NCBI GenBank assembly: GCA_003215655.1
Contig: QCKB01000003.1
Location: forward strand, 124,001-188,000
Direction of reading: 5' to 3'
Length of the DNA: 64,000 nucleotides
DNA from: Prochlorococcus sp. AG-409-J16
GTDB lineage: Bacteria > Cyanobacteriota > Cyanobacteriia > PCC-6307 > Cyanobiaceae
Positions 1-64,000 of this stretch are shown here, one piece after another; positions within the stretch are counted from its first letter, which is position 1, and each line of letters opens with the position of its first letter. The translations under genes were made by a program, and so were the position numbers. The notes beneath the pieces were generated by a model. That model was not told where the DNA came from. It ran no database searches and saw only the letters and a program-made list of their open reading frames with translations.

Positions 1-175
1 CGTGATTCTCATCAACGAAATCAATGTCAAGCGGATTGGATTCAGTCCCTAATTCCACCGCTTGCCAAGGACTACTTGAAGCAATGGGTAATCGTGTAGT
101 AACGCAACCACTTAGGCCTAAGCCTATAGACACTATTAAAACTAAATTAAAAAAGGAAGAGAAAAAGCTTTTCAT
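1..175 (-). CDS. ycf48: Ycf48/HCF136-like photosystem II assembly factor, N-terminus only (cut by window edge)
   Basis: Reading the minus strand from an ATG at 175 gives a lipoprotein signal peptide: a short charged start (MKSFFSSFF), a hydrophobic stretch and a lipobox LSGC at about residues 22-25, then SSSPWQAVELGT, as in Ycf48. The protein assists early photosystem II assembly (D1 binding) as a thylakoid lumen lipoprotein. The gene continues beyond base 1. It lies 14 bp downstream of rubredoxin on the same strand, the usual cyanobacterial order rub-ycf48-psbE. Identification rests on 58 residues plus context. Confidence 0.85.
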   Translation of the reverse strand, partial: MKSFFSSFFNLVLIVSIGLGLSGCVTTRLPIASSSPWQAVELGTESNPLDIDFVDENH

Positions 176-189
176 GGGGTTCAAGTTAA

Positions 190-630
190 TCACCGCAAGG
201 AATAAAGAGAAAGGAAAAAAGCAACTACAAGTGCCAACCCTCCAAAAATCAAAACATTTTTCTGTCCTGAAGTGAGGTTATTCACGCCGAACCCATAATT
301 AAGGTTCTCCTCGAAACCACTGGGCCTAGATCGAGGACCAATGTCCCTAAACGAAGCAACAGAAGCGCGACATACAGGGCATCTAAAACTTTCCTTATCA
401 AGATTAGAGAATGGCGTTCCCTTAACAATCCCAAACTTTTTAACGCCATCCATTGGATCGTATACATACCCGCAGCTACTACACTCATACCGATTTTCAT
501 GCAAATCAAGAGAAGGCTTCTCTTCCTCACCATCTGATGTTTGGGAATCACCAGAGTCAAGTTGTTTTTTTGTGTTGGAATCCAAAGTTTCTATTGCAGT
601 TGGGGCTTTGGCGCTGAGCTGTTTTGCCAT
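190..630 (-). CDS. rub: Membrane-anchored rubredoxin
   Basis: About 146 residues. The rubredoxin domain lies mid-protein with two CxxC iron ligands, CSSCGYVYDP and CPVCRA, and the C-terminus carries one hydrophobic segment (LIFGGLALVVAFFLSL), the layout of cyanobacterial RubA needed for photosystem assembly. An acidic linker (DGEEEKP) precedes the iron domain. The frame stays open up to 717, but that start would overlap the divergent ndhC start (708). I chose the internal ATG at 630, which gives MAKQLSAKAP. It sits directly upstream of ycf48, with which it is probably co-transcribed. Confidence 0.88.
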   Translation of the reverse strand: MAKQLSAKAPTAIETLDSNTKKQLDSGDSQTSDGEEEKPSLDLHENRYECSSCGYVYDPMDGVKKFGIVKGTPFSNLDKESFRCPVCRASVASFRDIGPRSRPSGFEENLNYGFGVNNLTSGQKNVLIFGGLALVVAFFLSLYSLR

Positions 631-707
631 TGAATACAACTCTATCGGCGAAAGCTCTTTGCAGTGAGTGCGAGAATTAGGGTAAATAGAATCAATCAAA
701 CTTATAT

Positions 708-1070
708 ATGTTTTCACTGCCTGGTTACGACGCCTTTTTGGGATTTTTAATTATTTCCGCGGCAGTTCCTATTTTGGCATTGGTGACCAACAAAGTTCTG
801 GCACCAAAAAGCAGTGCAGGGGAAAGGGAGCTCACATATGAATCTGGGATGGAGCCAATCGGAGGAGCCTGGATTCAATTCAATATTCGCTATTACATGT
901 TCGCTCTTGTTTTCGTGATTTTTGATGTTGAGACTGTTTTCCTTTACCCCTGGGCAGTCGCATTTCATCGACTCGGGTTATTAGCATTTATAGAAGCACT
1001 TGTTTTTATTGCCATTCTCGTAGTTGCTCTTGCCTATGCATGGCGTAAAGGTGCACTTGAATGGAGTTAA
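708..1070 (+). CDS. ndhC: NAD(P)H-quinone oxidoreductase subunit 3 (NdhC)
   Basis: 120 residues, full family length. It has three transmembrane segments (about residues 7-27, 64-84 and 89-112) and the conserved [11 protein letters not shown] and [12 protein letters not shown] motifs of NuoA/NdhC. It is a membrane subunit of the thylakoid NDH-1 complex, which carries out cyclic electron flow, respiration and CO2 uptake. It is first in the ndhC-ndhK-ndhJ operon; the ndhK start follows its stop by 4 bp. Confidence 0.97.
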
Positions 1071-1074
1071 TGCC

Positions 1075-1821
1075 TTGACAGAAACCACCAACTCCTCACC
1101 CTCAATAAATGCTGTACGAGATCTTCGTGCTGCAAGCTGTGCTCCGTTGGGAACACCTCAAATAACAAGCGATCTAAGTGAGAACATAATTCTCACTAGT
1201 CTTGATGACCTTCATAATTGGGCGAGATTAAGTAGCCTCTGGCCTCTCCTATATGGAACAGCCTGCTGTTTTATTGAATTTGCCGCCCTAATTGGCTCTC
1301 GCTTCGACTTTGACCGATTTGGCTTGGTTCCTCGCAGCTCACCTCGCCAAGCAGATCTACTTATTGTTGCTGGAACAGTGACCATGAAAATGGCTCCTGC
1401 GTTAGTAAGACTTTATGAGCAAATGCCAGAACCAAAATATGTCATTGCAATGGGGGCTTGCACTATTACAGGTGGAATGTTCAGCGCTGACTCAACAACT
1501 GCGGTAAGAGGAGTCGATAAATTAATACCTGTAGACCTCTACCTCCCAGGATGTCCTCCAAGACCAGAAGCTATTTTCGATGCTGTTATTAAGCTTAGAA
1601 AAAAAGTCGGGAATGAATCTTTTGCAGAGCGTGAAAAAATCACTCAAACCCATCGTTATTTCACAATCTCTCATGAGATGAAACAAGTTAATCCAATAAA
1701 TACAGGAGCCTACCTTGATTCAAGAGGTAAACAAACGTCTCTTGAGCCTAGTGATGGGATTGCTATTAATGAAAACCAACAAATCAAACAGCCAGAAGAA
1801 ATTAACTCAAAAGAAAACTGA
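1075..1821 (+). CDS. ndhK: NAD(P)H-quinone oxidoreductase subunit K (NdhK)
   Basis: Carries the 4Fe-4S (N2 cluster) ligands of the NuoB/NdhK family: the CC pair in [12 protein letters not shown], the Cys in [12 protein letters not shown] and the Cys in [11 protein letters not shown]. It is a peripheral-arm subunit of NDH-1 that passes electrons to plastoquinone. The frame is open from 1024, inside ndhC. The best start is TTG at 1075, just after the ndhC stop, with GGAG 8 bp upstream and a family-like N-terminus ([17 protein letters not shown]); GTG 1051 and ATG 1036 are less likely. The C-terminal tail of about 60 residues is polar and low in conservation. Confidence 0.95.
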
Positions 1822-1832
1822 TTAAAAAAACC

Positions 1833-2426
1833 ATGAGTGACTTAGCGCCTCCAAATCCTGAGCAAACTAATCAGGTCTCTAATAATTCTGCTGAACCAAA
1901 TCTCCCAGAAGAAAAATTACCCAAACCAGGTCCCGTCAGCAACCAACTTTTAAAAAAAAATCTAGACCACACTGTCCTAGAGCCTGATCACTTAGGGATA
2001 GAAATGATTGGCATCAAACCAAATTTATTAAAACCCATTGCGTCATTCTTGAAAGAAGATGGGTTTGATTATCTTCAATGCCAAGGAGGCTATGACGAAG
2101 GACCCGGAAAGGAGTTGGTTTGCTTTTATCACTTAATTGCGATGGGAGAAATAGCAGAGAATGATTATTTGGAATCCAATAAAAAATTACGCGAGATCCG
2201 GCTCAAAGTATTCCTTTCTCGAGAAGGGACTCCTTCAATACCAAGCCTTTATGAATTCTTCAAGGGTGCCGACTGGCAAGAAAGAGAAACATTTGACATG
2301 TTTGGTATCCACTTTGAAGGCCATCCACACCCCAAAAGACTTCTTATGCCAGAAGACTGGGAAGGTTGGCCTCTAAGGAAAGACTATATCCAGCCCAATT
2401 TCTATGAAATGCAAGACGCTTACTAA
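1833..2426 (+). CDS. ndhJ: NAD(P)H-quinone oxidoreductase subunit J (NdhJ)
   Basis: 197 residues. The NuoC/NdhJ 30-kDa signature is clear: [22 protein letters not shown] followed by [17 protein letters not shown] near the C-terminus. It is a hydrophilic peripheral-arm subunit of NDH-1. The first 50 residues are a polar, Pro-rich extension ([16 protein letters not shown]). It is third in the ndhCKJ operon, 11 bp after ndhK. Its stop overlaps the tail of the convergent YvcK-like gene by 4 bp, so no terminator fits between them. Confidence 0.96.
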
Positions 2427-3853
2427 ACTTCTCGTTTGTGTTTGCGATAAAAGCGCATTACAGCCAAAGAAAGACTCCTTGGGTCATGACGCAATAAAGA
2501 AGTAGGCCTTGCCCCTTGCAAAGGTGCTTGCATCACGTCATACCCCTGTGTCTTTAATCCACGCCCATCACATATGACAGGTACAGCCCCTTGAGAACGA
2601 TAATGATCGACCAAAGGAGATGGCGCTAAATCATCTTGTGCAAGTACTGATCCAAATAATCGCTGAGTAATTCCTAAGCTTGCCAACTGTGCTTCTATTG
2701 CTCTTAGATGCCCCGTCACATCTAAACCATCAGTTTCACCAGGCTGAGTCATTAAATTACATATATAAAGTTTTGGTGCTCGACTCCGTTGAATAGCAGC
2801 AACCAGTTCTGGAACTAATAAGTTCGGTAATAAAGACGTATACAAACTCCCAGGGCCTAACAAGATCAGCTCTGCATTAGCAATAGCTTCCAATGCACTA
2901 GGCAATGCTGGGGGCTTCTCAGGAAGGCACCCCAATCTCACTATTGGGCTGGGAGCATGACTTATAGCCGTTTCTCCTTCAATACGCTGTCCATTCTCCA
3001 ACTCAGCCCATAGGCGAACATCTGCAGTAGTAGCGGGCACAACCTGTCCCTGAACGGCAAGGACTCTGCTAGATGCAGTAATTGCTGTTTCAAGATTTCC
3101 AGTTATAGCTGTTAAGGCTGATAGGAAAAGGTTCCCAAAGCTATGGCCTTCAAGACCTCCACCAGCAGAAAAGCGATATTGGAAAAGACGTGTAAGCAAA
3201 GGCTGCTCTGTTGAAAGTGCCGCCAAACAGTTTCTGATATCGCCGGGAGGCTGAACTCCCAGCTCCCTTCTCAGTACGCCACTACTTCCACCATCATCTG
3301 CAACCGTAACAATCGCTGTAATGCGACTGCTATATCGCTTTAATCCACTTAGCAAGGTCGACAAACCAGTCCCACCACCAATCGCGACTATGTTTGGACC
3401 TCTGTTGAGTTTGCTCTTAGCGCGTAAGGCATCAACTAGAAAAGTATCTTTATCCGGAGCAAGTGCCTGTTGTATTGAGCCAAAACTCCTACTTTGTCCC
3501 CAAAGTAATAAACCTGCCCCAAGAATAAGGACGATAGGGCCAGTAATACTTCTTGGTAGAACTGTTGTTATAGCTCCCAAGATCCAAACGAGAACCTCAA
3601 TTGTCCAGTAAATAGGTTTGAGATCTGCCCAAATTGCAGCGCCTACTAATGCAAGTAACAACCCAAGCCCAGATGTGAGCATCCATCTCTTTACAACAAG
3701 ACCAGGCAAAAGCCACCTTGCGGCCCTACGAAAAAGTGCAAAAAAATCCCTTTGCAGAGAACTCCTAAACGAGCGTCTCTGCTTTCTTTTCAAACGCCGA
3801 GATGAATTACGGTGTTTGAAATCAAAAGGTTTCTTTGTCGTGGGCGAGGTCAC
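2423..3853 (-). CDS. YvcK/CofD-like family protein (gluconeogenesis factor type) with N-terminal membrane segments
   Basis: 476 residues from a GTG start. A basic N-terminus ([10 protein letters not shown]) is followed by three hydrophobic segments (about 58-75, 84-100 and 104-118). The UPF0052/CofD-like domain then starts at about 155, with the nucleotide-binding [10 protein letters not shown] (159-168), VADDGGSSG and PPGDIRN. Bacterial YvcK binds UDP-sugars and affects carbon metabolism and cell shape, but the cyanobacterial role is not established. CofD itself (F420 synthesis) is a related family that lacks these membrane segments. Convergent with ndhJ, divergent from the ABC/MCE pair. Confidence 0.85.
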
Positions 3854-3948
3854 ATTCGTGGCGCAAGCTCAGGTATAAGCCTATTCATAACTCTAAAGAA
3901 GCTTCCCCCTTTGTAGATCCAAGGCAGAATGATGAATAATTCTCAAGC

Positions 3949-4740
3949 TTGATAGTGCCTCAATTTAGCCCCGTAGTCGAGATAGAAGATCTAACTATGC
4001 AATGGAGCTCATACCCTGTCCTAAATAAAATCAACCTGACTATGAGAGCTGGAGAGAGAATAGCCATAGTAGGTCCGTCTGGATGTGGTAAATCAACAAT
4101 ATTGAGGCTTTTAGCAGGACTTTTATTGCCTACAAAAGGGGGGATTCGTTTATTTGGCATCCCCCAAAACTATCTTCGACTAGATCAAACCCAACCCCCA
4201 GATGTACGTCTGGTTTTTCAAAACCCTGCCCTCCTAGGCTCACTGACTGTTGAAGAAAATGTGGGTTTCCTCTTGATGCGAAACAATTCACTAAATCCAG
4301 AAGAAATTCGAGAAAAAGTTATGACTTGCCTAGAAGCAGTTGGCTTATACAACGTAGAAAAAAAGTACCCTGGTGAACTTAGTGGAGGAATGCAAAAAAG
4401 AGTTAGCTTTGCAAGAGCCTTAATTGATAACCCCGACAGAGAGGTAAATGAAATCCCATTACTCCTTTATGACGAACCAACAGCTGGTTTAGATCCAGTT
4501 GCATGCACACGTATTGAAGACCTAATAATAAAAACAACCACCATGGCTCAAGGTTGCTCTATGGTTGTAAGTCATGTTCAAAGTACTATCGAGCGTTCTG
4601 CCCAAAGAGTTTTAATGCTTTATGAAGGCAAATTCCAATGGGATGGAAGTATCGAAGAATTTAAACAAAGTGATGACCCCTTTGTAAAACAGTTTCGTAC
4701 AGGTAGTCTTCAAGGGCCAATGCAACCTGCAGAGCATTAA
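3949..4740 (+). CDS. ABC transporter ATPase, MlaF/Ttg2A type
   Basis: 263 residues. Walker A GPSGCGKST (42-50), signature LSGGMQKR, Walker B LLLYDEPTAGLDP and a switch His (VVSHVQ) are all intact. The family energises MCE-type phospholipid transport at the cell envelope (Mla in proteobacteria, TGD in chloroplasts). The next gene, 5 bp on, encodes an MCE protein, which supports this role; the permease is not in this window. The start is TTG at 3949; GTG 3955 is an alternative. Confidence 0.9.
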   Translation: MIVPQFSPVVEIEDLTMQWSSYPVLNKINLTMRAGERIAIVGPSGCGKSTILRLLAGLLLPTKGGIRLFGIPQNYLRLDQTQPPDVRLVFQNPALLGSLTVEENVGFLLMRNNSLNPEEIREKVMTCLEAVGLYNVEKKYPGELSGGMQKRVSFARALIDNPDREVNEIPLLLYDEPTAGLDPVACTRIEDLIIKTTTMAQGCSMVVSHVQSTIERSAQRVLMLYEGKFQWDGSIEEFKQSDDPFVKQFRTGSLQGPMQPAEH

Positions 4741-4745
4741 AGCCT

Positions 4746-5609
4746 ATGCGCCGCAGCGTTCGTGACGCCATCGTTGGATTTTCCCTATTAGGGACAATCG
4801 CTGCCTTTACTTGCAGTTTCCTATGGGTTAGAGGTATTCGACTGGGTACAAAAACTTGGCATGTCACTGCTGATTTTGCGACCGCTGCTGGGCTTGCAGA
4901 ACGAGCACGGGTAAGCTATAGAGGCGTGATAATTGGATCAGTAAAAAAAATCGAGGTCACCCCAGAAACAGTTAAAGCAACCCTAGAAATCAATCGTGGA
5001 AATTTACGGCTCCCATTACCAGTAACAGCAAAAGTATTTACCAGTTCAATACTTGGAGGAGATGTACAAGTATCTTTAAAGGCTCAGAGCAAGATGCTTC
5101 CCTCTGACACACCAATGCCTTTTTCGAAAGAATGTCCTAGAGATAAAATTCTTTGCGATAAGGCAAGTATTGAAGGAAGACCACTTACAAGTATTTCAAC
5201 CTTGACTGAAACTTTCGAGCAAATACTTAAACAAAGCCAACAACAAGATGTTGTAAGTAATTTAGTGGGTTCTGCACAACAATTCGATCTAACCCAGAAA
5301 AACTTAGACGAGTTAATCAACCAAATGAAGCTAGAGGTTAAACGGGCAGAACCAATAATTACCAATTTAAATCGCGCCACAGGTCACATAAGTAATATCA
5401 TGGCAACATTAGACAATCCAGAGACACTAAACGATCTCAAGGAAACAGCAAGTTCAGCAAGATCAATGACGAAAAAAATTGACTCCGTAGGTGAAGATGT
5501 TGAGAAGATGATGTCAGATGAAGAATTAATGAGTGCCGTAAGAAAAGTCACAATAGGTCTTGGCAAGTTTTTTAACGAGCTATATCCAGCGAATGAAAAG
5601 TCGTATTAA
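4746..5609 (+). CDS. MCE/MlaD-family substrate-binding protein
   Basis: 287 residues. A basic N-terminus (MRRSVRDAIVG) and one membrane anchor (about 8-28) lead into an MCE domain (about 38-120, with AGLAERARVSYRGVIIGSV). The C-terminal half is polar and helical (QKNLDELINQMKLEVKRAEP), like the helical barrel of MlaD/TGD2 proteins. It probably sits in the inner envelope facing the periplasm and passes lipids between membranes with the ATPase encoded just upstream. The lipid and direction of transport cannot be read from sequence. Confidence 0.87.
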   Translation: MRRSVRDAIVGFSLLGTIAAFTCSFLWVRGIRLGTKTWHVTADFATAAGLAERARVSYRGVIIGSVKKIEVTPETVKATLEINRGNLRLPLPVTAKVFTSSILGGDVQVSLKAQSKMLPSDTPMPFSKECPRDKILCDKASIEGRPLTSISTLTETFEQILKQSQQQDVVSNLVGSAQQFDLTQKNLDELINQMKLEVKRAEPIITNLNRATGHISNIMATLDNPETLNDLKETASSARSMTKKIDSVGEDVEKMMSDEELMSAVRKVTIGLGKFFNELYPANEKSY

Positions 5610-5613
5610 TCCT

Positions 5614-5651
5614 TATATATTTATAATTAACAAATTAATTATAAATATATA
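5614..5651. terminator. Perfect 17-bp AT-only inverted repeat between convergent genes
   Basis: Arms 5614-5630 and 5635-5651 are perfect reverse complements made only of A and T, with a CAAA loop. The element fills most of the 54-bp gap between the MCE gene and chlD, which converge here. Its position suggests a shared bidirectional terminator, but an AT-only stem is weaker than a usual intrinsic terminator. Confidence 0.55.
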
Positions 5652-5663
5652 TTTAAGCCCTCT

Positions 5664-7802
5664 CTAGCTAACAGATCCAATGGCTTCTATCGCAATTGCA
5701 GCAATCGCCTGATCAGTCGCCTTGGGGAGTTGGACATACTTTCCACCTGCTGCATCTGCCAAATCTTTACCCATACCACTCCCGATAAATTTCCTCTCTG
5801 TATCTATTACTAATAACTTAATTCCCAAAGTCCTATAACGACCAGCGACATCAAGTAGCTCTTGCTTCAAATCAACTGGCTCATCTCCTTCTAATTGAGG
5901 TTGCCCCAAAGAATCACCTAAAGAAACATTTCCTCTACCGTCAGTAATCGCAACCACTACAACTTGACCTAAATCACCAGTAGCCAAAGCATTGGCTCCG
6001 ACTCTCGCTGCCTGAGTAAGGCCATGAGCAAGAGGGGAGCCCCCTCCGCATGGCATTGTTTCTAGCCGTCGCTTTGCCGCAGTAATAGATCTAGTTGGAG
6101 GCAATAAAACCTCTGCCTGCTCTCCTCTAAAGGGGATCAAAGAGACCTCGTCTCTATTTTCATAAGCCTCAGTAAGCAAGCGAATAACCGCACCCTTTGC
6201 GCTTTGCATCCGATTCAAAGCCATAGATCCACTTGCATCCACAAGAAAAATCACCAAGGCACCTGCCTTCCTTTGCAATAATTTTGCTCTTAAATCTCCT
6301 TCTTCAACAATCACTTTCCTCTCAGGATTCCTTGCGCGACGATTTTTCTGGTATGGAGCTGCCGCCCTTAAAGTTGCGTCTACCGCAATTCTTCGAACAG
6401 GTCCCCTTGGCAGTATTGGCTTAACATATCTGCCACGACTATCACTTAGAACTGCAGAGCGACTTCCACTGTTACCACTCTTAGATTTAGAGGCGGAAAA
6501 CAGCAAAAGATCAGGATCAATTGCAACCGCCTCAGGATCCAGCATGAATTCTTCAGGGACCGGTGGCGCAGTTTGTTCATTATTAAGGTCATCATCTTCC
6601 TCTTGATCTTCTTCTTCTAAACCATCATCCTGAGAATCCTCTGGAGAAGGGGGTTGCTGCTCTTCAGGAGGAGGGGGCTCCATTTGTTCTTCTTGGGGAG
6701 GGAGTTGCATTGCCCTAGGGGCAATTACCAAACGCACTGCAACCTGTAGGTCGTCTGCATCAACCTCATCACGACCACTTAAAGCAGCATGAGCCTTAGC
6801 AACTCTCACGGCATAAAGCTCTGAACGATGTCCTTCAACCCCTCCACGAATAGCTTCTTGAACTAAATATTCAATCTGGGGCTCAGCAATAACTACATCT
6901 GGAAGCCACTGCCTAGCAAGAATCAACTGGGTTGCTAGCGCATCTGTTTCTTCAGACCACTTCTGAGCGAAACTTTCACTACATTTCCCATGAGCTAAGA
7001 CAGCCTGGGTAATTTCAACCCTTTGCTCATTAGTAATCAACTGGTCAGCAGAAAGAACAATCGCGAAACGATCCAATAAATGGTCTCTAACTGCACCTTC
7101 CTCAGGGTTATAAGTCGCAATTAAAAGTGGGCTACAAGGGTGACTTAGGCTTAAACCTTCTCTTTCAATCTGGTTCTCTCCAGCACCTACTGCTGCAAGC
7201 ATCAAATTCACAATTCCATCATCCAACAAGTTCAATTCATCGACATAAAGAACTCCTCTATGGGCCTCTGCTAAAAGTCCTGGTTGGAAGACTGGGGTGC
7301 CACTTGCTAACGAAGCTGTTACATCTACTGATCCAATGAGCCGATCTTCTGTAATACCTAAAGGAACTTGCACAAAAGGTGCTGGAATAACCTTTCGAGG
7401 CAAAGAAGCTTGATCTAAAGGCTTTCCATCAAGATAATTATTAATTAATTCCTTTGTACCTTCGTCCCATTCTTGAGGCTCCCCAGGATCAAGATTGCGT
7501 CCTATAGAGACTCCAACCTGCGAATCATTCTGAGAAAACTCCGCAGAAAGCACATCAAGTATTTCTAAAGGTGGGAGCAACGCATGCAAGCCTCGTGCAA
7601 GAACAGATTTGCCTGTTCCTCTTCCACCAGCAATGATCACTCCACCCAAGGATGGATCTACTGCGGCTAAAAGCAATGAAAGCTTTAATGTTCCATGGCC
7701 AGTAATTGCAGCCAAAGGAAAAGCCCGGGAAGCCATCTCCTTAACTTCTCGCGCTTTAGAAGTTGAGTTATTTGAAATTGCGGTCGATCCGCTTGCAAAC
7801 AT
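5664..7802 (-). CDS. chlD: Magnesium chelatase ATPase subunit D
   Basis: 712 residues. An N-terminal AAA+ domain has a Walker A-like GGRGTGKS (59-66) and [13 protein letters not shown] Pro/Glu/Asp-rich linker follows (about 368-420, with [14 protein letters not shown]). The C-terminal von Willebrand A domain holds the metal site DASGS (522-526). With ChlI and ChlH it inserts Mg2+ into protoporphyrin IX, the first committed step of chlorophyll synthesis. The ATG at 7802 has AAGGA six bases upstream; an ATG at 7736 matches the shorter N-terminus of some homologues but has no properly spaced ribosome site. Divergent from folK with only 3 bp between starts. Confidence 0.97.
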
Positions 7803-7805
7803 GGG

Positions 7806-8432
7806 ATGTCCTTAATCCGATCTACTAACGACAGTCTCGCTGATCATATGGACCACTCTTATATTCCAAACCCACCTTCAACATTAGCTGTAGCTCTTGG
7901 AGCGAATCTACCAGGCCCTCACGGAGAACCTTCATCCACCCTAAAAGCCGTACGACCAATAATTGAAAGAACAATTAAGGAATGGATTGAATGCGCCTTT
8001 AGAGAAGCCAAAGGAATGAGACACTCCTGTGATGGACTACGTTTCAGGTGGTCTCCATTATATGAAACAGAGCCCATTGGCGGTCCTGGGGAACAACCTG
8101 CCTTTGTCAATGCAGCTCTTGTTGTTGATGGACCCAAACTCAGCGATTTAAAACCATCTTATAGAGAAGCACTCAAATTATTAAGACTTTTCCTGACTAT
8201 AGAAAAACAATTTGGACGAGATCGAGAAGCTTCAGACATTCGATGGGGACCAAGAACTCTTGATATTGATCTTCTTGCTTGGGGGGCTCTACAAGTTCAA
8301 AGCAAGTATTTAACACTTCCACATCCAAGGATGATCGAAAGAAGTTTTGTGATCATCCCTTTAGGCGCAGCCTTGAACGAAGGGGAGCACCTCCCACGGC
8401 AAATAACCCATCAAGCTGACTGGCTGAAATAG
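7806..8432 (+). CDS. folK: 2-amino-4-hydroxy-6-hydroxymethyldihydropteridine pyrophosphokinase (HPPK)
   Basis: 208 residues. HPPK features: ALGANLPGP near the N-terminus, [25 protein letters not shown], and the catalytic [12 protein letters not shown]. It transfers pyrophosphate from ATP to the pterin in folate synthesis. The family is usually about 160-180 residues, so the N-terminus may be over-extended; ATG 7848 is an alternative start, and neither has a strong ribosome site. The promoter must lie within chlD coding sequence because the genes are divergent and nearly abut. Confidence 0.93.
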
Positions 8433-8500
8433 CAAAAAGGGATATAAGATTCTTTTTAATTACAGAATCATGATCCGATTTCCTCGTACACAATCCAAGC

Positions 8501-9061
8501 ATGGCTCCTCTTCCACCAACTGAGCCTTCAAAGGTTTTAGAGGTTAAAGACTCTCTAAACGCTCAAAAAATAAGCTTTGAAATTAATCGACTAGAACTAC
8601 CTATAGGTGTTGAAGGCACCTTTGGCATTATTAGGCATCCTGGGGCTGCTCTTGCTGTCCCAATAACTAATAAAGGCGAAGTCGTAGTTCTTCGTCAATA
8701 TCGATTTGCGGTATCTAGACGAATCCTTGAATTCCCAGCTGGGACCCTAGAAGAAGGTGAGGACCCATTGGAATCGATGAAAAGGGAACTTGCTGAAGAA
8801 GCTGGCTATGAAGCACATCGCTGGGAAGCTCTAGGAGAAATGCTTCCATGCCCTGGATACTCTGACGAGGTTATTCACATTTTTCTTGCAACTGAACTAA
8901 ATAAACTCAAAGATCCTCCAAAAGGAGATGAAGACGAAGACCTTGAAGTAATACATTTCAGCCCCAAAGCCCTTGATGAAGCCTTCGCAAATGGGAGTGA
9001 AGCCTTAGACGGAAAAAGTATAACTGCTTGGTATCGAGCAAAACAGTCTCTTCAAATATAG
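8501..9061 (+). CDS. NUDIX hydrolase, ADP-ribose pyrophosphatase type
   Basis: 186 residues. A complete Nudix box spans residues 81-103: G81, E87, then R95-E96-L97 and E99-E100 with G102 (GTLEEGEDPLESMKRELAEE, then AGY). Upstream, VVVLRQYRFAV and ILEFPAG match the ADP-ribose pyrophosphatase branch (NudF-like), which hydrolyses ADP-ribose to AMP and ribose 5-phosphate. Substrate is inferred from subfamily resemblance only. It follows folK by 68 bp and is probably co-transcribed. Confidence 0.9.
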   Translation: MAPLPPTEPSKVLEVKDSLNAQKISFEINRLELPIGVEGTFGIIRHPGAALAVPITNKGEVVVLRQYRFAVSRRILEFPAGTLEEGEDPLESMKRELAEEAGYEAHRWEALGEMLPCPGYSDEVIHIFLATELNKLKDPPKGDEDEDLEVIHFSPKALDEAFANGSEALDGKSITAWYRAKQSLQI

Positions 9062-9190
9062 CCAATAAAAAATCTCAACGAGAAAAAAGAATTTTTACAT
9101 TAGCAACTATTTAATCCATCTCCTTATACAGCTAATTATATCAATAAAAATATAAACTTATGCGATAAAATTTCCAATAGTTTCTTTATT

Positions 9191-10384
9191 TCAACTCAGC
9201 AAATTCCTTAAGGTTTGAACTACCTTTTCCTGTTGGCTATCGGTTATTTCCGGAAATATTGGCAAGCTCAAAACCTCTGAGCAAAGGGTCTCAGTAACCA
9301 ACAAACTGCCTGGCTTATAACCCAACTCCTTATAAGCCTTTTGCAAATGAATAGGGATTGGATAATAAATAATTGTACTAACACCCTCTTCCTGCAATTT
9401 CTCCTTTAGCAAATCTCTAGAAAAGCTATCTGGAAGCCCATAACTTTGGCTTATATCAGAAGCATTTAACTCCTTATTGGCCGAGGAGAGCCTATCAGGA
9501 CAACTCTTTACTCTTACAACAAATTGATTCCATGCATGAACCATTTTGTCTTGCGCGTATTTAACCGGAAGATCTAATCCAGGAACATCTGACAACAATT
9601 CTTGGTATCTCAATGCAATTTCTTTACGCTGATTCACCCAATCAATAAGCCTAGGAAGCTTGACATTAAGGATTGCTGCTTGTATTGCATCAAGCCGGCT
9701 GTTATATCCAAGGTTTGTATGAACATATCTTCGCGGCATCCCATGAACCGCCATTTCCCTGACTCGCCTAGCGATTTCGGATTCATGAGTAGCTACGGCA
9801 CCTGCATCCCCTCCTGCTCCAAGATTTTTAGTCGGGAAGAAACTAAAACATCCCACGTCGCCCCAACTGCCTACGGGCTGTCCATTGAATTGCGCACCAC
9901 TAGCCTGAGCGCAATCTTCTATAACTTTTAAGTGATATTTCCTAGCTATGCCCATTAACTTCTTCATATCAACAGGACAACCAAAAAGGTGTACAGGCAA
10001 AATTGCTCTTGTAGCTTTTGTAATTGCCCCCTCAATCTGATTCAAGTCGATCAAATAATTGCCAGGTTCAACATCTACGAAAACTGGCAAGGCCCCTACC
10101 GCACTTATTGCCTCTGCTGTTGCAAAAAAACTAAATGAGCTTGTAATCACCTCATCCCCTGGTCCTATATCCAAAGCCCTTAAGGCCAAGATCAATGCAT
10201 CAGTCCCGCTATTGCATCCCACCACATGAGGGACGCAAATTTTATTTGCAAATGATTCTTCAAACGCTTTCACCTCGGTACCACCGATGTACTGACCACT
10301 GCGAAGCACTCTCAGCACTGCCTCATCAAGGTCAGGTCCAAGTTCTGCAAGCTGTTTAGAAAGACTGAACGGTGGGACCTGCAT
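9191..10384 (-). CDS. DegT/DnrJ/EryC1/StrS-family PLP-dependent aminotransferase
   Basis: About 397 residues. Family motifs: GQYIGGTEVKAFEE, the cofactor-site GCNSGTDAL, VIEDCAQASGA, and the internal-aldimine lysine region CFSFFPTKNLGAGGDAG. These enzymes aminate keto-sugars for surface polysaccharide, though some are old 'pleiotropic regulatory protein' annotations; the substrate is unknown here. The frame extends to 10435, but the ATG at 10384 (MQVPPFSLSKQL) matches the family start and has AAGGTGAG just upstream. No other sugar-nucleotide genes are adjacent. Confidence 0.9.
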   Translation of the reverse strand: MQVPPFSLSKQLAELGPDLDEAVLRVLRSGQYIGGTEVKAFEESFANKICVPHVVGCNSGTDALILALRALDIGPGDEVITSSFSFFATAEAISAVGALPVFVDVEPGNYLIDLNQIEGAITKATRAILPVHLFGCPVDMKKLMGIARKYHLKVIEDCAQASGAQFNGQPVGSWGDVGCFSFFPTKNLGAGGDAGAVATHESEIARRVREMAVHGMPRRYVHTNLGYNSRLDAIQAAILNVKLPRLIDWVNQRKEIALRYQELLSDVPGLDLPVKYAQDKMVHAWNQFVVRVKSCPDRLSSANKELNASDISQSYGLPDSFSRDLLKEKLQEEGVSTIIYYPIPIHLQKAYKELGYKPGSLLVTETLCSEVLSLPIFPEITDSQQEKVVQTLRNLLS

Positions 10385-10441
10385 ATATCTCACCTTACGT
10401 CTTGCCGAGAACCCCCATAAAGGTTGAAATACCAAAACAAA

Positions 10442-11062
10442 TCAAATAAACCAAGGAGGCTCTTCTCCTGGATGCCATTTGATATTGCAACCAATGGAAG
10501 GTTTCTGATCTGGAGAAACTTCTCTGTCATCTAACACGGCATTCATCGCAGCTCTTAGATCGGCTCCTGTAACTTTGATTCCATTGCCTGGGCGGCTTTC
10601 ATCAAACTGACCTCTATATCTAAGTGTCTGAGAGGCATCATCTTTAGAAGAAAAAAGAAAAAAGTCGGGAGTGCATGCAGCTCTTAAAGCCTTAGAAAAA
10701 CTCTGCTCTAGATCCAAAAGATAAGGAAATGTCCAAGCATTCTCCCCCATCTGCCTTGCTAAATACTCAGGTCCATCTTGGGGATGGGTGATCAAGCTAT
10801 TACTTGAAATTGCAAGGATCTGAACTTTGTTTTGATAGTCCCTAGCCAAACCAGAAATCCCATCTTCCAGATGCTTAACGAATGGACAATGCGCACAGAT
10901 GATCATTAGCAAAAGAGGCTTGGGCAATAGCGATTGATCTGTAATCCTTTTTGGCCCTTCTCTTTCAAGGTCATTTTTCTCACCTGGCATTAGAACTAAT
11001 GGCAAGTCAAAGGCTGGCAAAGCGCTCCCCAAAGGAAGCATTGTGGAATAAGTACGAACCAT
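10442..11062 (-). CDS. Peroxiredoxin-like / thioredoxin-fold protein (PRX-like1 type)
   Basis: 206 residues. A thioredoxin-fold domain starts with LGSALPAFDLP and has CAHCPFVKHLEDG (CxxC at residues 56-59), then a cis-Pro-type region ACTPDFFLF and a C-terminal Cys (SIGCNIKWHPG), as in the PRX-like1 group of the AhpC/TSA superfamily. It is likely a cytoplasmic thiol peroxidase or reductase; the donor and peroxide are not known. Divergent from fabI; separated from the aminotransferase by a short gap on the same strand. Confidence 0.85.
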   Translation of the reverse strand: MVRTYSTMLPLGSALPAFDLPLVLMPGEKNDLEREGPKRITDQSLLPKPLLLMIICAHCPFVKHLEDGISGLARDYQNKVQILAISSNSLITHPQDGPEYLARQMGENAWTFPYLLDLEQSFSKALRAACTPDFFLFSSKDDASQTLRYRGQFDESRPGNGIKVTGADLRAAMNAVLDDREVSPDQKPSIGCNIKWHPGEEPPWFI

Positions 11063-11188
11063 TTTCTTCTAAGGAATCTTTTAATTCTTACTAAAAGGCA
11101 GTGTTATTAGCTATCTCAATTCACTTTTTAGAAATGGTGGCCGGCAATAGGAGAGAATCAAACATAAGGTTTCAGTGTTTCAGTCAAG

Positions 11189-11971
11189 ATGCTTCTAGAT
11201 CTCAGTGGCAAAAAAATCCTCGTAACTGGTATTGCAAACAACCGTTCAATAGCCTGGGGCATTGCCCAGCAACTAAAGGCTGCAGGGGCCGAGCTGGGAA
11301 TCACATACTTACCTGATGAGAAAGGTCGCTTTGAATCGAAAGTTAGAGAATTAACCAAACCATTAGACCCAAGTCTTTTCCTCCCTTTAAATGTTCAAGA
11401 CTCATCCCAAATCGAAGAAGTTTTTAATGCCATTGCAAAGCAATGGGGACATCTTGATGGGATGGTGCATTGTTTGGCCTTTGCAGGTAAAGAGGAATTA
11501 GTGGGCGATTACAGCGCAACAAGCACAGAGGGATTCGCCCGAGCATTAGATATCAGCGCATATTCGCTGGCACCTCTTTGCAAATATGCAAAGCCATTAT
11601 TTAGCCAAGGGGCAGGAGTCGTTACCCTTACTTATCTAGGCGCAGAAAGAGCTATCCCTAATTACAACGTAATGGGTGTGGCCAAGGCCGCACTAGAAGC
11701 CTCTGTGCGCTATCTGTCTGCAGAGCTTGGGCCTGATAAGCAAGTCCGAGTAAACGCCATTAGTGCTGGGCCAATTAGAACATTGGCGAGCTCAGCAATA
11801 GGAGGAATTTTAGACATGATTCATAATGTTGAAGAGAAGGCTCCCTTGCGACGAACTGTGACTCAAACTGAAGTTGGTAATACTGCGGCGTTCTTGCTAA
11901 GTGATCTATCAAGCGGTATTTCTGGACAAACTATTTACGTAGACGCAGGTTATTGCATAAATGGAATGTAA
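11189..11971 (+). CDS. fabI: Enoyl-[acyl-carrier-protein] reductase (NADH)
   Basis: 260 residues, full length for FabI. Rossmann start VTGIANNRSIAWGIA, active-site tyrosines at about 149 and 159, and lysine at about 166 (Y-x6-K in NYNVMGVAKAALE). SAGPIRTLASSAI is the FabI substrate-loop region. It performs the last reduction of each fatty acid elongation cycle. Followed after 36 bp by hisB. Confidence 0.97.
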   Translation: MLLDLSGKKILVTGIANNRSIAWGIAQQLKAAGAELGITYLPDEKGRFESKVRELTKPLDPSLFLPLNVQDSSQIEEVFNAIAKQWGHLDGMVHCLAFAGKEELVGDYSATSTEGFARALDISAYSLAPLCKYAKPLFSQGAGVVTLTYLGAERAIPNYNVMGVAKAALEASVRYLSAELGPDKQVRVNAISAGPIRTLASSAIGGILDMIHNVEEKAPLRRTVTQTEVGNTAAFLLSDLSSGISGQTIYVDAGYCINGM

Positions 11972-12007
11972 TGCACTTGAAATCATTTCCTCATCGGCAT
12001 TAGGCAC

Positions 12008-12625
12008 ATGAGCTCGCCAAGAAAAGGAGAAGTTCATAGGGTCACTAGCGAAACAGATGTTTTCGTAAAGATTGATCTGAATGGAGTCGGGGAATGCCAT
12101 ATAGAGACAGGAGTTGCGTTCCTCGATCACATGCTCCACCAACTTTCAAGTCATGGTTTATTTGATCTTGAAATCACTGCTAATGGTGACACCCATATAG
12201 ATGATCATCACACTAATGAAGATGTAGGGATAGCTGTCGGACAGGCTCTTTCAAAAGCATTGGGCGACCGAGCCGGAATTCATCGTTTTGGTCATTTTGC
12301 TGCTCCTTTAGATGAAGCATTAGTGCAAGTTGTACTGGACTGCTCAGGAAGACCTCATCTAAGTTTCGGGCTGGAAATCCCATCACAAAGGATCGGAACC
12401 TATGAAACCGAATTGGTTAAGGAGTTTTTTATTGCAGTAGTCAATAACAGCGGTCTCACTTTGCATATACGCCAACTAGATGGAACAAATTCCCACCATA
12501 TAGTTGAAGCCTGCTTCAAAGCATTTGCAAGAGCGCTAAGAATGGCTACTGAACAAGATCCCCGTAGAGCAGGCCAGGTACCAAGCAGCAAGGGCCTACT
12601 AGAACAAGCAGGAGCCACAAATTAA
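12008..12625 (+). CDS. hisB: Imidazoleglycerol-phosphate dehydratase
   Basis: 205 residues. The metal-binding motifs of the family are intact: [26 protein letters not shown], and [20 protein letters not shown] with KAFARALR. It dehydrates imidazoleglycerol phosphate in histidine synthesis. This is the monofunctional form, without the phosphatase domain of the E. coli protein. No other his genes are adjacent, as is usual in picocyanobacteria. Confidence 0.97.
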
Positions 12626-12703
12626 ATCTCAACCGACTAGCGTCTCTATTTAGAACACACACTTCATACACGTGAGGACTAACAATCATCGAGAGGGAAC
12701 ATT

Positions 12704-14197
12704 GTGAGTAGATCGTTAGAGTCGTCAACCATATCTAAGAGACCAGATGGATTTGAACAAAAAGACTGGTCTAGTGCATATCGCAATGTCGAAAAAGAGC
12801 TAAGTCAAATTCCTTTAAGTCCTAAGAGAGGACAAATACCACAAGAGATTTGTGGAACTCTTTTTAGGAATGGGCCTGGGAGGCTAGAAAGAAGTGGTCA
12901 ATGGGTTCATCATCCTTTTGATGGTGATGGGATGGTGACGGCAGTGCGGTTAATAAATGGCACGGCGACACTCACCAACCGATTTATTAGGACAAAAGAA
13001 TGGAAGGAGGAGGAGAAGGCAGATCGTTTTCTATATAGAGGAGTATTTGGGACCCAAAAACCAGGAGGCCAACTAGCGAATATGTTCGACCTTCGACTTA
13101 AAAATATTGCCAATACCAACGTAATTCAATTAGGAGACCAAGTCTTAGCCTTATGGGAGGCGGCTAGCCCACATGCTCTAAATCCAGTAACTCTAGAGAC
13201 ATATGGACTAAGCAGCCTAGAAGGTGTCCTAAAACCACAAGAAGCATTCAGCGCCCATCCTCGATTTGACCCTGGCCATAAAGGTTCTCCGATGATGGTC
13301 AATTTCGGAGTCAAAACAGGACCGAAAAGCACAATCAGGCTTATGGAATTTGCTACCACTGGGCCAAGCGTTGGCCGCCTAATTAATGAGCGCAAAGATG
13401 TCTTCGATGGCTTTGCTTTTCTCCATGATTTTGCGATAACTCCAAATTGGGCAATTTTTCTCCAAAACGCTATTAGCTTTAACCCATTGCCATTTGTTTT
13501 AGGAAATAAAGGAGCCGCTCAATGCCTTTCGTCAGAATTAAATAAAAACGGAAAGTTTTTAATAATCCCTCGCGAATCAGGAACTTTCGCAGGTCAACCA
13601 CCTCTTATTTATGACGCACCCAAAGGATTTGTTTTTCATCATCTCAATGCTTGGGAGAAGGGCGAGGAAATTGTTTTAGATAGCATCTATTACAAAGATT
13701 TTCCCTCAATAGATCCAGGGCAAGACTTTCGATCAATCGACTTTGGGCTACTCCCCGAGGGGCTCCTAAGTCGATGCCGTATCAATATCTCGACCAAAGA
13801 AGTCGCCTCCTCTGTTTTAAGTAATCAATGCTGTGAATTCGCAATGGTCAATCCAACTAAACAAGGCCTCGAGGCTCGTTTTAGCTGGATGGCAACGGCA
13901 CAACAAAAAACAGGTAACGCCCCTTTACAGGCAATTAAAAAACTTGATCTATTAAATGGTGAAAATTACACTTGGAGCGCTGCACCAAGGGGGTTTGTAA
14001 GTGAGCCAGTAATGATCCCCAAACCAGACTCAGACGTCGAAGATGAAGGATGGGTAATTGTTCTGGTCTGGAATGGTGCTCGTATTGGAACAGATCTTGT
14101 AATTCTGAAGGCAAATGATTTATCTGAAGAAGCATTAATAGAATTGCCAATCTCTATCCCCCATGGCCTTCATGGCAGCTGGGCCCAATGCAAATAA
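12704..14197 (+). CDS. Carotenoid cleavage oxygenase (apocarotenoid 15,15'-oxygenase type)
   Basis: 497 residues from a GTG start with GAGAGG seven bases upstream. RPE65/carotenoid oxygenase family: LFRNGPGRLER, HPFDGDGMV, iron-ligand His regions SAHPRFDPGH, FLHDFAITPNWAIF and FVFHHLNAWE, and a final PHGLHGSW. It cleaves carotenoids or apocarotenals with O2 at a non-haem iron. The nearest characterised relative is the Synechocystis apocarotenoid oxygenase; the actual substrate here is unknown. Follows hisB by 78 bp. Confidence 0.92.
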   Translation: MSRSLESSTISKRPDGFEQKDWSSAYRNVEKELSQIPLSPKRGQIPQEICGTLFRNGPGRLERSGQWVHHPFDGDGMVTAVRLINGTATLTNRFIRTKEWKEEEKADRFLYRGVFGTQKPGGQLANMFDLRLKNIANTNVIQLGDQVLALWEAASPHALNPVTLETYGLSSLEGVLKPQEAFSAHPRFDPGHKGSPMMVNFGVKTGPKSTIRLMEFATTGPSVGRLINERKDVFDGFAFLHDFAITPNWAIFLQNAISFNPLPFVLGNKGAAQCLSSELNKNGKFLIIPRESGTFAGQPPLIYDAPKGFVFHHLNAWEKGEEIVLDSIYYKDFPSIDPGQDFRSIDFGLLPEGLLSRCRINISTKEVASSVLSNQCCEFAMVNPTKQGLEARFSWMATAQQKTGNAPLQAIKKLDLLNGENYTWSAAPRGFVSEPVMIPKPDSDVEDEGWVIVLVWNGARIGTDLVILKANDLSEEALIELPISIPHGLHGSWAQCK

Positions 14198-14257
14198 AAG
14201 TTCGATCTAACTTAATGCTTATTTAATTTGTTATGGGAATTACAATTTTGCCAAGAA

Positions 14258-14851
14258 TCACAAAATTTTCTTTAATCGCGGCTCCAGCAATGCAAAAGCT
14301 CGACCCCTATGCCCCAACAGCCGCTTTTGCCCGATTTCCATCTCTGCGAAAGTAAGACCTGTTGAGCCAACTTCAAATATTGGATCATAACCAAAACCAT
14401 TTATCCCTCTGGGTGAATCTGCAATAACCCCATCACAATGTCCTTCCACTTCAATAAGGACCTCGCCACTAGGAGACGCAACACAAATCGCAGCACTAAA
14501 AAATGCTCTACGGTTGAGATGGCCATCAAGTTCGCTCAGCAATCGATTAATTCGTGCCTCATCATTCAAGGCATAACGGGCTGAACGCACCCCAGGCTCT
14601 CCATTAAGGGCTTCCACACAAAGGCCTGAATCATCCGCCAATGAACAATGCCCGGTGACTTTGGCAACAGAGAGTGCTTTTAGGCGTGCATTCTCAGCGA
14701 ATGTTTGGCCAGTCTCATCAACAAATACACCCTTTGGCTGAGCCTGCAATGTGAGTTCAAAATGCGAAAGAAACTGACGGAATTCATTAATCTTGCCCTC
14801 ATTAGTACTCGCCAAGACAAGAATCATTTGATTGGACTGGCTATCTTTCAT
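14258..14851 (-). CDS. rdgB: dITP/XTP pyrophosphatase (RdgB/HAM1 family)
   Basis: About 197 residues. STNEGKINEF near the start, DDSGLCVEALNGEPGVRSARY, and FGYDPIFEV followed by GHRGRAF are diagnostic for non-canonical purine NTP pyrophosphatases, which keep inosine and xanthosine nucleotides out of DNA. The frame stays open into the upstream gene (to 14968), but the ATG at 14851 overlaps the upstream stop as ATGA, which suggests translational coupling. ATG 14827 is another candidate. Confidence 0.94.
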   Translation of the reverse strand: MKDSQSNQMILVLASTNEGKINEFRQFLSHFELTLQAQPKGVFVDETGQTFAENARLKALSVAKVTGHCSLADDSGLCVEALNGEPGVRSARYALNDEARINRLLSELDGHLNRRAFFSAAICVASPSGEVLIEVEGHCDGVIADSPRGINGFGYDPIFEVGSTGLTFAEMEIGQKRLLGHRGRAFALLEPRLKKIL

Positions 14852-16314
14852 CTGTTTTCTGTAAGTTTCTGAGCCCAGCCCAATGCAAGCTCCAAATCTT
14901 CCTTTGAAGGAGCCTCGCAATAGATTCTCAACAATGGCTCGGTCCCAGAGAATCGAAACATCAACCAATAGCTTGGACCAAGCCTAATTTTCAATCCATC
15001 AGTATCAGTGATAGCCAGAATGCTTTTGCCAGCAACATCTGAAGGTTTGATTGTGGCCAAAAAATCCTCTAATCGATTACGAGTAGACATATCTGAAAGT
15101 CTTAAATCAATTCGTTTGTACTCACTAGCTCCTCCGAAACGCTTTTGCAGTTCCTCAATACGAGCTCCTAAAGGTTCCCTTCCCTCAACCAAAGCCTCAA
15201 GAAGAAGCATCGCAATATAAATTGCGTCCCTTTCAGGCAAATGAGTTCCTAAACCAATCCCACCAGACTCTTCCCCACCTATAAGCACTTCGCGAGACAG
15301 CATCTCAGCTGCTATGTACTTAAAACCTACTGGAAGTTCTATAACCTCCCTCCCAAGGCCCTCAGCCACAAGCCTCATTAGATCAGAACCACTTACCGTT
15401 TTCAATACACAGCCAGGCAAATTTCGCACCCTTGCTAAATGATCAATTAAAAGCGGTAAAAGCAACTGAGAACTGCAAAATCTCCCATGTTCATCTACTG
15501 CGGCAATCCTGTCCCCATCACCATCAAAAACTAATCCCACTGTCAATTTTCCAGCTTGGTTTGAAGCTTTTACCAACTTGGATAATTGAGTGAGATTTGG
15601 AGCAATTGGTTCTGGCGGTGTCCCTCCAAAAAGAGGATCCCTCTCTCGACGAATTTCCTCAACTAAGCCATAACTTTGATCCCCAATAAGATCTGATATA
15701 CAGCCAGCTGCAGAGCCATGCATTGAATCGACAATTACTTTTAATCCCATCAAACGCATCCCCTCTCTAAGGGAGTCAATATCAAATTTTTTTAGAAGAC
15801 CTTTTAAATGTTCTCCTCGTGCATCAAAAGATTTAATTGATACCTTCCTTGGTGAGAAAACACCACCAGAAGCAAGCCTCCGCTCCACTGCCTTTGTGAA
15901 ATCCCTATCTACAGACCCGCCAAAAGGTCCCTTAATTTTTAAACCAAGCCATTCTGGAGGGTTATGACTAGCAGTAATAACAAGGGCACCAAGTGCCTTA
16001 CGGCTTACAACAGCCCAACTACAAGAAGGTGTAGGGACTGCTGTCTCAGTCAAAAGCGGATCTAGTTCACAACCATTTACAGCAGAAGCAATAGCTTCTG
16101 CTAATTCAGGTGCAAGGAATCTACGGTCATAGCCAATTACGACTGTGCGCGACTCAAGCCCTTTAGGAGCTCTATAAGCCAGTTCCTGCGCGGATGCAGC
16201 AGCCACACGCAGGAGTCTTTCTAAAGTAATATCGACTCCAAGCAAACCTCTCCAGCCATCAGTCCCGAATTCAATTGGCGAAGGGCTTAAGGGAAAGGAG
16301 GTCTTTGTCACCAT
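14848..16314 (-). CDS. Phosphoglucomutase/phosphomannomutase family protein
   Basis: 488 residues. FGTDGWRGLLG start, phosphoserine loop VITASHNPPEW, metal loop FDGDGDRIA, sugar-binding GGEESGGIG, and phosphate-binding RFSGTEPLLRIY are all intact. It is likely a hexose-phosphate mutase (glucose or mannose) in glycogen/sucrose and envelope sugar supply. A second family member, glmM, lies at 52919-54319, so this one is probably not the phosphoglucosamine mutase. Its stop overlaps the rdgB start by 4 bp. Confidence 0.93.
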   Translation of the reverse strand: MVTKTSFPLSPSPIEFGTDGWRGLLGVDITLERLLRVAAASAQELAYRAPKGLESRTVVIGYDRRFLAPELAEAIASAVNGCELDPLLTETAVPTPSCSWAVVSRKALGALVITASHNPPEWLGLKIKGPFGGSVDRDFTKAVERRLASGGVFSPRKVSIKSFDARGEHLKGLLKKFDIDSLREGMRLMGLKVIVDSMHGSAAGCISDLIGDQSYGLVEEIRRERDPLFGGTPPEPIAPNLTQLSKLVKASNQAGKLTVGLVFDGDGDRIAAVDEHGRFCSSQLLLPLLIDHLARVRNLPGCVLKTVSGSDLMRLVAEGLGREVIELPVGFKYIAAEMLSREVLIGGEESGGIGLGTHLPERDAIYIAMLLLEALVEGREPLGARIEELQKRFGGASEYKRIDLRLSDMSTRNRLEDFLATIKPSDVAGKSILAITDTDGLKIRLGPSYWLMFRFSGTEPLLRIYCEAPSKEDLELALGWAQKLTENR

Positions 16315-16366
16315 TTAATTCAATAGATGTAATGGACCTGGCGAGCATTAGCCCTAACGTCTTGTT

Positions 16367-17845
16367 ATGGGTTACTCCCCACTACCAATAACCGCAATCA
16401 GTGAGCGCTTGCTACGGAATTGGGTTCGCTGTCGCCGCAGAGCCTGGCTGGATCGTCATGGTGATGGGGAAGAAAGGCTTTGGACCGCCCATCGCACTCT
16501 GCAACTCAATAACCAATATCGCATTTTTAATGAGCTCCTTACTAAAAAGCCTAGTAGAGGGATTGAAGCATGCAAGCGAGGAGAACCAGCTGTCATTGGC
16601 ATTAGATTCAAAGCTAATTTTGGGCCGAATAATCAAATAATCGAAGTCCACCCTCCTCTTCTGCAAAGAATAAAAGGGAAAAGCTGTTGGGGGAATTTTG
16701 CATATCGTCCGGTAATTGCCCAACAAGGCAAAAGACTTACGAGAGAGCACCGATTGACCTTGGCACTTATGTGCCTATTAGTTGAATCCAATCAAAAGTC
16801 ATCTATTACAAACGGGCTGGCTGTAGCAAAAACGCAGCAAGGGCTGACCTTTAGAAAAGTGTCGCTAACCAGTGGTATCAAAAGCCAATTATTTGAATCC
16901 CTTCAAAAACTCAATCAAGACCTAGAGAAAGATCATCCCCCACCAATCACTGCTGAAAGGAAAAAATGCACCTTATGCTCATGGCGAGGGATATGTAATG
17001 CAGAAGCATCCAGAGAAGGCCATTTAAGTGAAGTCAGCGGTATAGGAACGAGTCGCAGACAAATGCTTCAAGAAGCAGGTATCAATGGCTTAGAAGAACT
17101 AGCCTCAACGGATCATTTTTATTTAGAAACCTACTTAAAACGTTTTGGAGATCAACATTCTGGCGCAGCAAAAAAACTCATCGCCCAAGCAAAGGCGCAA
17201 AGAGATGGCTTAGTTGATCGATTCAATAACTCTCCAGCGCTACCTGAATTAAGCAAAGCTCCTGGAGTCTTAATTTATGACATCGAATCAGACCCTGACG
17301 AAAGACAGGATTTCCTACATGGATTCCTACGTATTAATCGCAATACCAAAGGAGAATGGGATTTAGCAAACGCTATTTATCACCCAATTTTGATAGTGAA
17401 CAAAAACGATAACTCCATTGCATGGAGAAGAATAAGGAAAAAACTATCCAATTATCCACAATGGCCAATTCTTCATTACGGAGAAACAGAGTCAATTGCG
17501 ATTTACCGCTTAGCTAAAAGAGAAGGAGCTGATGAAAAGGAATTACTAAATCTAAAGAAGCGTCTATTTGATCTTCATGAAATAATCAAATCTCGATGGT
17601 ACTTACCATTGAATAGTTATGGATTAAAGAAAGTCGCAAGTTGGCTTGGTTTCAAATGGAGAAAAACAGGTGTTGAAGGTGCCAATGCTCTACTTTGGTG
17701 GCGCCAATGGGAAGAATTAAGAATAAATAAAAAAGATAAACTTAATCCACTAAAGAATATTTTTGAATACAATCATGATGACTGTTTAGCAACTTGGCAA
17801 GTTGCGAAGTGGATCCTAAAACAAGACCAATCGAACCCTTTATAA
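16367..17845 (+). CDS. TM0106-type RecB-like / RNase H-like protein, RecB active site apparently lost
   Basis: 492 residues. It has an N-terminal RecB-like region with Cys (VRCRRRAWLDRHGD) and a mid-protein CTLCSWRGIC (Cx2Cx5C), the Cys pattern of Fe-S RecB-type nucleases. A helix-hairpin-helix-like stretch follows (VSGIGTSRRQML). The C-terminal DEDD/RNase H-like domain has YDIESDPDE, HYGETE and YNHDDCLATWQ. Where the family has a PDLL acid and an E-x-K motif, this protein reads HPPLLQ and PVIAQQ, so the RecB active site looks degenerate. Its cellular role is unknown. Confidence 0.75.
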   Translation: MGYSPLPITAISERLLRNWVRCRRRAWLDRHGDGEERLWTAHRTLQLNNQYRIFNELLTKKPSRGIEACKRGEPAVIGIRFKANFGPNNQIIEVHPPLLQRIKGKSCWGNFAYRPVIAQQGKRLTREHRLTLALMCLLVESNQKSSITNGLAVAKTQQGLTFRKVSLTSGIKSQLFESLQKLNQDLEKDHPPPITAERKKCTLCSWRGICNAEASREGHLSEVSGIGTSRRQMLQEAGINGLEELASTDHFYLETYLKRFGDQHSGAAKKLIAQAKAQRDGLVDRFNNSPALPELSKAPGVLIYDIESDPDERQDFLHGFLRINRNTKGEWDLANAIYHPILIVNKNDNSIAWRRIRKKLSNYPQWPILHYGETESIAIYRLAKREGADEKELLNLKKRLFDLHEIIKSRWYLPLNSYGLKKVASWLGFKWRKTGVEGANALLWWRQWEELRINKKDKLNPLKNIFEYNHDDCLATWQVAKWILKQDQSNPL

Positions 17846-17852
17846 GGCCTAA

Positions 17853-18692
17853 TTAAGTATATGGAGGCTCAACAAAACCGGAAGGCATGCTTAAGAATAT
17901 ACTTTGCGAGCTGCTTCCTACAAATAATTTTTTCTCATCCAATGACTTTCGACTAACCATTGCTAAACCAAAGCTTCCTCCATTCTCTCTATCATCAATT
18001 GCCGAAGTAATCACTCCACATTTTTTTTTCATACCATCTTCTAAATTCGAATTAATCAATACCTCTCCCTGCATAAATGAGGATTCTGATTGCCAAAACC
18101 TTAATTGTTGCTTCACCCCTTTTTTGCTAACAAGCTTTGCCAAAGTTTCTTGACCTAAATAACAACCCTTATCAAGATTGATCCAATCAGCCAAACCAAG
18201 CTCAAAAGGGTTGTTCTCTCCATTTAACTCTCCAGGGCCAATAGGCAATCCTCTCTTAAGCCTCCAGGATTCAACTTCTTCAGTCTTAGCAGTTCGAAAA
18301 CCAGATAAAGAGTCAGGTAAAGATTGCCCCAGAAGTAACCAAAAAACCTCATCTTTATTCGCCTCAATATCATTGCCAATCAATTCAATCCTCCTCATTC
18401 GATTTAACTTATTCAACTCCAATTTATCTGCGGGGAAAATCACCTTTTCAAATCCCTCTGCTAATTCATTGGCGTCTCCTGCTAAAACAAGAACTTCAGC
18501 AATATTCTCTCCTATTCGAATTTCCAATAACGCGCGAACTCTCCCAGTCGCAGTTAGCCAACAGCAAGGGACAACATCACCATTCTTAACGCTCAGGAAA
18601 TCTCCAGTTGTCTGTCCCTGAATAAATTTCCTTACTCCAGGTCCCATTAACTTTAAAGAAGGCCTCTGAATGTCCCACAAAAGCTTTTTCAT
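17853..18692 (-). CDS. ygfZ: YgfZ/GcvT-like folate-binding protein
   Basis: About 279 residues. The YgfZ signature KGCYLGQETLAKL is present. The protein binds folate and helps assembly or repair of certain Fe-S proteins. The frame begins with TTG at 18707, but the ATG at 18692 (MKKLLWDIQRPSLKL) has AAGGA five bases upstream and is preferred. It starts 8 bp after pyrE, so the two form an operon. The 3' end converges on the RecB-like gene. Confidence 0.88.
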   Translation of the reverse strand: MKKLLWDIQRPSLKLMGPGVRKFIQGQTTGDFLSVKNGDVVPCCWLTATGRVRALLEIRIGENIAEVLVLAGDANELAEGFEKVIFPADKLELNKLNRMRRIELIGNDIEANKDEVFWLLLGQSLPDSLSGFRTAKTEEVESWRLKRGLPIGPGELNGENNPFELGLADWINLDKGCYLGQETLAKLVSKKGVKQQLRFWQSESSFMQGEVLINSNLEDGMKKKCGVITSAIDDRENGGSFGLAMVSRKSLDEKKLFVGSSSQSIFLSMPSGFVEPPYT

Positions 18693-18700
18693 AGGAGTCC

Positions 18701-19282
18701 TTAGCAAAGTTCATTAGCTCGCTTTACGACCTCTTTCAAAAGGAAGAGGCTTACAAGCTCTACCCCCTCATTCTTCATGGCCAAATCTCCCCCTTCCTCT
18801 CGATCAACAATTGTTATGACTCTTCCAACTGAATAACCAGCTTCGCGAAGCTTTATCACTGCTTTTATTGATGAGCCTCCTGAAGTGACTACATCCTCTA
18901 AGACAGTTATTCGGGAACCTTGGGGGGGAAGAGGGCCTTCCAGCCAGGCCTCTGTCCCATGCCCCTTCGCCTCCTTGCGAACAATCAATGCATTAAGAAG
19001 TCGAGACTGAGTAGAAGCAGCCATCACCACACCACTTACAAGAGGGTCTGCGCCAAGAGTCAAACCTGCGACTGCAATAGCATCTGACTCAACATGCGCT
19101 AAAAGAGAAACGCTGAGCACTGAAAGACCAATCCCACTAAGACTTACAGGCTTGCAATTAACATAATGATTGCTCTTTTTACCTGAAGCCAAAGTGAAGC
19201 TTCCATTTCGATAAGCATCCCGAGCCAAGAGATTGAGCAAAAAATCTCTTGGATTTTTTGTATAACTTGTAAAACTCCTCAT
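18701..19282 (-). CDS. pyrE: Orotate phosphoribosyltransferase
   Basis: 193 residues. PRPP-binding motif [12 protein letters not shown], the flexible loop region with [16 protein letters not shown], and an N-terminal [20 protein letters not shown] are typical of PyrE. It makes OMP from orotate in pyrimidine synthesis. pyrB, also in the pathway, begins at the far end of the window, so the pathway genes are dispersed. Downstream ygfZ follows directly. Confidence 0.96.
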
Positions 19283-19380
19283 AATGAATCCAGAACAACA
19301 AACTTTATTGTCAGCTTGAACTGATCTACCTCATAGAGCACTTCACCTTCATCCTGCAACTGTGGTAGTTCTATACGCAA

Positions 19381-19453
19381 GGGGGTCTAGCAATCTGGTG
19401 AATGCAGCGAACTCATAATTCGCCTAAGGCGAGTTCGATCCTCGCGACCCCCA
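19381..19453 (+). tRNA. tRNA-Met(CAU), elongator type
   Basis: A full cloverleaf of 73 nt: acceptor GGGGGTC/GACCCCC, D arm GCA/TGC, anticodon stem GCGAA/TTCGC around CTCATAA (anticodon CAT at 34-36), T arm GCGAG-TTCGATC-CTCGC, discriminator A; CCA is not encoded. The first pair is G-C and the anticodon stem lacks the three G-C pairs of initiators, so it is not tRNA-fMet. The TCTGGT D loop favours elongator Met, though an Ile(CAU) tRNA cannot be fully excluded. Confidence 0.93.
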
Positions 19454-19465
19454 TTCCCATTCTTC

Positions 19466-20734
19466 ATGAGATCACTCCTACTCTTTATACTCCTTGCCAT
19501 TCCAGCATTCTTTGGCGCTGGAGAACTAGCTCTTCTTAGGCTTCGACCAAGCAGAGTTCAAGGATTAGTAGAAGAAAAAGAACCCGGAGCAAAGTCTATT
19601 CATAGGCTCCAGCGCCGATTAAGGCGGGCACTCATGGTTTCCCAACTTGGAGGAACACTGGCATTAGTGGCACTTGGTTGGCTTGGTAAAGGTCTTGGGA
19701 ATCGATTGTGGCCTTTAAACGATCTCACAAGTAGATCCTGGGATGTAATTCTTTTCCTTTGGATTGTCGTTTTAGCAACCCTATTGGCGGGCTTACTCCC
19801 AAAAGCTCTTGTACTAAACCGCCCTGAAGCAGCAGCACTTCGCCTAGCCCCTTTACTTGAAGCCGTAATGGCTGTACTGGCTCCACTAATTTCATTACTC
19901 GAGACTGTTGCCTCACTGCTACTTCGATTAGTAGGTCTGAACACAAAATGGGATGCTCTTGTCCCAGCATTATCTGCTGGCGAATTAGAAACTCTTATTG
20001 AATCAGGAGGGGTTACAGGGCTTCGACCAGATGAAAGGAACATTCTTGAAGGTGTTTTTGCTCTTCATGAAACTCAAGTTCGCGAAGCAATGGTGCCCCG
20101 TTCTGGCATGGTTACTTTGCCTATAGACGTTCGATTCTCTGAACTCATGAAAGCAGTTCACCGAACCCAACATGCGCGATTCTTAGTTATTGGAGATTCC
20201 CTTGATGATGTTCGAGGAGTAATTGACTTAAGACGGTTAGCCGAACCAATATCTCGCGGACTCCTAAATGCAGATACCCAATTAGCACAATACCTTCAGC
20301 CAGTACCAAGAGTATTAGAGACGAGTCGATTAGCAGAATTATTACCAGTAATTAGAAGAGGGCATCCTCTGCTCTTAGTTGTAGATGAGCATGGAGGCAC
20401 AGAAGGGTTAGTTACAGCAGCAGACCTAACAGGAGAAATAGTTGGAGATGAGCTTCAAACCAATGAAACTGAACTCGCTGTTAAGGCTATTGATGGACGA
20501 CCTGATAGATGGCTAATCGCAGCTGACCTGGAAATCATCGAGCTCAATCGACAGCTCAATCTTGATTTACCAGAAGCAGATGATCATCACACAATTGCTG
20601 GATTCCTACTTGAGAAAATGCAACACGTTCCATCAACGGGAGAGACTTTTAAATACAAAAACATGCTCTTTGATATCGTGAAAATGAAAGGTCCTCGTAT
20701 CGAAAGAATAAAACTAAGTATTTGCAAGAATTAA
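19466..20734 (+). CDS. CNNM/CBS-domain membrane protein (DUF21, HlyC/CorC-like family)
   Basis: 422 residues. An N-terminal DUF21 membrane domain (about 1-145; several hydrophobic helices including LVALGWLGKGLG and LWIVVLATLLAGLLPKAL) is followed by GELETLIESGGVTGLRPDER, a CBS pair (about 205-330; VREAMVPRSGMVTLP, VVDEHGGTEGLVTAADL) and a C-terminal CorC_HlyC domain. The family is linked to Mg2+/Co2+ efflux or homeostasis; 'hemolysin' labels are historical. Starts 12 bp after the tRNA. Confidence 0.9.
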   Translation: MRSLLLFILLAIPAFFGAGELALLRLRPSRVQGLVEEKEPGAKSIHRLQRRLRRALMVSQLGGTLALVALGWLGKGLGNRLWPLNDLTSRSWDVILFLWIVVLATLLAGLLPKALVLNRPEAAALRLAPLLEAVMAVLAPLISLLETVASLLLRLVGLNTKWDALVPALSAGELETLIESGGVTGLRPDERNILEGVFALHETQVREAMVPRSGMVTLPIDVRFSELMKAVHRTQHARFLVIGDSLDDVRGVIDLRRLAEPISRGLLNADTQLAQYLQPVPRVLETSRLAELLPVIRRGHPLLLVVDEHGGTEGLVTAADLTGEIVGDELQTNETELAVKAIDGRPDRWLIAADLEIIELNRQLNLDLPEADDHHTIAGFLLEKMQHVPSTGETFKYKNMLFDIVKMKGPRIERIKLSICKN

Positions 20735-20785
20735 TCATGGGGCGACAATCGTCGATAATCATTCAGATATTTTTTAAACCTTCCT

Positions 20786-21790
20786 ATGCGTGACCCAATG
20801 GTTCCGGTGAAGGTTGGTGTAATAGGAATTGGGAATATGGGGTGGCACCATGCCCGTGTTCTCAGCCTTCTTAAAGATGCGAACCTAATTGGAGTCGCAG
20901 ACCCTGATAAAGAGAGAGGACATTTAGCAACTGAACAATTTAATTGTCGCTGGTTTAAGGACTACCAAAACTTGCTAGATGAGGTGGAAGCAGTTTGCAT
21001 TGCGGTTCCTACTCTTCTTCATCACAAAGTTGGCCTTGCATGCCTAGAAGCTGGGAAACATGTATTGATAGAAAAGCCAATAGCAGCAAGCCAGGATGAG
21101 GCTTCTGCCTTGATAACTGCGGCGAACAAATCAGAAAGGCTTTTGCAAGTAGGTCATATTGAAAGATTCAACCCAGCTTTTAGAGAGCTGATAAAGGTTG
21201 TTGCAAATGAAGAAGTAGTTGTTCTTGAGGCAAGAAGACATAGCCCTCATGCAGATCGGGCGAATGATGTATCTGTAGTCCTTGATCTAATGATTCATGA
21301 CCTTGATTTGGTTTTAGAGCTTGCTAGAGCTCCTGTAGTTCGTTTGGCTGCTGTTGGGGGACGAAGCAGTAAAGGTCCAATCGATTATGTAAACGCAACA
21401 CTTGGCTTCAATAATGGAGTTGTTGCAAGCCTAACGGCAAGCAAAATGAGCCACCGAAAAATTAGAAGCCTTAGCGCTCACTGCCGAGGAAGCTTAGTAG
21501 AGACTGATTTCTTAAACCACAATCTTCACATTCACCGAAGAGCCCATGAATGGTATTCCGCTGACCATGGGGAACTTTTATATCGAAATGATGGTTTTAT
21601 TGAAGAGGTAAGCACAACTTCAATAGAACCACTTTATGCAGAATTAGAACACTTCCTGCAATGCGTCAAAGGGAAAGAAACGCCAGCAGTAGATGGCGAA
21701 CAAGCCTCTAGAGCACTTAAACTAGCCGATCTAATTGAATATGCAGTAGAACACCCAGGAAGCGGTCTCTCCTTATCAGAAGAAATTTAA
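20786..21790 (+). CDS. Gfo/Idh/MocA-family NAD(P)-dependent oxidoreductase
   Basis: 334 residues. Rossmann GVIGIGNMGWHHARV, then VLIEKPIAAS (the catalytic EKP) and GHIERFNPAF are family hallmarks. Such enzymes oxidise or reduce sugars or inositols; the substrate cannot be read from sequence. ATG 20798 (MVPVKVGVIG) is an equally possible start. It lies 51 bp after the CNNM gene on the same strand. Confidence 0.88.
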   Translation: MRDPMVPVKVGVIGIGNMGWHHARVLSLLKDANLIGVADPDKERGHLATEQFNCRWFKDYQNLLDEVEAVCIAVPTLLHHKVGLACLEAGKHVLIEKPIAASQDEASALITAANKSERLLQVGHIERFNPAFRELIKVVANEEVVVLEARRHSPHADRANDVSVVLDLMIHDLDLVLELARAPVVRLAAVGGRSSKGPIDYVNATLGFNNGVVASLTASKMSHRKIRSLSAHCRGSLVETDFLNHNLHIHRRAHEWYSADHGELLYRNDGFIEEVSTTSIEPLYAELEHFLQCVKGKETPAVDGEQASRALKLADLIEYAVEHPGSGLSLSEEI

Positions 21791-21838
21791 AGCTAGAAAC
21801 CCCTTTTCAACAAAATGGTAGAGAGTAGATCATATATA

Positions 21839-21949
21839 ATGGATGCCAAAATAATACTTTCTATCTATATTTTCTTATCATGGGTGATAGTAAAAAGAGC
21901 TAAAAATATTATTCAAGTTAAAGTAGAATATCAAAATAAAAGACACTAG
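21839..21949 (+). CDS. Possible 36-residue single-span membrane protein
   Basis: An ATG-to-TAG frame of 36 codons: hydrophobic residues 4-18 (KIILSIYIFLSWVIV) and a basic, polar tail (VKRAKNIIQVK then EYQNKRH). TATATAAT sits directly before the ATG, and a GAGAG is about 15 bases upstream, so the ribosome site is poor. A strong hairpin follows the stop at once. I recognise no photosystem small subunit in it. It could be a real small membrane protein or chance in AT-rich DNA. Confidence 0.3.
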   Translation: MDAKIILSIYIFLSWVIVKRAKNIIQVKVEYQNKRH

Positions 21950-21952
21950 AAA

Positions 21953-21981
21953 ACTGAGGCTGGATTACCTCCAGCCTCAGT
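21953..21981. terminator. GC-rich hairpin downstream of psbK
   Basis: An 11-bp perfect stem (21953-21963 with 21971-21981, core CTGAGGCTGG/CCAGCCTCAG) and a 7-nt loop ATTACCT. On the minus strand it is followed by TTTCTAG, which would suit termination of the psbK transcript; it also follows the small frame at 21839-21949 on the plus strand. No long T-run on either side. Confidence 0.5.
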
Positions 21982-22024
21982 CAATGCAGCTATTTAAGGT
22001 TCAGGGGAAACCCTAAATACCTAT

Positions 22025-22168
22025 TTAACGGAATCCAACTGCGGCTTGCCAAACAAAGACAAGCAAAAAGAAGAAGATCGGGATAAGCGGAAGAATATCC
22101 ACTGTGGGAGCAAAAGCCTGATATGCCTCAGGCAGTTCGGCTAGCAAGTCAAATGTTAAGGCGACCAT
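22025..22168 (-). CDS. psbK: Photosystem II reaction centre protein K
   Basis: 47 residues beginning [19 protein letters not shown], with the PsbK core [25 protein letters not shown] making one transmembrane helix. The N-terminal few residues before LPEAY correspond to the cleaved leader. It stabilises the CP43 side of photosystem II. The frame runs further upstream into tgt (to 22267), but the ATG at 22168 follows the tgt stop and gives the family length. AGGA lies immediately before it. Downstream of tgt on the same strand. Confidence 0.93.
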
Positions 22169-22199
22169 TCCTAGGAATTCATGGGCGTTTGAAGCGACG

Positions 22200-23348
22200 C
22201 TACCACGTGTAGTGGGCATCTGAGTCACTCCGCCAAGGAGCGAAATCCTCTGAAAAGGAACCGTCAATGATTGATTGGCTCATCGCAGAGGTAAATCTGA
22301 GCATATGGGTAAGGTTATGAACGGTTAAAAGAGTTAGCCCTAACAGCTCCTCGCTGCGTATCAAATGACTCAAATAAGCCCTGCTGTGATTGGAACAAGC
22401 CTCACAAGGACAGCTTGCATCCAAAGGTTTGTGATCATTTCGAAAACGGGCATTGCGCAAGTTCCATCTCTCCCCATCGACCAATGCAGTTCCATGTCTG
22501 CCCAATCTTGTGGGCAGAACACAATCAAAAAGATCTATACCATTTGCAACACCTATCGCCATTTCTCTAAGAGTTCCTATGCCCATCAAATAGCGAGGTC
22601 TATCTTCTGGCAAAAGAGGAGAAACTTGCCTAATAATCTGATGCATTTCTTGTAAAGGCTCACCAACACTCACTCCACCAATTGCTACCCCAGGCAAATT
22701 AAAACTAGATACGATTTTTGCGCTTTCTTCTCTAAGGCGTGGGAAACACCCACCCTGAACAATCCCGAAAAGAGCCTGATCAGACCTTTTATGAGCCGCA
22801 ACGCAACGCTCCAGCCAAGAATGTGTTCTATAGCAAGCCTTCTGAACAATACTTTCAATAGCTGGATAAGGAGGACATTGATCAAAAGCCATAACCACAT
22901 CTGCTCCTAAAGCCATTTGAATATCAATAGCTTTCTCAGGCGTAAGTTTGATTTGGCTGCCATCTCGAGGATTTTTAAAAACCACTCCTTCATCATCAAT
23001 CTGATTAAGTTCGGCCAAGCTAAAGACCTGAAACCCTCCAGAATCAGTCAATAGAGGACCATCCCAGCCCATAAATTTGTGCAGCCCACCAGCCTTACTA
23101 ACTATCTCTTCCCCTGGCTGAAGGTGAAGGTGATAAGTATTTGCCAAAACCATTTCAGCGCCAGTTGCCAAAAGCTGTTTAGGAGTAATCCCTTTAACTG
23201 TGCCGAGGGTGCCGACAGGCATAAAGCGAGGGGTTTGAACTAGGCCATGCGGCGTATAAAACGAACCAGCCCTGGCCAAAGTATTGGGGCAATGGGCATT
23301 TATCTGAAATCGAAAGGGGCCGGACTTGGACTCAACTTCCAAAGCCAT
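22200..23348 (-). CDS. tgt: tRNA-guanine transglycosylase (queuine tRNA-ribosyltransferase)
   Basis: 382 residues. Catalytic and substrate motifs [47 protein letters not shown], and the zinc site [17 protein letters not shown] are intact. It swaps guanine 34 for a 7-deazaguanine precursor in tRNAs for Tyr, His, Asn and Asp. The psbK gene follows 31 bp downstream, an arrangement known from marine picocyanobacteria. Divergent from cobS. Confidence 0.97.
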
Positions 23349-23403
23349 ATTTACCGGAGATACTAATGAACCTACGCTGGCAATGTTTAACAGGAGATGA
23401 TGA

Positions 23404-24171
23404 ATGCTTCCAGCCCCATTCTGGTTAAGAGATCTAGCTGGAGCCTGGACCTTTTACACAGTCCTTCCAAGTGCAGAATGGCTAAAGCCAAGATTTGAAA
23501 GGATTGCTCGTTTCGCACCTTGGATCGGATTATTTATAGGATGCATTCAATCAGGCATTTGGGTTCTTCTCAATAATTCTAGCTGGCCAAAAATATCATC
23601 TGCTCTAATAATTATCTCCCTAGAAGCGATTATCACAGGTGGTTTACATCTTGATGGACTAATAGACACCGCAGATGGCCTAGCAGCAGGAAAGAAACGC
23701 CGAACAAAGGCAATGAAAGATAGTAATGCAGGAGCTATTGGTGTGATTTCTTTACTTATAGTAGTTTTAATTCAGCTATCATGCCTAATAAGATTAGGTC
23801 CTCTTGTGGCACTGACATTTCCTATAATTGGTTTTTGGTCAAGATTTTCACCATTATGGGCTATAAAGAAGTTTAATTATATTAATGAGTCAGGTAATTC
23901 CTCATTTCATCAGAAGCATTTTCAAGGCTTAGGTGATTTAATTCCTGCAATAATCGGACTCTTTTCTCTTATTATTGTCTTAGCTTTAATAAGCCATGGA
24001 TGGAGCTATAAAGCCAACTTAATTGGGATAACTTTAATAGGAATCATTCCTGCAATTGCACTGCCCGAGATACTTGGGAGAAAATTAAGTGGGCACAATG
24101 GTGATTCCTACGGTGCCTCAGTCGTGTTAGTTCAAACAGTCATGCTTCTTTTGTTAGCGACTCTTTTATAG
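23404..24171 (+). CDS. cobS: Adenosylcobinamide-GDP ribazoletransferase (cobalamin synthase)
   Basis: 255 residues, mostly hydrophobic with about six membrane segments. The CobS motif [15 protein letters not shown] followed by [12 protein letters not shown] is unmistakable. It joins the lower ligand to adenosylcobinamide-GDP at the membrane. Picocyanobacteria make pseudocobalamin, so the lower ligand is probably adenine-based (family knowledge). The 3' end overlaps the convergent histidine kinase gene by 32 bp. I see no B12 riboswitch upstream. Confidence 0.95.
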
Positions 24172-25276
24172 GGAGAGTAAGCAAAAAAGCATTTCCTTCT
24201 TCTGGCAAGGACAAATCAATAGTTGCTGGCGATAAAATTAATTCCAAAGTTCCACCTATCTTCTCTGCTAATTGCCGACCAAGTGCTAAACCCAACCCAC
24301 TTCCAGAATTTGCCCCTTTCTCTCTACCTCGAAAACCTTTTTCAAAAATCTTCTCTCTTTCATCACTAGAGATCGGAGTGCCTTCATCCCAAACACAAAG
24401 TCCATCTTGAAGAAGATGCAGACCAATTGCTTTTCCATGCTGACTATACCTAAAGGCATTCTCAAATAAGTTGGCAACAATTTCTGCGACAACTCCATCT
24501 CCAGAAGGTCGTTTTTTCTCGGTCCATATAGGCCATTTAGCTGGCTGGCGCCATGGTCGACCCTGCAAATTCGCTGTCGCTGCAGCACGAGCAAGCAAAG
24601 GTTCCAGCAAAGCTCTTACAGTGAGCTCAGGGTTCTGTGGCAATAAAGGAGGAAGAAGTAAAGGAGCTGAAACCTCCGACTCTATTGGCAATTTGGGCTG
24701 TCCAATTTGATCTAAAGCGGTGATATATCGATTCAATTGCTCCTGCTCAAGTAAAAGACCTTGAACTAAATTGATATCGCTATTTTCCGGACCAAGACGC
24801 CTCAAAAGCAACTGTGCATAAGTCCTAAGAGCTGCAACTGGATTTCGAAGTTGATGAACCATCAAACTGATCTGCTCCCGCTGCTGGCCCAGCTCATCAA
24901 CCAACTTGCTTCTATCCAGCTCTAAGCTCAAAGAATTGGCCAGAGCAATAGCCAAAGCCTGTATTCGGCTATCTAAATTATCCGGCCATCCGGAAGTCGG
25001 AAGCTTAATTTCTGCTCTTAAAACACCAAGCAATATTGTTCCCTCTCTTAACGGATACCACCGTCGATTAGGAGATGGAGTTCTTAACTCTGAATCCTCC
25101 TCGACTGGAGGCAAGGTATTTGGCAGGTCTGGCCATTGCCCAACAACCTCAAGACTAGGCTCTTCTCCCCCTTTCGCCTGAGCGATATAGACCACTAGAC
25201 GCTCTAAGAATTCTTCCTCCTTAAAGCTAAAAAGCTGCTGTTGGACCAGATTTATGAACCGGCTCGACAGCTGCAT
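24140..25276 (-). CDS. Sensor histidine kinase, soluble
   Basis: About 378 residues. A GAF-like N-terminal region (FLERLVVYIAQAKGG through LLGVLRAEIK) is followed by an H box (LMVHQLRNPVAALRTYAQLL), N box (VANLFENAFRYS), G1 (CVWDEGTPI) and G2 (GSGLGLALGRQLAEK). There is no membrane segment, so it senses an internal or partner-delivered signal. No response regulator is adjacent, so the partner is unknown. The frame opens with TTG at 25285; the ATG at 25276 is preferred. It is not NblS, which is longer and has membrane segments. Confidence 0.87.
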   Translation of the reverse strand: MQLSSRFINLVQQQLFSFKEEEFLERLVVYIAQAKGGEEPSLEVVGQWPDLPNTLPPVEEDSELRTPSPNRRWYPLREGTILLGVLRAEIKLPTSGWPDNLDSRIQALAIALANSLSLELDRSKLVDELGQQREQISLMVHQLRNPVAALRTYAQLLLRRLGPENSDINLVQGLLLEQEQLNRYITALDQIGQPKLPIESEVSAPLLLPPLLPQNPELTVRALLEPLLARAAATANLQGRPWRQPAKWPIWTEKKRPSGDGVVAEIVANLFENAFRYSQHGKAIGLHLLQDGLCVWDEGTPISSDEREKIFEKGFRGREKGANSGSGLGLALGRQLAEKIGGTLELILSPATIDLSLPEEGNAFLLTLPIKESLTKEA

Positions 25277-25617
25277 GGAAAACAAATAGCAAATGGGCTC
25301 AGAGAATTGAATTTTGAAAGAAACTTGAAAATTCTGGAAAAAGTATTAAGATGTGTACTTGACCACGCAGAGCTTCCTACCAGGAGCAAGACAAGCGTCG
25401 GCTAAGCAAAGGTTGCGCAAAAGGTGCTACCGAAGCTACAGCAGAGGTAGATATATACCTTGCTGCAAACCAGTCTCTGACTGGTCAAAATAATCATGAA
25501 AGCCAAGAACATCAAGGCCATTGGCTTCGAAGTTCATTCATGCTGGATTGTTTGGCACTCATCTTTAGAGAACCATCTATCTACCCCATTCACAAATCCC
25601 CTCCTAGGTGAACATAA
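25277..25617 (+). other. Long gene-free stretch with several small hairpins upstream of the DUF3155 gene
   Basis: About 340 bases with no convincing gene. It holds a perfect 7-bp hairpin with a 3-nt loop (ACCAGTC-TCT-GACTGGT, about 25470-25486), an imperfect hairpin around GCAGAGGTAGATATATACCT (about 25441-25466), and GCTTCCT-ACC-AGGAGC with one bulge (about 25372-25387). AGGTGA lies seven bases before the DUF3155 start. It may be a long structured leader or a separate small RNA on either strand; nothing identifies a known RNA family. Confidence 0.35.
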
Positions 25618-25986
25618 ATGTCCAAGAAACGCAAAAGGATTAGCCGCAGGCGACTAGCCGGCCAGAGAGTATTGGCCCATGTACCAATATTTCATCTAGA
25701 AACTGGAAACCATAAGCCTGTCACTGCTGCTCGTCGTTTTATTGCAGAGGGAGGTTTAATGCATCCTGCGATACTAAATGTTCGACGTAATGAGCACACA
25801 ACGGATCGTTTCTTCTGGGGAGAGAAAGGTCTATTTAGTGCTCAATATGCCGAAGAGAATCATTTCTTATTCCCTTCATTACGGCTAATAGTTGACTCAG
25901 TTGGCGAGGAACTTATGTTTGCTGGCCTAGAGCTTGTAGCTGATGACTGGGAAGAAATTGAAGAATATGAATACGCATTTGTATAA
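25618..25986 (+). CDS. DUF3155-family cyanobacterial protein
   Basis: 122 residues. Basic N-terminus (KKRKRISRRRLAGQRVL), a conserved core (RFIAEGGLMHPAILNVRRNEHTTDRFFWGEKGLFSAQYAEENHFLFPSL, read in parts) and an acidic C-terminus (DDWEEIEEYEYAF). It matches what I know of DUF3155, a family confined to cyanobacteria and of unknown function. AGGTGA precedes the ATG by seven bases. The strongly charged ends suggest a nucleic-acid or protein-binding role, but this is only a guess. Confidence 0.8.
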   Translation: MSKKRKRISRRRLAGQRVLAHVPIFHLETGNHKPVTAARRFIAEGGLMHPAILNVRRNEHTTDRFFWGEKGLFSAQYAEENHFLFPSLRLIVDSVGEELMFAGLELVADDWEEIEEYEYAFV

Positions 25987-26009
25987 GCAACTTCATTAGC
26001 ACAACCGAT

Positions 26010-26618
26010 CTACTGCAACCAAGAGATCAAGGCCGAACGAAATCGAGGAATTAATTCTCGAGGAATAGCATGACCTCCTTCAAAGCGCACAAAATTCAAC
26101 TCTTGTGCGCTTTGATTTAATAGCGTGAATAATTTTTCTGAGGCCTCATACGGGACAACCTCATCTTTACTCCCATGGGATAAAAGTACTGGTGGCCTTT
26201 TTATTGGGGCTACCCAATCTGGATGAGGATACGCACTACAACCAATCAATCCTGCTAAAGGCAATTCGCAGCCACTTGCAAGGGCCATTGCACCGCCTTG
26301 AGAGAAACCAAGCAAGACAGTCTTATTTAATGGAATTTTGGACCTAGAAATATTTTCCAACCGTTCCCTAAGTTGATTTACCGCTGAAGGGACTTCAGAC
26401 CATTGAGGGGGGAAAAGTCCATACCATTGCCTTCCAATACCTTGAGGAACAACTTGTGGTGCCCTTAAGGCAATTAATTCAGTTTTCTTGAAACCTATAT
26501 CCGTAGAAATCTCTTGACCAAAGGCAATTAAGTCATCTGCATCCGCCCCCCATCCATGAAGCAATATAAGCCGATTTTCAGCATCAGGGTAGGAATAACT
26601 AAGTTGATCTTCCATCAT
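26010..26618 (-). CDS. Alpha/beta hydrolase, phospholipase/carboxylesterase type
   Basis: About 202 residues. LILLHGWGADADDL (oxyanion loop), nucleophile elbow LGFSQGGAMAL (GxSxG), Asp region LLSHGSKDEVVPYE and catalytic His in FEGGHAIP. It belongs to the short carboxylesterase family (YpfH/acyl-protein thioesterase-like); the substrate is unknown. The frame extends to 26687, overlapping the divergent purH start; the ATG pair at 26618/26615 gives a family-like N-terminus and is preferred, though without a clear ribosome site. Confidence 0.85.
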   Translation of the reverse strand: MMEDQLSYSYPDAENRLILLHGWGADADDLIAFGQEISTDIGFKKTELIALRAPQVVPQGIGRQWYGLFPPQWSEVPSAVNQLRERLENISRSKIPLNKTVLLGFSQGGAMALASGCELPLAGLIGCSAYPHPDWVAPIKRPPVLLSHGSKDEVVPYEASEKLFTLLNQSAQELNFVRFEGGHAIPRELIPRFRSALISWLQ

Positions 26619-26680
26619 CAAAACACCATTTTGAACGTTAATGACTAGGTTGTCCCATGGAATGCCTCTCGAAAAAGCCA

Positions 26681-28243
26681 ATGGCACCTTTAGCCCTATT
26701 AAGCGTTTCTAATAAAACAGGTTTACTACCTTTAGCAAAAGCCCTAACTGAAACTTATGGGTTTGAACTCTTATCAAGCGGTGGGACAGCAAAGGTGCTT
26801 AAAGAAGCAGGAATATCAGTTAGAAAAGTGGCTGATTTCACCGGAGCTCCTGAAATTCTTGGAGGCCGAGTCAAAACACTTCACCCTCGTATCCATGGAG
26901 GTATCCTGGCTAAAAGAGGAGACCCAAAGCATCAAGCTGATCTATCTCAACAAGAAATTCCTCAAATAGATTTAGTTGTAGTAAACCTCTACCCATTTAA
27001 AGAAACAATTAGCAACCCGCTAGTCAGTTGGGATGAAGCAATAGAAAACATCGACATAGGTGGTCCAGCCATGGTGAGAGCTGCAGCCAAAAACCATGCC
27101 CACGTTTCAGTTCTTACTAGCCCGAATCAATATGAACGTTTTCTGAGTGCCTTATCAAAAGAGGGACCTTCAACATCAACAGAGCTTCGATGTCAGCTTG
27201 CTTTGGAAGCATTTGAACATACTGCGGAATATGACATAGCCATAAGTACGTGGATGAAAAACAAGCTCAATCCAAACCAATCTCCATGGCTAGGAGCATT
27301 CCCCTTACAGCAAACTTTGCGCTATGGAGAAAACCCTCATCAATCTGCCTCCTGGTATAGCAACGAAGGAAAAGGTTGGGGAGGAGCTAACAAGCTGCAA
27401 GGCAAAGAATTAAGCACCAACAATCTTCTTGATCTTGAAGCAGCCCTAACAACTCTTAGAGAGTTCGGCTATGGGAATGATGGGGTAAGAACAACTAATC
27501 AAAAGGCCGCAGTAGTCGTAAAGCATACAAATCCATGTGGAGTTGCAATAGATAGTCAATTATCCAAAGCTCTACAAAAAGCACTGGATGCAGACCGGAC
27601 TAGCGCCTTTGGAGGGATAATTGCACTAAATCAGAATGTTGACTCAGACTGTGCAAATGAATTATCTAATCTATTTCTTGAATGTGTAGTAGCACCAAGC
27701 TTTGACAAGACAGCATTAACTATCCTTTCAAAAAAGACAAATTTACGAATATTGCAACTATCTCCTGAGGCAATTAATGCTTGCAACAGAAGTCAGATGC
27801 GTAGCATCCTTGGGGGAATTCTTGTACAAGAAAAAGATGATCTCCCAATAGATGAAAAGGACTGGTCAACTCCTACTAAGCTTTCGCCATCAGCAACAAT
27901 CAAGGAAGATCTTTCCTTTGCCTGGAAACTAGTCAGGCATGTACGATCAAATGCAATTGTTATTGCCTCTGCCGGCCAAAGTCTTGGCATCGGAGCAGGG
28001 CAAATGAACAGAGTTGGATCAGCAAAATTAGCGCTAGAAGCAGCAGGTAAAAGTGTTAAAGGAGCTGTTTTAGCAAGCGATGGATTCTTCCCATTTGATG
28101 ACACAGTTCGACTTGCTGCCAGTTATGGAATTAATGCAATAATCCAACCAGGTGGAAGCATTCGCGACGAGGACTCAATCAAAGCTTGCGATGAATTAGG
28201 ACTTTCAATGATATTTACGAACAAACGTCACTTCTTACATTGA
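26681..28243 (+). CDS. purH: Bifunctional AICAR transformylase / IMP cyclohydrolase
   Basis: About 520 residues. The N-terminal IMP cyclohydrolase domain begins [18 protein letters not shown] with SSGGTAKVL and [16 protein letters not shown]. The C-terminal AICAR transformylase has [21 protein letters not shown] (catalytic KH) and [12 protein letters not shown]. Together they perform the last two steps of IMP synthesis. The frame opens at 26657; the ATG at 26681 ([12 protein letters not shown]) matches the family start. Confidence 0.97.
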
Positions 28244-28284
28244 TCAGAACAAAATGTGAAAGACAATAGATAGCAGAAAAAGGA

Positions 28285-28314
28285 AAGATTTAAAATAAAA
28301 TCAATTTAAATCTT
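28285..28314. terminator. AT-rich hairpin between purH and doxX
   Basis: Stem AAGATTTAAA/TTTAAATCTT (10 bp perfect, 28285-28294 and 28305-28314) with a 10-nt loop, at the meeting point of two convergent genes and overlapping the last codons of the doxX-like gene. No clear T-run, so its role as terminator is tentative. Confidence 0.4.
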
Positions 28315-28902
28315 CGATTTTGGATAATAAGTAATCTTATTTGTCCTCCTAAATGCAGAGAGCCTACCAGGGCCAGCACATACAAAATAAAAGAAAATAG
28401 CCGCATAAACTGCTGATAATTCAAATGCATAATTATGCCCTTCAACCACAGCAAAAGGGAACCCCTCCAAGCCTGTATCCAATAGATGAAATGGAATAGC
28501 AAATAACATTGTAGATAGAAGTCCTAGCGCAGAAACTCTTGCGAACAAGCCAATAGCGAGACCTATAGGGCAGATCACTTGTGTTGCTGCAGCAGCAAAA
28601 GTCCAAATTATTGGGTTACCAGGTAAAAATCCAAAATATTTCCCTACAACAAACTCCGCGAATCCTTCAGGGTCTTGAAATTTCTCCAACCCGTGATGAA
28701 CCATCATCACACTCACTCCAACTCTCAATACAAAAATTGCCAACTCAGCATTAATATTGACTTCTCCTTGAGAAGAGGGGCTTTCTACGACCACCTCAAC
28801 TCTCTGCGGCGGACTAGAAGCCGAGAGTTGAGGAGCAGGGTTTTGATCTACTCGATTTTGGGACTCCTCAGGCTGGGAGATGTCAGCTTCATTCATCATC
28901 AC
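28306..28902 (-). CDS. DoxX-family membrane protein
   Basis: 198 residues. A polar, Ser/Pro-rich N-terminus (about 1-48) precedes a DoxX domain: ELAIFVLRVGVSVMMVHHGLEKFQDPEGFAEF read in parts, ICPIGLAIGLFARVSALGL, and four membrane helices. The domain occurs in proteins linked to redox and quinone metabolism, but its activity in cyanobacteria is unknown. The start is one of three tandem ATG codons at the 5' end. The next 236 bases to ispH hold no gene that I can see. Confidence 0.87.
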   Translation of the reverse strand: MMMNEADISQPEESQNRVDQNPAPQLSASSPPQRVEVVVESPSSQGEVNINAELAIFVLRVGVSVMMVHHGLEKFQDPEGFAEFVVGKYFGFLPGNPIIWTFAAAATQVICPIGLAIGLFARVSALGLLSTMLFAIPFHLLDTGLEGFPFAVVEGHNYAFELSAVYAAIFFYFVCAGPGRLSAFRRTNKITYYPKSKI

Positions 28903-29138
28903 TATTTCCTAGAGAATTGATTGATTTTAGTTAGCAGGTAGTGAGTACAACTCTAAATAATGGAGGAACCTCCAAAAGCGAAGATAGAACAAATAGGGAG
29001 TTGATCACCACTTTATGAGAGTCTGATGAAGAAAAACCCCCATTAAAAGGTATTAAAGAGAATACCACTCCCAAAGTCTAAAACCAATTAAAAATTATAG
29101 ACATCCAAATATCAATCTATAGAAATTTATCTCCTAAT

Positions 29139-30353
29139 TTAACTACTTAAAGCTTCTACCTCACTTAATTTTATTAGCTTTTGAATAACATGCTCTACCA
29201 CTCTGTCAGGGGTTGAAGCTCCAGATGTTATCCCCACATTGACTTGGCCATCAGGAAGAAAAATTTCGTCCTTTAAAGTATCCTCTCCCAAAGGCTTATG
29301 GATAATACGGTTACTATCATCACCAATTCTTTCAGGAGTATCTATATGGAACGAACGAATCCCTCTACTAACTGCGATCTCTTGCAAATGTGTTGTATTC
29401 GATGAATTAAAACCACCTATAACCACAAGTAAATCCAAAGGTTCATCAACTAAAGAAAACATTGCATCTTGCCTCTCCTCTGTTGCATCGCAGATAGTAT
29501 TAAATGCCAGAAAGTGTTCACTAAGAGCCTGAGGGCCATACCTCTTCAACATTGTCCGTTCAAATAAGCGGCCTATTTCCTCCGTCTCGCTCTTCAGCAT
29601 TGTCGTTTGATTAGCTACTCCTAAACGTTGAAGATCAACATCTGGATCAAAACCTGGAGATATAGCCTTCGAGAACATACTCATAAAGTCCTCTCTGTTG
29701 CCTCTACCAAGTATGTAATCTGCGACATATTGAGCCTCTTCAAGATCAAGTACTACTAAATATGTCCCTGCGAAAGAGCTTGTGGCCAATGTCTCTTCAT
29801 GCTTGACCTTGCCGTGAATGATTGAAGTAAAAGTATGTTTCTTATGCTTTTCCACAGTGTGCCAAACCTTAGAAACCCAGGGACAAGTGGTATCGATGAT
29901 GTGACAGCCCCTCTCATGCAAAAGCTGCATTTCCTGGACTGTCGCTCCAAAGGCTGGAAGGATCACGACATCACCTTCTTGGACGCTAGAAAAATCTTTG
30001 ACCCCTTTATTGGCAGCTATGAAACGAACATTCATTTTGCGCAAATGATCATTTACTGAAGGGTTATGAATGATCTCATTCGTAATCCAAATCTGCTCAG
30101 TTGGATAATGACGCCTAGTTTCATAGGCCATAGCTACTGCACGCTCAACCCCCCAACAGAATCCAAAAGCCTCTGCAAGCTTTACCTTTAAGCGTCCATG
30201 ATTCAGTACATAACCATTATCTCTAATCGAACCAATCAAAGTGCTTTGATAAGCCTTTTCAAGCTCTTGCGCTCTATTTGCAGGCGAACCAAATCCACGC
30301 CTGTTATAACGTTCAGACTGATGTAAAGAGCGTTTAAAAGCTTGTGTATCCAT
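29139..30353 (-). CDS. ispH: 4-hydroxy-3-methylbut-2-enyl diphosphate reductase (IspH/LytB)
   Basis: 404 residues, the long form seen in cyanobacteria and plastids. [17 protein letters not shown] holds the first Fe-S Cys, [12 protein letters not shown] the second and [13 protein letters not shown] the third; [11 protein letters not shown] and [10 protein letters not shown] bind the substrate. It makes IPP and DMAPP in the MEP pathway, which feeds carotenoid, chlorophyll-tail and quinone synthesis. Downstream of amt1 but separated by a strong terminator. Confidence 0.97.
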
Positions 30354-30404
30354 ATCTATTTATAGCTGGTTTAAATAAAACTGTATTAGTCAGAATAAAT
30401 GATC

Positions 30405-30438
30405 AAAAAAAAAGCCTGGCAAAAAAGCCAGGCTTTTT
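30405..30438 (-). terminator. Strong intrinsic terminator after amt1
   Basis: GCCTGGC (30414-30420) and GCCAGGC (30427-30433) pair around an A6 loop, extended by A5/T5 (30409-30413 with 30434-30438). On the minus strand the stem is followed by a run of T, so it ends the amt1 transcript; the A/T symmetry would let it work in the other direction too. Confidence 0.88.
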
Positions 30439-30457
30439 AAATTTCGAGAGATATGTC

Positions 30458-31921
30458 TTAATTGCCAGCAGAAGCAAAGTCTGGATAAGCCTCCATACCA
30501 TGCTCGCCAATATCAAGACCTGCAATCTCCTCATTCTCAGAAACACGAATGCCTCCAAAGAAAGAGCCGATGATTGTCCAAGCAAGCCAACATGTTACGA
30601 CTGTCCAAATTCCGTACGCCGCGCAACCAACAAACTGAGTCCAAAGCTGGCCGAAGCCGCCTCCAGTCAAGAGTCCTAAACCTTCTCCAGTGCCTTGAAT
30701 GTCATACCCCCAGAGTCCAATGACCAAGGTCCCCCAGATTCCACATACTCCATGAACAGAGAAAGCTCCTACAGGATCATCAATTCCCAGAGAATCAAGC
30801 GCAGAAACTGAGAAAACAACAATCACTCCACCTACTAATCCAGCCAACCAGGCTCCGGACATAGTCAAATTTGCACAACCTGCAGTAATGCTGACCAAAC
30901 CAGCGAGTATGCCGTTAATGATCATTGTTAGATCAGGCTTGCCAGAAGTGACAGTAGAAACAATTGTTGCGCCAATAGCACCACCAGCAGCAGCAAGAGT
31001 GGTTGTTACGGCTACGTATGGCACCCACTGATCCATCGCAAGTTGGGAACCAGGGTTGAAGCCATACCAACCTATCCAAAGGATCAATGCACCTAGTGTG
31101 GCGATTGCCATGTTATGGCCTGGCATTGCCTGAGCTTTTCCATCAACGAACTTGCCAAGACGAGGTCCAAGAAGCATTGCGCCAACTAATCCAGCCCAAG
31201 CTCCTACTGAGTGAACAATCGAAGATCCAGCGAAATCAATAAACCCAGCTTCAGCCAGCCAGCCTCCATTCCACTGCCAACTCCCCGAAATTGGATAAAT
31301 CAAAGCAGTTAAAACTAAAGAGAAAACTACAAACTCTCCAAACTTGACCCTCTCAGCTACCAAACCTGAAACGATTGTTGCAGCAGTTCCTGCAAAAGCA
31401 GCTTGGAATAAAAAGTCAACTGTTGGAACCAAACCAGCTTCACCAATAATTTCTGGTGTAACTGTTGGATCAAAGAAAAGGCCATTAAAAAATAACCACC
31501 CTGCAGCAATGGCATTGCCATACATCAATGAATAGCCAACAAACCAATATGCAGTAACAGCAAGAGCAAAGACAAAAAGATTTTTAGCAAGAATGTTTAC
31601 GGCATTTTTCTGGCGACACATTCCTGCCTCAACCATCGCAAAGCCAGCATTCATAAAGATCACAAGAATCGTTGCTATCAACAACCAAAGGTTGTTAGCA
31701 AGGAAAGCTGCGGTCAATTCAGGCATCTCTGCGGCATGAGCCGAGAGATTAAAAAGCCCCAAACCAAAGAGGGCAAGAGGTACACAGGCAAGCCACATCA
31801 AAGAACGATGAGAGCTAAACCCACGCAAACTCCTAAAGAGAATCATGGGTCCTTCCAAGAGGCTTGCCTCCTGTAAACGGACTGTTCGTCTCCTAGGAGG
31901 CGAATTCAAAGCAGAAGTCAT
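30458..31921 (-). CDS. amt1: Ammonium transporter Amt1
   Basis: 487 residues, about 11 membrane helices after a hydrophobic leader ending NLSAHAAEMPEL. Amt motifs: NAGFAMVEAGMCRQKN, FDFAGSSIVHSVG-type DFAGSSIVH, and DDPVGAFSVHGVCGIWG, holding the two pore histidines. It imports ammonium across the plasma membrane. The ATG at 31921 is used; ATG 31846 with AAGGA upstream is an alternative that would begin just before the leader. Upstream lies an NtcA-type promoter, in line with known NtcA activation of amt1 in picocyanobacteria. Confidence 0.96.
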   Translation of the reverse strand: MTSALNSPPRRRTVRLQEASLLEGPMILFRSLRGFSSHRSLMWLACVPLALFGLGLFNLSAHAAEMPELTAAFLANNLWLLIATILVIFMNAGFAMVEAGMCRQKNAVNILAKNLFVFALAVTAYWFVGYSLMYGNAIAAGWLFFNGLFFDPTVTPEIIGEAGLVPTVDFLFQAAFAGTAATIVSGLVAERVKFGEFVVFSLVLTALIYPISGSWQWNGGWLAEAGFIDFAGSSIVHSVGAWAGLVGAMLLGPRLGKFVDGKAQAMPGHNMAIATLGALILWIGWYGFNPGSQLAMDQWVPYVAVTTTLAAAGGAIGATIVSTVTSGKPDLTMIINGILAGLVSITAGCANLTMSGAWLAGLVGGVIVVFSVSALDSLGIDDPVGAFSVHGVCGIWGTLVIGLWGYDIQGTGEGLGLLTGGGFGQLWTQFVGCAAYGIWTVVTCWLAWTIIGSFFGGIRVSENEEIAGLDIGEHGMEAYPDFASAGN

Positions 31922-31964
31922 AAAAGCGAGGCTGCTACGTGAACTGGACCAAATGAGCCCAATA

Positions 31965-31980
31965 TTTATACAGGTATAAA
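31965..31980. repeat. Perfect 7-bp inverted repeat at the amt1 promoter
   Basis: TTTATAC-AG-GTATAAA, 16 bases, lies between the predicted -10 box and the amt1 start, covering the expected transcription start. It could be an operator or simply part of an AT-rich promoter. Confidence 0.4.
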
Positions 31981-32020
31981 CCTATTGATAACTAGATATC
32001 GTTCCAGTCGCTTTTGATAC
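31979..32020 (-). promoter_or_regulatory. Probable NtcA-activated promoter of amt1
   Basis: On the minus strand TGTA-N8-GAC (GTA at 32020-32018, GAC at 32009-32007) is followed after 22 bases by TAGGTT (31984-31979), matching the NtcA-activated arrangement GTA-N8-TAC-N22-24-TAN3T except that one half-site is GAC instead of TAC. Predicted transcription start is about 31972. Confidence 0.5.
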
Positions 32021-32085
32021 AAAATTGATCTTTCAACGCAAAAGGCTTGTCAGGACAGAGAAAACCAAAAAATACGCATTGTCAT

Positions 32086-32835
32086 CTAAACATTCAATGG
32101 GCGTATACCTTCCCAAGTAACGGAATCACGGTAAAAGCCAAAACAGCATGGGAAAACCTCGACACCAGCATTCAAAGCCATTCGAAAAAGCTCTCCATAG
32201 ACCGGGTCAGCAGAGTCACCTGGTGCGAAAGATTTAACATCCGGCCTACTTAAACAGGGGACTAAAACTCCTCGAGATGGTCCAAGAACCCCGATGAGTT
32301 CCTTTAAATGCTTTTGTCCTCTTGTTGTAACCGTGTCAGGGAAAAGAGCGACATCTCCATCAGCCCAAGTCGTATTTTTTATTTCTAAATAAATCTTCCT
32401 TCTATCAACTGCTTTCTCATCAGGAGTTATTAGTAAATCAATCCGGCTGCGGTTATCTCTGCCATAAACGACTTCACTACGAATCTCACCAATAGGGCCT
32501 AGTTGGTCCTTCAAACAAAAAGCTTCTAAAGCTAATTTTATGATCTTATTTGGGAGAGATGTATTTACTCCCACCCAACAGGTGGATCCATCGAAAGAGG
32601 GAACTTCAGCCTGCTCCCAAGACCATTTCAACTTTCGAGTAGGTGAGGGTGTATATCTCAGCCGAACTTTGCGTCCTGGGAATAAGACACCTTTCATTGG
32701 ACCTGTATTGGCACAATGAGCAGTAACAACTTGCCCATTTGCCAATTCAACATCAGCCAAAAAACGCTTATACCTTTTAATTAAAATTCCTTCCGAAAGC
32801 AAAGGGAAACTCAATAACTTCTGACCAAGCATCAT
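32086..32835 (-). CDS. sfsA: SfsA-family protein (sugar fermentation stimulation protein homologue)
   Basis: About 249 residues. EGILIKRYKRFLADVEL, TAHCANTGPMKGVLFPG, VGVNTSLPNK, RIDLLI and YLEIKNTTWAD are typical SfsA motifs; the D...E-x-K arrangement resembles a nuclease fold and the protein binds DNA in E. coli. Its role in cyanobacteria is unknown. The frame opens at 32874, overlapping the region of the divergent murJ; ATG 32835 or 32832 fits the family start. Confidence 0.92.
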   Translation of the reverse strand: MMLGQKLLSFPLLSEGILIKRYKRFLADVELANGQVVTAHCANTGPMKGVLFPGRKVRLRYTPSPTRKLKWSWEQAEVPSFDGSTCWVGVNTSLPNKIIKLALEAFCLKDQLGPIGEIRSEVVYGRDNRSRIDLLITPDEKAVDRRKIYLEIKNTTWADGDVALFPDTVTTRGQKHLKELIGVLGPSRGVLVPCLSRPDVKSFAPGDSADPVYGELFRMALNAGVEVFPCCFGFYRDSVTWEGIRPLNV

Positions 32836-32916
32836 GACTGAATAGATTGACCAATAGTTTCGCCTTATTTGCATAGAAATGCAGGTGAAATGATCGGTAT
32901 TTGCAAAGTGTCAAGG

Positions 32917-34524
32917 ATGCCAAGATCTCTCAAAAAAATTGCTCTTGTAGTCACGCTAGGTACTTTGCTGAGCAAGATAGGCGGTCTGGCTAGGCAACTT
33001 GTAATTGCGTCTGCATTTGGAGTAGGTGCTGCTTATGACGCATACAACTATGCATATGTGATGCCTGGCTTCCTATTAGTTCTATTAGGAGGAATAAATG
33101 GGCCTTTCCACAGTGCAATGGTCAGTGTTCTTAGCCGAAGACCTAAACATGAAGGTGCTCATGTTTTAGCAGCACTAAGCACAATGACTAGCGCTGCACT
33201 AGTTGTTATTACTTTTTTGATGATTATTGGAGCAGATCAGATCATCAAACTAATCGCTCCTGGTCTGAATTCAGAAGTCCATCAAATAGCAGTGATCCAG
33301 CTACAAATCATGGCTCCTATCGCCTTTTTAGCTGGCTTAATAGGGCTTGGGTTTGGCTCACTGAATGCTAGAGGCGAATTCTTAGTTCCATCAATTTCTC
33401 CTCTGATATCAAGCTTATCAATTGTCTTATCTGTTACTTGGCTCTGGTTAGAAGTAAGAGAAGGGATAGGTACACCCGAACTGGCTTTGCGCGGCGGGGT
33501 AATTCTTGCTGTCGCAACACTAGTAGGGGCTCTTTTGCAATGGTTAATTCAGTTTCCAGCCCTTATTAAAAAAGGTCTAGCAAAAGTCAAATTGATTTGG
33601 GACTGGAAGCATCCAGGAGTTAAAGAAGTCCTGAAAGTCATGGGACCAGCAACTCTTTCTTCAGGGATGCTCCAAATAAATGTTTTTACAGATCTATTTT
33701 TTGCATCTGGAATATTAGGGGCAGCAGCAGGCCTTGGTTACGCAAATCTCCTAGTGCAAACTCCTTTGGGGTTGATTTCGAATGCATTAATCATTCCTCT
33801 TCTTCCTACTTTTTCAAGACTCACAAGTCCTAGTGATCAACCAGCACTAATAGCCAGAATTAGACAAGGCTTAATGCTTTCGACAGCAGCCATGATCCCA
33901 ATAGGGGCTCTCTTCATAGCCCTTGGGGGCCCTATCGTTTCAATGGTTTATGAGCGTGGAGCCTTTGACTTTGAGGCAAGAAAACTCGTCACAGCTCTAC
34001 TAATGGCATATGGATTGGGGATGCCAGCCTATTTAGGAAGAGATTTACTTGTTCGTATCTTCTATGCATTAGGAGATGGAGTGACACCATTTCGTCTTTC
34101 ATTAGCGGGAATTGTTATGAATATATTTTTAGACTGGCTTTTGCTAGGAGGTCCTACTCCTTGGGGGAATCAGATGCCATTGAATTTCGGTGCAGCTGGT
34201 CTTGTACTCGCAACAGTTGCAATCAATCTTCTTACATGTTTCGCACTCTTAAAAAAATTAAGCTCACATCTTGGCGAATTGCCTTTTAGAGAATGGGCTA
34301 TTGATGGAAGCAAGCTTTTATTTGCAGGCATTTTTTCAGGAATAGCAGCTTGGATAATGAAATCAAGCATCATTTGGCCTCAAGGTCTTATAGGCCTATC
34401 TCTTGAGGTCCTTATTTCAACTGCCATAAGCATCAGTGTGTTCGTATTAATAAGTCATTACCTCCAAGTCAAAGAGGTCAAAGAATTGCTTTTTCTAATA
34501 AAACAGCGTTTTAGTCCTCGTTAA
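32917..34524 (+). CDS. murJ: Lipid II flippase MurJ (MviN)
   Basis: About 535 residues with some 14 membrane helices. Family motifs: LLSKIGGLARQLVIASAFG near the start, PLISSLSIVL, and MVYERGAFDFEA. It flips lipid II across the plasma membrane for peptidoglycan synthesis. The frame opens at 32869; ATG 32917 (MPRSLKKIALVVTLGTLLSK) matches the family start and has AAGG before it. Its end overlaps the next convergent gene by 14 bp. Confidence 0.94.
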   Translation: MPRSLKKIALVVTLGTLLSKIGGLARQLVIASAFGVGAAYDAYNYAYVMPGFLLVLLGGINGPFHSAMVSVLSRRPKHEGAHVLAALSTMTSAALVVITFLMIIGADQIIKLIAPGLNSEVHQIAVIQLQIMAPIAFLAGLIGLGFGSLNARGEFLVPSISPLISSLSIVLSVTWLWLEVREGIGTPELALRGGVILAVATLVGALLQWLIQFPALIKKGLAKVKLIWDWKHPGVKEVLKVMGPATLSSGMLQINVFTDLFFASGILGAAAGLGYANLLVQTPLGLISNALIIPLLPTFSRLTSPSDQPALIARIRQGLMLSTAAMIPIGALFIALGGPIVSMVYERGAFDFEARKLVTALLMAYGLGMPAYLGRDLLVRIFYALGDGVTPFRLSLAGIVMNIFLDWLLLGGPTPWGNQMPLNFGAAGLVLATVAINLLTCFALLKKLSSHLGELPFREWAIDGSKLLFAGIFSGIAAWIMKSSIIWPQGLIGLSLEVLISTAISISVFVLISHYLQVKEVKELLFLIKQRFSPR

Positions 34525-34828
34525 GTAAAACTTGACGTTCCTCGCGAATATTTAGCTGTATTTCTAGCTGATCTTCAACTAATTCAGCGCCTTGCACAGA
34601 AACTATGCGAGCTTCAATTCCAAATTCCTTGAAAGCAGTTTCCATCTCCTGAATTACAGCTTTCTCGACCTGCTCTTCTGGATCAACAACCTTGCCAATA
34701 AGTCTTTCACCCAAACTTCCAAGGCGTTTGCGCAAAACCTCACGTGCATTTGTAACCTCAATAATTAACACTTGATATCCATTGTTAGAAGCAACCTTAT
34801 CTGCAATAGGGCACCAAAATCTCCTCAA
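34511..34828 (-). CDS. Conserved small protein of unknown function
   Basis: Up to 105 residues, charged and probably soluble: VLIIEVTNAREVLRKRLG, SLGERLIGKVVDPEEQVEKA, and MEKA-like helix IQEMETAFKEFGIEARI, ending in an acidic tail. I do not recognise a named family. Start uncertain: TTG 34828 overlaps the upstream DUF3181-type gene by 32 bp and has CTTGAGGAG context; GTG 34771 would shorten it. Probably an operon with 34797-35087. Confidence 0.6.
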   Translation of the reverse strand: MRRFWCPIADKVASNNGYQVLIIEVTNAREVLRKRLGSLGERLIGKVVDPEEQVEKAVIQEMETAFKEFGIEARIVSVQGAELVEDQLEIQLNIREERQVLLNED

Positions 34829-35087
34829 GCACTTTAATTTGAGCAGAAGGCATCAACAAAATTAATGGTAAGGATGTCTTTCCCCCTGCAACTTGAACTT
34901 TTAAAGACTCCAAGGCCTTTGTAGCTGCAAAAACAGCTCCTTGATCAATTGTCGCACTACATTCAATCGCCAAGTCCTTAGCCAGCCCAGCATCACCTAG
35001 ATACAACCTCCAACTTGCAATCTGAAGATGTAACCGATCTCCAATCAAATCCTCTAAATCTCGTATATCTGCCAAATCAAGAGTCAT
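34797..35087 (-). CDS. DUF3181-like cyanobacterial protein
   Basis: 96 residues: TLDLADIRDLEDLIGDRLHL, ASWRLYLGDAGLAKDLAIEC and a C-terminus LEEILVPYCR. This resembles DUF3181, a small cyanobacterial family without known function; the assignment is from memory of the family and moderately sure. No membrane segment. It is followed by the overlapping small gene at 34511-34828. Confidence 0.72.
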   Translation of the reverse strand: MTLDLADIRDLEDLIGDRLHLQIASWRLYLGDAGLAKDLAIECSATIDQGAVFAATKALESLKVQVAGGKTSLPLILLMPSAQIKVLEEILVPYCR

Positions 35088-35127
35088 TGGTTCACGTCCT
35101 TATTACAAGAGCTATTAGCCTATGGCC

Positions 35128-35382
35128 CTAAGCAGTAGTTTCTGTATCACCATTGCCTGGACGACGAATAATGACGAATGTCAAATGAGCTAACAAAGCG
35201 ATAAGCCAAATTTGTGTAAAGAAACTTAGATTTTCCCAAGGGTGTCGAAGCTGCTGAAAAAACCATAACCCGCTGTTAAAAGCAGCAAAAGTCATTCCAT
35301 GCAAAACCAAATTCACAACCCTTGAAAAGTGTTTGTAGGTCGGGTCGGACTTGTCAGAAGTGCCATACCAACGAAGAGGCAT
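35128..35382 (-). CDS. Small two-helix membrane protein, conserved cyanobacterial type
   Basis: 84 residues from ATG 35382 (MPLRWYGTSDKSDPTYKHFS); the frame is open to 35403. Two hydrophobic segments, VVNLVLHGMTFAAFNSGLWF and FFTQIWLIALLAHLTFVII, flank a short charged loop (RHPWENLS). It likely spans the thylakoid or plasma membrane twice. Function unknown. It ends 40 bp before the DUF3181-like gene on the same strand. Confidence 0.72.
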   Translation of the reverse strand: MPLRWYGTSDKSDPTYKHFSRVVNLVLHGMTFAAFNSGLWFFQQLRHPWENLSFFTQIWLIALLAHLTFVIIRRPGNGDTETTA

Positions 35383-35515
35383 AAGAAAGTGTGCAATACA
35401 CACTAATTTTGCCTCCTATTCACAAAATCATGTGCGAAATTCACCTTGATTGTGGTGCTAAGAGACCATTTCGGTTGACGAAGGCCCCCTTGATGGGCTG
35501 TGATTGTTAATTCAA

Positions 35516-35589
35516 GCGCCTGTAGCTCAGCGGATTAGAGCATCTGACTACGGATCAGAGGGTCGGGAGTTCGAATCTCTCCAGGCGCG
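35516..35589 (+). tRNA. tRNA-Arg(ACG)
   Basis: 74-nt cloverleaf: acceptor GCGCCTG/CAGGCGC, D arm GCTC/GAGC, anticodon stem TCTGA/TCAGA with loop CTACGGA (anticodon ACG), T arm GGGAG-TTCGAAT-CTCTC with one G-T pair, discriminator G. CCA is not encoded. The first anticodon base is expected to be edited to inosine. Confidence 0.96.
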
Positions 35590-35710
35590 CTTTCTTAACT
35601 GTCCTAAAGATAAATAATCAAATAACTAGCTTCTTAAACAACCCGGAGCAGCTACGAGCAATAAGAAGGAGACTTGCCTACGATCGCGAAATTATTAGAT
35701 TTCTGAAATT

Positions 35711-36985
35711 GTGGAGGATCAGTTGTCTCCAATAAATTCCGCCCTGATCGAGACAGATTCGATATTAGCTGGGTTTATCAAACAAGAGCTAGACCGGCAA
35801 GAGACCCATCTAGAGCTAATTGCAAGTGAAAACTTTGCCTCCAAAGCAGTTATGGAGGCTCAAGGTTCGGTTCTTACAAATAAATACGCCGAGGGGCTGC
35901 CCTATAAGCGGTACTACGGAGGCTGTGAATACATTGATGAGATAGAAGCATTAGCTATAGAAAGAGCAAAAAGCCTCTTCAATGCCCCTTGGGCAAATGT
36001 TCAACCTCACAGTGGAGCCCAGGCAAACTTTGCTGTCTTTCTAAGTCTCTTAGAACCAGGAGACACAATTATGGGAATGGATCTTGCCCATGGAGGTCAC
36101 CTCACCCATGGATCGCCAGTAAATGTCAGTGGTAAATGGTTCAAAGTTATTAATTACGGGGTAGATAGAGATACTCAAAAACTAGATATGGAACAAGTGC
36201 GCGAAATTGCATTAGAGCATCGCCCTAAATTAATAATTTGCGGATTTTCCGCTTACCCAAGAACAATAGATTTTGCCGCCTTCCGCAAAATTGCCGATGA
36301 AATTGATGCCTATTTACTTGCAGACATTGCTCATATCGCAGGACTGGTTGCCTCAGGCATCCACCCCAGTCCAATCTCTCACTGCCACGTAGTAACAACA
36401 ACTACCCACAAAACCTTAAGAGGTCCTAGAGGGGGCTTAATTCTTTGTCAAGACGATGCTCTTGCAAAGAAGCTTGACAAAGCTGTTTTCCCTGGCACTC
36501 AAGGGGGGCCTTTGGAGCATGTAATTGCAGCCAAAGCAGTGGCATTTGGAGAAGCCTTAAAACCAGAGTTTCAAACATATACACGCCAGGTTGTTGCCAA
36601 TGCAAAGTCACTGGCAAATCAGACTCAAGAAAGAGGAATCGCAGTAGTAAGCAAAGGCACTGATAACCACCTAGTGCTATTAGACCTTAGAAGTATTGGG
36701 ATGACAGGGAAAATCGCTGATTCTCTTGTTAGCGAAGTTAAGATTACAGCTAACAAAAATACTGTCCCCTTTGACCCGGAGTCGCCATTTGTAACCAGCG
36801 GATTGCGCCTAGGGACAGCTGCGCTTACTACTAGAGGATTTAAAGAAAAACAATTTCATGAGATAGCAGATATAATTGCAGATAGATTACTTAAGCCAGA
36901 AGATTTAGAAGTTAAAGCTTATTGCTTAGAAAGAGTCACAAGCTTATGCAAGTTTTTCCCTCTATACAGCAAGCCATCTCTTTAG
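35711..36985 (+). CDS. glyA: Serine hydroxymethyltransferase
   Basis: 424 residues from a GTG start. [38 protein letters not shown] (in parts), and the PLP lysine motif [13 protein letters not shown] are intact. It interconverts serine and glycine while charging tetrahydrofolate with a one-carbon unit, supplying purine and thymidylate synthesis and photorespiration. The 119-base region between tRNA-Arg and glyA holds no riboswitch that I can recognise. Confidence 0.97.
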
Positions 36986-37027
36986 AAAAAATCAAATGAA
37001 TTCAATAATCAGAGCCTTAAATATATA

Positions 37028-37065
37028 TTTATCATCTTCAAAAGTGATCTTTCTAAGATGATAAA
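37028..37065. terminator. Hairpin between glyA and cinA
   Basis: TTTATCATCTT (37028-37038) pairs perfectly with AAGATGATAAA (37055-37065) around a 16-nt loop. It lies 43 bp after the glyA stop and 13 bp before cinA, so it could end glyA transcripts or sit in the cinA leader. Confidence 0.4.
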
Positions 37066-37078
37066 TTAACCTATTCGC

Positions 37079-38350
37079 ATGACCAAACAAAACACGAAAA
37101 ATAACGCTGAAATACTATGCATAGGGACGGAGTTACTGCTTGGAAATATTGTAAATAGTAATGCGCGATGGATCTCTGAGGAATTGTCCTACATTGGCCT
37201 AGAACATTATCAACAAATAGTCATTGGTGACAATATTGAAAGAATCCAAAAAACAATAATTGATGCATCCAAAAGATGTAGATTCCTTATTGTAACTGGC
37301 GGTTTAGGGCCTACTCCTGATGATTTAACCACTGAGGCTATAGCTTCAGTGTTTAAATCTGAGCTTAAAGAGCGCAAAGAGATATGGATAGAAATCCAAG
37401 CAAAGCTAAGAGCAAATGGACATTCACCATCACCAAGCAATCGCAAACAAGCACTTATGCCTAAAGAGGCTTTGGTCATCCCTAATCCAATAGGTACAGC
37501 CCCTGGAATAATATGGTCCCCTTTACCTGATTTCACCATTCTCACATTCCCAGGAGTACCTTCTGAAATGAAAAGGATGTGGAAGGAAACTGCTGTAGAC
37601 TGGCTTAAAAGTAATACAAACAATACTCAAATACTTCTAAGCAAAGTCTTGAAATTCACTGGTATATCTGAGTCCAAATTAGCTGAACTCCTAGAAGACT
37701 TGATGAACAAAAAAAACCCAACATTGGCCCCTTATGCAGGCCTAGGAGAAGTAAAATTACGGATCACAGCAATGTCTGAAACAAAAGAAAAAGGAATTAA
37801 TTTAATTACACCATTAATAACTGAAATTGTTAAAAGAACCGGAGAAACTCTTTTTGGATTTGACGAAGAAAGCTTGTCTTCTGTTGTACTCAAACTCCTT
37901 CGACAACGAAATGAAACCATCTGCATTGCTGAATCCTGTACAGGAGGAGGCCTTGGGGCAAGTCTTGCTTCTATTCCTGGAGCATCAGATATGTTTTTAG
38001 GAGGAGTAATCGCATACAACAATTCCGTTAAACGCAATCTTCTAAAAGTACCCAGTCAGCTCATTCAAGAGCATGGTGCTGTTTCCAAACAAGTCGTAAC
38101 TGCTATGGCCGAGGGTGCAAGAAAGGTGTTTGGCGCAGACTGGGCAATTGCAATAACTGGAATAGCAGGACCTGGAGGAGGAACAAAGCAAAAACCACTT
38201 GGCCTGGTTTATTTAGCCCTGACTAGTTGCGAGGGTACAAAAATAAGTCAGCTTAAGTTTGATAAAGCCAAGGATCGGCAAGTGATTCAACAATTAAGTG
38301 TTTTGCGAGCTTTAAATCTTCTCCGCCTAAGCCTTATCTCTCGGAGTTAA
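37079..38350 (+). CDS. cinA: CinA family protein (competence/damage-inducible, nicotinamide-nucleotide amidase type)
   Basis: 423 residues. N-terminal MoCF-like domain: [50 protein letters not shown]-terminal CinA domain: [29 protein letters not shown], and [11 protein letters not shown]. CinA proteins hydrolyse ADP-ribose and/or deamidate NMN in pyridine nucleotide recycling. In transformable bacteria it is co-expressed with recA, but recA is not here. Confidence 0.95.
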
Positions 38351-38376
38351 GGTCTTCGGCGAATGCATTTAGAACC

Positions 38377-39819
38377 TTGAGCTCAGGCACTCTCTTCGAC
38401 AAAGTCTGGGAACTACACAAGGTAGCCAAACTGCCAGGAGGGTCGACCCAGTTATTTGTTGGCCTTCACCTGATTCACGAAGTAACCAGTCCACAAGCCT
38501 TTGCTGCCCTAGAAGAAAAAAGTTTTCCTGTGCGATGTCCCGATCAAACCATCGCAACTGTTGATCACATTGTGCCCACTACCAACCAAGAACGTCCATT
38601 TGAGGACCCCTTGGCCGAAGAAATGCTGAGCACCCTAGAAAGGAATTGCAAAAAGCACGGCATAAAGCTTCATGGAATTGGAAGTGGCTCACAAGGAATT
38701 GTTCATGTAATTGCCCCAGAACTGGGACTGACCCAACCTGGGATGACTGTCGCCTGCGGGGACTCTCACACTTCCACTCATGGAGCTTTTGGGGCCATTG
38801 CTTTCGGGATAGGTACAAGCCAGGTTAGAGATGTCCTCGCAAGCCAAACACTGGCAATGAACAAGCTAAAGGTTCGACAAATATGGATTGATGGTGAATT
38901 AAATGAAGGGGTCTATTCCAAAGATTTAATCCTGCATGTCATACGAGAACTTGGCGTCAAAGGTGGAGTGGGTTATGCATATGAATTCGCAGGGCCTGCC
39001 ATCGAAAAACTTTCAATGGAGGAAAGAATGACTATTTGCAATATGGCCATCGAAGGAGGAGCACGCTGTGGCTATATCAATCCTGACCAAACAACTTTCG
39101 AATATCTAAAAGGAAAGGCTAAGGCCCCTTCAGAAGAATCATGGCAACAGGCTTTGAACTGGTGGAAGGGCTTAGTCAGTTCTCCCGATTCAATTTTTGA
39201 TGATGTAGTGAAATTTGATGCCTCAAAAATCCCTCCAACAGTTACTTGGGGTATAACTCCTGGCCAAGGAATCGGCATTAATGAATCACTTCCCATACCA
39301 GAATCACTAGAGCCCAGTGAACGCCAAATAGCAGAAGAAGCCTATCGGTATATGGGACTAAAACCTGGCTCTGGAATTGAAGGAGTAAGCGTAGATGTTT
39401 GTTTTATAGGTAGCTGCACAAACGGGCGTCTAAGTGATCTTCATGCAGCTGCAAAAATTGCTCAAGGCCGAAAAGTCGCGCAAGGAGTAAAAGCTTTTGT
39501 TGTCCCTGGGTCCGAGCAAGTTGCGAGAGAAGCAGAACAAGAAGGTTTAGATAAAGTATTTAGAGGTGCTGGGTTTGAATGGCGAGAACCAGGCTGTTCA
39601 ATGTGTCTAGCCATGAATCCTGACAGGCTTGAAGGGCGGCAAATCAGTGCCAGCTCAAGCAATAGAAACTTCAAAGGACGACAAGGCTCCTCAAGTGGTC
39701 GCACCTTGCTTATGAGTCCGGCGATGGTTGCTGCGGCTGCAATTACTGGACAAGTCACAGATGTGAGAAGCCTTATAAAACAAGAGAAAGAAAGTACAGA
39801 AAAACTGAAAAATGAATAA
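38377..39819 (+). CDS. leuC: 3-isopropylmalate dehydratase large subunit
   Basis: 480 residues from a TTG start ([14 protein letters not shown]). Aconitase-family motifs: [20 protein letters not shown] and the 4Fe-4S cysteines in [14 protein letters not shown] and [12 protein letters not shown]. With LeuD it isomerises isopropylmalate in leucine synthesis. The N-terminus runs on to cinA with 26 bp between. Its end overlaps the leuD start by 8 bp. Confidence 0.97.
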
Positions 39820-40459
39820 CCCCATCCCCAACTTTCCAAAAGGTGCAATTTCAGAAATCATCGGAACGGCAATATCCCTAAGAGGAAATGACATAGATAC
39901 CGATCGAATTATTCCTGCGCGTTTCTTGAAATGCGTTAACTTTGATGCCCTCGGCTCTCAGGTATTTGATGATGACCGAAAAGAGCTGAATGGATTACAC
40001 CCATTTGATTTAAAAGAAAATCAGAATGCTTCCATCCTTGTCGTAAACGGAAACTTTGGATGTGGATCTAGCAGAGAGCATGCCCCTCAAGCGCTAATGC
40101 GATGGGGGATAAATGCTGTAATAGGTCAGAGCTTTGCAGAAATTTTCTTTGGTAATTGCCTAGCATTAGGCATCCCATGTTTCACAACATCCAAGCAAGA
40201 AATTGAAGAGATTCAAAAATCTATCGAATCCAATACTGGTATAGAATTGCTATTAAATTTAAAAAATCAGACCCTCAAAAGCAAAAAATCAACATGGCAA
40301 TTAGAGATAGACCCAGGAGCTAAACAAATGCTCACTTCAGGGCAATGGGATGCTACTAACCAGCTAATTTCAAACTCAAATTCTATTGATCAAATAGCAA
40401 AAAAACTTCCATACATCAATGGATTTAAAAGCAAAGATAGCTTAAACGATCTAACTTAA
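39812..40459 (+). CDS. leuD: 3-isopropylmalate dehydratase small subunit
   Basis: 215 residues. [14 protein letters not shown] and [16 protein letters not shown] are the LeuD signature. Forms the heterodimer with LeuC encoded just upstream (8-bp overlap, translational coupling likely). Its stop overlaps the tail of the convergent LptD-like gene by 4 bp. Confidence 0.96.
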
Positions 40460-42963
40460 AAATTATCATTTTCTAGTACAGTTTCATACGGATAAAAAGG
40501 TGTTCCAGTACCAGTAATATTGAAATCATTCAGACGAAATCGCAAACCACCTATTCCCTTATATGGATTATAATATAACGCAAAATCATAAGATCTTCTT
40601 TGCCAAATAAGTTCGGCATTAGAATTAATCAAATCCCCATAATTATCATCAGATGGGTCAATATTTATCTCTATACCAGTCCCTAAAACTAATGGTCCTA
40701 TTATTTGCTGAGTCAACCCTATACCAAGTGTACGTAGATCCACAGCTCGATCATATTTAAACGGGCTAATTCCATTTTTGAATTTCCTACCTAAGCTAAC
40801 AGCTAATTTTGTATAATCTAAATAATTGCGGCTAAATGTTCCCAATGTCAGGGTTGGTCCTGTACTTATGCTCAATACATTTTGATTGTCACCGTTGCCA
40901 TATTTTGATAATGTTGAGCGCAAATTAGTATCCAAATTCAACCCTGGCCTTATAGGAATAGGAGAATATCTATATGCAGAATTAGGGCCCAGATTAGCTG
41001 TCCTTTTGCTCTTCCATATTGGATAGCTTAAATTAATAGAGCTATGTATATTCCCCCTCCACATACCAATCAAATCATTCCCTTCAAAGGACTCTGCCTG
41101 ATAATTTCCACCCCCTAGTCTTAAAAGGTAGTTCCCATTTCCTTTACCCAATAAGAAATTTTGCTTTTTCTCCAAGAAAGCTCCGAAAGCATTGTAAATG
41201 CTTGTTTCACCAAGAGAGCCATTCCAAGCCCTATAACGAAACGCTCCAAAAAATCGTACATCTAGTTGGCCTATGGTTTTTACATTAAAAGGTTTAACGA
41301 GGCTCCCCCAAAATCGTGATCCTTCAACAAAATTTTCCATATTAAAAGTGCTTATATCAGCATTAAAGCCAACGTCCCATCCATCACTAACACCCTTCAA
41401 CTCAGCCTCTAAGCCAAAGAGATCGCTATTTCTTGCTGATTGAAATACCTTCTGGCTATATGTTGAGCTGCCAGGTGACACATAACTGTTTGTCGAACCA
41501 TTATAAGCTCTTTGAATAAGAAACTGTGGCTGAAGATATAGCTTATAATTTTCTATCAAATTAATTTCTTTGATATTTCTTCCAACAAATAATCCGTCTC
41601 TATCTTTATCATCAATACCTAATAACCATCTATTTTCAACTTCTTCCTTCTTTCTTATACGACGTGATCTTATAAGAGGAATTCTTAATCTCTCTTCTAA
41701 AACCAATTCATTCTTATAGCTATTGACTAATAGATCTCCATTTTCTTGCTCTTTAGCAACCACCTTTACAGCATCTGTTCTTGACTGAGCAGGACTAAAA
41801 GGGTCGTTAGTAAAGCTCATACGATCAGCCATCCAACCATCAGAAAATAATTTAATCCTTGGAGATTGAAACCTCCATCGTGAGATAGATCCCATAATAA
41901 ATTTTTTCCTTCCTTGCCTAATAAGCTGAGAAACTCGAATCGAGCCATATTTATTCTTCTCATCTACATTCCTTAGAGATCTAGGAACACCAAATCGAGT
42001 CTCAAAAGTCAATCTGTCTCGGAGAGTTATTTGGTCAATCCTTTGATCAAATAACTTAACCAATTTATCACTTTCAACCTCTGAACTTTCCATTATAGAA
42101 TCAGGCCTAAATGTTTTAATTGTTGAATCTTCCAAAGAGTCACTTGAGGATTTAGAAAAAGAGTTGAATCCATCTTTATTCAACTCTTTTTCTAAAAGAA
42201 AACCGTCACCCATAGTTATCTCTCCGAGTATTTCGCTAACACTTTTTTGATTTCTATTACTTCTGATATATGTACCAGGGCAACCGATTGGAGGTGGAAA
42301 GTCTATAGAAGGTAACCTTTTCCTACTTAGACGAACCTTTTTTATAGGCGGGCATGCCATCCCTTTATCTAAGGATGCTATTAAGCTTTCTCGTTCAACA
42401 TTGTCAAGAGAAGTTAATTCCTTATTAACCTCATCACCATTTAAAAAAGTCGAAGCATTGCCTGCAGGCCAAAAACCAAGATTAAAGAAATCTGCTTTAG
42501 CCTTTTGAAAATCTAAGATTCCATAGACATCATTTAATTCACCTTCCTCTTCAATAAAGCTATAACGCAATGAGCTGGCTTGGAAATATTGACCACCCTT
42601 CTTAAACCTAACTTTTCCTCTTGCATACAAAGTTTGATACTTGCTATCCCAAGAAATATGGTCTGCAAGTAGCAATCCCCCATCAAGCCAAGCTCTGACT
42701 TGCCCCTCAGCAATAAGCCTTTCCTGTTTAGCGTCAAATGTCTGCTTATTAGATTGAATATTTAGGCTCTTATAAGACTTAAAGCCTTTTGATCCTGACG
42801 ATTGCAATCCAATGGATTTATTTCCACGCAAACTTGCTGATGAGGGTGAAGCCTCTTCAGCATGAAATTTATTTACTCTCAATTGCATGATGGGAGTCAG
42901 CATCCCCATCACAACTGAGGTGATTAACCAAAAGTTCCTTTTAAAGGGACTATTAACCACCAA
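40456..42963 (-). CDS. LptD-like outer-membrane protein with DUF3769-type beta-barrel
   Basis: 835 residues. A hydrophobic N-terminus (NFWLITSVVMGMLTPIMQL) acts as signal peptide. An OstA/LptA-like segment follows (about 70-150; KQERLIAEGQVRAWLDGG, LYARGKVRFKKGGQYFQASS). The long C-terminal part is rich in aromatic residues and alternating strands (LRLGGGNYQAESF, DYTKLAVSLGRKF) and ends LENDNF, a C-terminal aromatic as in barrels. It matches cyanobacterial DUF3769 proteins, the presumed LPS exporters. Role inferred from the family. Confidence 0.85.
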   Translation of the reverse strand: MVVNSPFKRNFWLITSVVMGMLTPIMQLRVNKFHAEEASPSSASLRGNKSIGLQSSGSKGFKSYKSLNIQSNKQTFDAKQERLIAEGQVRAWLDGGLLLADHISWDSKYQTLYARGKVRFKKGGQYFQASSLRYSFIEEEGELNDVYGILDFQKAKADFFNLGFWPAGNASTFLNGDEVNKELTSLDNVERESLIASLDKGMACPPIKKVRLSRKRLPSIDFPPPIGCPGTYIRSNRNQKSVSEILGEITMGDGFLLEKELNKDGFNSFSKSSSDSLEDSTIKTFRPDSIMESSEVESDKLVKLFDQRIDQITLRDRLTFETRFGVPRSLRNVDEKNKYGSIRVSQLIRQGRKKFIMGSISRWRFQSPRIKLFSDGWMADRMSFTNDPFSPAQSRTDAVKVVAKEQENGDLLVNSYKNELVLEERLRIPLIRSRRIRKKEEVENRWLLGIDDKDRDGLFVGRNIKEINLIENYKLYLQPQFLIQRAYNGSTNSYVSPGSSTYSQKVFQSARNSDLFGLEAELKGVSDGWDVGFNADISTFNMENFVEGSRFWGSLVKPFNVKTIGQLDVRFFGAFRYRAWNGSLGETSIYNAFGAFLEKKQNFLLGKGNGNYLLRLGGGNYQAESFEGNDLIGMWRGNIHSSINLSYPIWKSKRTANLGPNSAYRYSPIPIRPGLNLDTNLRSTLSKYGNGDNQNVLSISTGPTLTLGTFSRNYLDYTKLAVSLGRKFKNGISPFKYDRAVDLRTLGIGLTQQIIGPLVLGTGIEINIDPSDDNYGDLINSNAELIWQRRSYDFALYYNPYKGIGGLRFRLNDFNITGTGTPFYPYETVLENDNF

Positions 42964-43064
42964 AAGCCTGCTTCGAAAGCAAGTGATCTTGCCACGAAGA
43001 AATTACACACTGGACAATTTCAGACCAGTGTGTGGCGTGACCTAAAAAGAAAGCTCAAGGAGAG

Positions 43065-43193
43065 TCAGTCTTGTTGACCTTCTAAGTCCTTACGGGCCGG
43101 GGTTCTAGAAGGATCGCTGGCCAAAAAGCCAAACAGAAACACACCAACGAAGAACATGACCACCGAGTAAACGGAAATCTTGAGGGCGAGCAT
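43065..43193 (-). CDS. psbN: PsbN, photosystem II assembly factor
   Basis: 42 residues, not long enough for standard gene calling: [20 protein letters not shown], then [21 protein letters not shown]. It has one membrane helix and the conserved SDPSRxPxRxD tail. PsbN is not a stable photosystem II subunit but helps in early assembly and repair. It is divergent from psbH, the arrangement conserved in cyanobacteria and chloroplasts. Confidence 0.95.
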
Positions 43194-43355
43194 TGGGAAC
43201 CAACCACATCTATGGAAGTGAACTCATCTTATGAGGCTTTGCATAGGAATAACTATGAATAAGGGGGTGAAACGCCTTCGATTGGGGTGGATTGAAATGT
43301 TTCGAGGTCTAAAAAGGCCTAAATCCTGATAATCCGACAATTCAGAGCTCCCCAA

Positions 43356-43389
43356 GGGACAATGTGAAAGTTGTCCTCATTAGTTTTTT
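43356..43389 (+). terminator. Weak hairpin plus T-run in the psbN-psbH gap
   Basis: GGACAA/TTGTCC (6 bp plus a G-T pair) with an 8-nt loop is followed eight bases later by six T. It lies in the 285-base space between the divergent psbN and psbH genes, upstream of psbH, where a terminator is unexpected unless a small RNA ends there. The rest of the space must hold both promoters; I see no gene in it. Confidence 0.3.
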
Positions 43390-43478
43390 GCATCACATCT
43401 TTAGACAGATGAACCTTATGAGGCTTGTTACCTCTAGAATGTCATCACCAAAAATCTTCTGAGACCAAAAGCCTCGTC

Positions 43479-43682
43479 ATGTCTCAACGCACACGTGTAG
43501 GAACTTTCCTCAAAACACTCGGAAACTCTGGCCAAGGAAAGGTTGTTCCTGGCTGGGGAGCTACTCCAGTAATGGCAGCAGTAGGAACATTACTGCTTGT
43601 TTTCCTAGTGATCATGCTTCAGATTTACAACCAATCTCTTCTTCTTCAAGGCTTCACCGTTGAATGGAATGGAATGGGCTGA
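43479..43682 (+). CDS. psbH: Photosystem II protein H
   Basis: 67 residues: [32 protein letters not shown], and one membrane helix ([18 protein letters not shown]). Typical cyanobacterial PsbH lacking the phosphorylated plant extension. It stabilises CP47 and the QB site. The frame is open upstream to 43425, but the ATG at 43479 gives the family start. tatA follows 9 bp later. Confidence 0.97.
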
Positions 43683-43691
43683 GGTCCGTCC

Positions 43692-43925
43692 ATGAATGTT
43701 TTCGGCATCGGTATACCCGAAATAGCGGTCATCGGTGCCTTGGCGCTTTTGATTTTTGGTCCAAAGCGACTGCCTGAGCTAGGCCGATCTATTGGGAAAA
43801 CCCTTAAAGGTTTTCAAGCGGCCTCAAATGAATTTGAAAAAGAAATCAATAAGGCAATGACAGAGCCGGAAGGTTCTTCCATGCCTGAAAAAGATATTAA
43901 CAACCTTGACTCAAGAGACGAATAA
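43692..43925 (+). CDS. tatA: Sec-independent protein translocase TatA/Hcf106 type
   Basis: 77 residues. A short N-terminal membrane helix (IPEIAVIGALALLIFGPKRLPELGRSIG, read in parts) with the FGPKRLPELGR hinge, then an amphipathic helix and an acidic tail. It forms the Tat pore component that exports folded proteins across the thylakoid/plasma membrane. TatA and TatB cannot be cleanly separated by sequence in cyanobacteria. Confidence 0.92.
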   Translation: MNVFGIGIPEIAVIGALALLIFGPKRLPELGRSIGKTLKGFQAASNEFEKEINKAMTEPEGSSMPEKDINNLDSRDE

Positions 43926-43961
43926 ACAAAAGAGTCACAAAATCTTTCTGGACACTAGTAA

Positions 43962-44570
43962 ATGAATCCAGGCGATTTAAGGCTATTTGTTGGTCTAGGT
44001 AATCCTGGCTCCAAATATCTAGGGACACGGCACAATATTGGCTTCATGGCATTAGAGAGGCTTGCCAAAAAAGAATCTGCCAATTTCAAAAAGATAGAAA
44101 AGCTCAACGGATTAATTGCTGATATAGGAGTTGGAGAAAAGAAAATACGACTTCTTTTACCTACCACATATATGAATGAAAGTGGGAGGTCTATAAAAGC
44201 AGCCCTCAATTGGTTTGGGCTCGAAGTTAATCAACTACTTGTAATTGTTGATGATTTAGACCTGCCGCTTGGGAGACTTCGTCTTCGTGTCAATGGAAGT
44301 GCAGGAGGACATAATGGATTAAAGAGCACAATTAATCATTTAGGGACTCAGGAGTTCAATAGATTAAGGATCGGTATCGGCAACCCTATATGTGACCCAT
44401 TAGAGCGAAAAGAAAGAACCATTTCACACGTATTGGGATCATTTTCTAAAGCTGAACAAACGCTTGTCAATAAAGTTCTAGATGAAGTTTTAATAGGCTT
44501 TGAACTAATTCAAAACTTAGGGATTGAGCGAGCAGGGAATCGTATCAATGCCTTCAAAGCCCAAGATTGA
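43962..44570 (+). CDS. pth: Peptidyl-tRNA hydrolase
   Basis: 202 residues. VGLGNPGSKYLGTRHNIGFM (catalytic His in RHNIG), TYMNESGRS, VDDLDLPLGRLRL and GSAGGHNGLKS are intact. It recycles peptidyl-tRNAs dropped by ribosomes. Starts 36 bp after tatA; the DUF3146 gene follows in 11 bp. Confidence 0.97.
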   Translation: MNPGDLRLFVGLGNPGSKYLGTRHNIGFMALERLAKKESANFKKIEKLNGLIADIGVGEKKIRLLLPTTYMNESGRSIKAALNWFGLEVNQLLVIVDDLDLPLGRLRLRVNGSAGGHNGLKSTINHLGTQEFNRLRIGIGNPICDPLERKERTISHVLGSFSKAEQTLVNKVLDEVLIGFELIQNLGIERAGNRINAFKAQD

Positions 44571-44581
44571 CCTATTGAGGG

Positions 44582-44839
44582 ATGAGTCCTTTACCTACTA
44601 CAACCGCATATTTACGTGTACATCGTCAAAGCTTCCATGACAAATGTCTTATTGGAGAAGTGTCGGCAGGAGGATTCGAATGGGAGTTTCAATGGGCATT
44701 TGATCGTGGTGAATTACGAGTTGAACCTTCTTTAGGTAGAGCCCTTATAGAAGATGCATTAATGCGTTTCCTAGTTAAAACTGACTACCATCTCGAAGCT
44801 GGAGGAGATTACAAATTCACTGTTAGGAGCCGATTCTGA
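44582..44839 (+). CDS. DUF3146-family cyanobacterial protein
   Basis: 85 residues, no membrane segment: TTTAYLRVHRQSFHDKCLIGEV, FEWEFQWAFDRGEL and LEPSLGRALIEDALMRFL-like helix (RVEPSLGRALIEDALMRF). Matches the small cyanobacterial family DUF3146 of unknown function. Its end overlaps the convergent RNase H-fold gene by 17 bp. Confidence 0.75.
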   Translation: MSPLPTTTAYLRVHRQSFHDKCLIGEVSAGGFEWEFQWAFDRGELRVEPSLGRALIEDALMRFLVKTDYHLEAGGDYKFTVRSRF

Positions 44840-45254
44840 AAGGCGGAGGTCCTACCCATCGAAGTTTCTTCTTAAGATGATCTTCTAAAAGCACTAATGC
44901 AGCAATTGAATCCAATTCCATTGGTGGAAGAATCAATCCTCTTGGCAAAAAAGCTAGCCACTTAGTTGGAGGCCATAGTTCAAAATAACGTTCTCTGGCT
45001 CTCAAAGTAGTCCCAAACTCATCTACAAGACTCACAGGAGCAAGCTCCTTAAGAAGATCCAACCATCTTTCACTAGTAGTTCCATTCCCAAGCACTATTC
45101 TCTGCAATTTTTGTCTTTCCTGCCAATCAATAATCTGTTTCAAAACCTCATCGGAGTGAACTGTTCGTCCCTCCAGGACTATTCCTTCATCAGGGTTAAT
45201 TAGTATCATTCCACATTTATTTATACCAGGATCTATAGCTATCAAAATACTCAT
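44823..45254 (-). CDS. RuvC/YqgF-like RNase H-fold protein
   Basis: 143 residues. ILIAIDPGINKCGMIL supplies the first acid, IVLGNGTTSERW, then LVDEFGTTLRARERY resembles the YqgF DE-x-TT motif, and PMELDSIAALVLLEDHL supplies the last acid. It probably cleaves structured RNA or DNA, like RuvC or YqgF, but a true RuvC or YqgF is usually encoded elsewhere, so its role is open. It is 2 bp downstream of the DUF3084 gene. Confidence 0.72.
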   Translation of the reverse strand: MSILIAIDPGINKCGMILINPDEGIVLEGRTVHSDEVLKQIIDWQERQKLQRIVLGNGTTSERWLDLLKELAPVSLVDEFGTTLRARERYFELWPPTKWLAFLPRGLILPPMELDSIAALVLLEDHLKKKLRWVGPPPFRIGS

Positions 45255-45256
45255 AA

Positions 45257-46183
45257 TTAATCCTCAAGCAGATCACCACTCTTCTTATCCTTTATACGAA
45301 GAGTAATTGCAACAGAATCAGCAGTGTCACTATTTCTAATAGCAATTGCTTGAAGCTCAATCCTACGAGGGGATCTATTAATTAATGATCTTCCTAATTC
45401 ATTTATAGAGTTTGCATCGAATTCCAACGCAGTGCTTAAAGAGCCACGCCTCTTAACTTCTGCCAATGTTGAAGCCAATAAAAGTCTTATTTTCTTTCTA
45501 ACTTCATCAGATGATCTTTCACTTTTAAGGATGGTTGTTTTAGCAAGTAACTCACCTTGCTTAATCAAGGTTTTATTTGCTCTGATTTCTGGGAATGCAT
45601 AAACTTGACGCTCTCCTAATAAGACATTTGCTGCGGATCTAATATTTACAACCCAAGTACCTTCTTGTTGAATAATCTCCTTTAACCGCTGAATATCATC
45701 TTTAGGAACTAATAAAATCTGTCTATCAGGCTTTTCACCAGGGAGAACTCTCCGAAAAGCCTCAAGGTTTGCTTGTTGTAAAAGTCGATCAACAACATTA
45801 GTTACTTGGCTAGGGGTATCTAGTTTAAAAGTTACCGTTACTAAAGGCTGTCCACTCATTAAGACCACTTCACCTCTCCTCAAGGCAATTAAATTATTCT
45901 CACGCTGCTTCAGCTCCTGTTGAGCAAAGTTAATTTTGGCCTGAAGAGTATCTAATTCAAATAGGCCTACTCTTAACTGTCGACTAACCAGCAACATCAA
46001 TCCAAACGACAAGGCACTGATCAAGCTGCCAGTGATCGCTGTTATAAAAACGGCTGTGCTCTTAGGCCTTAGGTTAAACAAACTCAATCGAGCTTTTCCT
46101 ACTCGACTTCCAAGGCGGTCCCCAAGGGTAGAAAGAATTCCCCCAAGAAGAAGTAACACAAAAATGATTAACCAGCCTGTCAC
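45257..46183 (-). CDS. DUF3084-domain membrane-anchored protein
   Basis: 308 residues. N-terminal membrane helix (GWLIIFVLLLLGGILSTLGD), SRVGKARLSLFNLRPKSTAV, a second helix (FITAITGSLISALSFGLMLLV), then a coiled-coil (AKINFAQQELKQRENNLIALRRGEV in parts) and a conserved C-terminal domain. This is the cyanobacterial DUF3084 layout; function unknown. It lies directly downstream of ntcA with 63 bp between, and directly upstream of the RNase H-fold gene. Confidence 0.85.
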   Translation of the reverse strand: MTGWLIIFVLLLLGGILSTLGDRLGSRVGKARLSLFNLRPKSTAVFITAITGSLISALSFGLMLLVSRQLRVGLFELDTLQAKINFAQQELKQRENNLIALRRGEVVLMSGQPLVTVTFKLDTPSQVTNVVDRLLQQANLEAFRRVLPGEKPDRQILLVPKDDIQRLKEIIQQEGTWVVNIRSAANVLLGERQVYAFPEIRANKTLIKQGELLAKTTILKSERSSDEVRKKIRLLLASTLAEVKRRGSLSTALEFDANSINELGRSLINRSPRRIELQAIAIRNSDTADSVAITLRIKDKKSGDLLED

Positions 46184-46246
46184 AGAAAAAGGGCCATTAG
46201 ATATAGGTGAAGATAGTCCAGTTCTTATTTTGAATATAAAAGAGAA

Positions 46247-46969
46247 TCAATTAAATCTTTTTGCTAAAGCAATCGGATCCAAAACAGTTATTTTTTTTCT
46301 ATCAATCTCAACCAGCCCAGAGTTTTTTAGATCTCCTAGTAGCCGAGTAATTGTGACTCGCGTAGATCCCGTCGCTTCAGCAATGGACTGATGGGACAAT
46401 CGAAGGTCAATTGTTATTCCTTGCTCGCCTGGTACTCCAAAATCCCTGCAAAGTACAAGCAAAAAGCTCACCAAACGAGACGACATATCTCGATGCGTAA
46501 GGGTTTCAATCATGGTTTCAGTTTGAAGGATTCGACTTGATAGACCTTGCAAAAGAAGCAATCCAACCGTTGGATCAGCTTCTATGGCCTGTCGGACTGA
46601 AGCCGCTGGAGCTGTAATCATTTCCACACGGGTAAACGCAACTGCGTGATAAAACCTGTCTGAACGGTGTCCGGTGAGCAATGACAAAACACCAAACAAG
46701 CTGTTCTCTCTTAAAAGAGCAACCGTAATTTCTTCACCAGATTCGTATACCCTCGATAGCCTTACTGCCCCTCGGCGAATCAAGTAGACCCTTTCAGCAG
46801 GGTCTCCAGGGAAAAAGATTGTTTTAGATCTTTCAACACTCTCATTATTAGAACCTTCTAATTCACGGATGACTTCTTGGAGAGTTCTTGGATTTAGCGA
46901 AGTTTCATTAGAAATTGATCCGGCCATTTGGCCAGACGATTTAGCGCTATATCGACTGAAACCTTTCAT
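46247..46969 (-). CDS. ntcA: Global nitrogen regulator NtcA
   Basis: About 240 residues, CRP/FNR family. An effector-binding beta-roll ([22 protein letters not shown]) is followed by the dimer helix and the helix-turn-helix [21 protein letters not shown] near the C-terminus, which in NtcA reads GTA-N8-TAC sites and responds to 2-oxoglutarate. The frame opens with GTG 46981; ATG 46969 ([12 protein letters not shown]) matches other picocyanobacterial NtcA proteins. It probably controls itself and amt1, both of which have sites upstream. Confidence 0.97.
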
Positions 46970-47002
46970 CTCCCCATCCACCTTTTCGAACCAACTTGCA
47001 GG

Positions 47003-47044
47003 AAACTAAGGACAGGAAGTAAAAAGTCTTGTAGCAATAGTGAC
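47003..47044 (-). promoter_or_regulatory. Probable NtcA-activated promoter of ntcA
   Basis: On the minus strand GTC-N8-TAC (47044-47031) is followed after 22 bases by TAGTTT (47008-47003), the NtcA-activated arrangement with one half-site changed (GTC for GTA). It falls in the 85-bp gap between rph and the ntcA start and fits ntcA autoregulation known in other cyanobacteria. Confidence 0.52.
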
Positions 47045-47054
47045 CTTTTTAGCG

Positions 47055-47786
47055 TTACCTGTCCAAAAAAGCCTTCTGAATAGCATGAAGATCCTTCAAA
47101 CCTGGCTCTGCCACATCAAGCATAGTGTTGAGCTGCTGTCGACTAAAAGGAGCCCCTTCTGCTGTGCCTTGTAACTCCAAGAAACGTCCATCAGCCGCCA
47201 TAACTACATTTAGATCTATATCCGCGCGCGAGTCTTCGCTGTAATCCAAGTCAAGCAAAACATCGCCTCCGACCATGCCTACTGAAACCGCAGCGACTTG
47301 GTCCTGAAGAGGTTGCTTTGTCAAAACACCTTTGCTAATCAACCTGTCAAATCCACGTGAAAGTGCAATCCAAGCACCAGTTATTGCTGCAGTGCGGGTG
47401 CCTGCATCAGCCTGAATCACATCACAATCAATTAAAACTGTTCTTTCTCCAAGCGCATTCATATCAATAACTGCTCTCAAACTACGTCCAATTAATCGCT
47501 GGATCTCCTGAGTCCTTCCTGAAAGCTTTAACAACTCTCTTTGCTGACGCTGAGGAGTTGACCCAGGGAGCAATCGATATTCAGCACTCAACCAGCCCTG
47601 ATTTGAACCTTTCCTCCATCTAGGTACACCTTCCTCTATACAAACGCTACAAATAACTGAAGTCTTTCCTGTACTGATAATTACTGAACTAAGAGCAAAT
47701 CCCATTGGATCCCAAAGGATTTCAGAAGGCCTCAATTCTTCTGGGAAGCGACCATCAAACCTCTTTTGCTTTCGATCAGACATCAA
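47055..47786 (-). CDS. rph: Ribonuclease PH
   Basis: 243 residues. GRFPEELRPSEIL, the active-site LPGSTPQRQQRE, GRSLRAVIDMNALGERTVLIDCDVIQADAGTRTAAITGA (read in parts) and MVGGDVLLDLDYSED are typical of RNase PH, which trims tRNA 3' ends using phosphate. It lies just upstream of ntcA. A second 3' trimming system (PNPase) is not in this window. Confidence 0.95.
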   Translation of the reverse strand: MMSDRKQKRFDGRFPEELRPSEILWDPMGFALSSVIISTGKTSVICSVCIEEGVPRWRKGSNQGWLSAEYRLLPGSTPQRQQRELLKLSGRTQEIQRLIGRSLRAVIDMNALGERTVLIDCDVIQADAGTRTAAITGAWIALSRGFDRLISKGVLTKQPLQDQVAAVSVGMVGGDVLLDLDYSEDSRADIDLNVVMAADGRFLELQGTAEGAPFSRQQLNTMLDVAEPGLKDLHAIQKAFLDR

Positions 47787-47923
47787 GGAAGTATTGCGAT
47801 GGGGGAAACTAAGCCAAAGGCATTGGCTCTTAATACACCATAGATAGTGTCAATTTAGTTGTAAGACTGGAATAGACCGCTAGATTTAATGCCAGCAATG
47901 CTACCTATCCTCTTGAGACTCTG

Positions 47924-48547
47924 ATGAATGCGCGACTGAGTACAAGTTATAACCCCCTTTATCAGGCAAAGTTAGAAGAACCTGAGAATCAAAAGGAAGA
48001 ACTAACAACATCTCGGACTGAAACCTCTAGACCATCCCTGCATCTTGTCTCGCAAGAGGGGCAACTCCAAGTTCATACAGCTGCTTATAGAGGAAGTTTC
48101 TCTGTTGTTCTTAGTGAGGCACTTAGGTCGGCCGGTCTAGGTAGTCGAGTAATGGTCGCCCAATTCCTCAAGGGAGGTGTTAACCAAGGTCCAAATGGTT
48201 ACGTAAGACTATGTGGAACTCTTGAATGGCTTCGGCCAGACGTATCAGAATGCCTATCAAATCCTGTTAGTGATTCAGATAATGACTCAGAGTCTCAATC
48301 TTGCAAACAAGCCGTTCTAAATATCTGGGAAATTTGCAAAAATCGATTAATGGAGGGGAATATTGACCAACTGGTTCTTGATGAAGTTGGACTAGCAATT
48401 GCCCTTGGCTATATCCAAGAAAGCGACGTATTGGCTACTCTCGAAGAACGACCTGGCGCAGTAGACGTAATAATTACTGGCCCGTCTATCCCATCACGAA
48501 TTATTGACATGGCTGATCAGATCACAGAATTACGCTCCGGCTTCTGA
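47924..48547 (+). CDS. CobA/CobO/BtuR-like protein with a lost P-loop
   Basis: 207 residues. The fold of corrinoid adenosyltransferases is recognisable (GQLQVHTAAYRGSFSVVLS, AGLGSRVMVAQFLKGG, LDEVGLAIALGYI, VIITGPSIPSRIIDMADQITEL). However, where CobA has the nucleotide loop TGNGKGKTT, this sequence has TAAYRGSFS, with no GK(S/T). It therefore may not bind ATP in the usual way and its activity is uncertain. A polar Ser/Asn-rich insert sits mid-protein. It abuts dcd (1-bp overlap). Confidence 0.72.
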   Translation: MNARLSTSYNPLYQAKLEEPENQKEELTTSRTETSRPSLHLVSQEGQLQVHTAAYRGSFSVVLSEALRSAGLGSRVMVAQFLKGGVNQGPNGYVRLCGTLEWLRPDVSECLSNPVSDSDNDSESQSCKQAVLNIWEICKNRLMEGNIDQLVLDEVGLAIALGYIQESDVLATLEERPGAVDVIITGPSIPSRIIDMADQITELRSGF

Positions 48548-49140
48548 TGCTAAAAAACGACAGATGGATTAACGAACAGGCTGCTGAAGGGATGCTTGAA
48601 CCTTTTCAAGCAAGCTTGGTTCGTCATTTACAGCCTGAATCAAATGAACACCCAGTCCTGAGCTTTGGATGCTCTTCATATGGATATGACCTGCGACTTT
48701 CTTCAAAAGAATTCCTGATTTTCCGTCATGTTCCAGGCACAGTTATGAATCCGAAGAGATTTAACTCAGCCAACCTTGAACCAACCAAACTGCATAAAGA
48801 TAAAGACGGAGAGTATTTCATACTTCCTGCGCACTCATATGGATTGGGTGTTGCATTAGAAAAAATGAAAGTCCCTCCAAATATCACAGTAATTTGTCTT
48901 GGGAAAAGCACCTATGCACGACTTGGAATTATCGTAAACACCACTCCTGCTGAAGCGAGCTGGGAGGGACATCTAACTCTTGAGTTCAGCAATAGCTCAG
49001 GAGCGGATTGCAGAATTTATGCCAACGAAGGGATATGTCAATTGCTATTTTTCGAAGGTGATCCTTGTGATACAACTTATAGCGACCGACAAGGGAAATA
49101 CCAACATCAACCAGAGCGCGTAACACTCGCAAGAATCTAA
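48547..49140 (+). CDS. dcd: dCTP deaminase
   Basis: 197 residues. SSYGYDLRLSS, LGKSTYARLGI, VNTTPAEASWEGHLTLEFSN and CQLLFFEGD are the dUTPase/Dcd-fold motifs; the A-(E)-PAEASWEG loop is Dcd-like. It makes dUTP from dCTP, the source of dUMP for thymidylate. Its start overlaps the stop of the CobA-like gene, and thyX lies just downstream, so the two serve dTMP synthesis. Confidence 0.94.
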   Translation: MLKNDRWINEQAAEGMLEPFQASLVRHLQPESNEHPVLSFGCSSYGYDLRLSSKEFLIFRHVPGTVMNPKRFNSANLEPTKLHKDKDGEYFILPAHSYGLGVALEKMKVPPNITVICLGKSTYARLGIIVNTTPAEASWEGHLTLEFSNSSGADCRIYANEGICQLLFFEGDPCDTTYSDRQGKYQHQPERVTLARI

Positions 49141-49277
49141 ATTGCCCCTCAAGAAATTAAGGCTAAATAAATCTTTTTATATAATTCAAATTAACAGTAA
49201 AATAAGAAGTTAAAAACGAAATCTTAATCATATTAGCAATAAAATCCATGCTAAGATGAATAAAATTATAGATTAGA

Positions 49278-49913
49278 ATGAGCAACGTAAAGCTAGTCGT
49301 CTCAACACCTGAAGCAGAAAAAATGATGGCTTATGTGGCGAGGGTCAGCAATCCGAAGAATCAGGCAAATGAAGACTTCTCTGGGCTTATTAAATATTGC
49401 ATTAAAAATCAGCATTGGAGTGTTTTTGAACAGGCATTTATGACCCTAGAGATTGAAATAAGTAGAGGTATTGCCGCACAGATTCTCCGGCACAGATCCT
49501 TTACCTTTCAAGAGTTTTCTCAACGTTATGCCGACAGCACACAACTAGGCGAGATACCACTACCTGAATTACGTAGACAAGACTCAAAGAATCGTCAGAA
49601 CTCTATCGATGATTTACCACAAGAATTAAAAAATTCCTTTCAACAAAAAATAAAACGACAATTTGACGAATCGATTTCATTATATGAATCAATGCTGGAA
49701 GCTGGTATTGCAAAAGAATGTGCAAGATTTGTTTTACCTCTTTCGACAATGACCAGGATCTACATGACCGGGTCATGTAGATCCTGGATTCATTATATAA
49801 ACTTAAGGTCAGGCCATGGAACGCAAAAAGAGCATATGGAAATAGCCAATGAATGTAAAAAAATCTTCTGCAAAGTCTTCCCGGTTGTATCTCAATCCTT
49901 AGAGTGGGAATAA
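49278..49913 (+). CDS. thyX: FAD-dependent thymidylate synthase ThyX
   Basis: 211 residues. The ThyX motif RHRSFTFQEFSQRY is present near residues 75-88, and MTRIYMTGSCRSWIHYINLR completes the conserved core. It makes dTMP from dUMP with FAD, replacing ThyA. The coding sequence contains a perfect 35-nt palindrome (49753-49787) over the TRIYMTGSCRSW codons. It follows dcd after 137 bp of AT-rich DNA with no gene. Confidence 0.96.
   Translation: MSNVKLVVSTPEAEKMMAYVARVSNPKNQANEDFSGLIKYCIKNQHWSVFEQAFMTLEIEISRGIAAQILRHRSFTFQEFSQRYADSTQLGEIPLPELRRQDSKNRQNSIDDLPQELKNSFQQKIKRQFDESISLYESMLEAGIAKECARFVLPLSTMTRIYMTGSCRSWIHYINLRSGHGTQKEHMEIANECKKIFCKVFPVVSQSLEWE
49753..49787. repeat. Perfect 35-nt palindrome inside thyX
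   Basis: Arms of 17 bp (49753-49769 and 49771-49787; CCAGGATCTACATGACC) are exact reverse complements around a single G. It lies wholly within codons for conserved residues of ThyX, so the protein is not disturbed. In mRNA it would form a very stable hairpin. Confidence 0.95.
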
Positions 49914-49943
49914 TTACCAATTTAGTTTAAAGATAATCATTAA

Positions 49944-50516
49944 TTAACCGTGGCTTCTTGGCATTGCTTCTAAAAGCTTTGATCCCTTGCTCTGTTTATA
50001 CAAGCCATTAATAGAATTCAATTGAGTAGAAGGACCTGGTCCGAATAAATCTGGAATATTCCTATCATTTATAAGTGCATCTGAAATTTCTAAAAGTTGT
50101 TCACCTTTTAGAACTCCTATTGATTTACCCTTGTAATCACCATTAGCTCCAAAAAAGTTCAACTGTGGTATTCCATTAACTTGATATTGATCAATTAAAT
50201 CCTGCCACCTTTGATTATCTACATTTAATAGAACAACATCCAAACGATTCTCATATTTCTTTTCCATTTGAATCATATCTGGTGTCATTGATTTGCAAGC
50301 TTCACACCAATCAGCATAGAACTCAAATACTGTTGGTTGCCCATTCCACAAGGCAATCTCTGGATCTAAAGATCGTCTAGCCAAGCTGTCTAAGGATTGA
50401 TCAGCATTAAAGCCTCCGCGCAATACAAATAATGCAAAAGCCAAGACCAAGCTTATTGCGAGGAAAAAGAAACTCATTGCTTTGCCTAATACTGGATCTT
50501 CTGATTTGCTTGCCAT
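49944..50516 (-). CDS. Thioredoxin-like membrane protein (TxlA/HCF164 type)
   Basis: 190 residues. One N-terminal membrane helix (about 11-33, AMSFFFLAISLVLAFALFVL) then a thioredoxin domain with WCEAC in FYADWCEACKSM and a cis-Pro region VNGIPQLNFFG. TxlA/HCF164 supplies reducing power across the thylakoid membrane for cytochrome b6f assembly. Catalytic Cys pair is intact. Convergent with thyX. Confidence 0.9.
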   Translation of the reverse strand: MASKSEDPVLGKAMSFFFLAISLVLAFALFVLRGGFNADQSLDSLARRSLDPEIALWNGQPTVFEFYADWCEACKSMTPDMIQMEKKYENRLDVVLLNVDNQRWQDLIDQYQVNGIPQLNFFGANGDYKGKSIGVLKGEQLLEISDALINDRNIPDLFGPGPSTQLNSINGLYKQSKGSKLLEAMPRSHG

Positions 50517-50647
50517 ACTTATGAGTAGCCTGTTTACTTTCTAATTGAATTTTATCTAATGATAATTCGAATAAGATAATAATTTACTTCCTATAACTAA
50601 AATAAAGTTCAATTGACCTGAAGTTTTTTATAAATAAACTTCCAAGC

Positions 50648-52753
50648 CTAATTTCCCACTGAACAAAAATCCTTGTCCAAGTTCAAATAACTCCAAAAAT
50701 TACCAAGCACTTTCTTGACATAGAAACGAGTTTCTGGATAAGGGATGGTCTCTACCCAAAGCTCTGGATCCGAATAAAGATCTGACGAAATCCAACGAGA
50801 AACAACTCTTGGCCCTGCATTATAACTAGCAATAGTCAAGAATGAGTTCTCCTCCCAAGACTCCAATAGATGGGCTAAATAACGACCCCCTAGTAATAGA
50901 TTCAATTCAGGGTCCACCAGTTGATAATGAGTTAATGAGGTTGATGAAAAATCCTGGGCTGTTTGATACATAAGCTGCATTAAGCCTATAGCTCCGGCGT
51001 TAGAGATAACGGCTTCAGAAAATCTCGACTCCTGCTTGACTACTGCTAAAAGTAATTCTTTAGCTACACCAGTTTCTTGGCTTGCCTTCTTTATTTCTGA
51101 GATAAAACGATAGGGATATTGACTTAAGTGGACAACTTTTTGCTTCTCACAATCCTTTGGAATCAAGCCAAGACTAACTTCCCGAAGCTTCCTTAATCCA
51201 GTCCACTCATCTCCAACAGCAACCCTTAAACGACCTTCAACTAAAGCCTCTTGAAAATCATATTTTTCTTGTTTTGAACTGTTTATATGGAAACTACGCC
51301 AGCTTTCCCATGCCTCTTTGAAAAGCCCCAACCGCCAAAGATTATTTACCAAAGAATATTTGCTCTGAAGCTCATCCCAGCCGAGATTACTATACGAAAA
51401 ATCATCTTCATTCGATCTTTTAAGAGAAAGAGCATCTATTTCCCCAAGTCTCACAGAGGCTCTCCATGAGTAATAACCTGAGGGATATGAATGAAGAAGC
51501 CTTCTCCAAATTCTTTCTGCCTCAATATTTCTACCCTGCTTTAAAGCAGTAAAACCTAACCAAAAAAGTTGCCTAGAAGCAAAAGGTGTAGAAAGTTTTT
51601 CACTAGAAATGCTATTAAGCAATGTCTCAGCATAATTCCATTTTTTCTTAATCAGAGCCTCCCTAGCAAGGTCCCATTGCAACTGCCATATATCAGGATG
51701 CTCGGGCCAAAGTTTAAAAATAATTTGTGGGTCCTTAATTATTTTAATACGTACCTTTGCCGCTGCAATACTAGGTGAATTATTAATAAGTTCCTGAGGC
51801 AATTTCTCCAGAAAATCTTCTCGAAATTGATAGGGCTTACTAAGTAAGCTTAAAGCCTTTTTAGTTTCAATAGAATTTGAGTATCTTTGTGCTAAAAAAA
51901 GCAGAAAATCCTCTCCTTTTTTCCTCTCATCTTCATTTCCCTGAAGCAAAGACTTACCTATTAAAAATAAAAGTTCTGGATCATTAGGCTTGTCTCTCAA
52001 GCAATTCAATGCAGAATCTGAGTCTCCAAGCTTTGCTAAACCAATTGCCAACCACTTGCGTTCCAAGACTGATGCATTTGCTAAGGAGGAAGAGGCACAA
52101 GCATTCCGCAAAACATTATCAGCACCATACCAACGCTCGCCCCAGCGAGCTAAATGCAAGGCTGCTTTAAAAAAGTTACCTTCACTTCTAAATAGTTCTA
52201 AAGCACTTGCCAGCGCTGCTGGATGTGATGGTTGAGTCAAAAGCAACTCTTCCCTGAGTTCTGATCTTTCGCGGCCTAATGTGTAATAAGCGTCAGCACT
52301 TGCTGCTGAATAAGGGAAACGTTTAAGCAACATCTCCCAAGCATTCTTTGAAACATTTATCTCTCCTATTCTTGCAGCATTCTGCGCCTGTAATTTCAAT
52401 ACAACTGCCGCCATTGGACTATCACCCCAACCTTGAGAAGCAAGAAGCCTCTTTAATCTTCTTGGTGACTGCATAGACTTACTAGCTAGAATTAATGCGG
52501 CCTCACGACGCCTAACCGGATCAATAGATCTCCGATAAAATTCCCATAGCTTTCTCTCTGATAAACCAGAATTTAATTGTCCTTGTCTCACTCTTACTAG
52601 TTCCTGGCTGCCAAGTATTAATAATAGGCTTATTAATGGGATAAGTGATAAAAAAAGAGGTGCAATAGGAAATTTTCTTTTAGCAATAAAAATCTTTATC
52701 TGTTTAATTCTATTAGTTAATAAGAGTTTATCAATATATAATATAGTCCACAT
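50648..52753 (-). CDS. slt: Soluble lytic murein transglycosylase (Slt70-like)
   Basis: 701 residues. N-terminal hydrophobic helix (about 31-50) then a long helical, TPR/Slt-U-like superhelix and a C-terminal lysozyme-like SLT domain: LLAVVKQESRFSEAVISNAGAIGLMQLM (catalytic Glu in KQESRF), YLAHLLESW, ASYNAGPRVV, and VETIPYPETRFYVKKVL. It cleaves peptidoglycan to 1,6-anhydromuropeptides in the periplasm during remodelling. The ORF start is near a run of AT-rich DNA. Confidence 0.93.
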   Translation of the reverse strand: MWTILYIDKLLLTNRIKQIKIFIAKRKFPIAPLFLSLIPLISLLLILGSQELVRVRQGQLNSGLSERKLWEFYRRSIDPVRRREAALILASKSMQSPRRLKRLLASQGWGDSPMAAVVLKLQAQNAARIGEINVSKNAWEMLLKRFPYSAASADAYYTLGRERSELREELLLTQPSHPAALASALELFRSEGNFFKAALHLARWGERWYGADNVLRNACASSSLANASVLERKWLAIGLAKLGDSDSALNCLRDKPNDPELLFLIGKSLLQGNEDERKKGEDFLLFLAQRYSNSIETKKALSLLSKPYQFREDFLEKLPQELINNSPSIAAAKVRIKIIKDPQIIFKLWPEHPDIWQLQWDLAREALIKKKWNYAETLLNSISSEKLSTPFASRQLFWLGFTALKQGRNIEAERIWRRLLHSYPSGYYSWRASVRLGEIDALSLKRSNEDDFSYSNLGWDELQSKYSLVNNLWRLGLFKEAWESWRSFHINSSKQEKYDFQEALVEGRLRVAVGDEWTGLRKLREVSLGLIPKDCEKQKVVHLSQYPYRFISEIKKASQETGVAKELLLAVVKQESRFSEAVISNAGAIGLMQLMYQTAQDFSSTSLTHYQLVDPELNLLLGGRYLAHLLESWEENSFLTIASYNAGPRVVSRWISSDLYSDPELWVETIPYPETRFYVKKVLGNFWSYLNLDKDFCSVGN

Positions 52754-52918
52754 TTTTCATTGAAAAGTATAAGGAAAAAATAATGGATTCATAAATTTCA
52801 AAGGAGATGCGCCTGTGCTTTATCAATTGAAGAATTTTAAGCAAATCAACCCCAAAATGGTTTTTAGCTTGAGCTTCGAACTGTCGCCCTATAAGATTTG
52901 GGCACTTTTAAGACCTGA

Positions 52919-54319
52919 ATGGTCACTGCTACAAACTTTCCAACTGAAGCCCCACTGGGATCGAGCAATACAAGTTTCGGGACTGACGGCATAAGAGGGC
53001 GCGTAAATACCGTGCTCACACCATCTATTGCAAAGCAAGTGGGCTTTTGGTCTGGTCAAGTGCTTATTGGAGACGGACCAGTAGTCATAGGAAAAGACTC
53101 AAGAGTTAGTGGAGACATGCTTACTGCAGCATTGACTGCAGGCCTTAATGCTGCGGGGAAGGAAGTCTGGAACATAGGACTTTGCCCAACTCCTGCAATC
53201 CCTTTCATTATCAGGAAATTAAACGCAACTGGTGGCTTAATGATTTCCGCTAGTCACAATCCACCTGAAGACAATGGCATCAAAATATTCAACACCAATG
53301 GCGTCAAACTGAATTCTGAACAACAAAAGACCATAGAACTAGGATTAAGAGGTCAGATAATCAAAGGTGATTTCCATACAGAAACACAATCTTTTGGAAA
53401 GTCATTTCAACGACCAGAGCTTTTAAACCACTACACAAATAATCATTTAGAAAATTTTCAGGGTGCCTCTTTCAAAGGGATTCCAATAGTTTTAGATCTC
53501 TGTTGGGGATCAGCAACTGCATGCAGCGCAAAAGTATTTGAAGCTCTTGGAGCTGACCTAACAATCCTCCATGGTGAACCTATTGGAGAACGAATCAACC
53601 TGAAATGTGGCTCAACAGATTTAAGCCTTTTAAAGAAGGCTGTATTAGAAAAAAAAGCTGAAATGGGTTTTGCATTCGACGGTGATGCTGACAGAGTCCT
53701 AGCGATTGACAGGCAAGGCCGCATAGTTGATGGAGACCACATCCTTTTTCTTTTGGGGAGTCATCTGCAAGAAAGAGATGCGCTACCGAACAACATGATT
53801 GTGGCAACAGTTATGTCCAACCTTGGGTTTGAACGTTCATGGATAGACCGGGGAGGAGTTCTAAAAAGAACCCCAGTAGGTGATCAGCATGTACATGAAG
53901 CAATGATTCAGACAGGCTCTGCTCTTGGGGGAGAGCAATCAGGCCATATCCTTATGGCAGACAATCAATTGTGCGGGGATGGACTTCTTACCGCTCTTAA
54001 GATTGCCACCCTATGTAAAGAGCGAAAACAATCACTCGCGGATTGGATGAACAAAAGTTTTAAGCCTTATCCTCAAAAACTGGTAAACATTTCAATTCCT
54101 GATAACCAAGTTCGCAAAGAGTGGAAAGATTGTGAACCCTTTCATGAAGCTATTTCAAACGCAGAAACAGCAATGGGAAATCATGGACGTGTACTTGTTA
54201 GGGCAAGCGGGACAGAACCTCTGCTTAGAGTGATGGTTGAAGCCTCAGACCCCAAAGCAGTAGAGAGTTGGACCAATCAACTTGCTAACTTAGCCGAAGA
54301 GCATCTGAATGCAGCATAA
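52919..54319 (+). CDS. glmM: Phosphoglucosamine mutase
   Basis: 466 residues. SFGTDGIRGRVN start, phosphoserine loop MISASHNPPEDNGIKIF, metal loop FAFDGDADRVLAID, GGEQSGHIL and VRASGTEPLLRVMVE. These favour GlmM over other phosphohexomutases (DGIRG, EQSGH). It converts glucosamine 6- to 1-phosphate for UDP-GlcNAc and hence peptidoglycan and LPS. Divergent from slt, a cell-wall enzyme. Confidence 0.95.
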   Translation: MVTATNFPTEAPLGSSNTSFGTDGIRGRVNTVLTPSIAKQVGFWSGQVLIGDGPVVIGKDSRVSGDMLTAALTAGLNAAGKEVWNIGLCPTPAIPFIIRKLNATGGLMISASHNPPEDNGIKIFNTNGVKLNSEQQKTIELGLRGQIIKGDFHTETQSFGKSFQRPELLNHYTNNHLENFQGASFKGIPIVLDLCWGSATACSAKVFEALGADLTILHGEPIGERINLKCGSTDLSLLKKAVLEKKAEMGFAFDGDADRVLAIDRQGRIVDGDHILFLLGSHLQERDALPNNMIVATVMSNLGFERSWIDRGGVLKRTPVGDQHVHEAMIQTGSALGGEQSGHILMADNQLCGDGLLTALKIATLCKERKQSLADWMNKSFKPYPQKLVNISIPDNQVRKEWKDCEPFHEAISNAETAMGNHGRVLVRASGTEPLLRVMVEASDPKAVESWTNQLANLAEEHLNAA

Positions 54320-54402
54320 GGCGAATATCAAATATTCATGCGATAGCCAGCAGGGAGACTTATTACAGATTGATCCAAATTAATTGGATTAATATTTTAT
54401 TT

Positions 54403-55056
54403 CTAAGTGAACCTATTAGTTGCAACATTTTGATTCCTAATATAAAGCAATCGATATATAGTTAAATATTGACTTTCGGCATAGATCTCTCTTTCTGTCT
54501 TAACACTAAAAGGGCTCGAATTCAAACAGGAATGTTTTTGCGATTCAGATAAATCAAAACAATTACTTATCTTAATTACTTCTATCATGTTTTGCATAAC
54601 TGACTGAATATCAGTTTGAACAAATAATTCCCTACCTGGTTGCATTGACTTACCCAATGCAATCAATAAAGAAGGTTGAATTACACTCCTTTTTCTATGA
54701 CGCTGCTTAAACCAAGGATCAGGAAATTGTATCGAAACTCTTTGAAGTTGATCTGTCTTTAAGGATTCTAACCAATTCTTTAAGCTCACATTCGCATTAC
54801 AAAACAAAAAACAAACGTTGAATAATTCGCACAGTTCTCTATCCCTATTAGCTGCTTCTACCAGCCTAAGGCGAATCTCTACTCCAAGGTGATTCCAATC
54901 CTTTTGTATATTCGCTAAATCCATTAAAAATTTCCCCCTAGCCGAGCCAATATCTAGATGAATGGGAAGGTCTGGATCTTCAAACAAATCATCTGGCCCA
55001 GGAAGGTCTCTAGGCAACTGAAAGTAACGACTAAGGGGATTAACGTGCTGCCTCAC
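54403..55056 (-). CDS. trmB: tRNA (guanine-N7-)-methyltransferase
   Basis: 217 residues. The SAM-binding start LDIGSARGKFLMDLA, GVEIRLRLVEAANR, QFPDPWFKQRHRKRSV and LFVQTDIQSVM are typical TrmB motifs. It forms m7G46 in tRNA. Between its start and the DUF3177 gene lies a 193-base divergent region with no further gene that I can see. Confidence 0.95.
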   Translation of the reverse strand: MRQHVNPLSRYFQLPRDLPGPDDLFEDPDLPIHLDIGSARGKFLMDLANIQKDWNHLGVEIRLRLVEAANRDRELCELFNVCFLFCNANVSLKNWLESLKTDQLQRVSIQFPDPWFKQRHRKRSVIQPSLLIALGKSMQPGRELFVQTDIQSVMQNMIEVIKISNCFDLSESQKHSCLNSSPFSVKTEREIYAESQYLTIYRLLYIRNQNVATNRFT

Positions 55057-55249
55057 TCTGTCAATCCTTTACTTAGTTGCCTTGAATCATCACTACAGTC
55101 ACAACAAAACCTAGGGCCATGAAATCGGAAATTACATCGCATTAGTCCTATCTCAATAGCTAAAAAAAAAGAGGTTCATAAATTAGACCTTATCAAAACC
55201 AATAAAGAGTGAAGTGCAATTGATAAAGTCACACTATCGAAATTAACTA

Positions 55250-55861
55250 GTGGCTGAACTTCCTTATCGCTCCCTTGTATGGTTGACCTATCGACTAGGT
55301 GCAACATTTGCAGTTGGTCTTCCCCTAGTACTTCTGATATGGGCAACTTTACGTAAAGAAGCCTCCATGGTGAGACTTCTGATTATCTACTGGAAGATCT
55401 CAAGCCTTCTAGCGATAAGCATTCTCCTTCTTACAGATCAAAAGCCAATCGGATTTATAACGATATTCATTTCACCACTACTAATGATCACATCAGTCTG
55501 GTTCTGGGTAGATCTAAATGAAGAACTGGCTGATCTACCACCTTGGCGCCCCCTACCATTAACAGTAAGGCTTTGGAGATGGGCCTTGAGCAGTTTTGGA
55601 GTTTTGTCGTTAGCCATAAGCTCCGTAACCCTCCCATGCCTCAAAGGACTCGCAGGTGATAATTGCCAGGCCTGGATTGAAGCCCCAATGAAATTACATA
55701 TCTTTGTAGAAAGAATTTTTAATTTCTTATTTGGAGGGCAATGGACTGAATCTGTAGCAGCATTTATTGGATACGTAGCATTAATCGCTTATATCGTTGG
55801 ACTAATACAATGGCTTCTACTTCGCTTCCCTCGCCAAGGGCGGATTGCTGGAGAGTTTTAA
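55250..55861 (+). CDS. DUF3177-family cyanobacterial membrane protein
   Basis: 203 residues with about five membrane helices: [80 protein letters not shown] and [37 protein letters not shown] is a conserved mid loop. Matches DUF3177, function unknown. Its stop overlaps the tail of ileS by 4 bp on the other strand. Confidence 0.83.
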
Positions 55862-58788
55862 CCAGAACATTTATTCCTTTCTAAGACATCAATACAACGA
55901 CTACATAAACCTGGATAAATAGAGTTCTTGTCAATTTCAATTTGATAATGCCAACAACGATCGCATTTAGTTCCACGAGCCCTGGCGACCTCAATTGTTG
56001 CAAAATTATTCTCATTACTAGTCAATAGTTCAGCCCATGGCTCCCCTCCTATTTGTAAATATGAGACCAAAAGCCAATCTCTCAAAATATCAACCTCAGA
56101 ATCACAATTCTTCTCAAGCCAATCTATTGAGTCTCGAAGCTTTTTGTCATGAATATCAAGTCTAATAGAGGCTTCAAGAGAAGCACCTAGCTGCTTTTTG
56201 GCTCGGCAGTCTTCCAATACCTTATTAACAGCACTCCTAAGCTCCCTTAGATCATTCATTGGAGAAAGAATTGAATTCTGTCGCCATGAATCTGGAATCT
56301 TCGGCCAACCATTTTGAAACACAGATTCTTTAGAAGTTTGATAAGGTATATTTTGCCAAATATCTTCTGCCATATGAGATAGTACAGGAGAAATTACACC
56401 TGCCAAACGTTCAATTATAAAAGACATTACTGTTTGACAACTGCGCCTTCGATGATCATTAGGAGAACTAACATATAATCTATCCTTGGCTATATCTAGA
56501 TAAAAATTTGACAAGTCAACAACACAATAACTTTGCAAGATTTGGAAAAATCGGAAAAATTCATATTTGTCAAAAGCATCAGTAATTTGATCAATAACCT
56601 CTGCCGTTCTCTGCAACATCCATTTATCCAATAGAGGCAACTCCTCTACGGGAATAGAGTCGGAGAGTGGGGTGAAATCATGCAAATTGCCTAATAAGTA
56701 ACGAGCAGTATTTCTTACCTTCCTGTATACATCTGATAACTGTCCAAGAATACTTTTCCCAATAGGTACGTCGACTGAGTAATCGACAGAGCTAACCCAT
56801 AACCTGAGAACATCTGCTCCATAAGGAGGGTCCTTCTTATGATTTGAGCCGCCATTAATTATTACAGAAGGATCTACAATATTTCCTAGAGATTTGCTCA
56901 TCTTTCGCCCCTTCTCATCTAAAGCAAAGCCATGAGTTAGGACCTGCCTATAAGGAGCACCCCCAGTTACAGCAACAGAAGTGAGCAACGAAGACTGAAA
57001 CCATCCTCGATGCTGGTCAGAACCTTCCAAATAAAGATCAGCAGGAGAATTCAAAGTGTCTATCTGACTAGTAACTGAAGCCCAACTTGATCCAGAGTCA
57101 AACCAGACATCCATAGTGTCTGTACCTTTCCTCCATCTTTTGGCCTCGCTTGAATATGAGGGTGGTAAGAGCTCAGATTCATCGCGTTCCCACCAAACAT
57201 CTGCTCCATACTTAGATATTAATTCCTCAATATGTTTAAGCGTTTCTGAATTCAGAAGGACCTCTTTCCCATCCACTTCATAAAAAACAGGAATTGGGAC
57301 ACCCCAGGTTCTCTGCCTTGAGATACACCAGTCTCCTCTCTCTCTAACCATAGCTTCAATTCGATTACGGCCTGAGGATGGGAGCCAGTCAACATTTGCA
57401 ATCGAAGCAAGTACATCCTCACGGAAACCCTCTACAGAAGCAAACCACTGCTCAGTACAGCGAAAGATGGTTGGTTTTTTAGTTCGCCAATCATATGGAT
57501 AACGATGTTCATAAGGTTGGTGCCTCAGTAAAGCCCCAACATTGTCCAAAGCCTGAATAATTACTTGATTAGCATCCTTTAATACATTTAATCCTTGAAA
57601 AGGGCCCGCTTCAGCAGTAAGGTATCCAGACTCATCAACTGGACAAATAATTGGCAAATTATATTTTCGTGAAGTATTAAAGTCATCAATTCCATGACCT
57701 GGAGCAGTATGAACTAGACCAGTCCCAGAATCAGTAGTTATATATTCACCACCTATAACAATAGGACTTACTCTTTCTAATAGAGGATGTTTATATAGCA
57801 AGCCTGAAAGAATTTTGCCACTAACTATTGCTCTTTCTTTTAACTTAAGTCCGGTATTCTCACTAACCAAATTCACCATTTCGGACGCTAGTATAAATAT
57901 TTGACCTTTAACATCTTCAAAAAAGGAATAGTTTAGGTTTTCGTTAACAGAAACAGCAACATTTGCAGGAATAGTCCATGGTGTAGTCGTCCAAATAGCG
58001 ACCTGCAAAACTTTACTTAAAGCTTCTCTATCTTGAGGGAGATTTAAACCCTGATTGCTCAAAGTTTCTCTTAAAAGGTCAGGAAGATCTAATGCTGCGA
58101 ATCCACAATAAATACTTGGGCTGGTATGACCATCAGGATATTCCAGCTCTGCCTCCGCTAAAGCAGTTTTGGAGCTAGGACTCCAATGCACTGGCTTTAA
58201 CCCTCTATAGATATATCCCTTAAGTGCCATAGCTCCAAATACCCCAATCTGAGCAGCTTCATATTCCTTTTGAAGCGTGAGATAAGGCTTATCCCAATCA
58301 GCCCAAATACCCCAACGTCGAAAACCAGCTTTTTGATTCTCAACTTGCTTTAGAGCGTAAGCACTTGCCTTCTTCCTCAACTTCAAGGGTGAAAGAGCCT
58401 TTCGATCTTCTTGATCAAGAGTCTGCAAGACCTTTAATTCAATTGGCAACCCATGACAGTCCCAGCCAGGAACAAAGTGAACTCTTCTCCCTAAAAGAAT
58501 TTGATATTTATTGATGATGTCCTTCAGAACCTTATTTAATGCATGGCCCATATGAAGGGAGCCATTCGCATATGGAGGACCATCGTGCAATGTAAAGTCT
58601 GGTCCCTTATTTGCTAGACCTAAATCAAAATCAATACCTCTTTCAGTCCAGAATTTCTGCAGCTCTGGCTCACGCTTAAGCGCATTAGCCCTCATCCCAA
58701 AGTCAGTGCTCAGGAGGTTAAGGGTCTCTTTATAAGACGGGCGTTCATCGCCTTCCAATCGCTTCTCCCGAGTAAACGGCTTAGACAA
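55858..58788 (-). CDS. ileS: Isoleucyl-tRNA synthetase
   Basis: 976 residues, class I synthetase: HMGH at 79-82 ([19 protein letters not shown]), editing-domain [14 protein letters not shown] and [16 protein letters not shown] in [13 protein letters not shown], and a C-terminal zinc-finger region CDRCWHYQ with CSRC. It charges tRNA-Ile and edits misformed Val-tRNA. Full family length. The tRNA-Leu gene lies divergently just upstream. Confidence 0.98.
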
Positions 58789-58872
58789 CAGAAAGATTAT
58801 GAGTCCTTGAGTGCAAATTTGGTCTCTAAAAACATTTCAAAATTAGGAACCTTTGACTAGAGTTCAGCTTTA

Positions 58873-58954
58873 GCCCACCTGGCGGAATTGGTAGACGCGC
58901 TGGTTTTAGGTACCAGTGACTTCGGTCGTGGGAGTTCAAGTCTCCCGGTGGGCA
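58873..58954 (+). tRNA. tRNA-Leu(UAG)
   Basis: 82-nt class II cloverleaf: acceptor GCCCACC/GGTGGGC, D arm with GGCGGAATTGGTAGAC, anticodon stem CTGGT/ACCAG around TTTAGGT (anticodon TAG), a long variable arm GACTTCGGTC, T arm GGGAG-TTCAAGT-CTCCC, discriminator A. CCA not encoded. Confidence 0.96.
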
Positions 58955-59090
58955 CTCAAAAAAACTCCAGATACAGTGAACTTAATGTCTTTGGCTTATG
59001 ACATAGAACTTCGATCCAGCAAGAGCGACGTTTCCCTAACCTGGCCTTATCTTCACCCTCAACTCGCCCTAATAGCAACGCTGCAGATAA

Positions 59091-60129
59091 ATGAACCAGG
59101 CGCTTAGCACAAATGATTCCATTGAGTTAACCAACCAATTGCCTTCATTTAGCCATTGGCAAAAAGTTATTCAAGACTACCTAGCCCCCCCCCAATGTAT
59201 GGAATCCAACGGTGGGGCTATTTATTGGAGGATATTTGTTAGCAGCTCTTGCCATTTGGCAGTGGTATCAAGGAACTTGGCCCCTGCCGGTATTAGTTGG
59301 GCTTGCTTTTCTCTCTCTGCATATGGAAGGCACTGTTATTCATGATGCTTGCCATAAAGCGGCACACCCAAATCGTTGGGTGAATCAATTTATGGGCCAT
59401 GGGGCAGCAATATTGCTCGGCTTTAGTTTTCCAGTATTCACAAGAGTGCATCTTCAGCATCACTCTCATGTAAATGATCCCAAAAACGACCCTGATCACA
59501 TAGTTAGTACCTTTGGGCCAGTTTGGTTAATCGCACCAAGATTCTTTTATCACGAATACTTTTTCTTTGAAAGACGCCTTTGGAGAAATTATGAATTAAT
59601 GCAATGGGGAATAGAGCGAGGATTATTTATTTCAATAGTTATTGCTGGTATTAAATATAATTTTATGAATGTTATTTACAATCTTTGGTTTGGTCCAGCC
59701 CTAATGGTAGGAGTAACACTAGGTATATTTTTTGATTACCTTCCACATCGACCCTTTATATCAAGAAACAAATGGAAAAATGCAAGAGTTTATCCAAGCA
59801 GAGTAATGAATTGGTTAATCATGGGTCAGAACTACCATTTAGTTCATCATCTTTGGCCATCAATTCCTTGGTTTGAATACAAACCTGCTTATGAAGCCAC
59901 TAAACCTCTATTAGATGCAAAAGGATCACCACAAAGAATGGGTATATTTGAAACCCGTTCAGATATTCTTAATTTCCTTTATGACATTCTTGTTGGGATA
60001 AGAAGTCATAAAAAACGTCGTAGCAAAATGCGTCCGATAGCAAAATTGTTACCTAGTCCAAAATGGAGAAAACGTTGGATTGGGCTATTGCATCGAACAG
60101 CCGTAACACCTATTTCAAATAATCAATAA
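59091..60129 (+). CDS. crtR: Beta-carotene hydroxylase CrtR, apparently frameshifted at a C9 run
   Basis: Fatty-acid-hydroxylase fold with His boxes HDACHKAAH, HLQHHSHVNDP and MGQNYHLVHHLWP and several membrane segments; makes zeaxanthin by 3-hydroxylation of beta-carotene rings. ATG 59091 opens MNQALSTNDSIELTNQLPS to DYLAPP, then the run of nine C (59185-59193) puts the ribosome in the wrong frame, which stops at 59345. The catalytic part lies in the +1 frame (open from GTG 59212). With eight C the frames join as DYLAPP-NVWNPTVGLF, as in other CrtR proteins. Cause: a sequencing error, slippage or a true mutation. Without the repair only a shortened GTG start could be used. Confidence 0.9.
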
Positions 60130-60133
60130 TTAT

Positions 60134-60430
60134 TTAGTCCGAAAGAATTTTTGGAACTCTAAAAAAGTCTTCTTGTCTCTCAGGTGCAAGGGAGAGTAAT
60201 TCTTCACGAACGGGAGATGATAAGACTTGATCCTCTCGACTAACATTAGTGACTTCTACTGCCCTAGTAGTTGGTGGTACTCCAGTAGTATCAATCTCTT
60301 CGAGCTGGGCAACATAAGTAATGATTTTCTCTAACTGAGCGGAGTAAGTCGAAATCTGTTCTTCAGGTAGATCAAGGCGAGCAAGGTTAGCCACCTTCTG
60401 AACATCTTCAGCTGTAATTTTTTCAGTCAT
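60134..60430 (-). CDS. gatC: Aspartyl/glutamyl-tRNA amidotransferase subunit C
   Basis: 98 residues. [39 protein letters not shown] and [11 protein letters not shown] are GatC motifs. It is the small stabilising subunit of the GatCAB amidotransferase, which makes Gln-tRNA-Gln (and Asn-tRNA) by transamidation. Its start overlaps the stop of the creatininase-family gene by 4 bp (ATGA). Confidence 0.95.
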
Positions 60431-61215
60431 TTTGAAGACACAAATTTACCCAGATCATCACTTAAAGCCAAGGCAGCCTTTTCAAGAAGAGTTGCACCAT
60501 GTTCTGGCTTAGCAAGGAATGGATCCGACCCCATCCTCCCATCAGGGTAGCGCTTCCGAAAATCATTAGCCCCATAGATAGGTCCAGCAGGTGCTGCTTC
60601 TGGAAGTGGATACTGCTTAGCAACCAAAGTCGGTTCCAAGAAAAGAGTTAAGGCTATTTCGCTAGGTGTCGCATGTTGCCCCTCTTTATCGCCATAAAGC
60701 TCTTTAGCCGCATTAAAAACCGAGCCTGCCATAAACCAATTTGCCAATTTGCATTGAAATTTCTCCGCAACTGGCAAATCTCTACTACTAATCGTTTTAT
60801 ACACCTGAGCGAATGCTGCTTTAGCAGTAGCAATATTTCCTCCATGTCCATTAATCACGAAGATCCTTTCAAAGCCATGACTAGCTAGAGATAAGAAAAT
60901 GTCATGAAGAACAGCAAGCAGAGTAGATGGCTGCAAGCTCATAGTTCCAGCAAAACCAAGATGATGCTCAGCCATTCCAAAAGATTGTGATGGCGTAACC
61001 AAAACTCCTGTTCGCCTTCCCACTTCAAGCGCAACAGCTTCAGCAGTTAGCGCATCTGTACCTATTGCACCTGTAGGTCCATGTTGCTCAGTGGACCCAA
61101 TAGGAAGTATCACTGCCTTGGAAGTCTTTAAATAAACCTCAACTTCAGGCCAAGTAAAAAGTGCTAATCGAATCGAGTCAACACTTTTAACTGGTCCAGG
61201 CAAAAGAGAAGGCAT
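60427..61215 (-). CDS. Creatininase-family amidohydrolase
   Basis: About 262 residues. [22 protein letters not shown] (metal ligands E, H, D), [14 protein letters not shown] and [15 protein letters not shown] mark the creatininase/MftE superfamily of metal-dependent amidohydrolases. The substrate is unknown; the family is widespread in marine cyanobacteria. The frame opens with TTG 61230; ATG 61215 ([12 protein letters not shown]) is preferred. Coupled to gatC by overlap. Confidence 0.87.
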
Positions 61216-61346
61216 GAAAATATTACTCAAAGAGGATATTTAATTTTAATTCTATTAGAAATACGAGAAGAATTGATCTACAGAAATAAAAGCCAAACAT
61301 TATTTAAATCTCAATATATTTTTCTTAGTTTTTTGAATATATAAAG

Positions 61347-63203
61347 CTACTTAAATGTTATAGCACTAAGTTCATCACATACTCTTACGAAAACCTCACT
61401 CCAGTTACCACTTTTTGTTTGCCTAAATAGTTTAACTGAAGGGTACCAAAATGTTTTTTCACCATCAATGCCCCATCTCCAATCAGGTACTTTTTGAACA
61501 ATAAGCCATGTTTTACAACCCATGCCTCCCGCCAAATGAGCAATCACAGTATCAGAGGTAATGATCAAATCACAATTCGCAATTATTGATGCAGTCGAAA
61601 TGAAATCTTTAGAGGTATCAATTAAATCTTGACACTTTACAAACTTTTCCTTAAAAGTGCATGACTGGTATTGATCTAATCCATGCTCTTTTTGCAATGA
61701 CAAAAGGCTCCCATCAAAGCATCCTGCTATAGATTCAAATTCATTCAAAGGGATTGATCTGCCCTTTAGACCATATTTTTCAGCAAGTGGGTTACCTTGC
61801 CAATTAATACCTATTATAGGCTTTTTCTCAGAAGAAAGAATTTCTTTCCATTTACTAATACTATCTTCTGGTGGAGAAATATATTTATAATCTATCAACG
61901 GATTCGATTGAGTTACACCTAAATAATTCGGTAGCGAAAGAAGAGGAAGCCATGATTTATTATTAACTTTCTCTAAATCATTATAAGAGTATATCTTTCG
62001 AAATTTGTATGAAGACATCATTAGCTCATGTAATCTATCATCAGCAGAAATCTCTACATCAAATCCCTTCTCAAGTAAATATATTGCATAGCGCATAAAC
62101 TGAAGCGTGTCTCCTAATCCCTGTTCACCGACTAAAAGTAGCTTTTGTGATTTCTTTAAAGGTGGGCATGCCCTTTGACTAGTTGCAAGACAGGAAAAGA
62201 ATTCCTTGGCCGCCTTAGTATTTAGCCTCCAATCATAATTAATCCATCCAGACTTATAGTCTCCTGATAGCAATAATGAAAAAGAGAGGTTTAAATTTGC
62301 TTCTAGATAATCCTTTCGAATAGATATGGCTCTTTGATAATAAGATATTGAGAGCCTTAAGTCTCCTATTGCCTGACAAGAATTACCTAAATTAGTTAGA
62401 GCCTCAATATTTAAAGGGTCTAAAGAGATTGCCTTCTTATACAGCTTTATAGCAGAATCTAAGTTTCCAGATTCTTTTATAGCATTTCCAAGGTTGGAAA
62501 ATGCTGGCGAATAAGTCGAATCAATATTTATTGCCTTCAAATAACAATCAATAGCGTTTTTAATATCGCCTTTAAATTTCAATAATATGCCAAGATTAGT
62601 TAATGCTTCTGGGTAGCTTGGCTTCAAATAGATAGCTCTATTATATGCAAAAATTGCAGACTCATATTGTCTATTTTCCTTTAAAGCATTGCCAAGATTA
62701 GAATAAGCCTCGGCAAAACGTGGATTATATAAAGTAGCTTTTTTATATGAGGCTATAGATGCTTCTAAATGTCCTTTAACTTTAAATGCAATAGCCAAAT
62801 TATAGAAAGCATCAGAATTCATAGGTTCCAAAATAATAGCTTTTTTATAATAAGAAATAGATTTTTTCAAATCGCCAATATTTTTAAAAGCAATTCCAAG
62901 ATTAAGCCATGCTAGATAATATTCAGAATTCAAATCAACTACTTTAAAAAGAAGCGTTATTGCTCGTTCAGCTTGACCTTTCATCAAAGAAATAGATGCC
63001 AATTGACAAATTAAATCATATCTCTCGGGATATTTACCTACTAACAGTAAATAAACCTTCTCCGCTTCATCTAATTTCTTTCCGTCAATAAATACTTGAG
63101 CCTGTTTTTCTAGACTTAGCATTTCAAAGTTATTTTTATCAAATGTAGGAATATCTTTGCCAAGTCTATTAGAAGCTCTTAATTCTTGTTCAGGCCTCTT
63201 CAC
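61347..63203 (-). CDS. TPR-repeat protein with C-terminal glycosyltransferase-like domain
   Basis: 618 residues. About nine tetratricopeptide repeats (residues 30-330), each like AFYNLAIAFKVKGHLEASIA and EALTNLGILLKFKGDIKNAI, then a GT-B-like region with VGEQGLGDTLQFMRYA, IGINWQGNP, GRSIPLNEFESI and ITSDTVIAHLAGGMGCKTWL, as in GT9-like heptosyltransferase relatives. It probably modifies a protein or envelope glycan; the TPRs would bind the target. The repeat at DNA level is degenerate. Coding DNA looks AT-richer than its neighbours. Confidence 0.8.
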   Translation of the reverse strand: MKRPEQELRASNRLGKDIPTFDKNNFEMLSLEKQAQVFIDGKKLDEAEKVYLLLVGKYPERYDLICQLASISLMKGQAERAITLLFKVVDLNSEYYLAWLNLGIAFKNIGDLKKSISYYKKAIILEPMNSDAFYNLAIAFKVKGHLEASIASYKKATLYNPRFAEAYSNLGNALKENRQYESAIFAYNRAIYLKPSYPEALTNLGILLKFKGDIKNAIDCYLKAINIDSTYSPAFSNLGNAIKESGNLDSAIKLYKKAISLDPLNIEALTNLGNSCQAIGDLRLSISYYQRAISIRKDYLEANLNLSFSLLLSGDYKSGWINYDWRLNTKAAKEFFSCLATSQRACPPLKKSQKLLLVGEQGLGDTLQFMRYAIYLLEKGFDVEISADDRLHELMMSSYKFRKIYSYNDLEKVNNKSWLPLLSLPNYLGVTQSNPLIDYKYISPPEDSISKWKEILSSEKKPIIGINWQGNPLAEKYGLKGRSIPLNEFESIAGCFDGSLLSLQKEHGLDQYQSCTFKEKFVKCQDLIDTSKDFISTASIIANCDLIITSDTVIAHLAGGMGCKTWLIVQKVPDWRWGIDGEKTFWYPSVKLFRQTKSGNWSEVFVRVCDELSAITFK

Positions 63204-63261
63204 TTTATAAGGGTTTATTTGCTGATTTATAATAAATTCATATTATCTTGCCAATTAACGA

Positions 63262-63894
63262 ATCTCTACAAGTCCAACAACAAGTTCACATCTACCAACA
63301 GCTTTCTTTTGCCGACCAGCAGAAGAAGTTGCACCTGATTTAATCGGATGTCTCCTTATTAAGCAAGAAAAGCCTGGAAAGCTGCTTTGGGGAGTAATTG
63401 TTGAAACAGAAGCTTATTCGCAAAGTGAGCCAGCATGCCATGGATATCGACGAAAGACAAAGAGCAACGCAACTCTTTTTGGAAGCCCTGGGTGTTTATA
63501 TGTCTATTTGACTTATGGAATTCACCACTGCGTAAATGTAGTGACTAAACATTCAGACTATGCAAATGGTGTCCTCTTAAGAGCATTAGCGCTCCCTAAT
63601 GAGCCTGAGCGTATTGCCGCAGGTCCTGCTTTATTAGCTAAACGTTTTGGCATAACTCGTGCACATGACAGTTTGCAAATCTCACGAGAGAATGGGCTAT
63701 GGCTGGCCAAACAGCCATCAATAAAAAACAACCTGAATATTGTGAACACAACAAGAGTCGGTATATCTCAAGCCAAAGATTTGCCTTGGCGGTGGTATAT
63801 GCAATACAGCCGGAGCGTCAGCAAAAGGGAAAAAGGTGATAAAACCCCAGAACTTGCAAACGCTTGGATTCCTTCTACGAATGATGGTCCATGA
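63262..63894 (+). CDS. 3-methyladenine DNA glycosylase (MPG/AAG type), no standard start codon
   Basis: The conserved core is [59 protein letters not shown] and [11 protein letters not shown], the alkyl-purine glycosylase family, which removes damaged bases. This frame runs open from a stop at 63256 to 63894, but has no ATG, GTG or TTG before 63508, which is inside the core. ATC 63262 is the first near-start; the alternative is a small frameshift, since TTG 63249 opens another frame ([12 protein letters not shown]). A TATTAT box at 63241 and TTGCTG 16 bp before it form a good promoter. Its stop overlaps pyrB (ATGA). Confidence 0.8.
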
Positions 63895-64000
63895 CCAATT
63901 GGAATCATCGCCATGTAATTGATCTAGCAACGTTCTGCTTAGAGGATTACATCTCTGTAATAGAGCTTACCCATCGATTCAAAACGCTTCCTCTTAAAGG
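63891..64000 (+). CDS. pyrB: Aspartate carbamoyltransferase, N-terminus only (cut by window edge)
   Basis: 36 codons from ATG 63891: [20 protein letters not shown], then [12 protein letters not shown]. This resembles the N-terminus of picocyanobacterial PyrB, which starts pyrimidine synthesis with carbamoyl phosphate and aspartate. It overlaps the mpg stop by 4 bp, so the two are likely translated together. No catalytic motif falls within the visible part; the call rests on N-terminal resemblance. Confidence 0.7.

Follow-up and report, generated by a model that had tools for sequence, protein, structure and literature searches.

In poly-C contingency loci, such as the one in Streptococcus mga, the reading frame is switched when a poly-C run within the coding sequence changes by a single base (e.g., PMC10330708). 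The genes controlled in this way are surface or regulatory genes, and the defining properties of such loci are a repeat whose length sets the frame, the retention of that repeat across relatives or strains, and the coexistence of different run lengths within a population. Programmed ribosomal frameshifting is recognized by a conserved slippery site together with a stimulatory element; bacterial ribosomes are known to slip by +1 at proline codons of the CCC-C type. Two other sources of frame breaks at homopolymers are mismatch-repair mutators and indel errors in assembly. In MED4, mutS is reported to be present without mutL or mutH, and the status of mismatch repair there is described as open (PMC2921402; see also PMC5101192).

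Here, these systems are compared with a frame break in crtR, the gene for beta-carotene hydroxylase, in a 64,000-nucleotide stretch of Prochlorococcus sp. AG-409-J16 (GenBank assembly GCA_003215655.1, contig QCKB01000003.1, forward-strand positions 124,001 to 188,000), referred to below as the window. The features discussed are listed in Table 1.

Table 1. Positions of the crtR features and of the other broken G/C runs (plain numbers are window positions; other coordinates carry genome, contig, or stretch labels)
Feature	Position	Strand	Basis or comment
tRNA-Leu (anticodon TAG), shortly upstream of crtR	58873..58955	+	ARAGORN
crtR N-terminal frame, 84-aa truncated product	59091..59345	+	Aligns with the N-termini of relatives up to DYLAPP
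C9 run, frame break in crtR (C8 = in frame)	59185..59193	+	Sequence; relatives have at most 6 C at the site
Sequence flanking the C run, TTATTCAAGACTACCTAG...AATGTATGGAATCC	around 59185-59193		
Peptide stretch that would span the run junction, DYLAPPNVWNPT			
crtR catalytic frame, complete in its membrane and histidine-box parts; GTG at 59212 as a possible internal start	59194..60129	+	ORF, Pfam, 91% identity to nearest relative
mutS, G11 on frameshift	G000:C4:76661-76671 (L126:1262-1272)		In-frame length G9 or G12 by alignment
HEAT-repeat protein, G8 on frameshift	C1:600964		In-frame length G7 by alignment
ABC exporter, C8 on frameshift	C16:1531		In-frame length C7; a relative reads FDLAPPVLIGLAVDVV

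The crtR frame break

Two crtR frames, offset by one base, meet at a run of nine consecutive C residues. The N-terminal frame, translated from the ATG at its 5' end, reads MNQALSTNDSIELTNQLPSFSHWQKVIQDYLAPP before departing from the CrtR sequence and reaching a stop codon at 59343-59345, and its product contains ...DYLAPPQCMESNGG...; the catalytic frame, which carries NVWNPTVGLFIGG..., is uninterrupted from the C run to its 3' end and comprises 305 amino acids if the internal GTG is taken as the start. In the N-terminal frame, the run is actually read as GCC CCC CCC CAA. The version with eight C residues would be read as GCC CCC CCC AAT GTA TGG AAT (APPNVWN), which is colinear with every relative in the alignment. 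The sequence-only reading had placed the junction of the two frames at nine C residues, with termination at 59345, and had proposed that eight would restore the expected CrtR; both claims hold.

Its assignment of the gene to crtR is likewise borne out. The catalytic frame matches the Pfam FA_desaturase family (E=1.8e-35), and the histidine boxes HDACH, HLQHHSH, and HLVHH, all located 3' of the break, complete the fatty-acid-hydroxylase/desaturase membrane domain that characterizes CrtR proteins. The other mark of these proteins, a single unbroken frame that includes the N-terminal YLDPP...NPTVGLF motif, is missing in this genome only. A search of the genome itself revealed no second crtR copy; with a single crtR, there is no intact spare.

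The existence of a C run in the window is close to chance expectation, with 4 C7 matches observed versus 4.1 expected from dinucleotide shuffles. What chance does not account for is that the run coincides with the very point at which a conserved gene loses its frame. The flank pattern, used in a search of viral contigs for other run lengths, gave no match, and the literature searched for homopolymers in Prochlorococcus or frameshifts in crtR yielded no description of this case.

The crtR site in related genomes

CrtR proteins were matched in 95 of the 99 genomes included in the search of relatives, and 80 of the loci came from named records, mostly of Prochlorococcus and Synechococcus. The frame is continuous at the site in all 109 related loci (74 distinct N-termini), and the longest C run found there is 6. 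The sequence-only reading had suggested counting the run in related strains; this count leaves C9 as a feature of the present genome only. Across the 74 distinct N-termini, there is no variation at the second P of DPP, at either the N or the T of NxT, or in the subsequent LF, and 72 of them have the D of DPP. In this genome, the conserved D is replaced by A (GCC), a substitution that makes the C run longer. Comparison of the downstream part of crtR with that of the nearest relative revealed 126 synonymous versus 25 amino-acid-changing codons, and because of this ratio the gene appears, on codon counts, to have been under clear purifying selection until recently.

Other broken G/C runs in the same genome

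The genome containing the window (1.84 Mb in 18 contigs, ∼40% GC in the stretches sampled) was surveyed around all G/C runs of at least 8, around the G7 and C7 runs, and around most A/T runs of at least 9. In this survey, which was post hoc (made after the crtR case had been seen) and yielded small counts, 4 of the ∼14 coding G/C runs of at least 8 sit exactly on a frameshift: those in crtR (C9), mutS (G11), a gene for a HEAT-repeat protein (G8), and a gene for an ABC exporter (C8). The remaining ten, among them G10 in a trpD-like gene and C9 in a ruvC-like gene, leave the frame intact. No break was found among the 22 coding G7/C7 runs or among the 19 coding A/T runs of at least 9, so the breaks are limited to G/C runs of at least 8. 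For comparison, 2 of 50 coding G/C runs of at least 8 are broken in five relatives, a difference with a Fisher p of ∼0.02 that is itself post hoc and based on small numbers. Measured against the in-frame lengths, three of the four runs have one base too many, and that of mutS has either two too many or one too few.

Conservation in relatives supports the assignment of these breaks. The HEAT-repeat protein is encoded in a single frame of ∼240 to 310 amino acids in 24 relatives, with both halves in the same frame in all 14 of those checked. The mutS gene of one relative (L145) reads SEIVWGGSE...WCPE through the site, and the other aligned relatives likewise have a single frame there. The mutS run is the longest coding G/C run of the genome, and its break splits domain II, leaving domains I-II in one frame and domains II-IV in another. 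Because mutS and the HEAT-repeat and ABC exporter genes are broken in the same manner at G/C runs of at least 8, the frame breaks reflect an effect of G/C runs across the genome rather than anything peculiar to crtR.

Several other flagged runs were rejected as breaks. Those at the junction of MlaE and the next gene in MIT1341xe (L263) and upstream of sepF (L123) are gene boundaries by their look, and those before frr and before an ABC exporter gene in a near-complete single-cell genome (G026; L291 and L303) look like gene boundaries as well.

Origin of the frame breaks

The best explanation of these breaks, to which we would assign a probability of roughly 50%, is a recent, length-dependent, and undirected slippage at G/C runs of at least 8 in the DNA of the cells, with neutral or deleterious consequences. 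As a mechanism, such slippage is of a known kind. In crtR, a change (probably GAC to GCC) in the conserved D codon, converting YLDPP to YLAPP, would have extended the C run of the proline codons to eight, and replication slippage would then have added the ninth C and thrown the gene out of frame. The same process would have added one base in each of the HEAT-repeat and ABC exporter genes and either added two bases to the mutS run or removed one from a run of twelve. Because crtR shows no further damage, its change is probably recent; for the cell or culture that was sequenced, it would most likely be neutral or deleterious. Cells carrying nine C residues would be expected to lose zeaxanthin; slippage being reversible in principle, cells with eight may coexist with them.

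The most serious competing explanation, which we regard as possible rather than probable, is that the ninth C in crtR, like the altered runs in mutS and in the HEAT-repeat and ABC exporter genes, is an artefact of amplification, sequencing, or assembly, and that the cells keep an intact crtR and make zeaxanthin. The breaks occupy only the longest G/C runs and fall in conserved genes, as do homopolymer indel errors, and artefacts, too, cluster at G/C runs of at least 8; apart from the break, crtR is intact and conserved. Strains in which zeaxanthin has been measured include MIT1300xe, a related LLVII isolate, and the ratio of this pigment to chlorophyll a2 generally increases with light (PMC11559063). 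The genomes of MIT1223, MIT1300xe, and MIT1341xe (G003, G057, and G031, respectively) were assembled from long reads alone (PMC11559063), and two of these assemblies show the same type of break in conserved genes. In the closed MIT1341xe assembly, a C9 run (L260:1396-1404) divides infB, coding for IF-2, with the IF2_N domain found, and in MIT1223 the product of an rsmI-like gene is shortened at its C-terminus by ∼50 residues where the gene has a C10 run (L325:1417-1426). As infB is essential in bacteria, its break is probably false, the result of an undercalled run, unless IF-2 is made from an internal start. However, the infB and rsmI runs are one base short, which is the usual result of undercalling, whereas three of the four runs in the present genome are one base long, and this slightly favours real slippage over the commonest long-read error. 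The single-cell genome G026 and another genome (G010) show no break in 18 similar coding runs, and the A/T runs of the present genome, never broken, also speak against an artefact.

Recoding and adaptive switching account less well for the same observations. The break could be real in the DNA with CrtR still being made, through +1 ribosomal frameshifting at the CCC-C that the run contains, through slippage of RNA polymerase, or through initiation at the internal GTG, whose product would retain the Pfam domain and all histidine boxes. This is unlikely: the run is conserved in no relative, the predicted RNA fold (z-score of 0.35) has no structure beyond chance, and recoding would have to act in opposite directions, +1 for three genes versus -1 for mutS. 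Thus, the region has neither the conserved slippery site nor the stimulatory fold of a programmed frameshift. The internal GTG is not preceded by any strong ribosome site that could be seen, and starting there would remove the PP...N-x-T motif, invariant in nearly all of the 74 N-termini, which argues against it as the normal start. Less probable still is that the run is a maintained on/off switch of zeaxanthin synthesis. A C9 run is long enough for reversible slippage, its length sets the frame (C9 versus C8) as in contingency loci, and low-light cells may need little zeaxanthin. Unlike in those loci, however, the run is maintained in no relative, there is no sign of a selected switch, and the genes are housekeeping ones; moreover, chance codon choice suffices to explain the run, and the equal breakage of unrelated genes points to undirected slippage. 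The list of options in the sequence-only reading was sound; among them, programmed frameshifting finds no support here, and the four broken G/C runs point to slippage, either in the cell or in the sequencing.

MutS, MutL, and the mutator question

If slippage in the cells' DNA is the correct reading, the broken mutS raises the question of a mutator. The present genome resembles mismatch-repair mutators in having a frameshifted mutS along with breaks at other G/C runs. It differs from them in that MutL is absent from the family, so that no classical pathway exists there that could be lost, and in that the A/T runs are intact, instability of all homopolymer types being the mark of such mutators. 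MutL (TIGR00585) scored below the cut-off in all 37 Cyanobiaceae searched, including this genome, and 22 of 23 other cyanobacteria were positive; MutS is kept in nearly all of the Cyanobiaceae genomes searched. With MutL absent, the repair of slipped loops may be poor in Cyanobiaceae. An independent mutS frameshift was detected in MIT1223 (L144/L327), whose closed long-read genome has one extra T in a short T run (GAGTTTTCCATTGG), and at most one of the five coding G/C runs of that strain is broken.

A path from the broken mutS to mutation at long G/C runs is attractive but weak, its causal step being unproven because of the family-wide absence of MutL and the four of five coding runs that are intact in MIT1223; for the same reasons, the mutS break is not put forward here as the cause of the other breaks. 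A bolder version, in which MutS restrains slippage at G/C runs without MutL in marine picocyanobacteria and the present lineage is a natural mutS mutant (perhaps switchable at G11) whose long G/C runs, including that of crtR, shift frame genome-wide, seems quite improbable on the available evidence.

Should the nine C residues be real, this would be a Prochlorococcus of which at least a part of the cells cannot make zeaxanthin and which also carries a broken mutS, and it would offer a natural test of the role of MutS in a family without MutL. The interest would then lie in the natural mutS break rather than in the slippage mechanism, and it depends on the runs being real in the reads. Should they be false, the case calls for caution, as frameshifts in picocyanobacterial assemblies at G/C runs of at least 8, even in genes such as mutS, crtR, or infB, should not be taken for gene loss.

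C runs in terminator-like repeats

A C17 run is found in a terminator-like inverted repeat 3' of a pilin-like gene (G000:C10:2031-2047; L132:1332-1348). A similar C9 run lies ∼5.5 kb away in a related repeat, behind a second pilin-like gene (L133).
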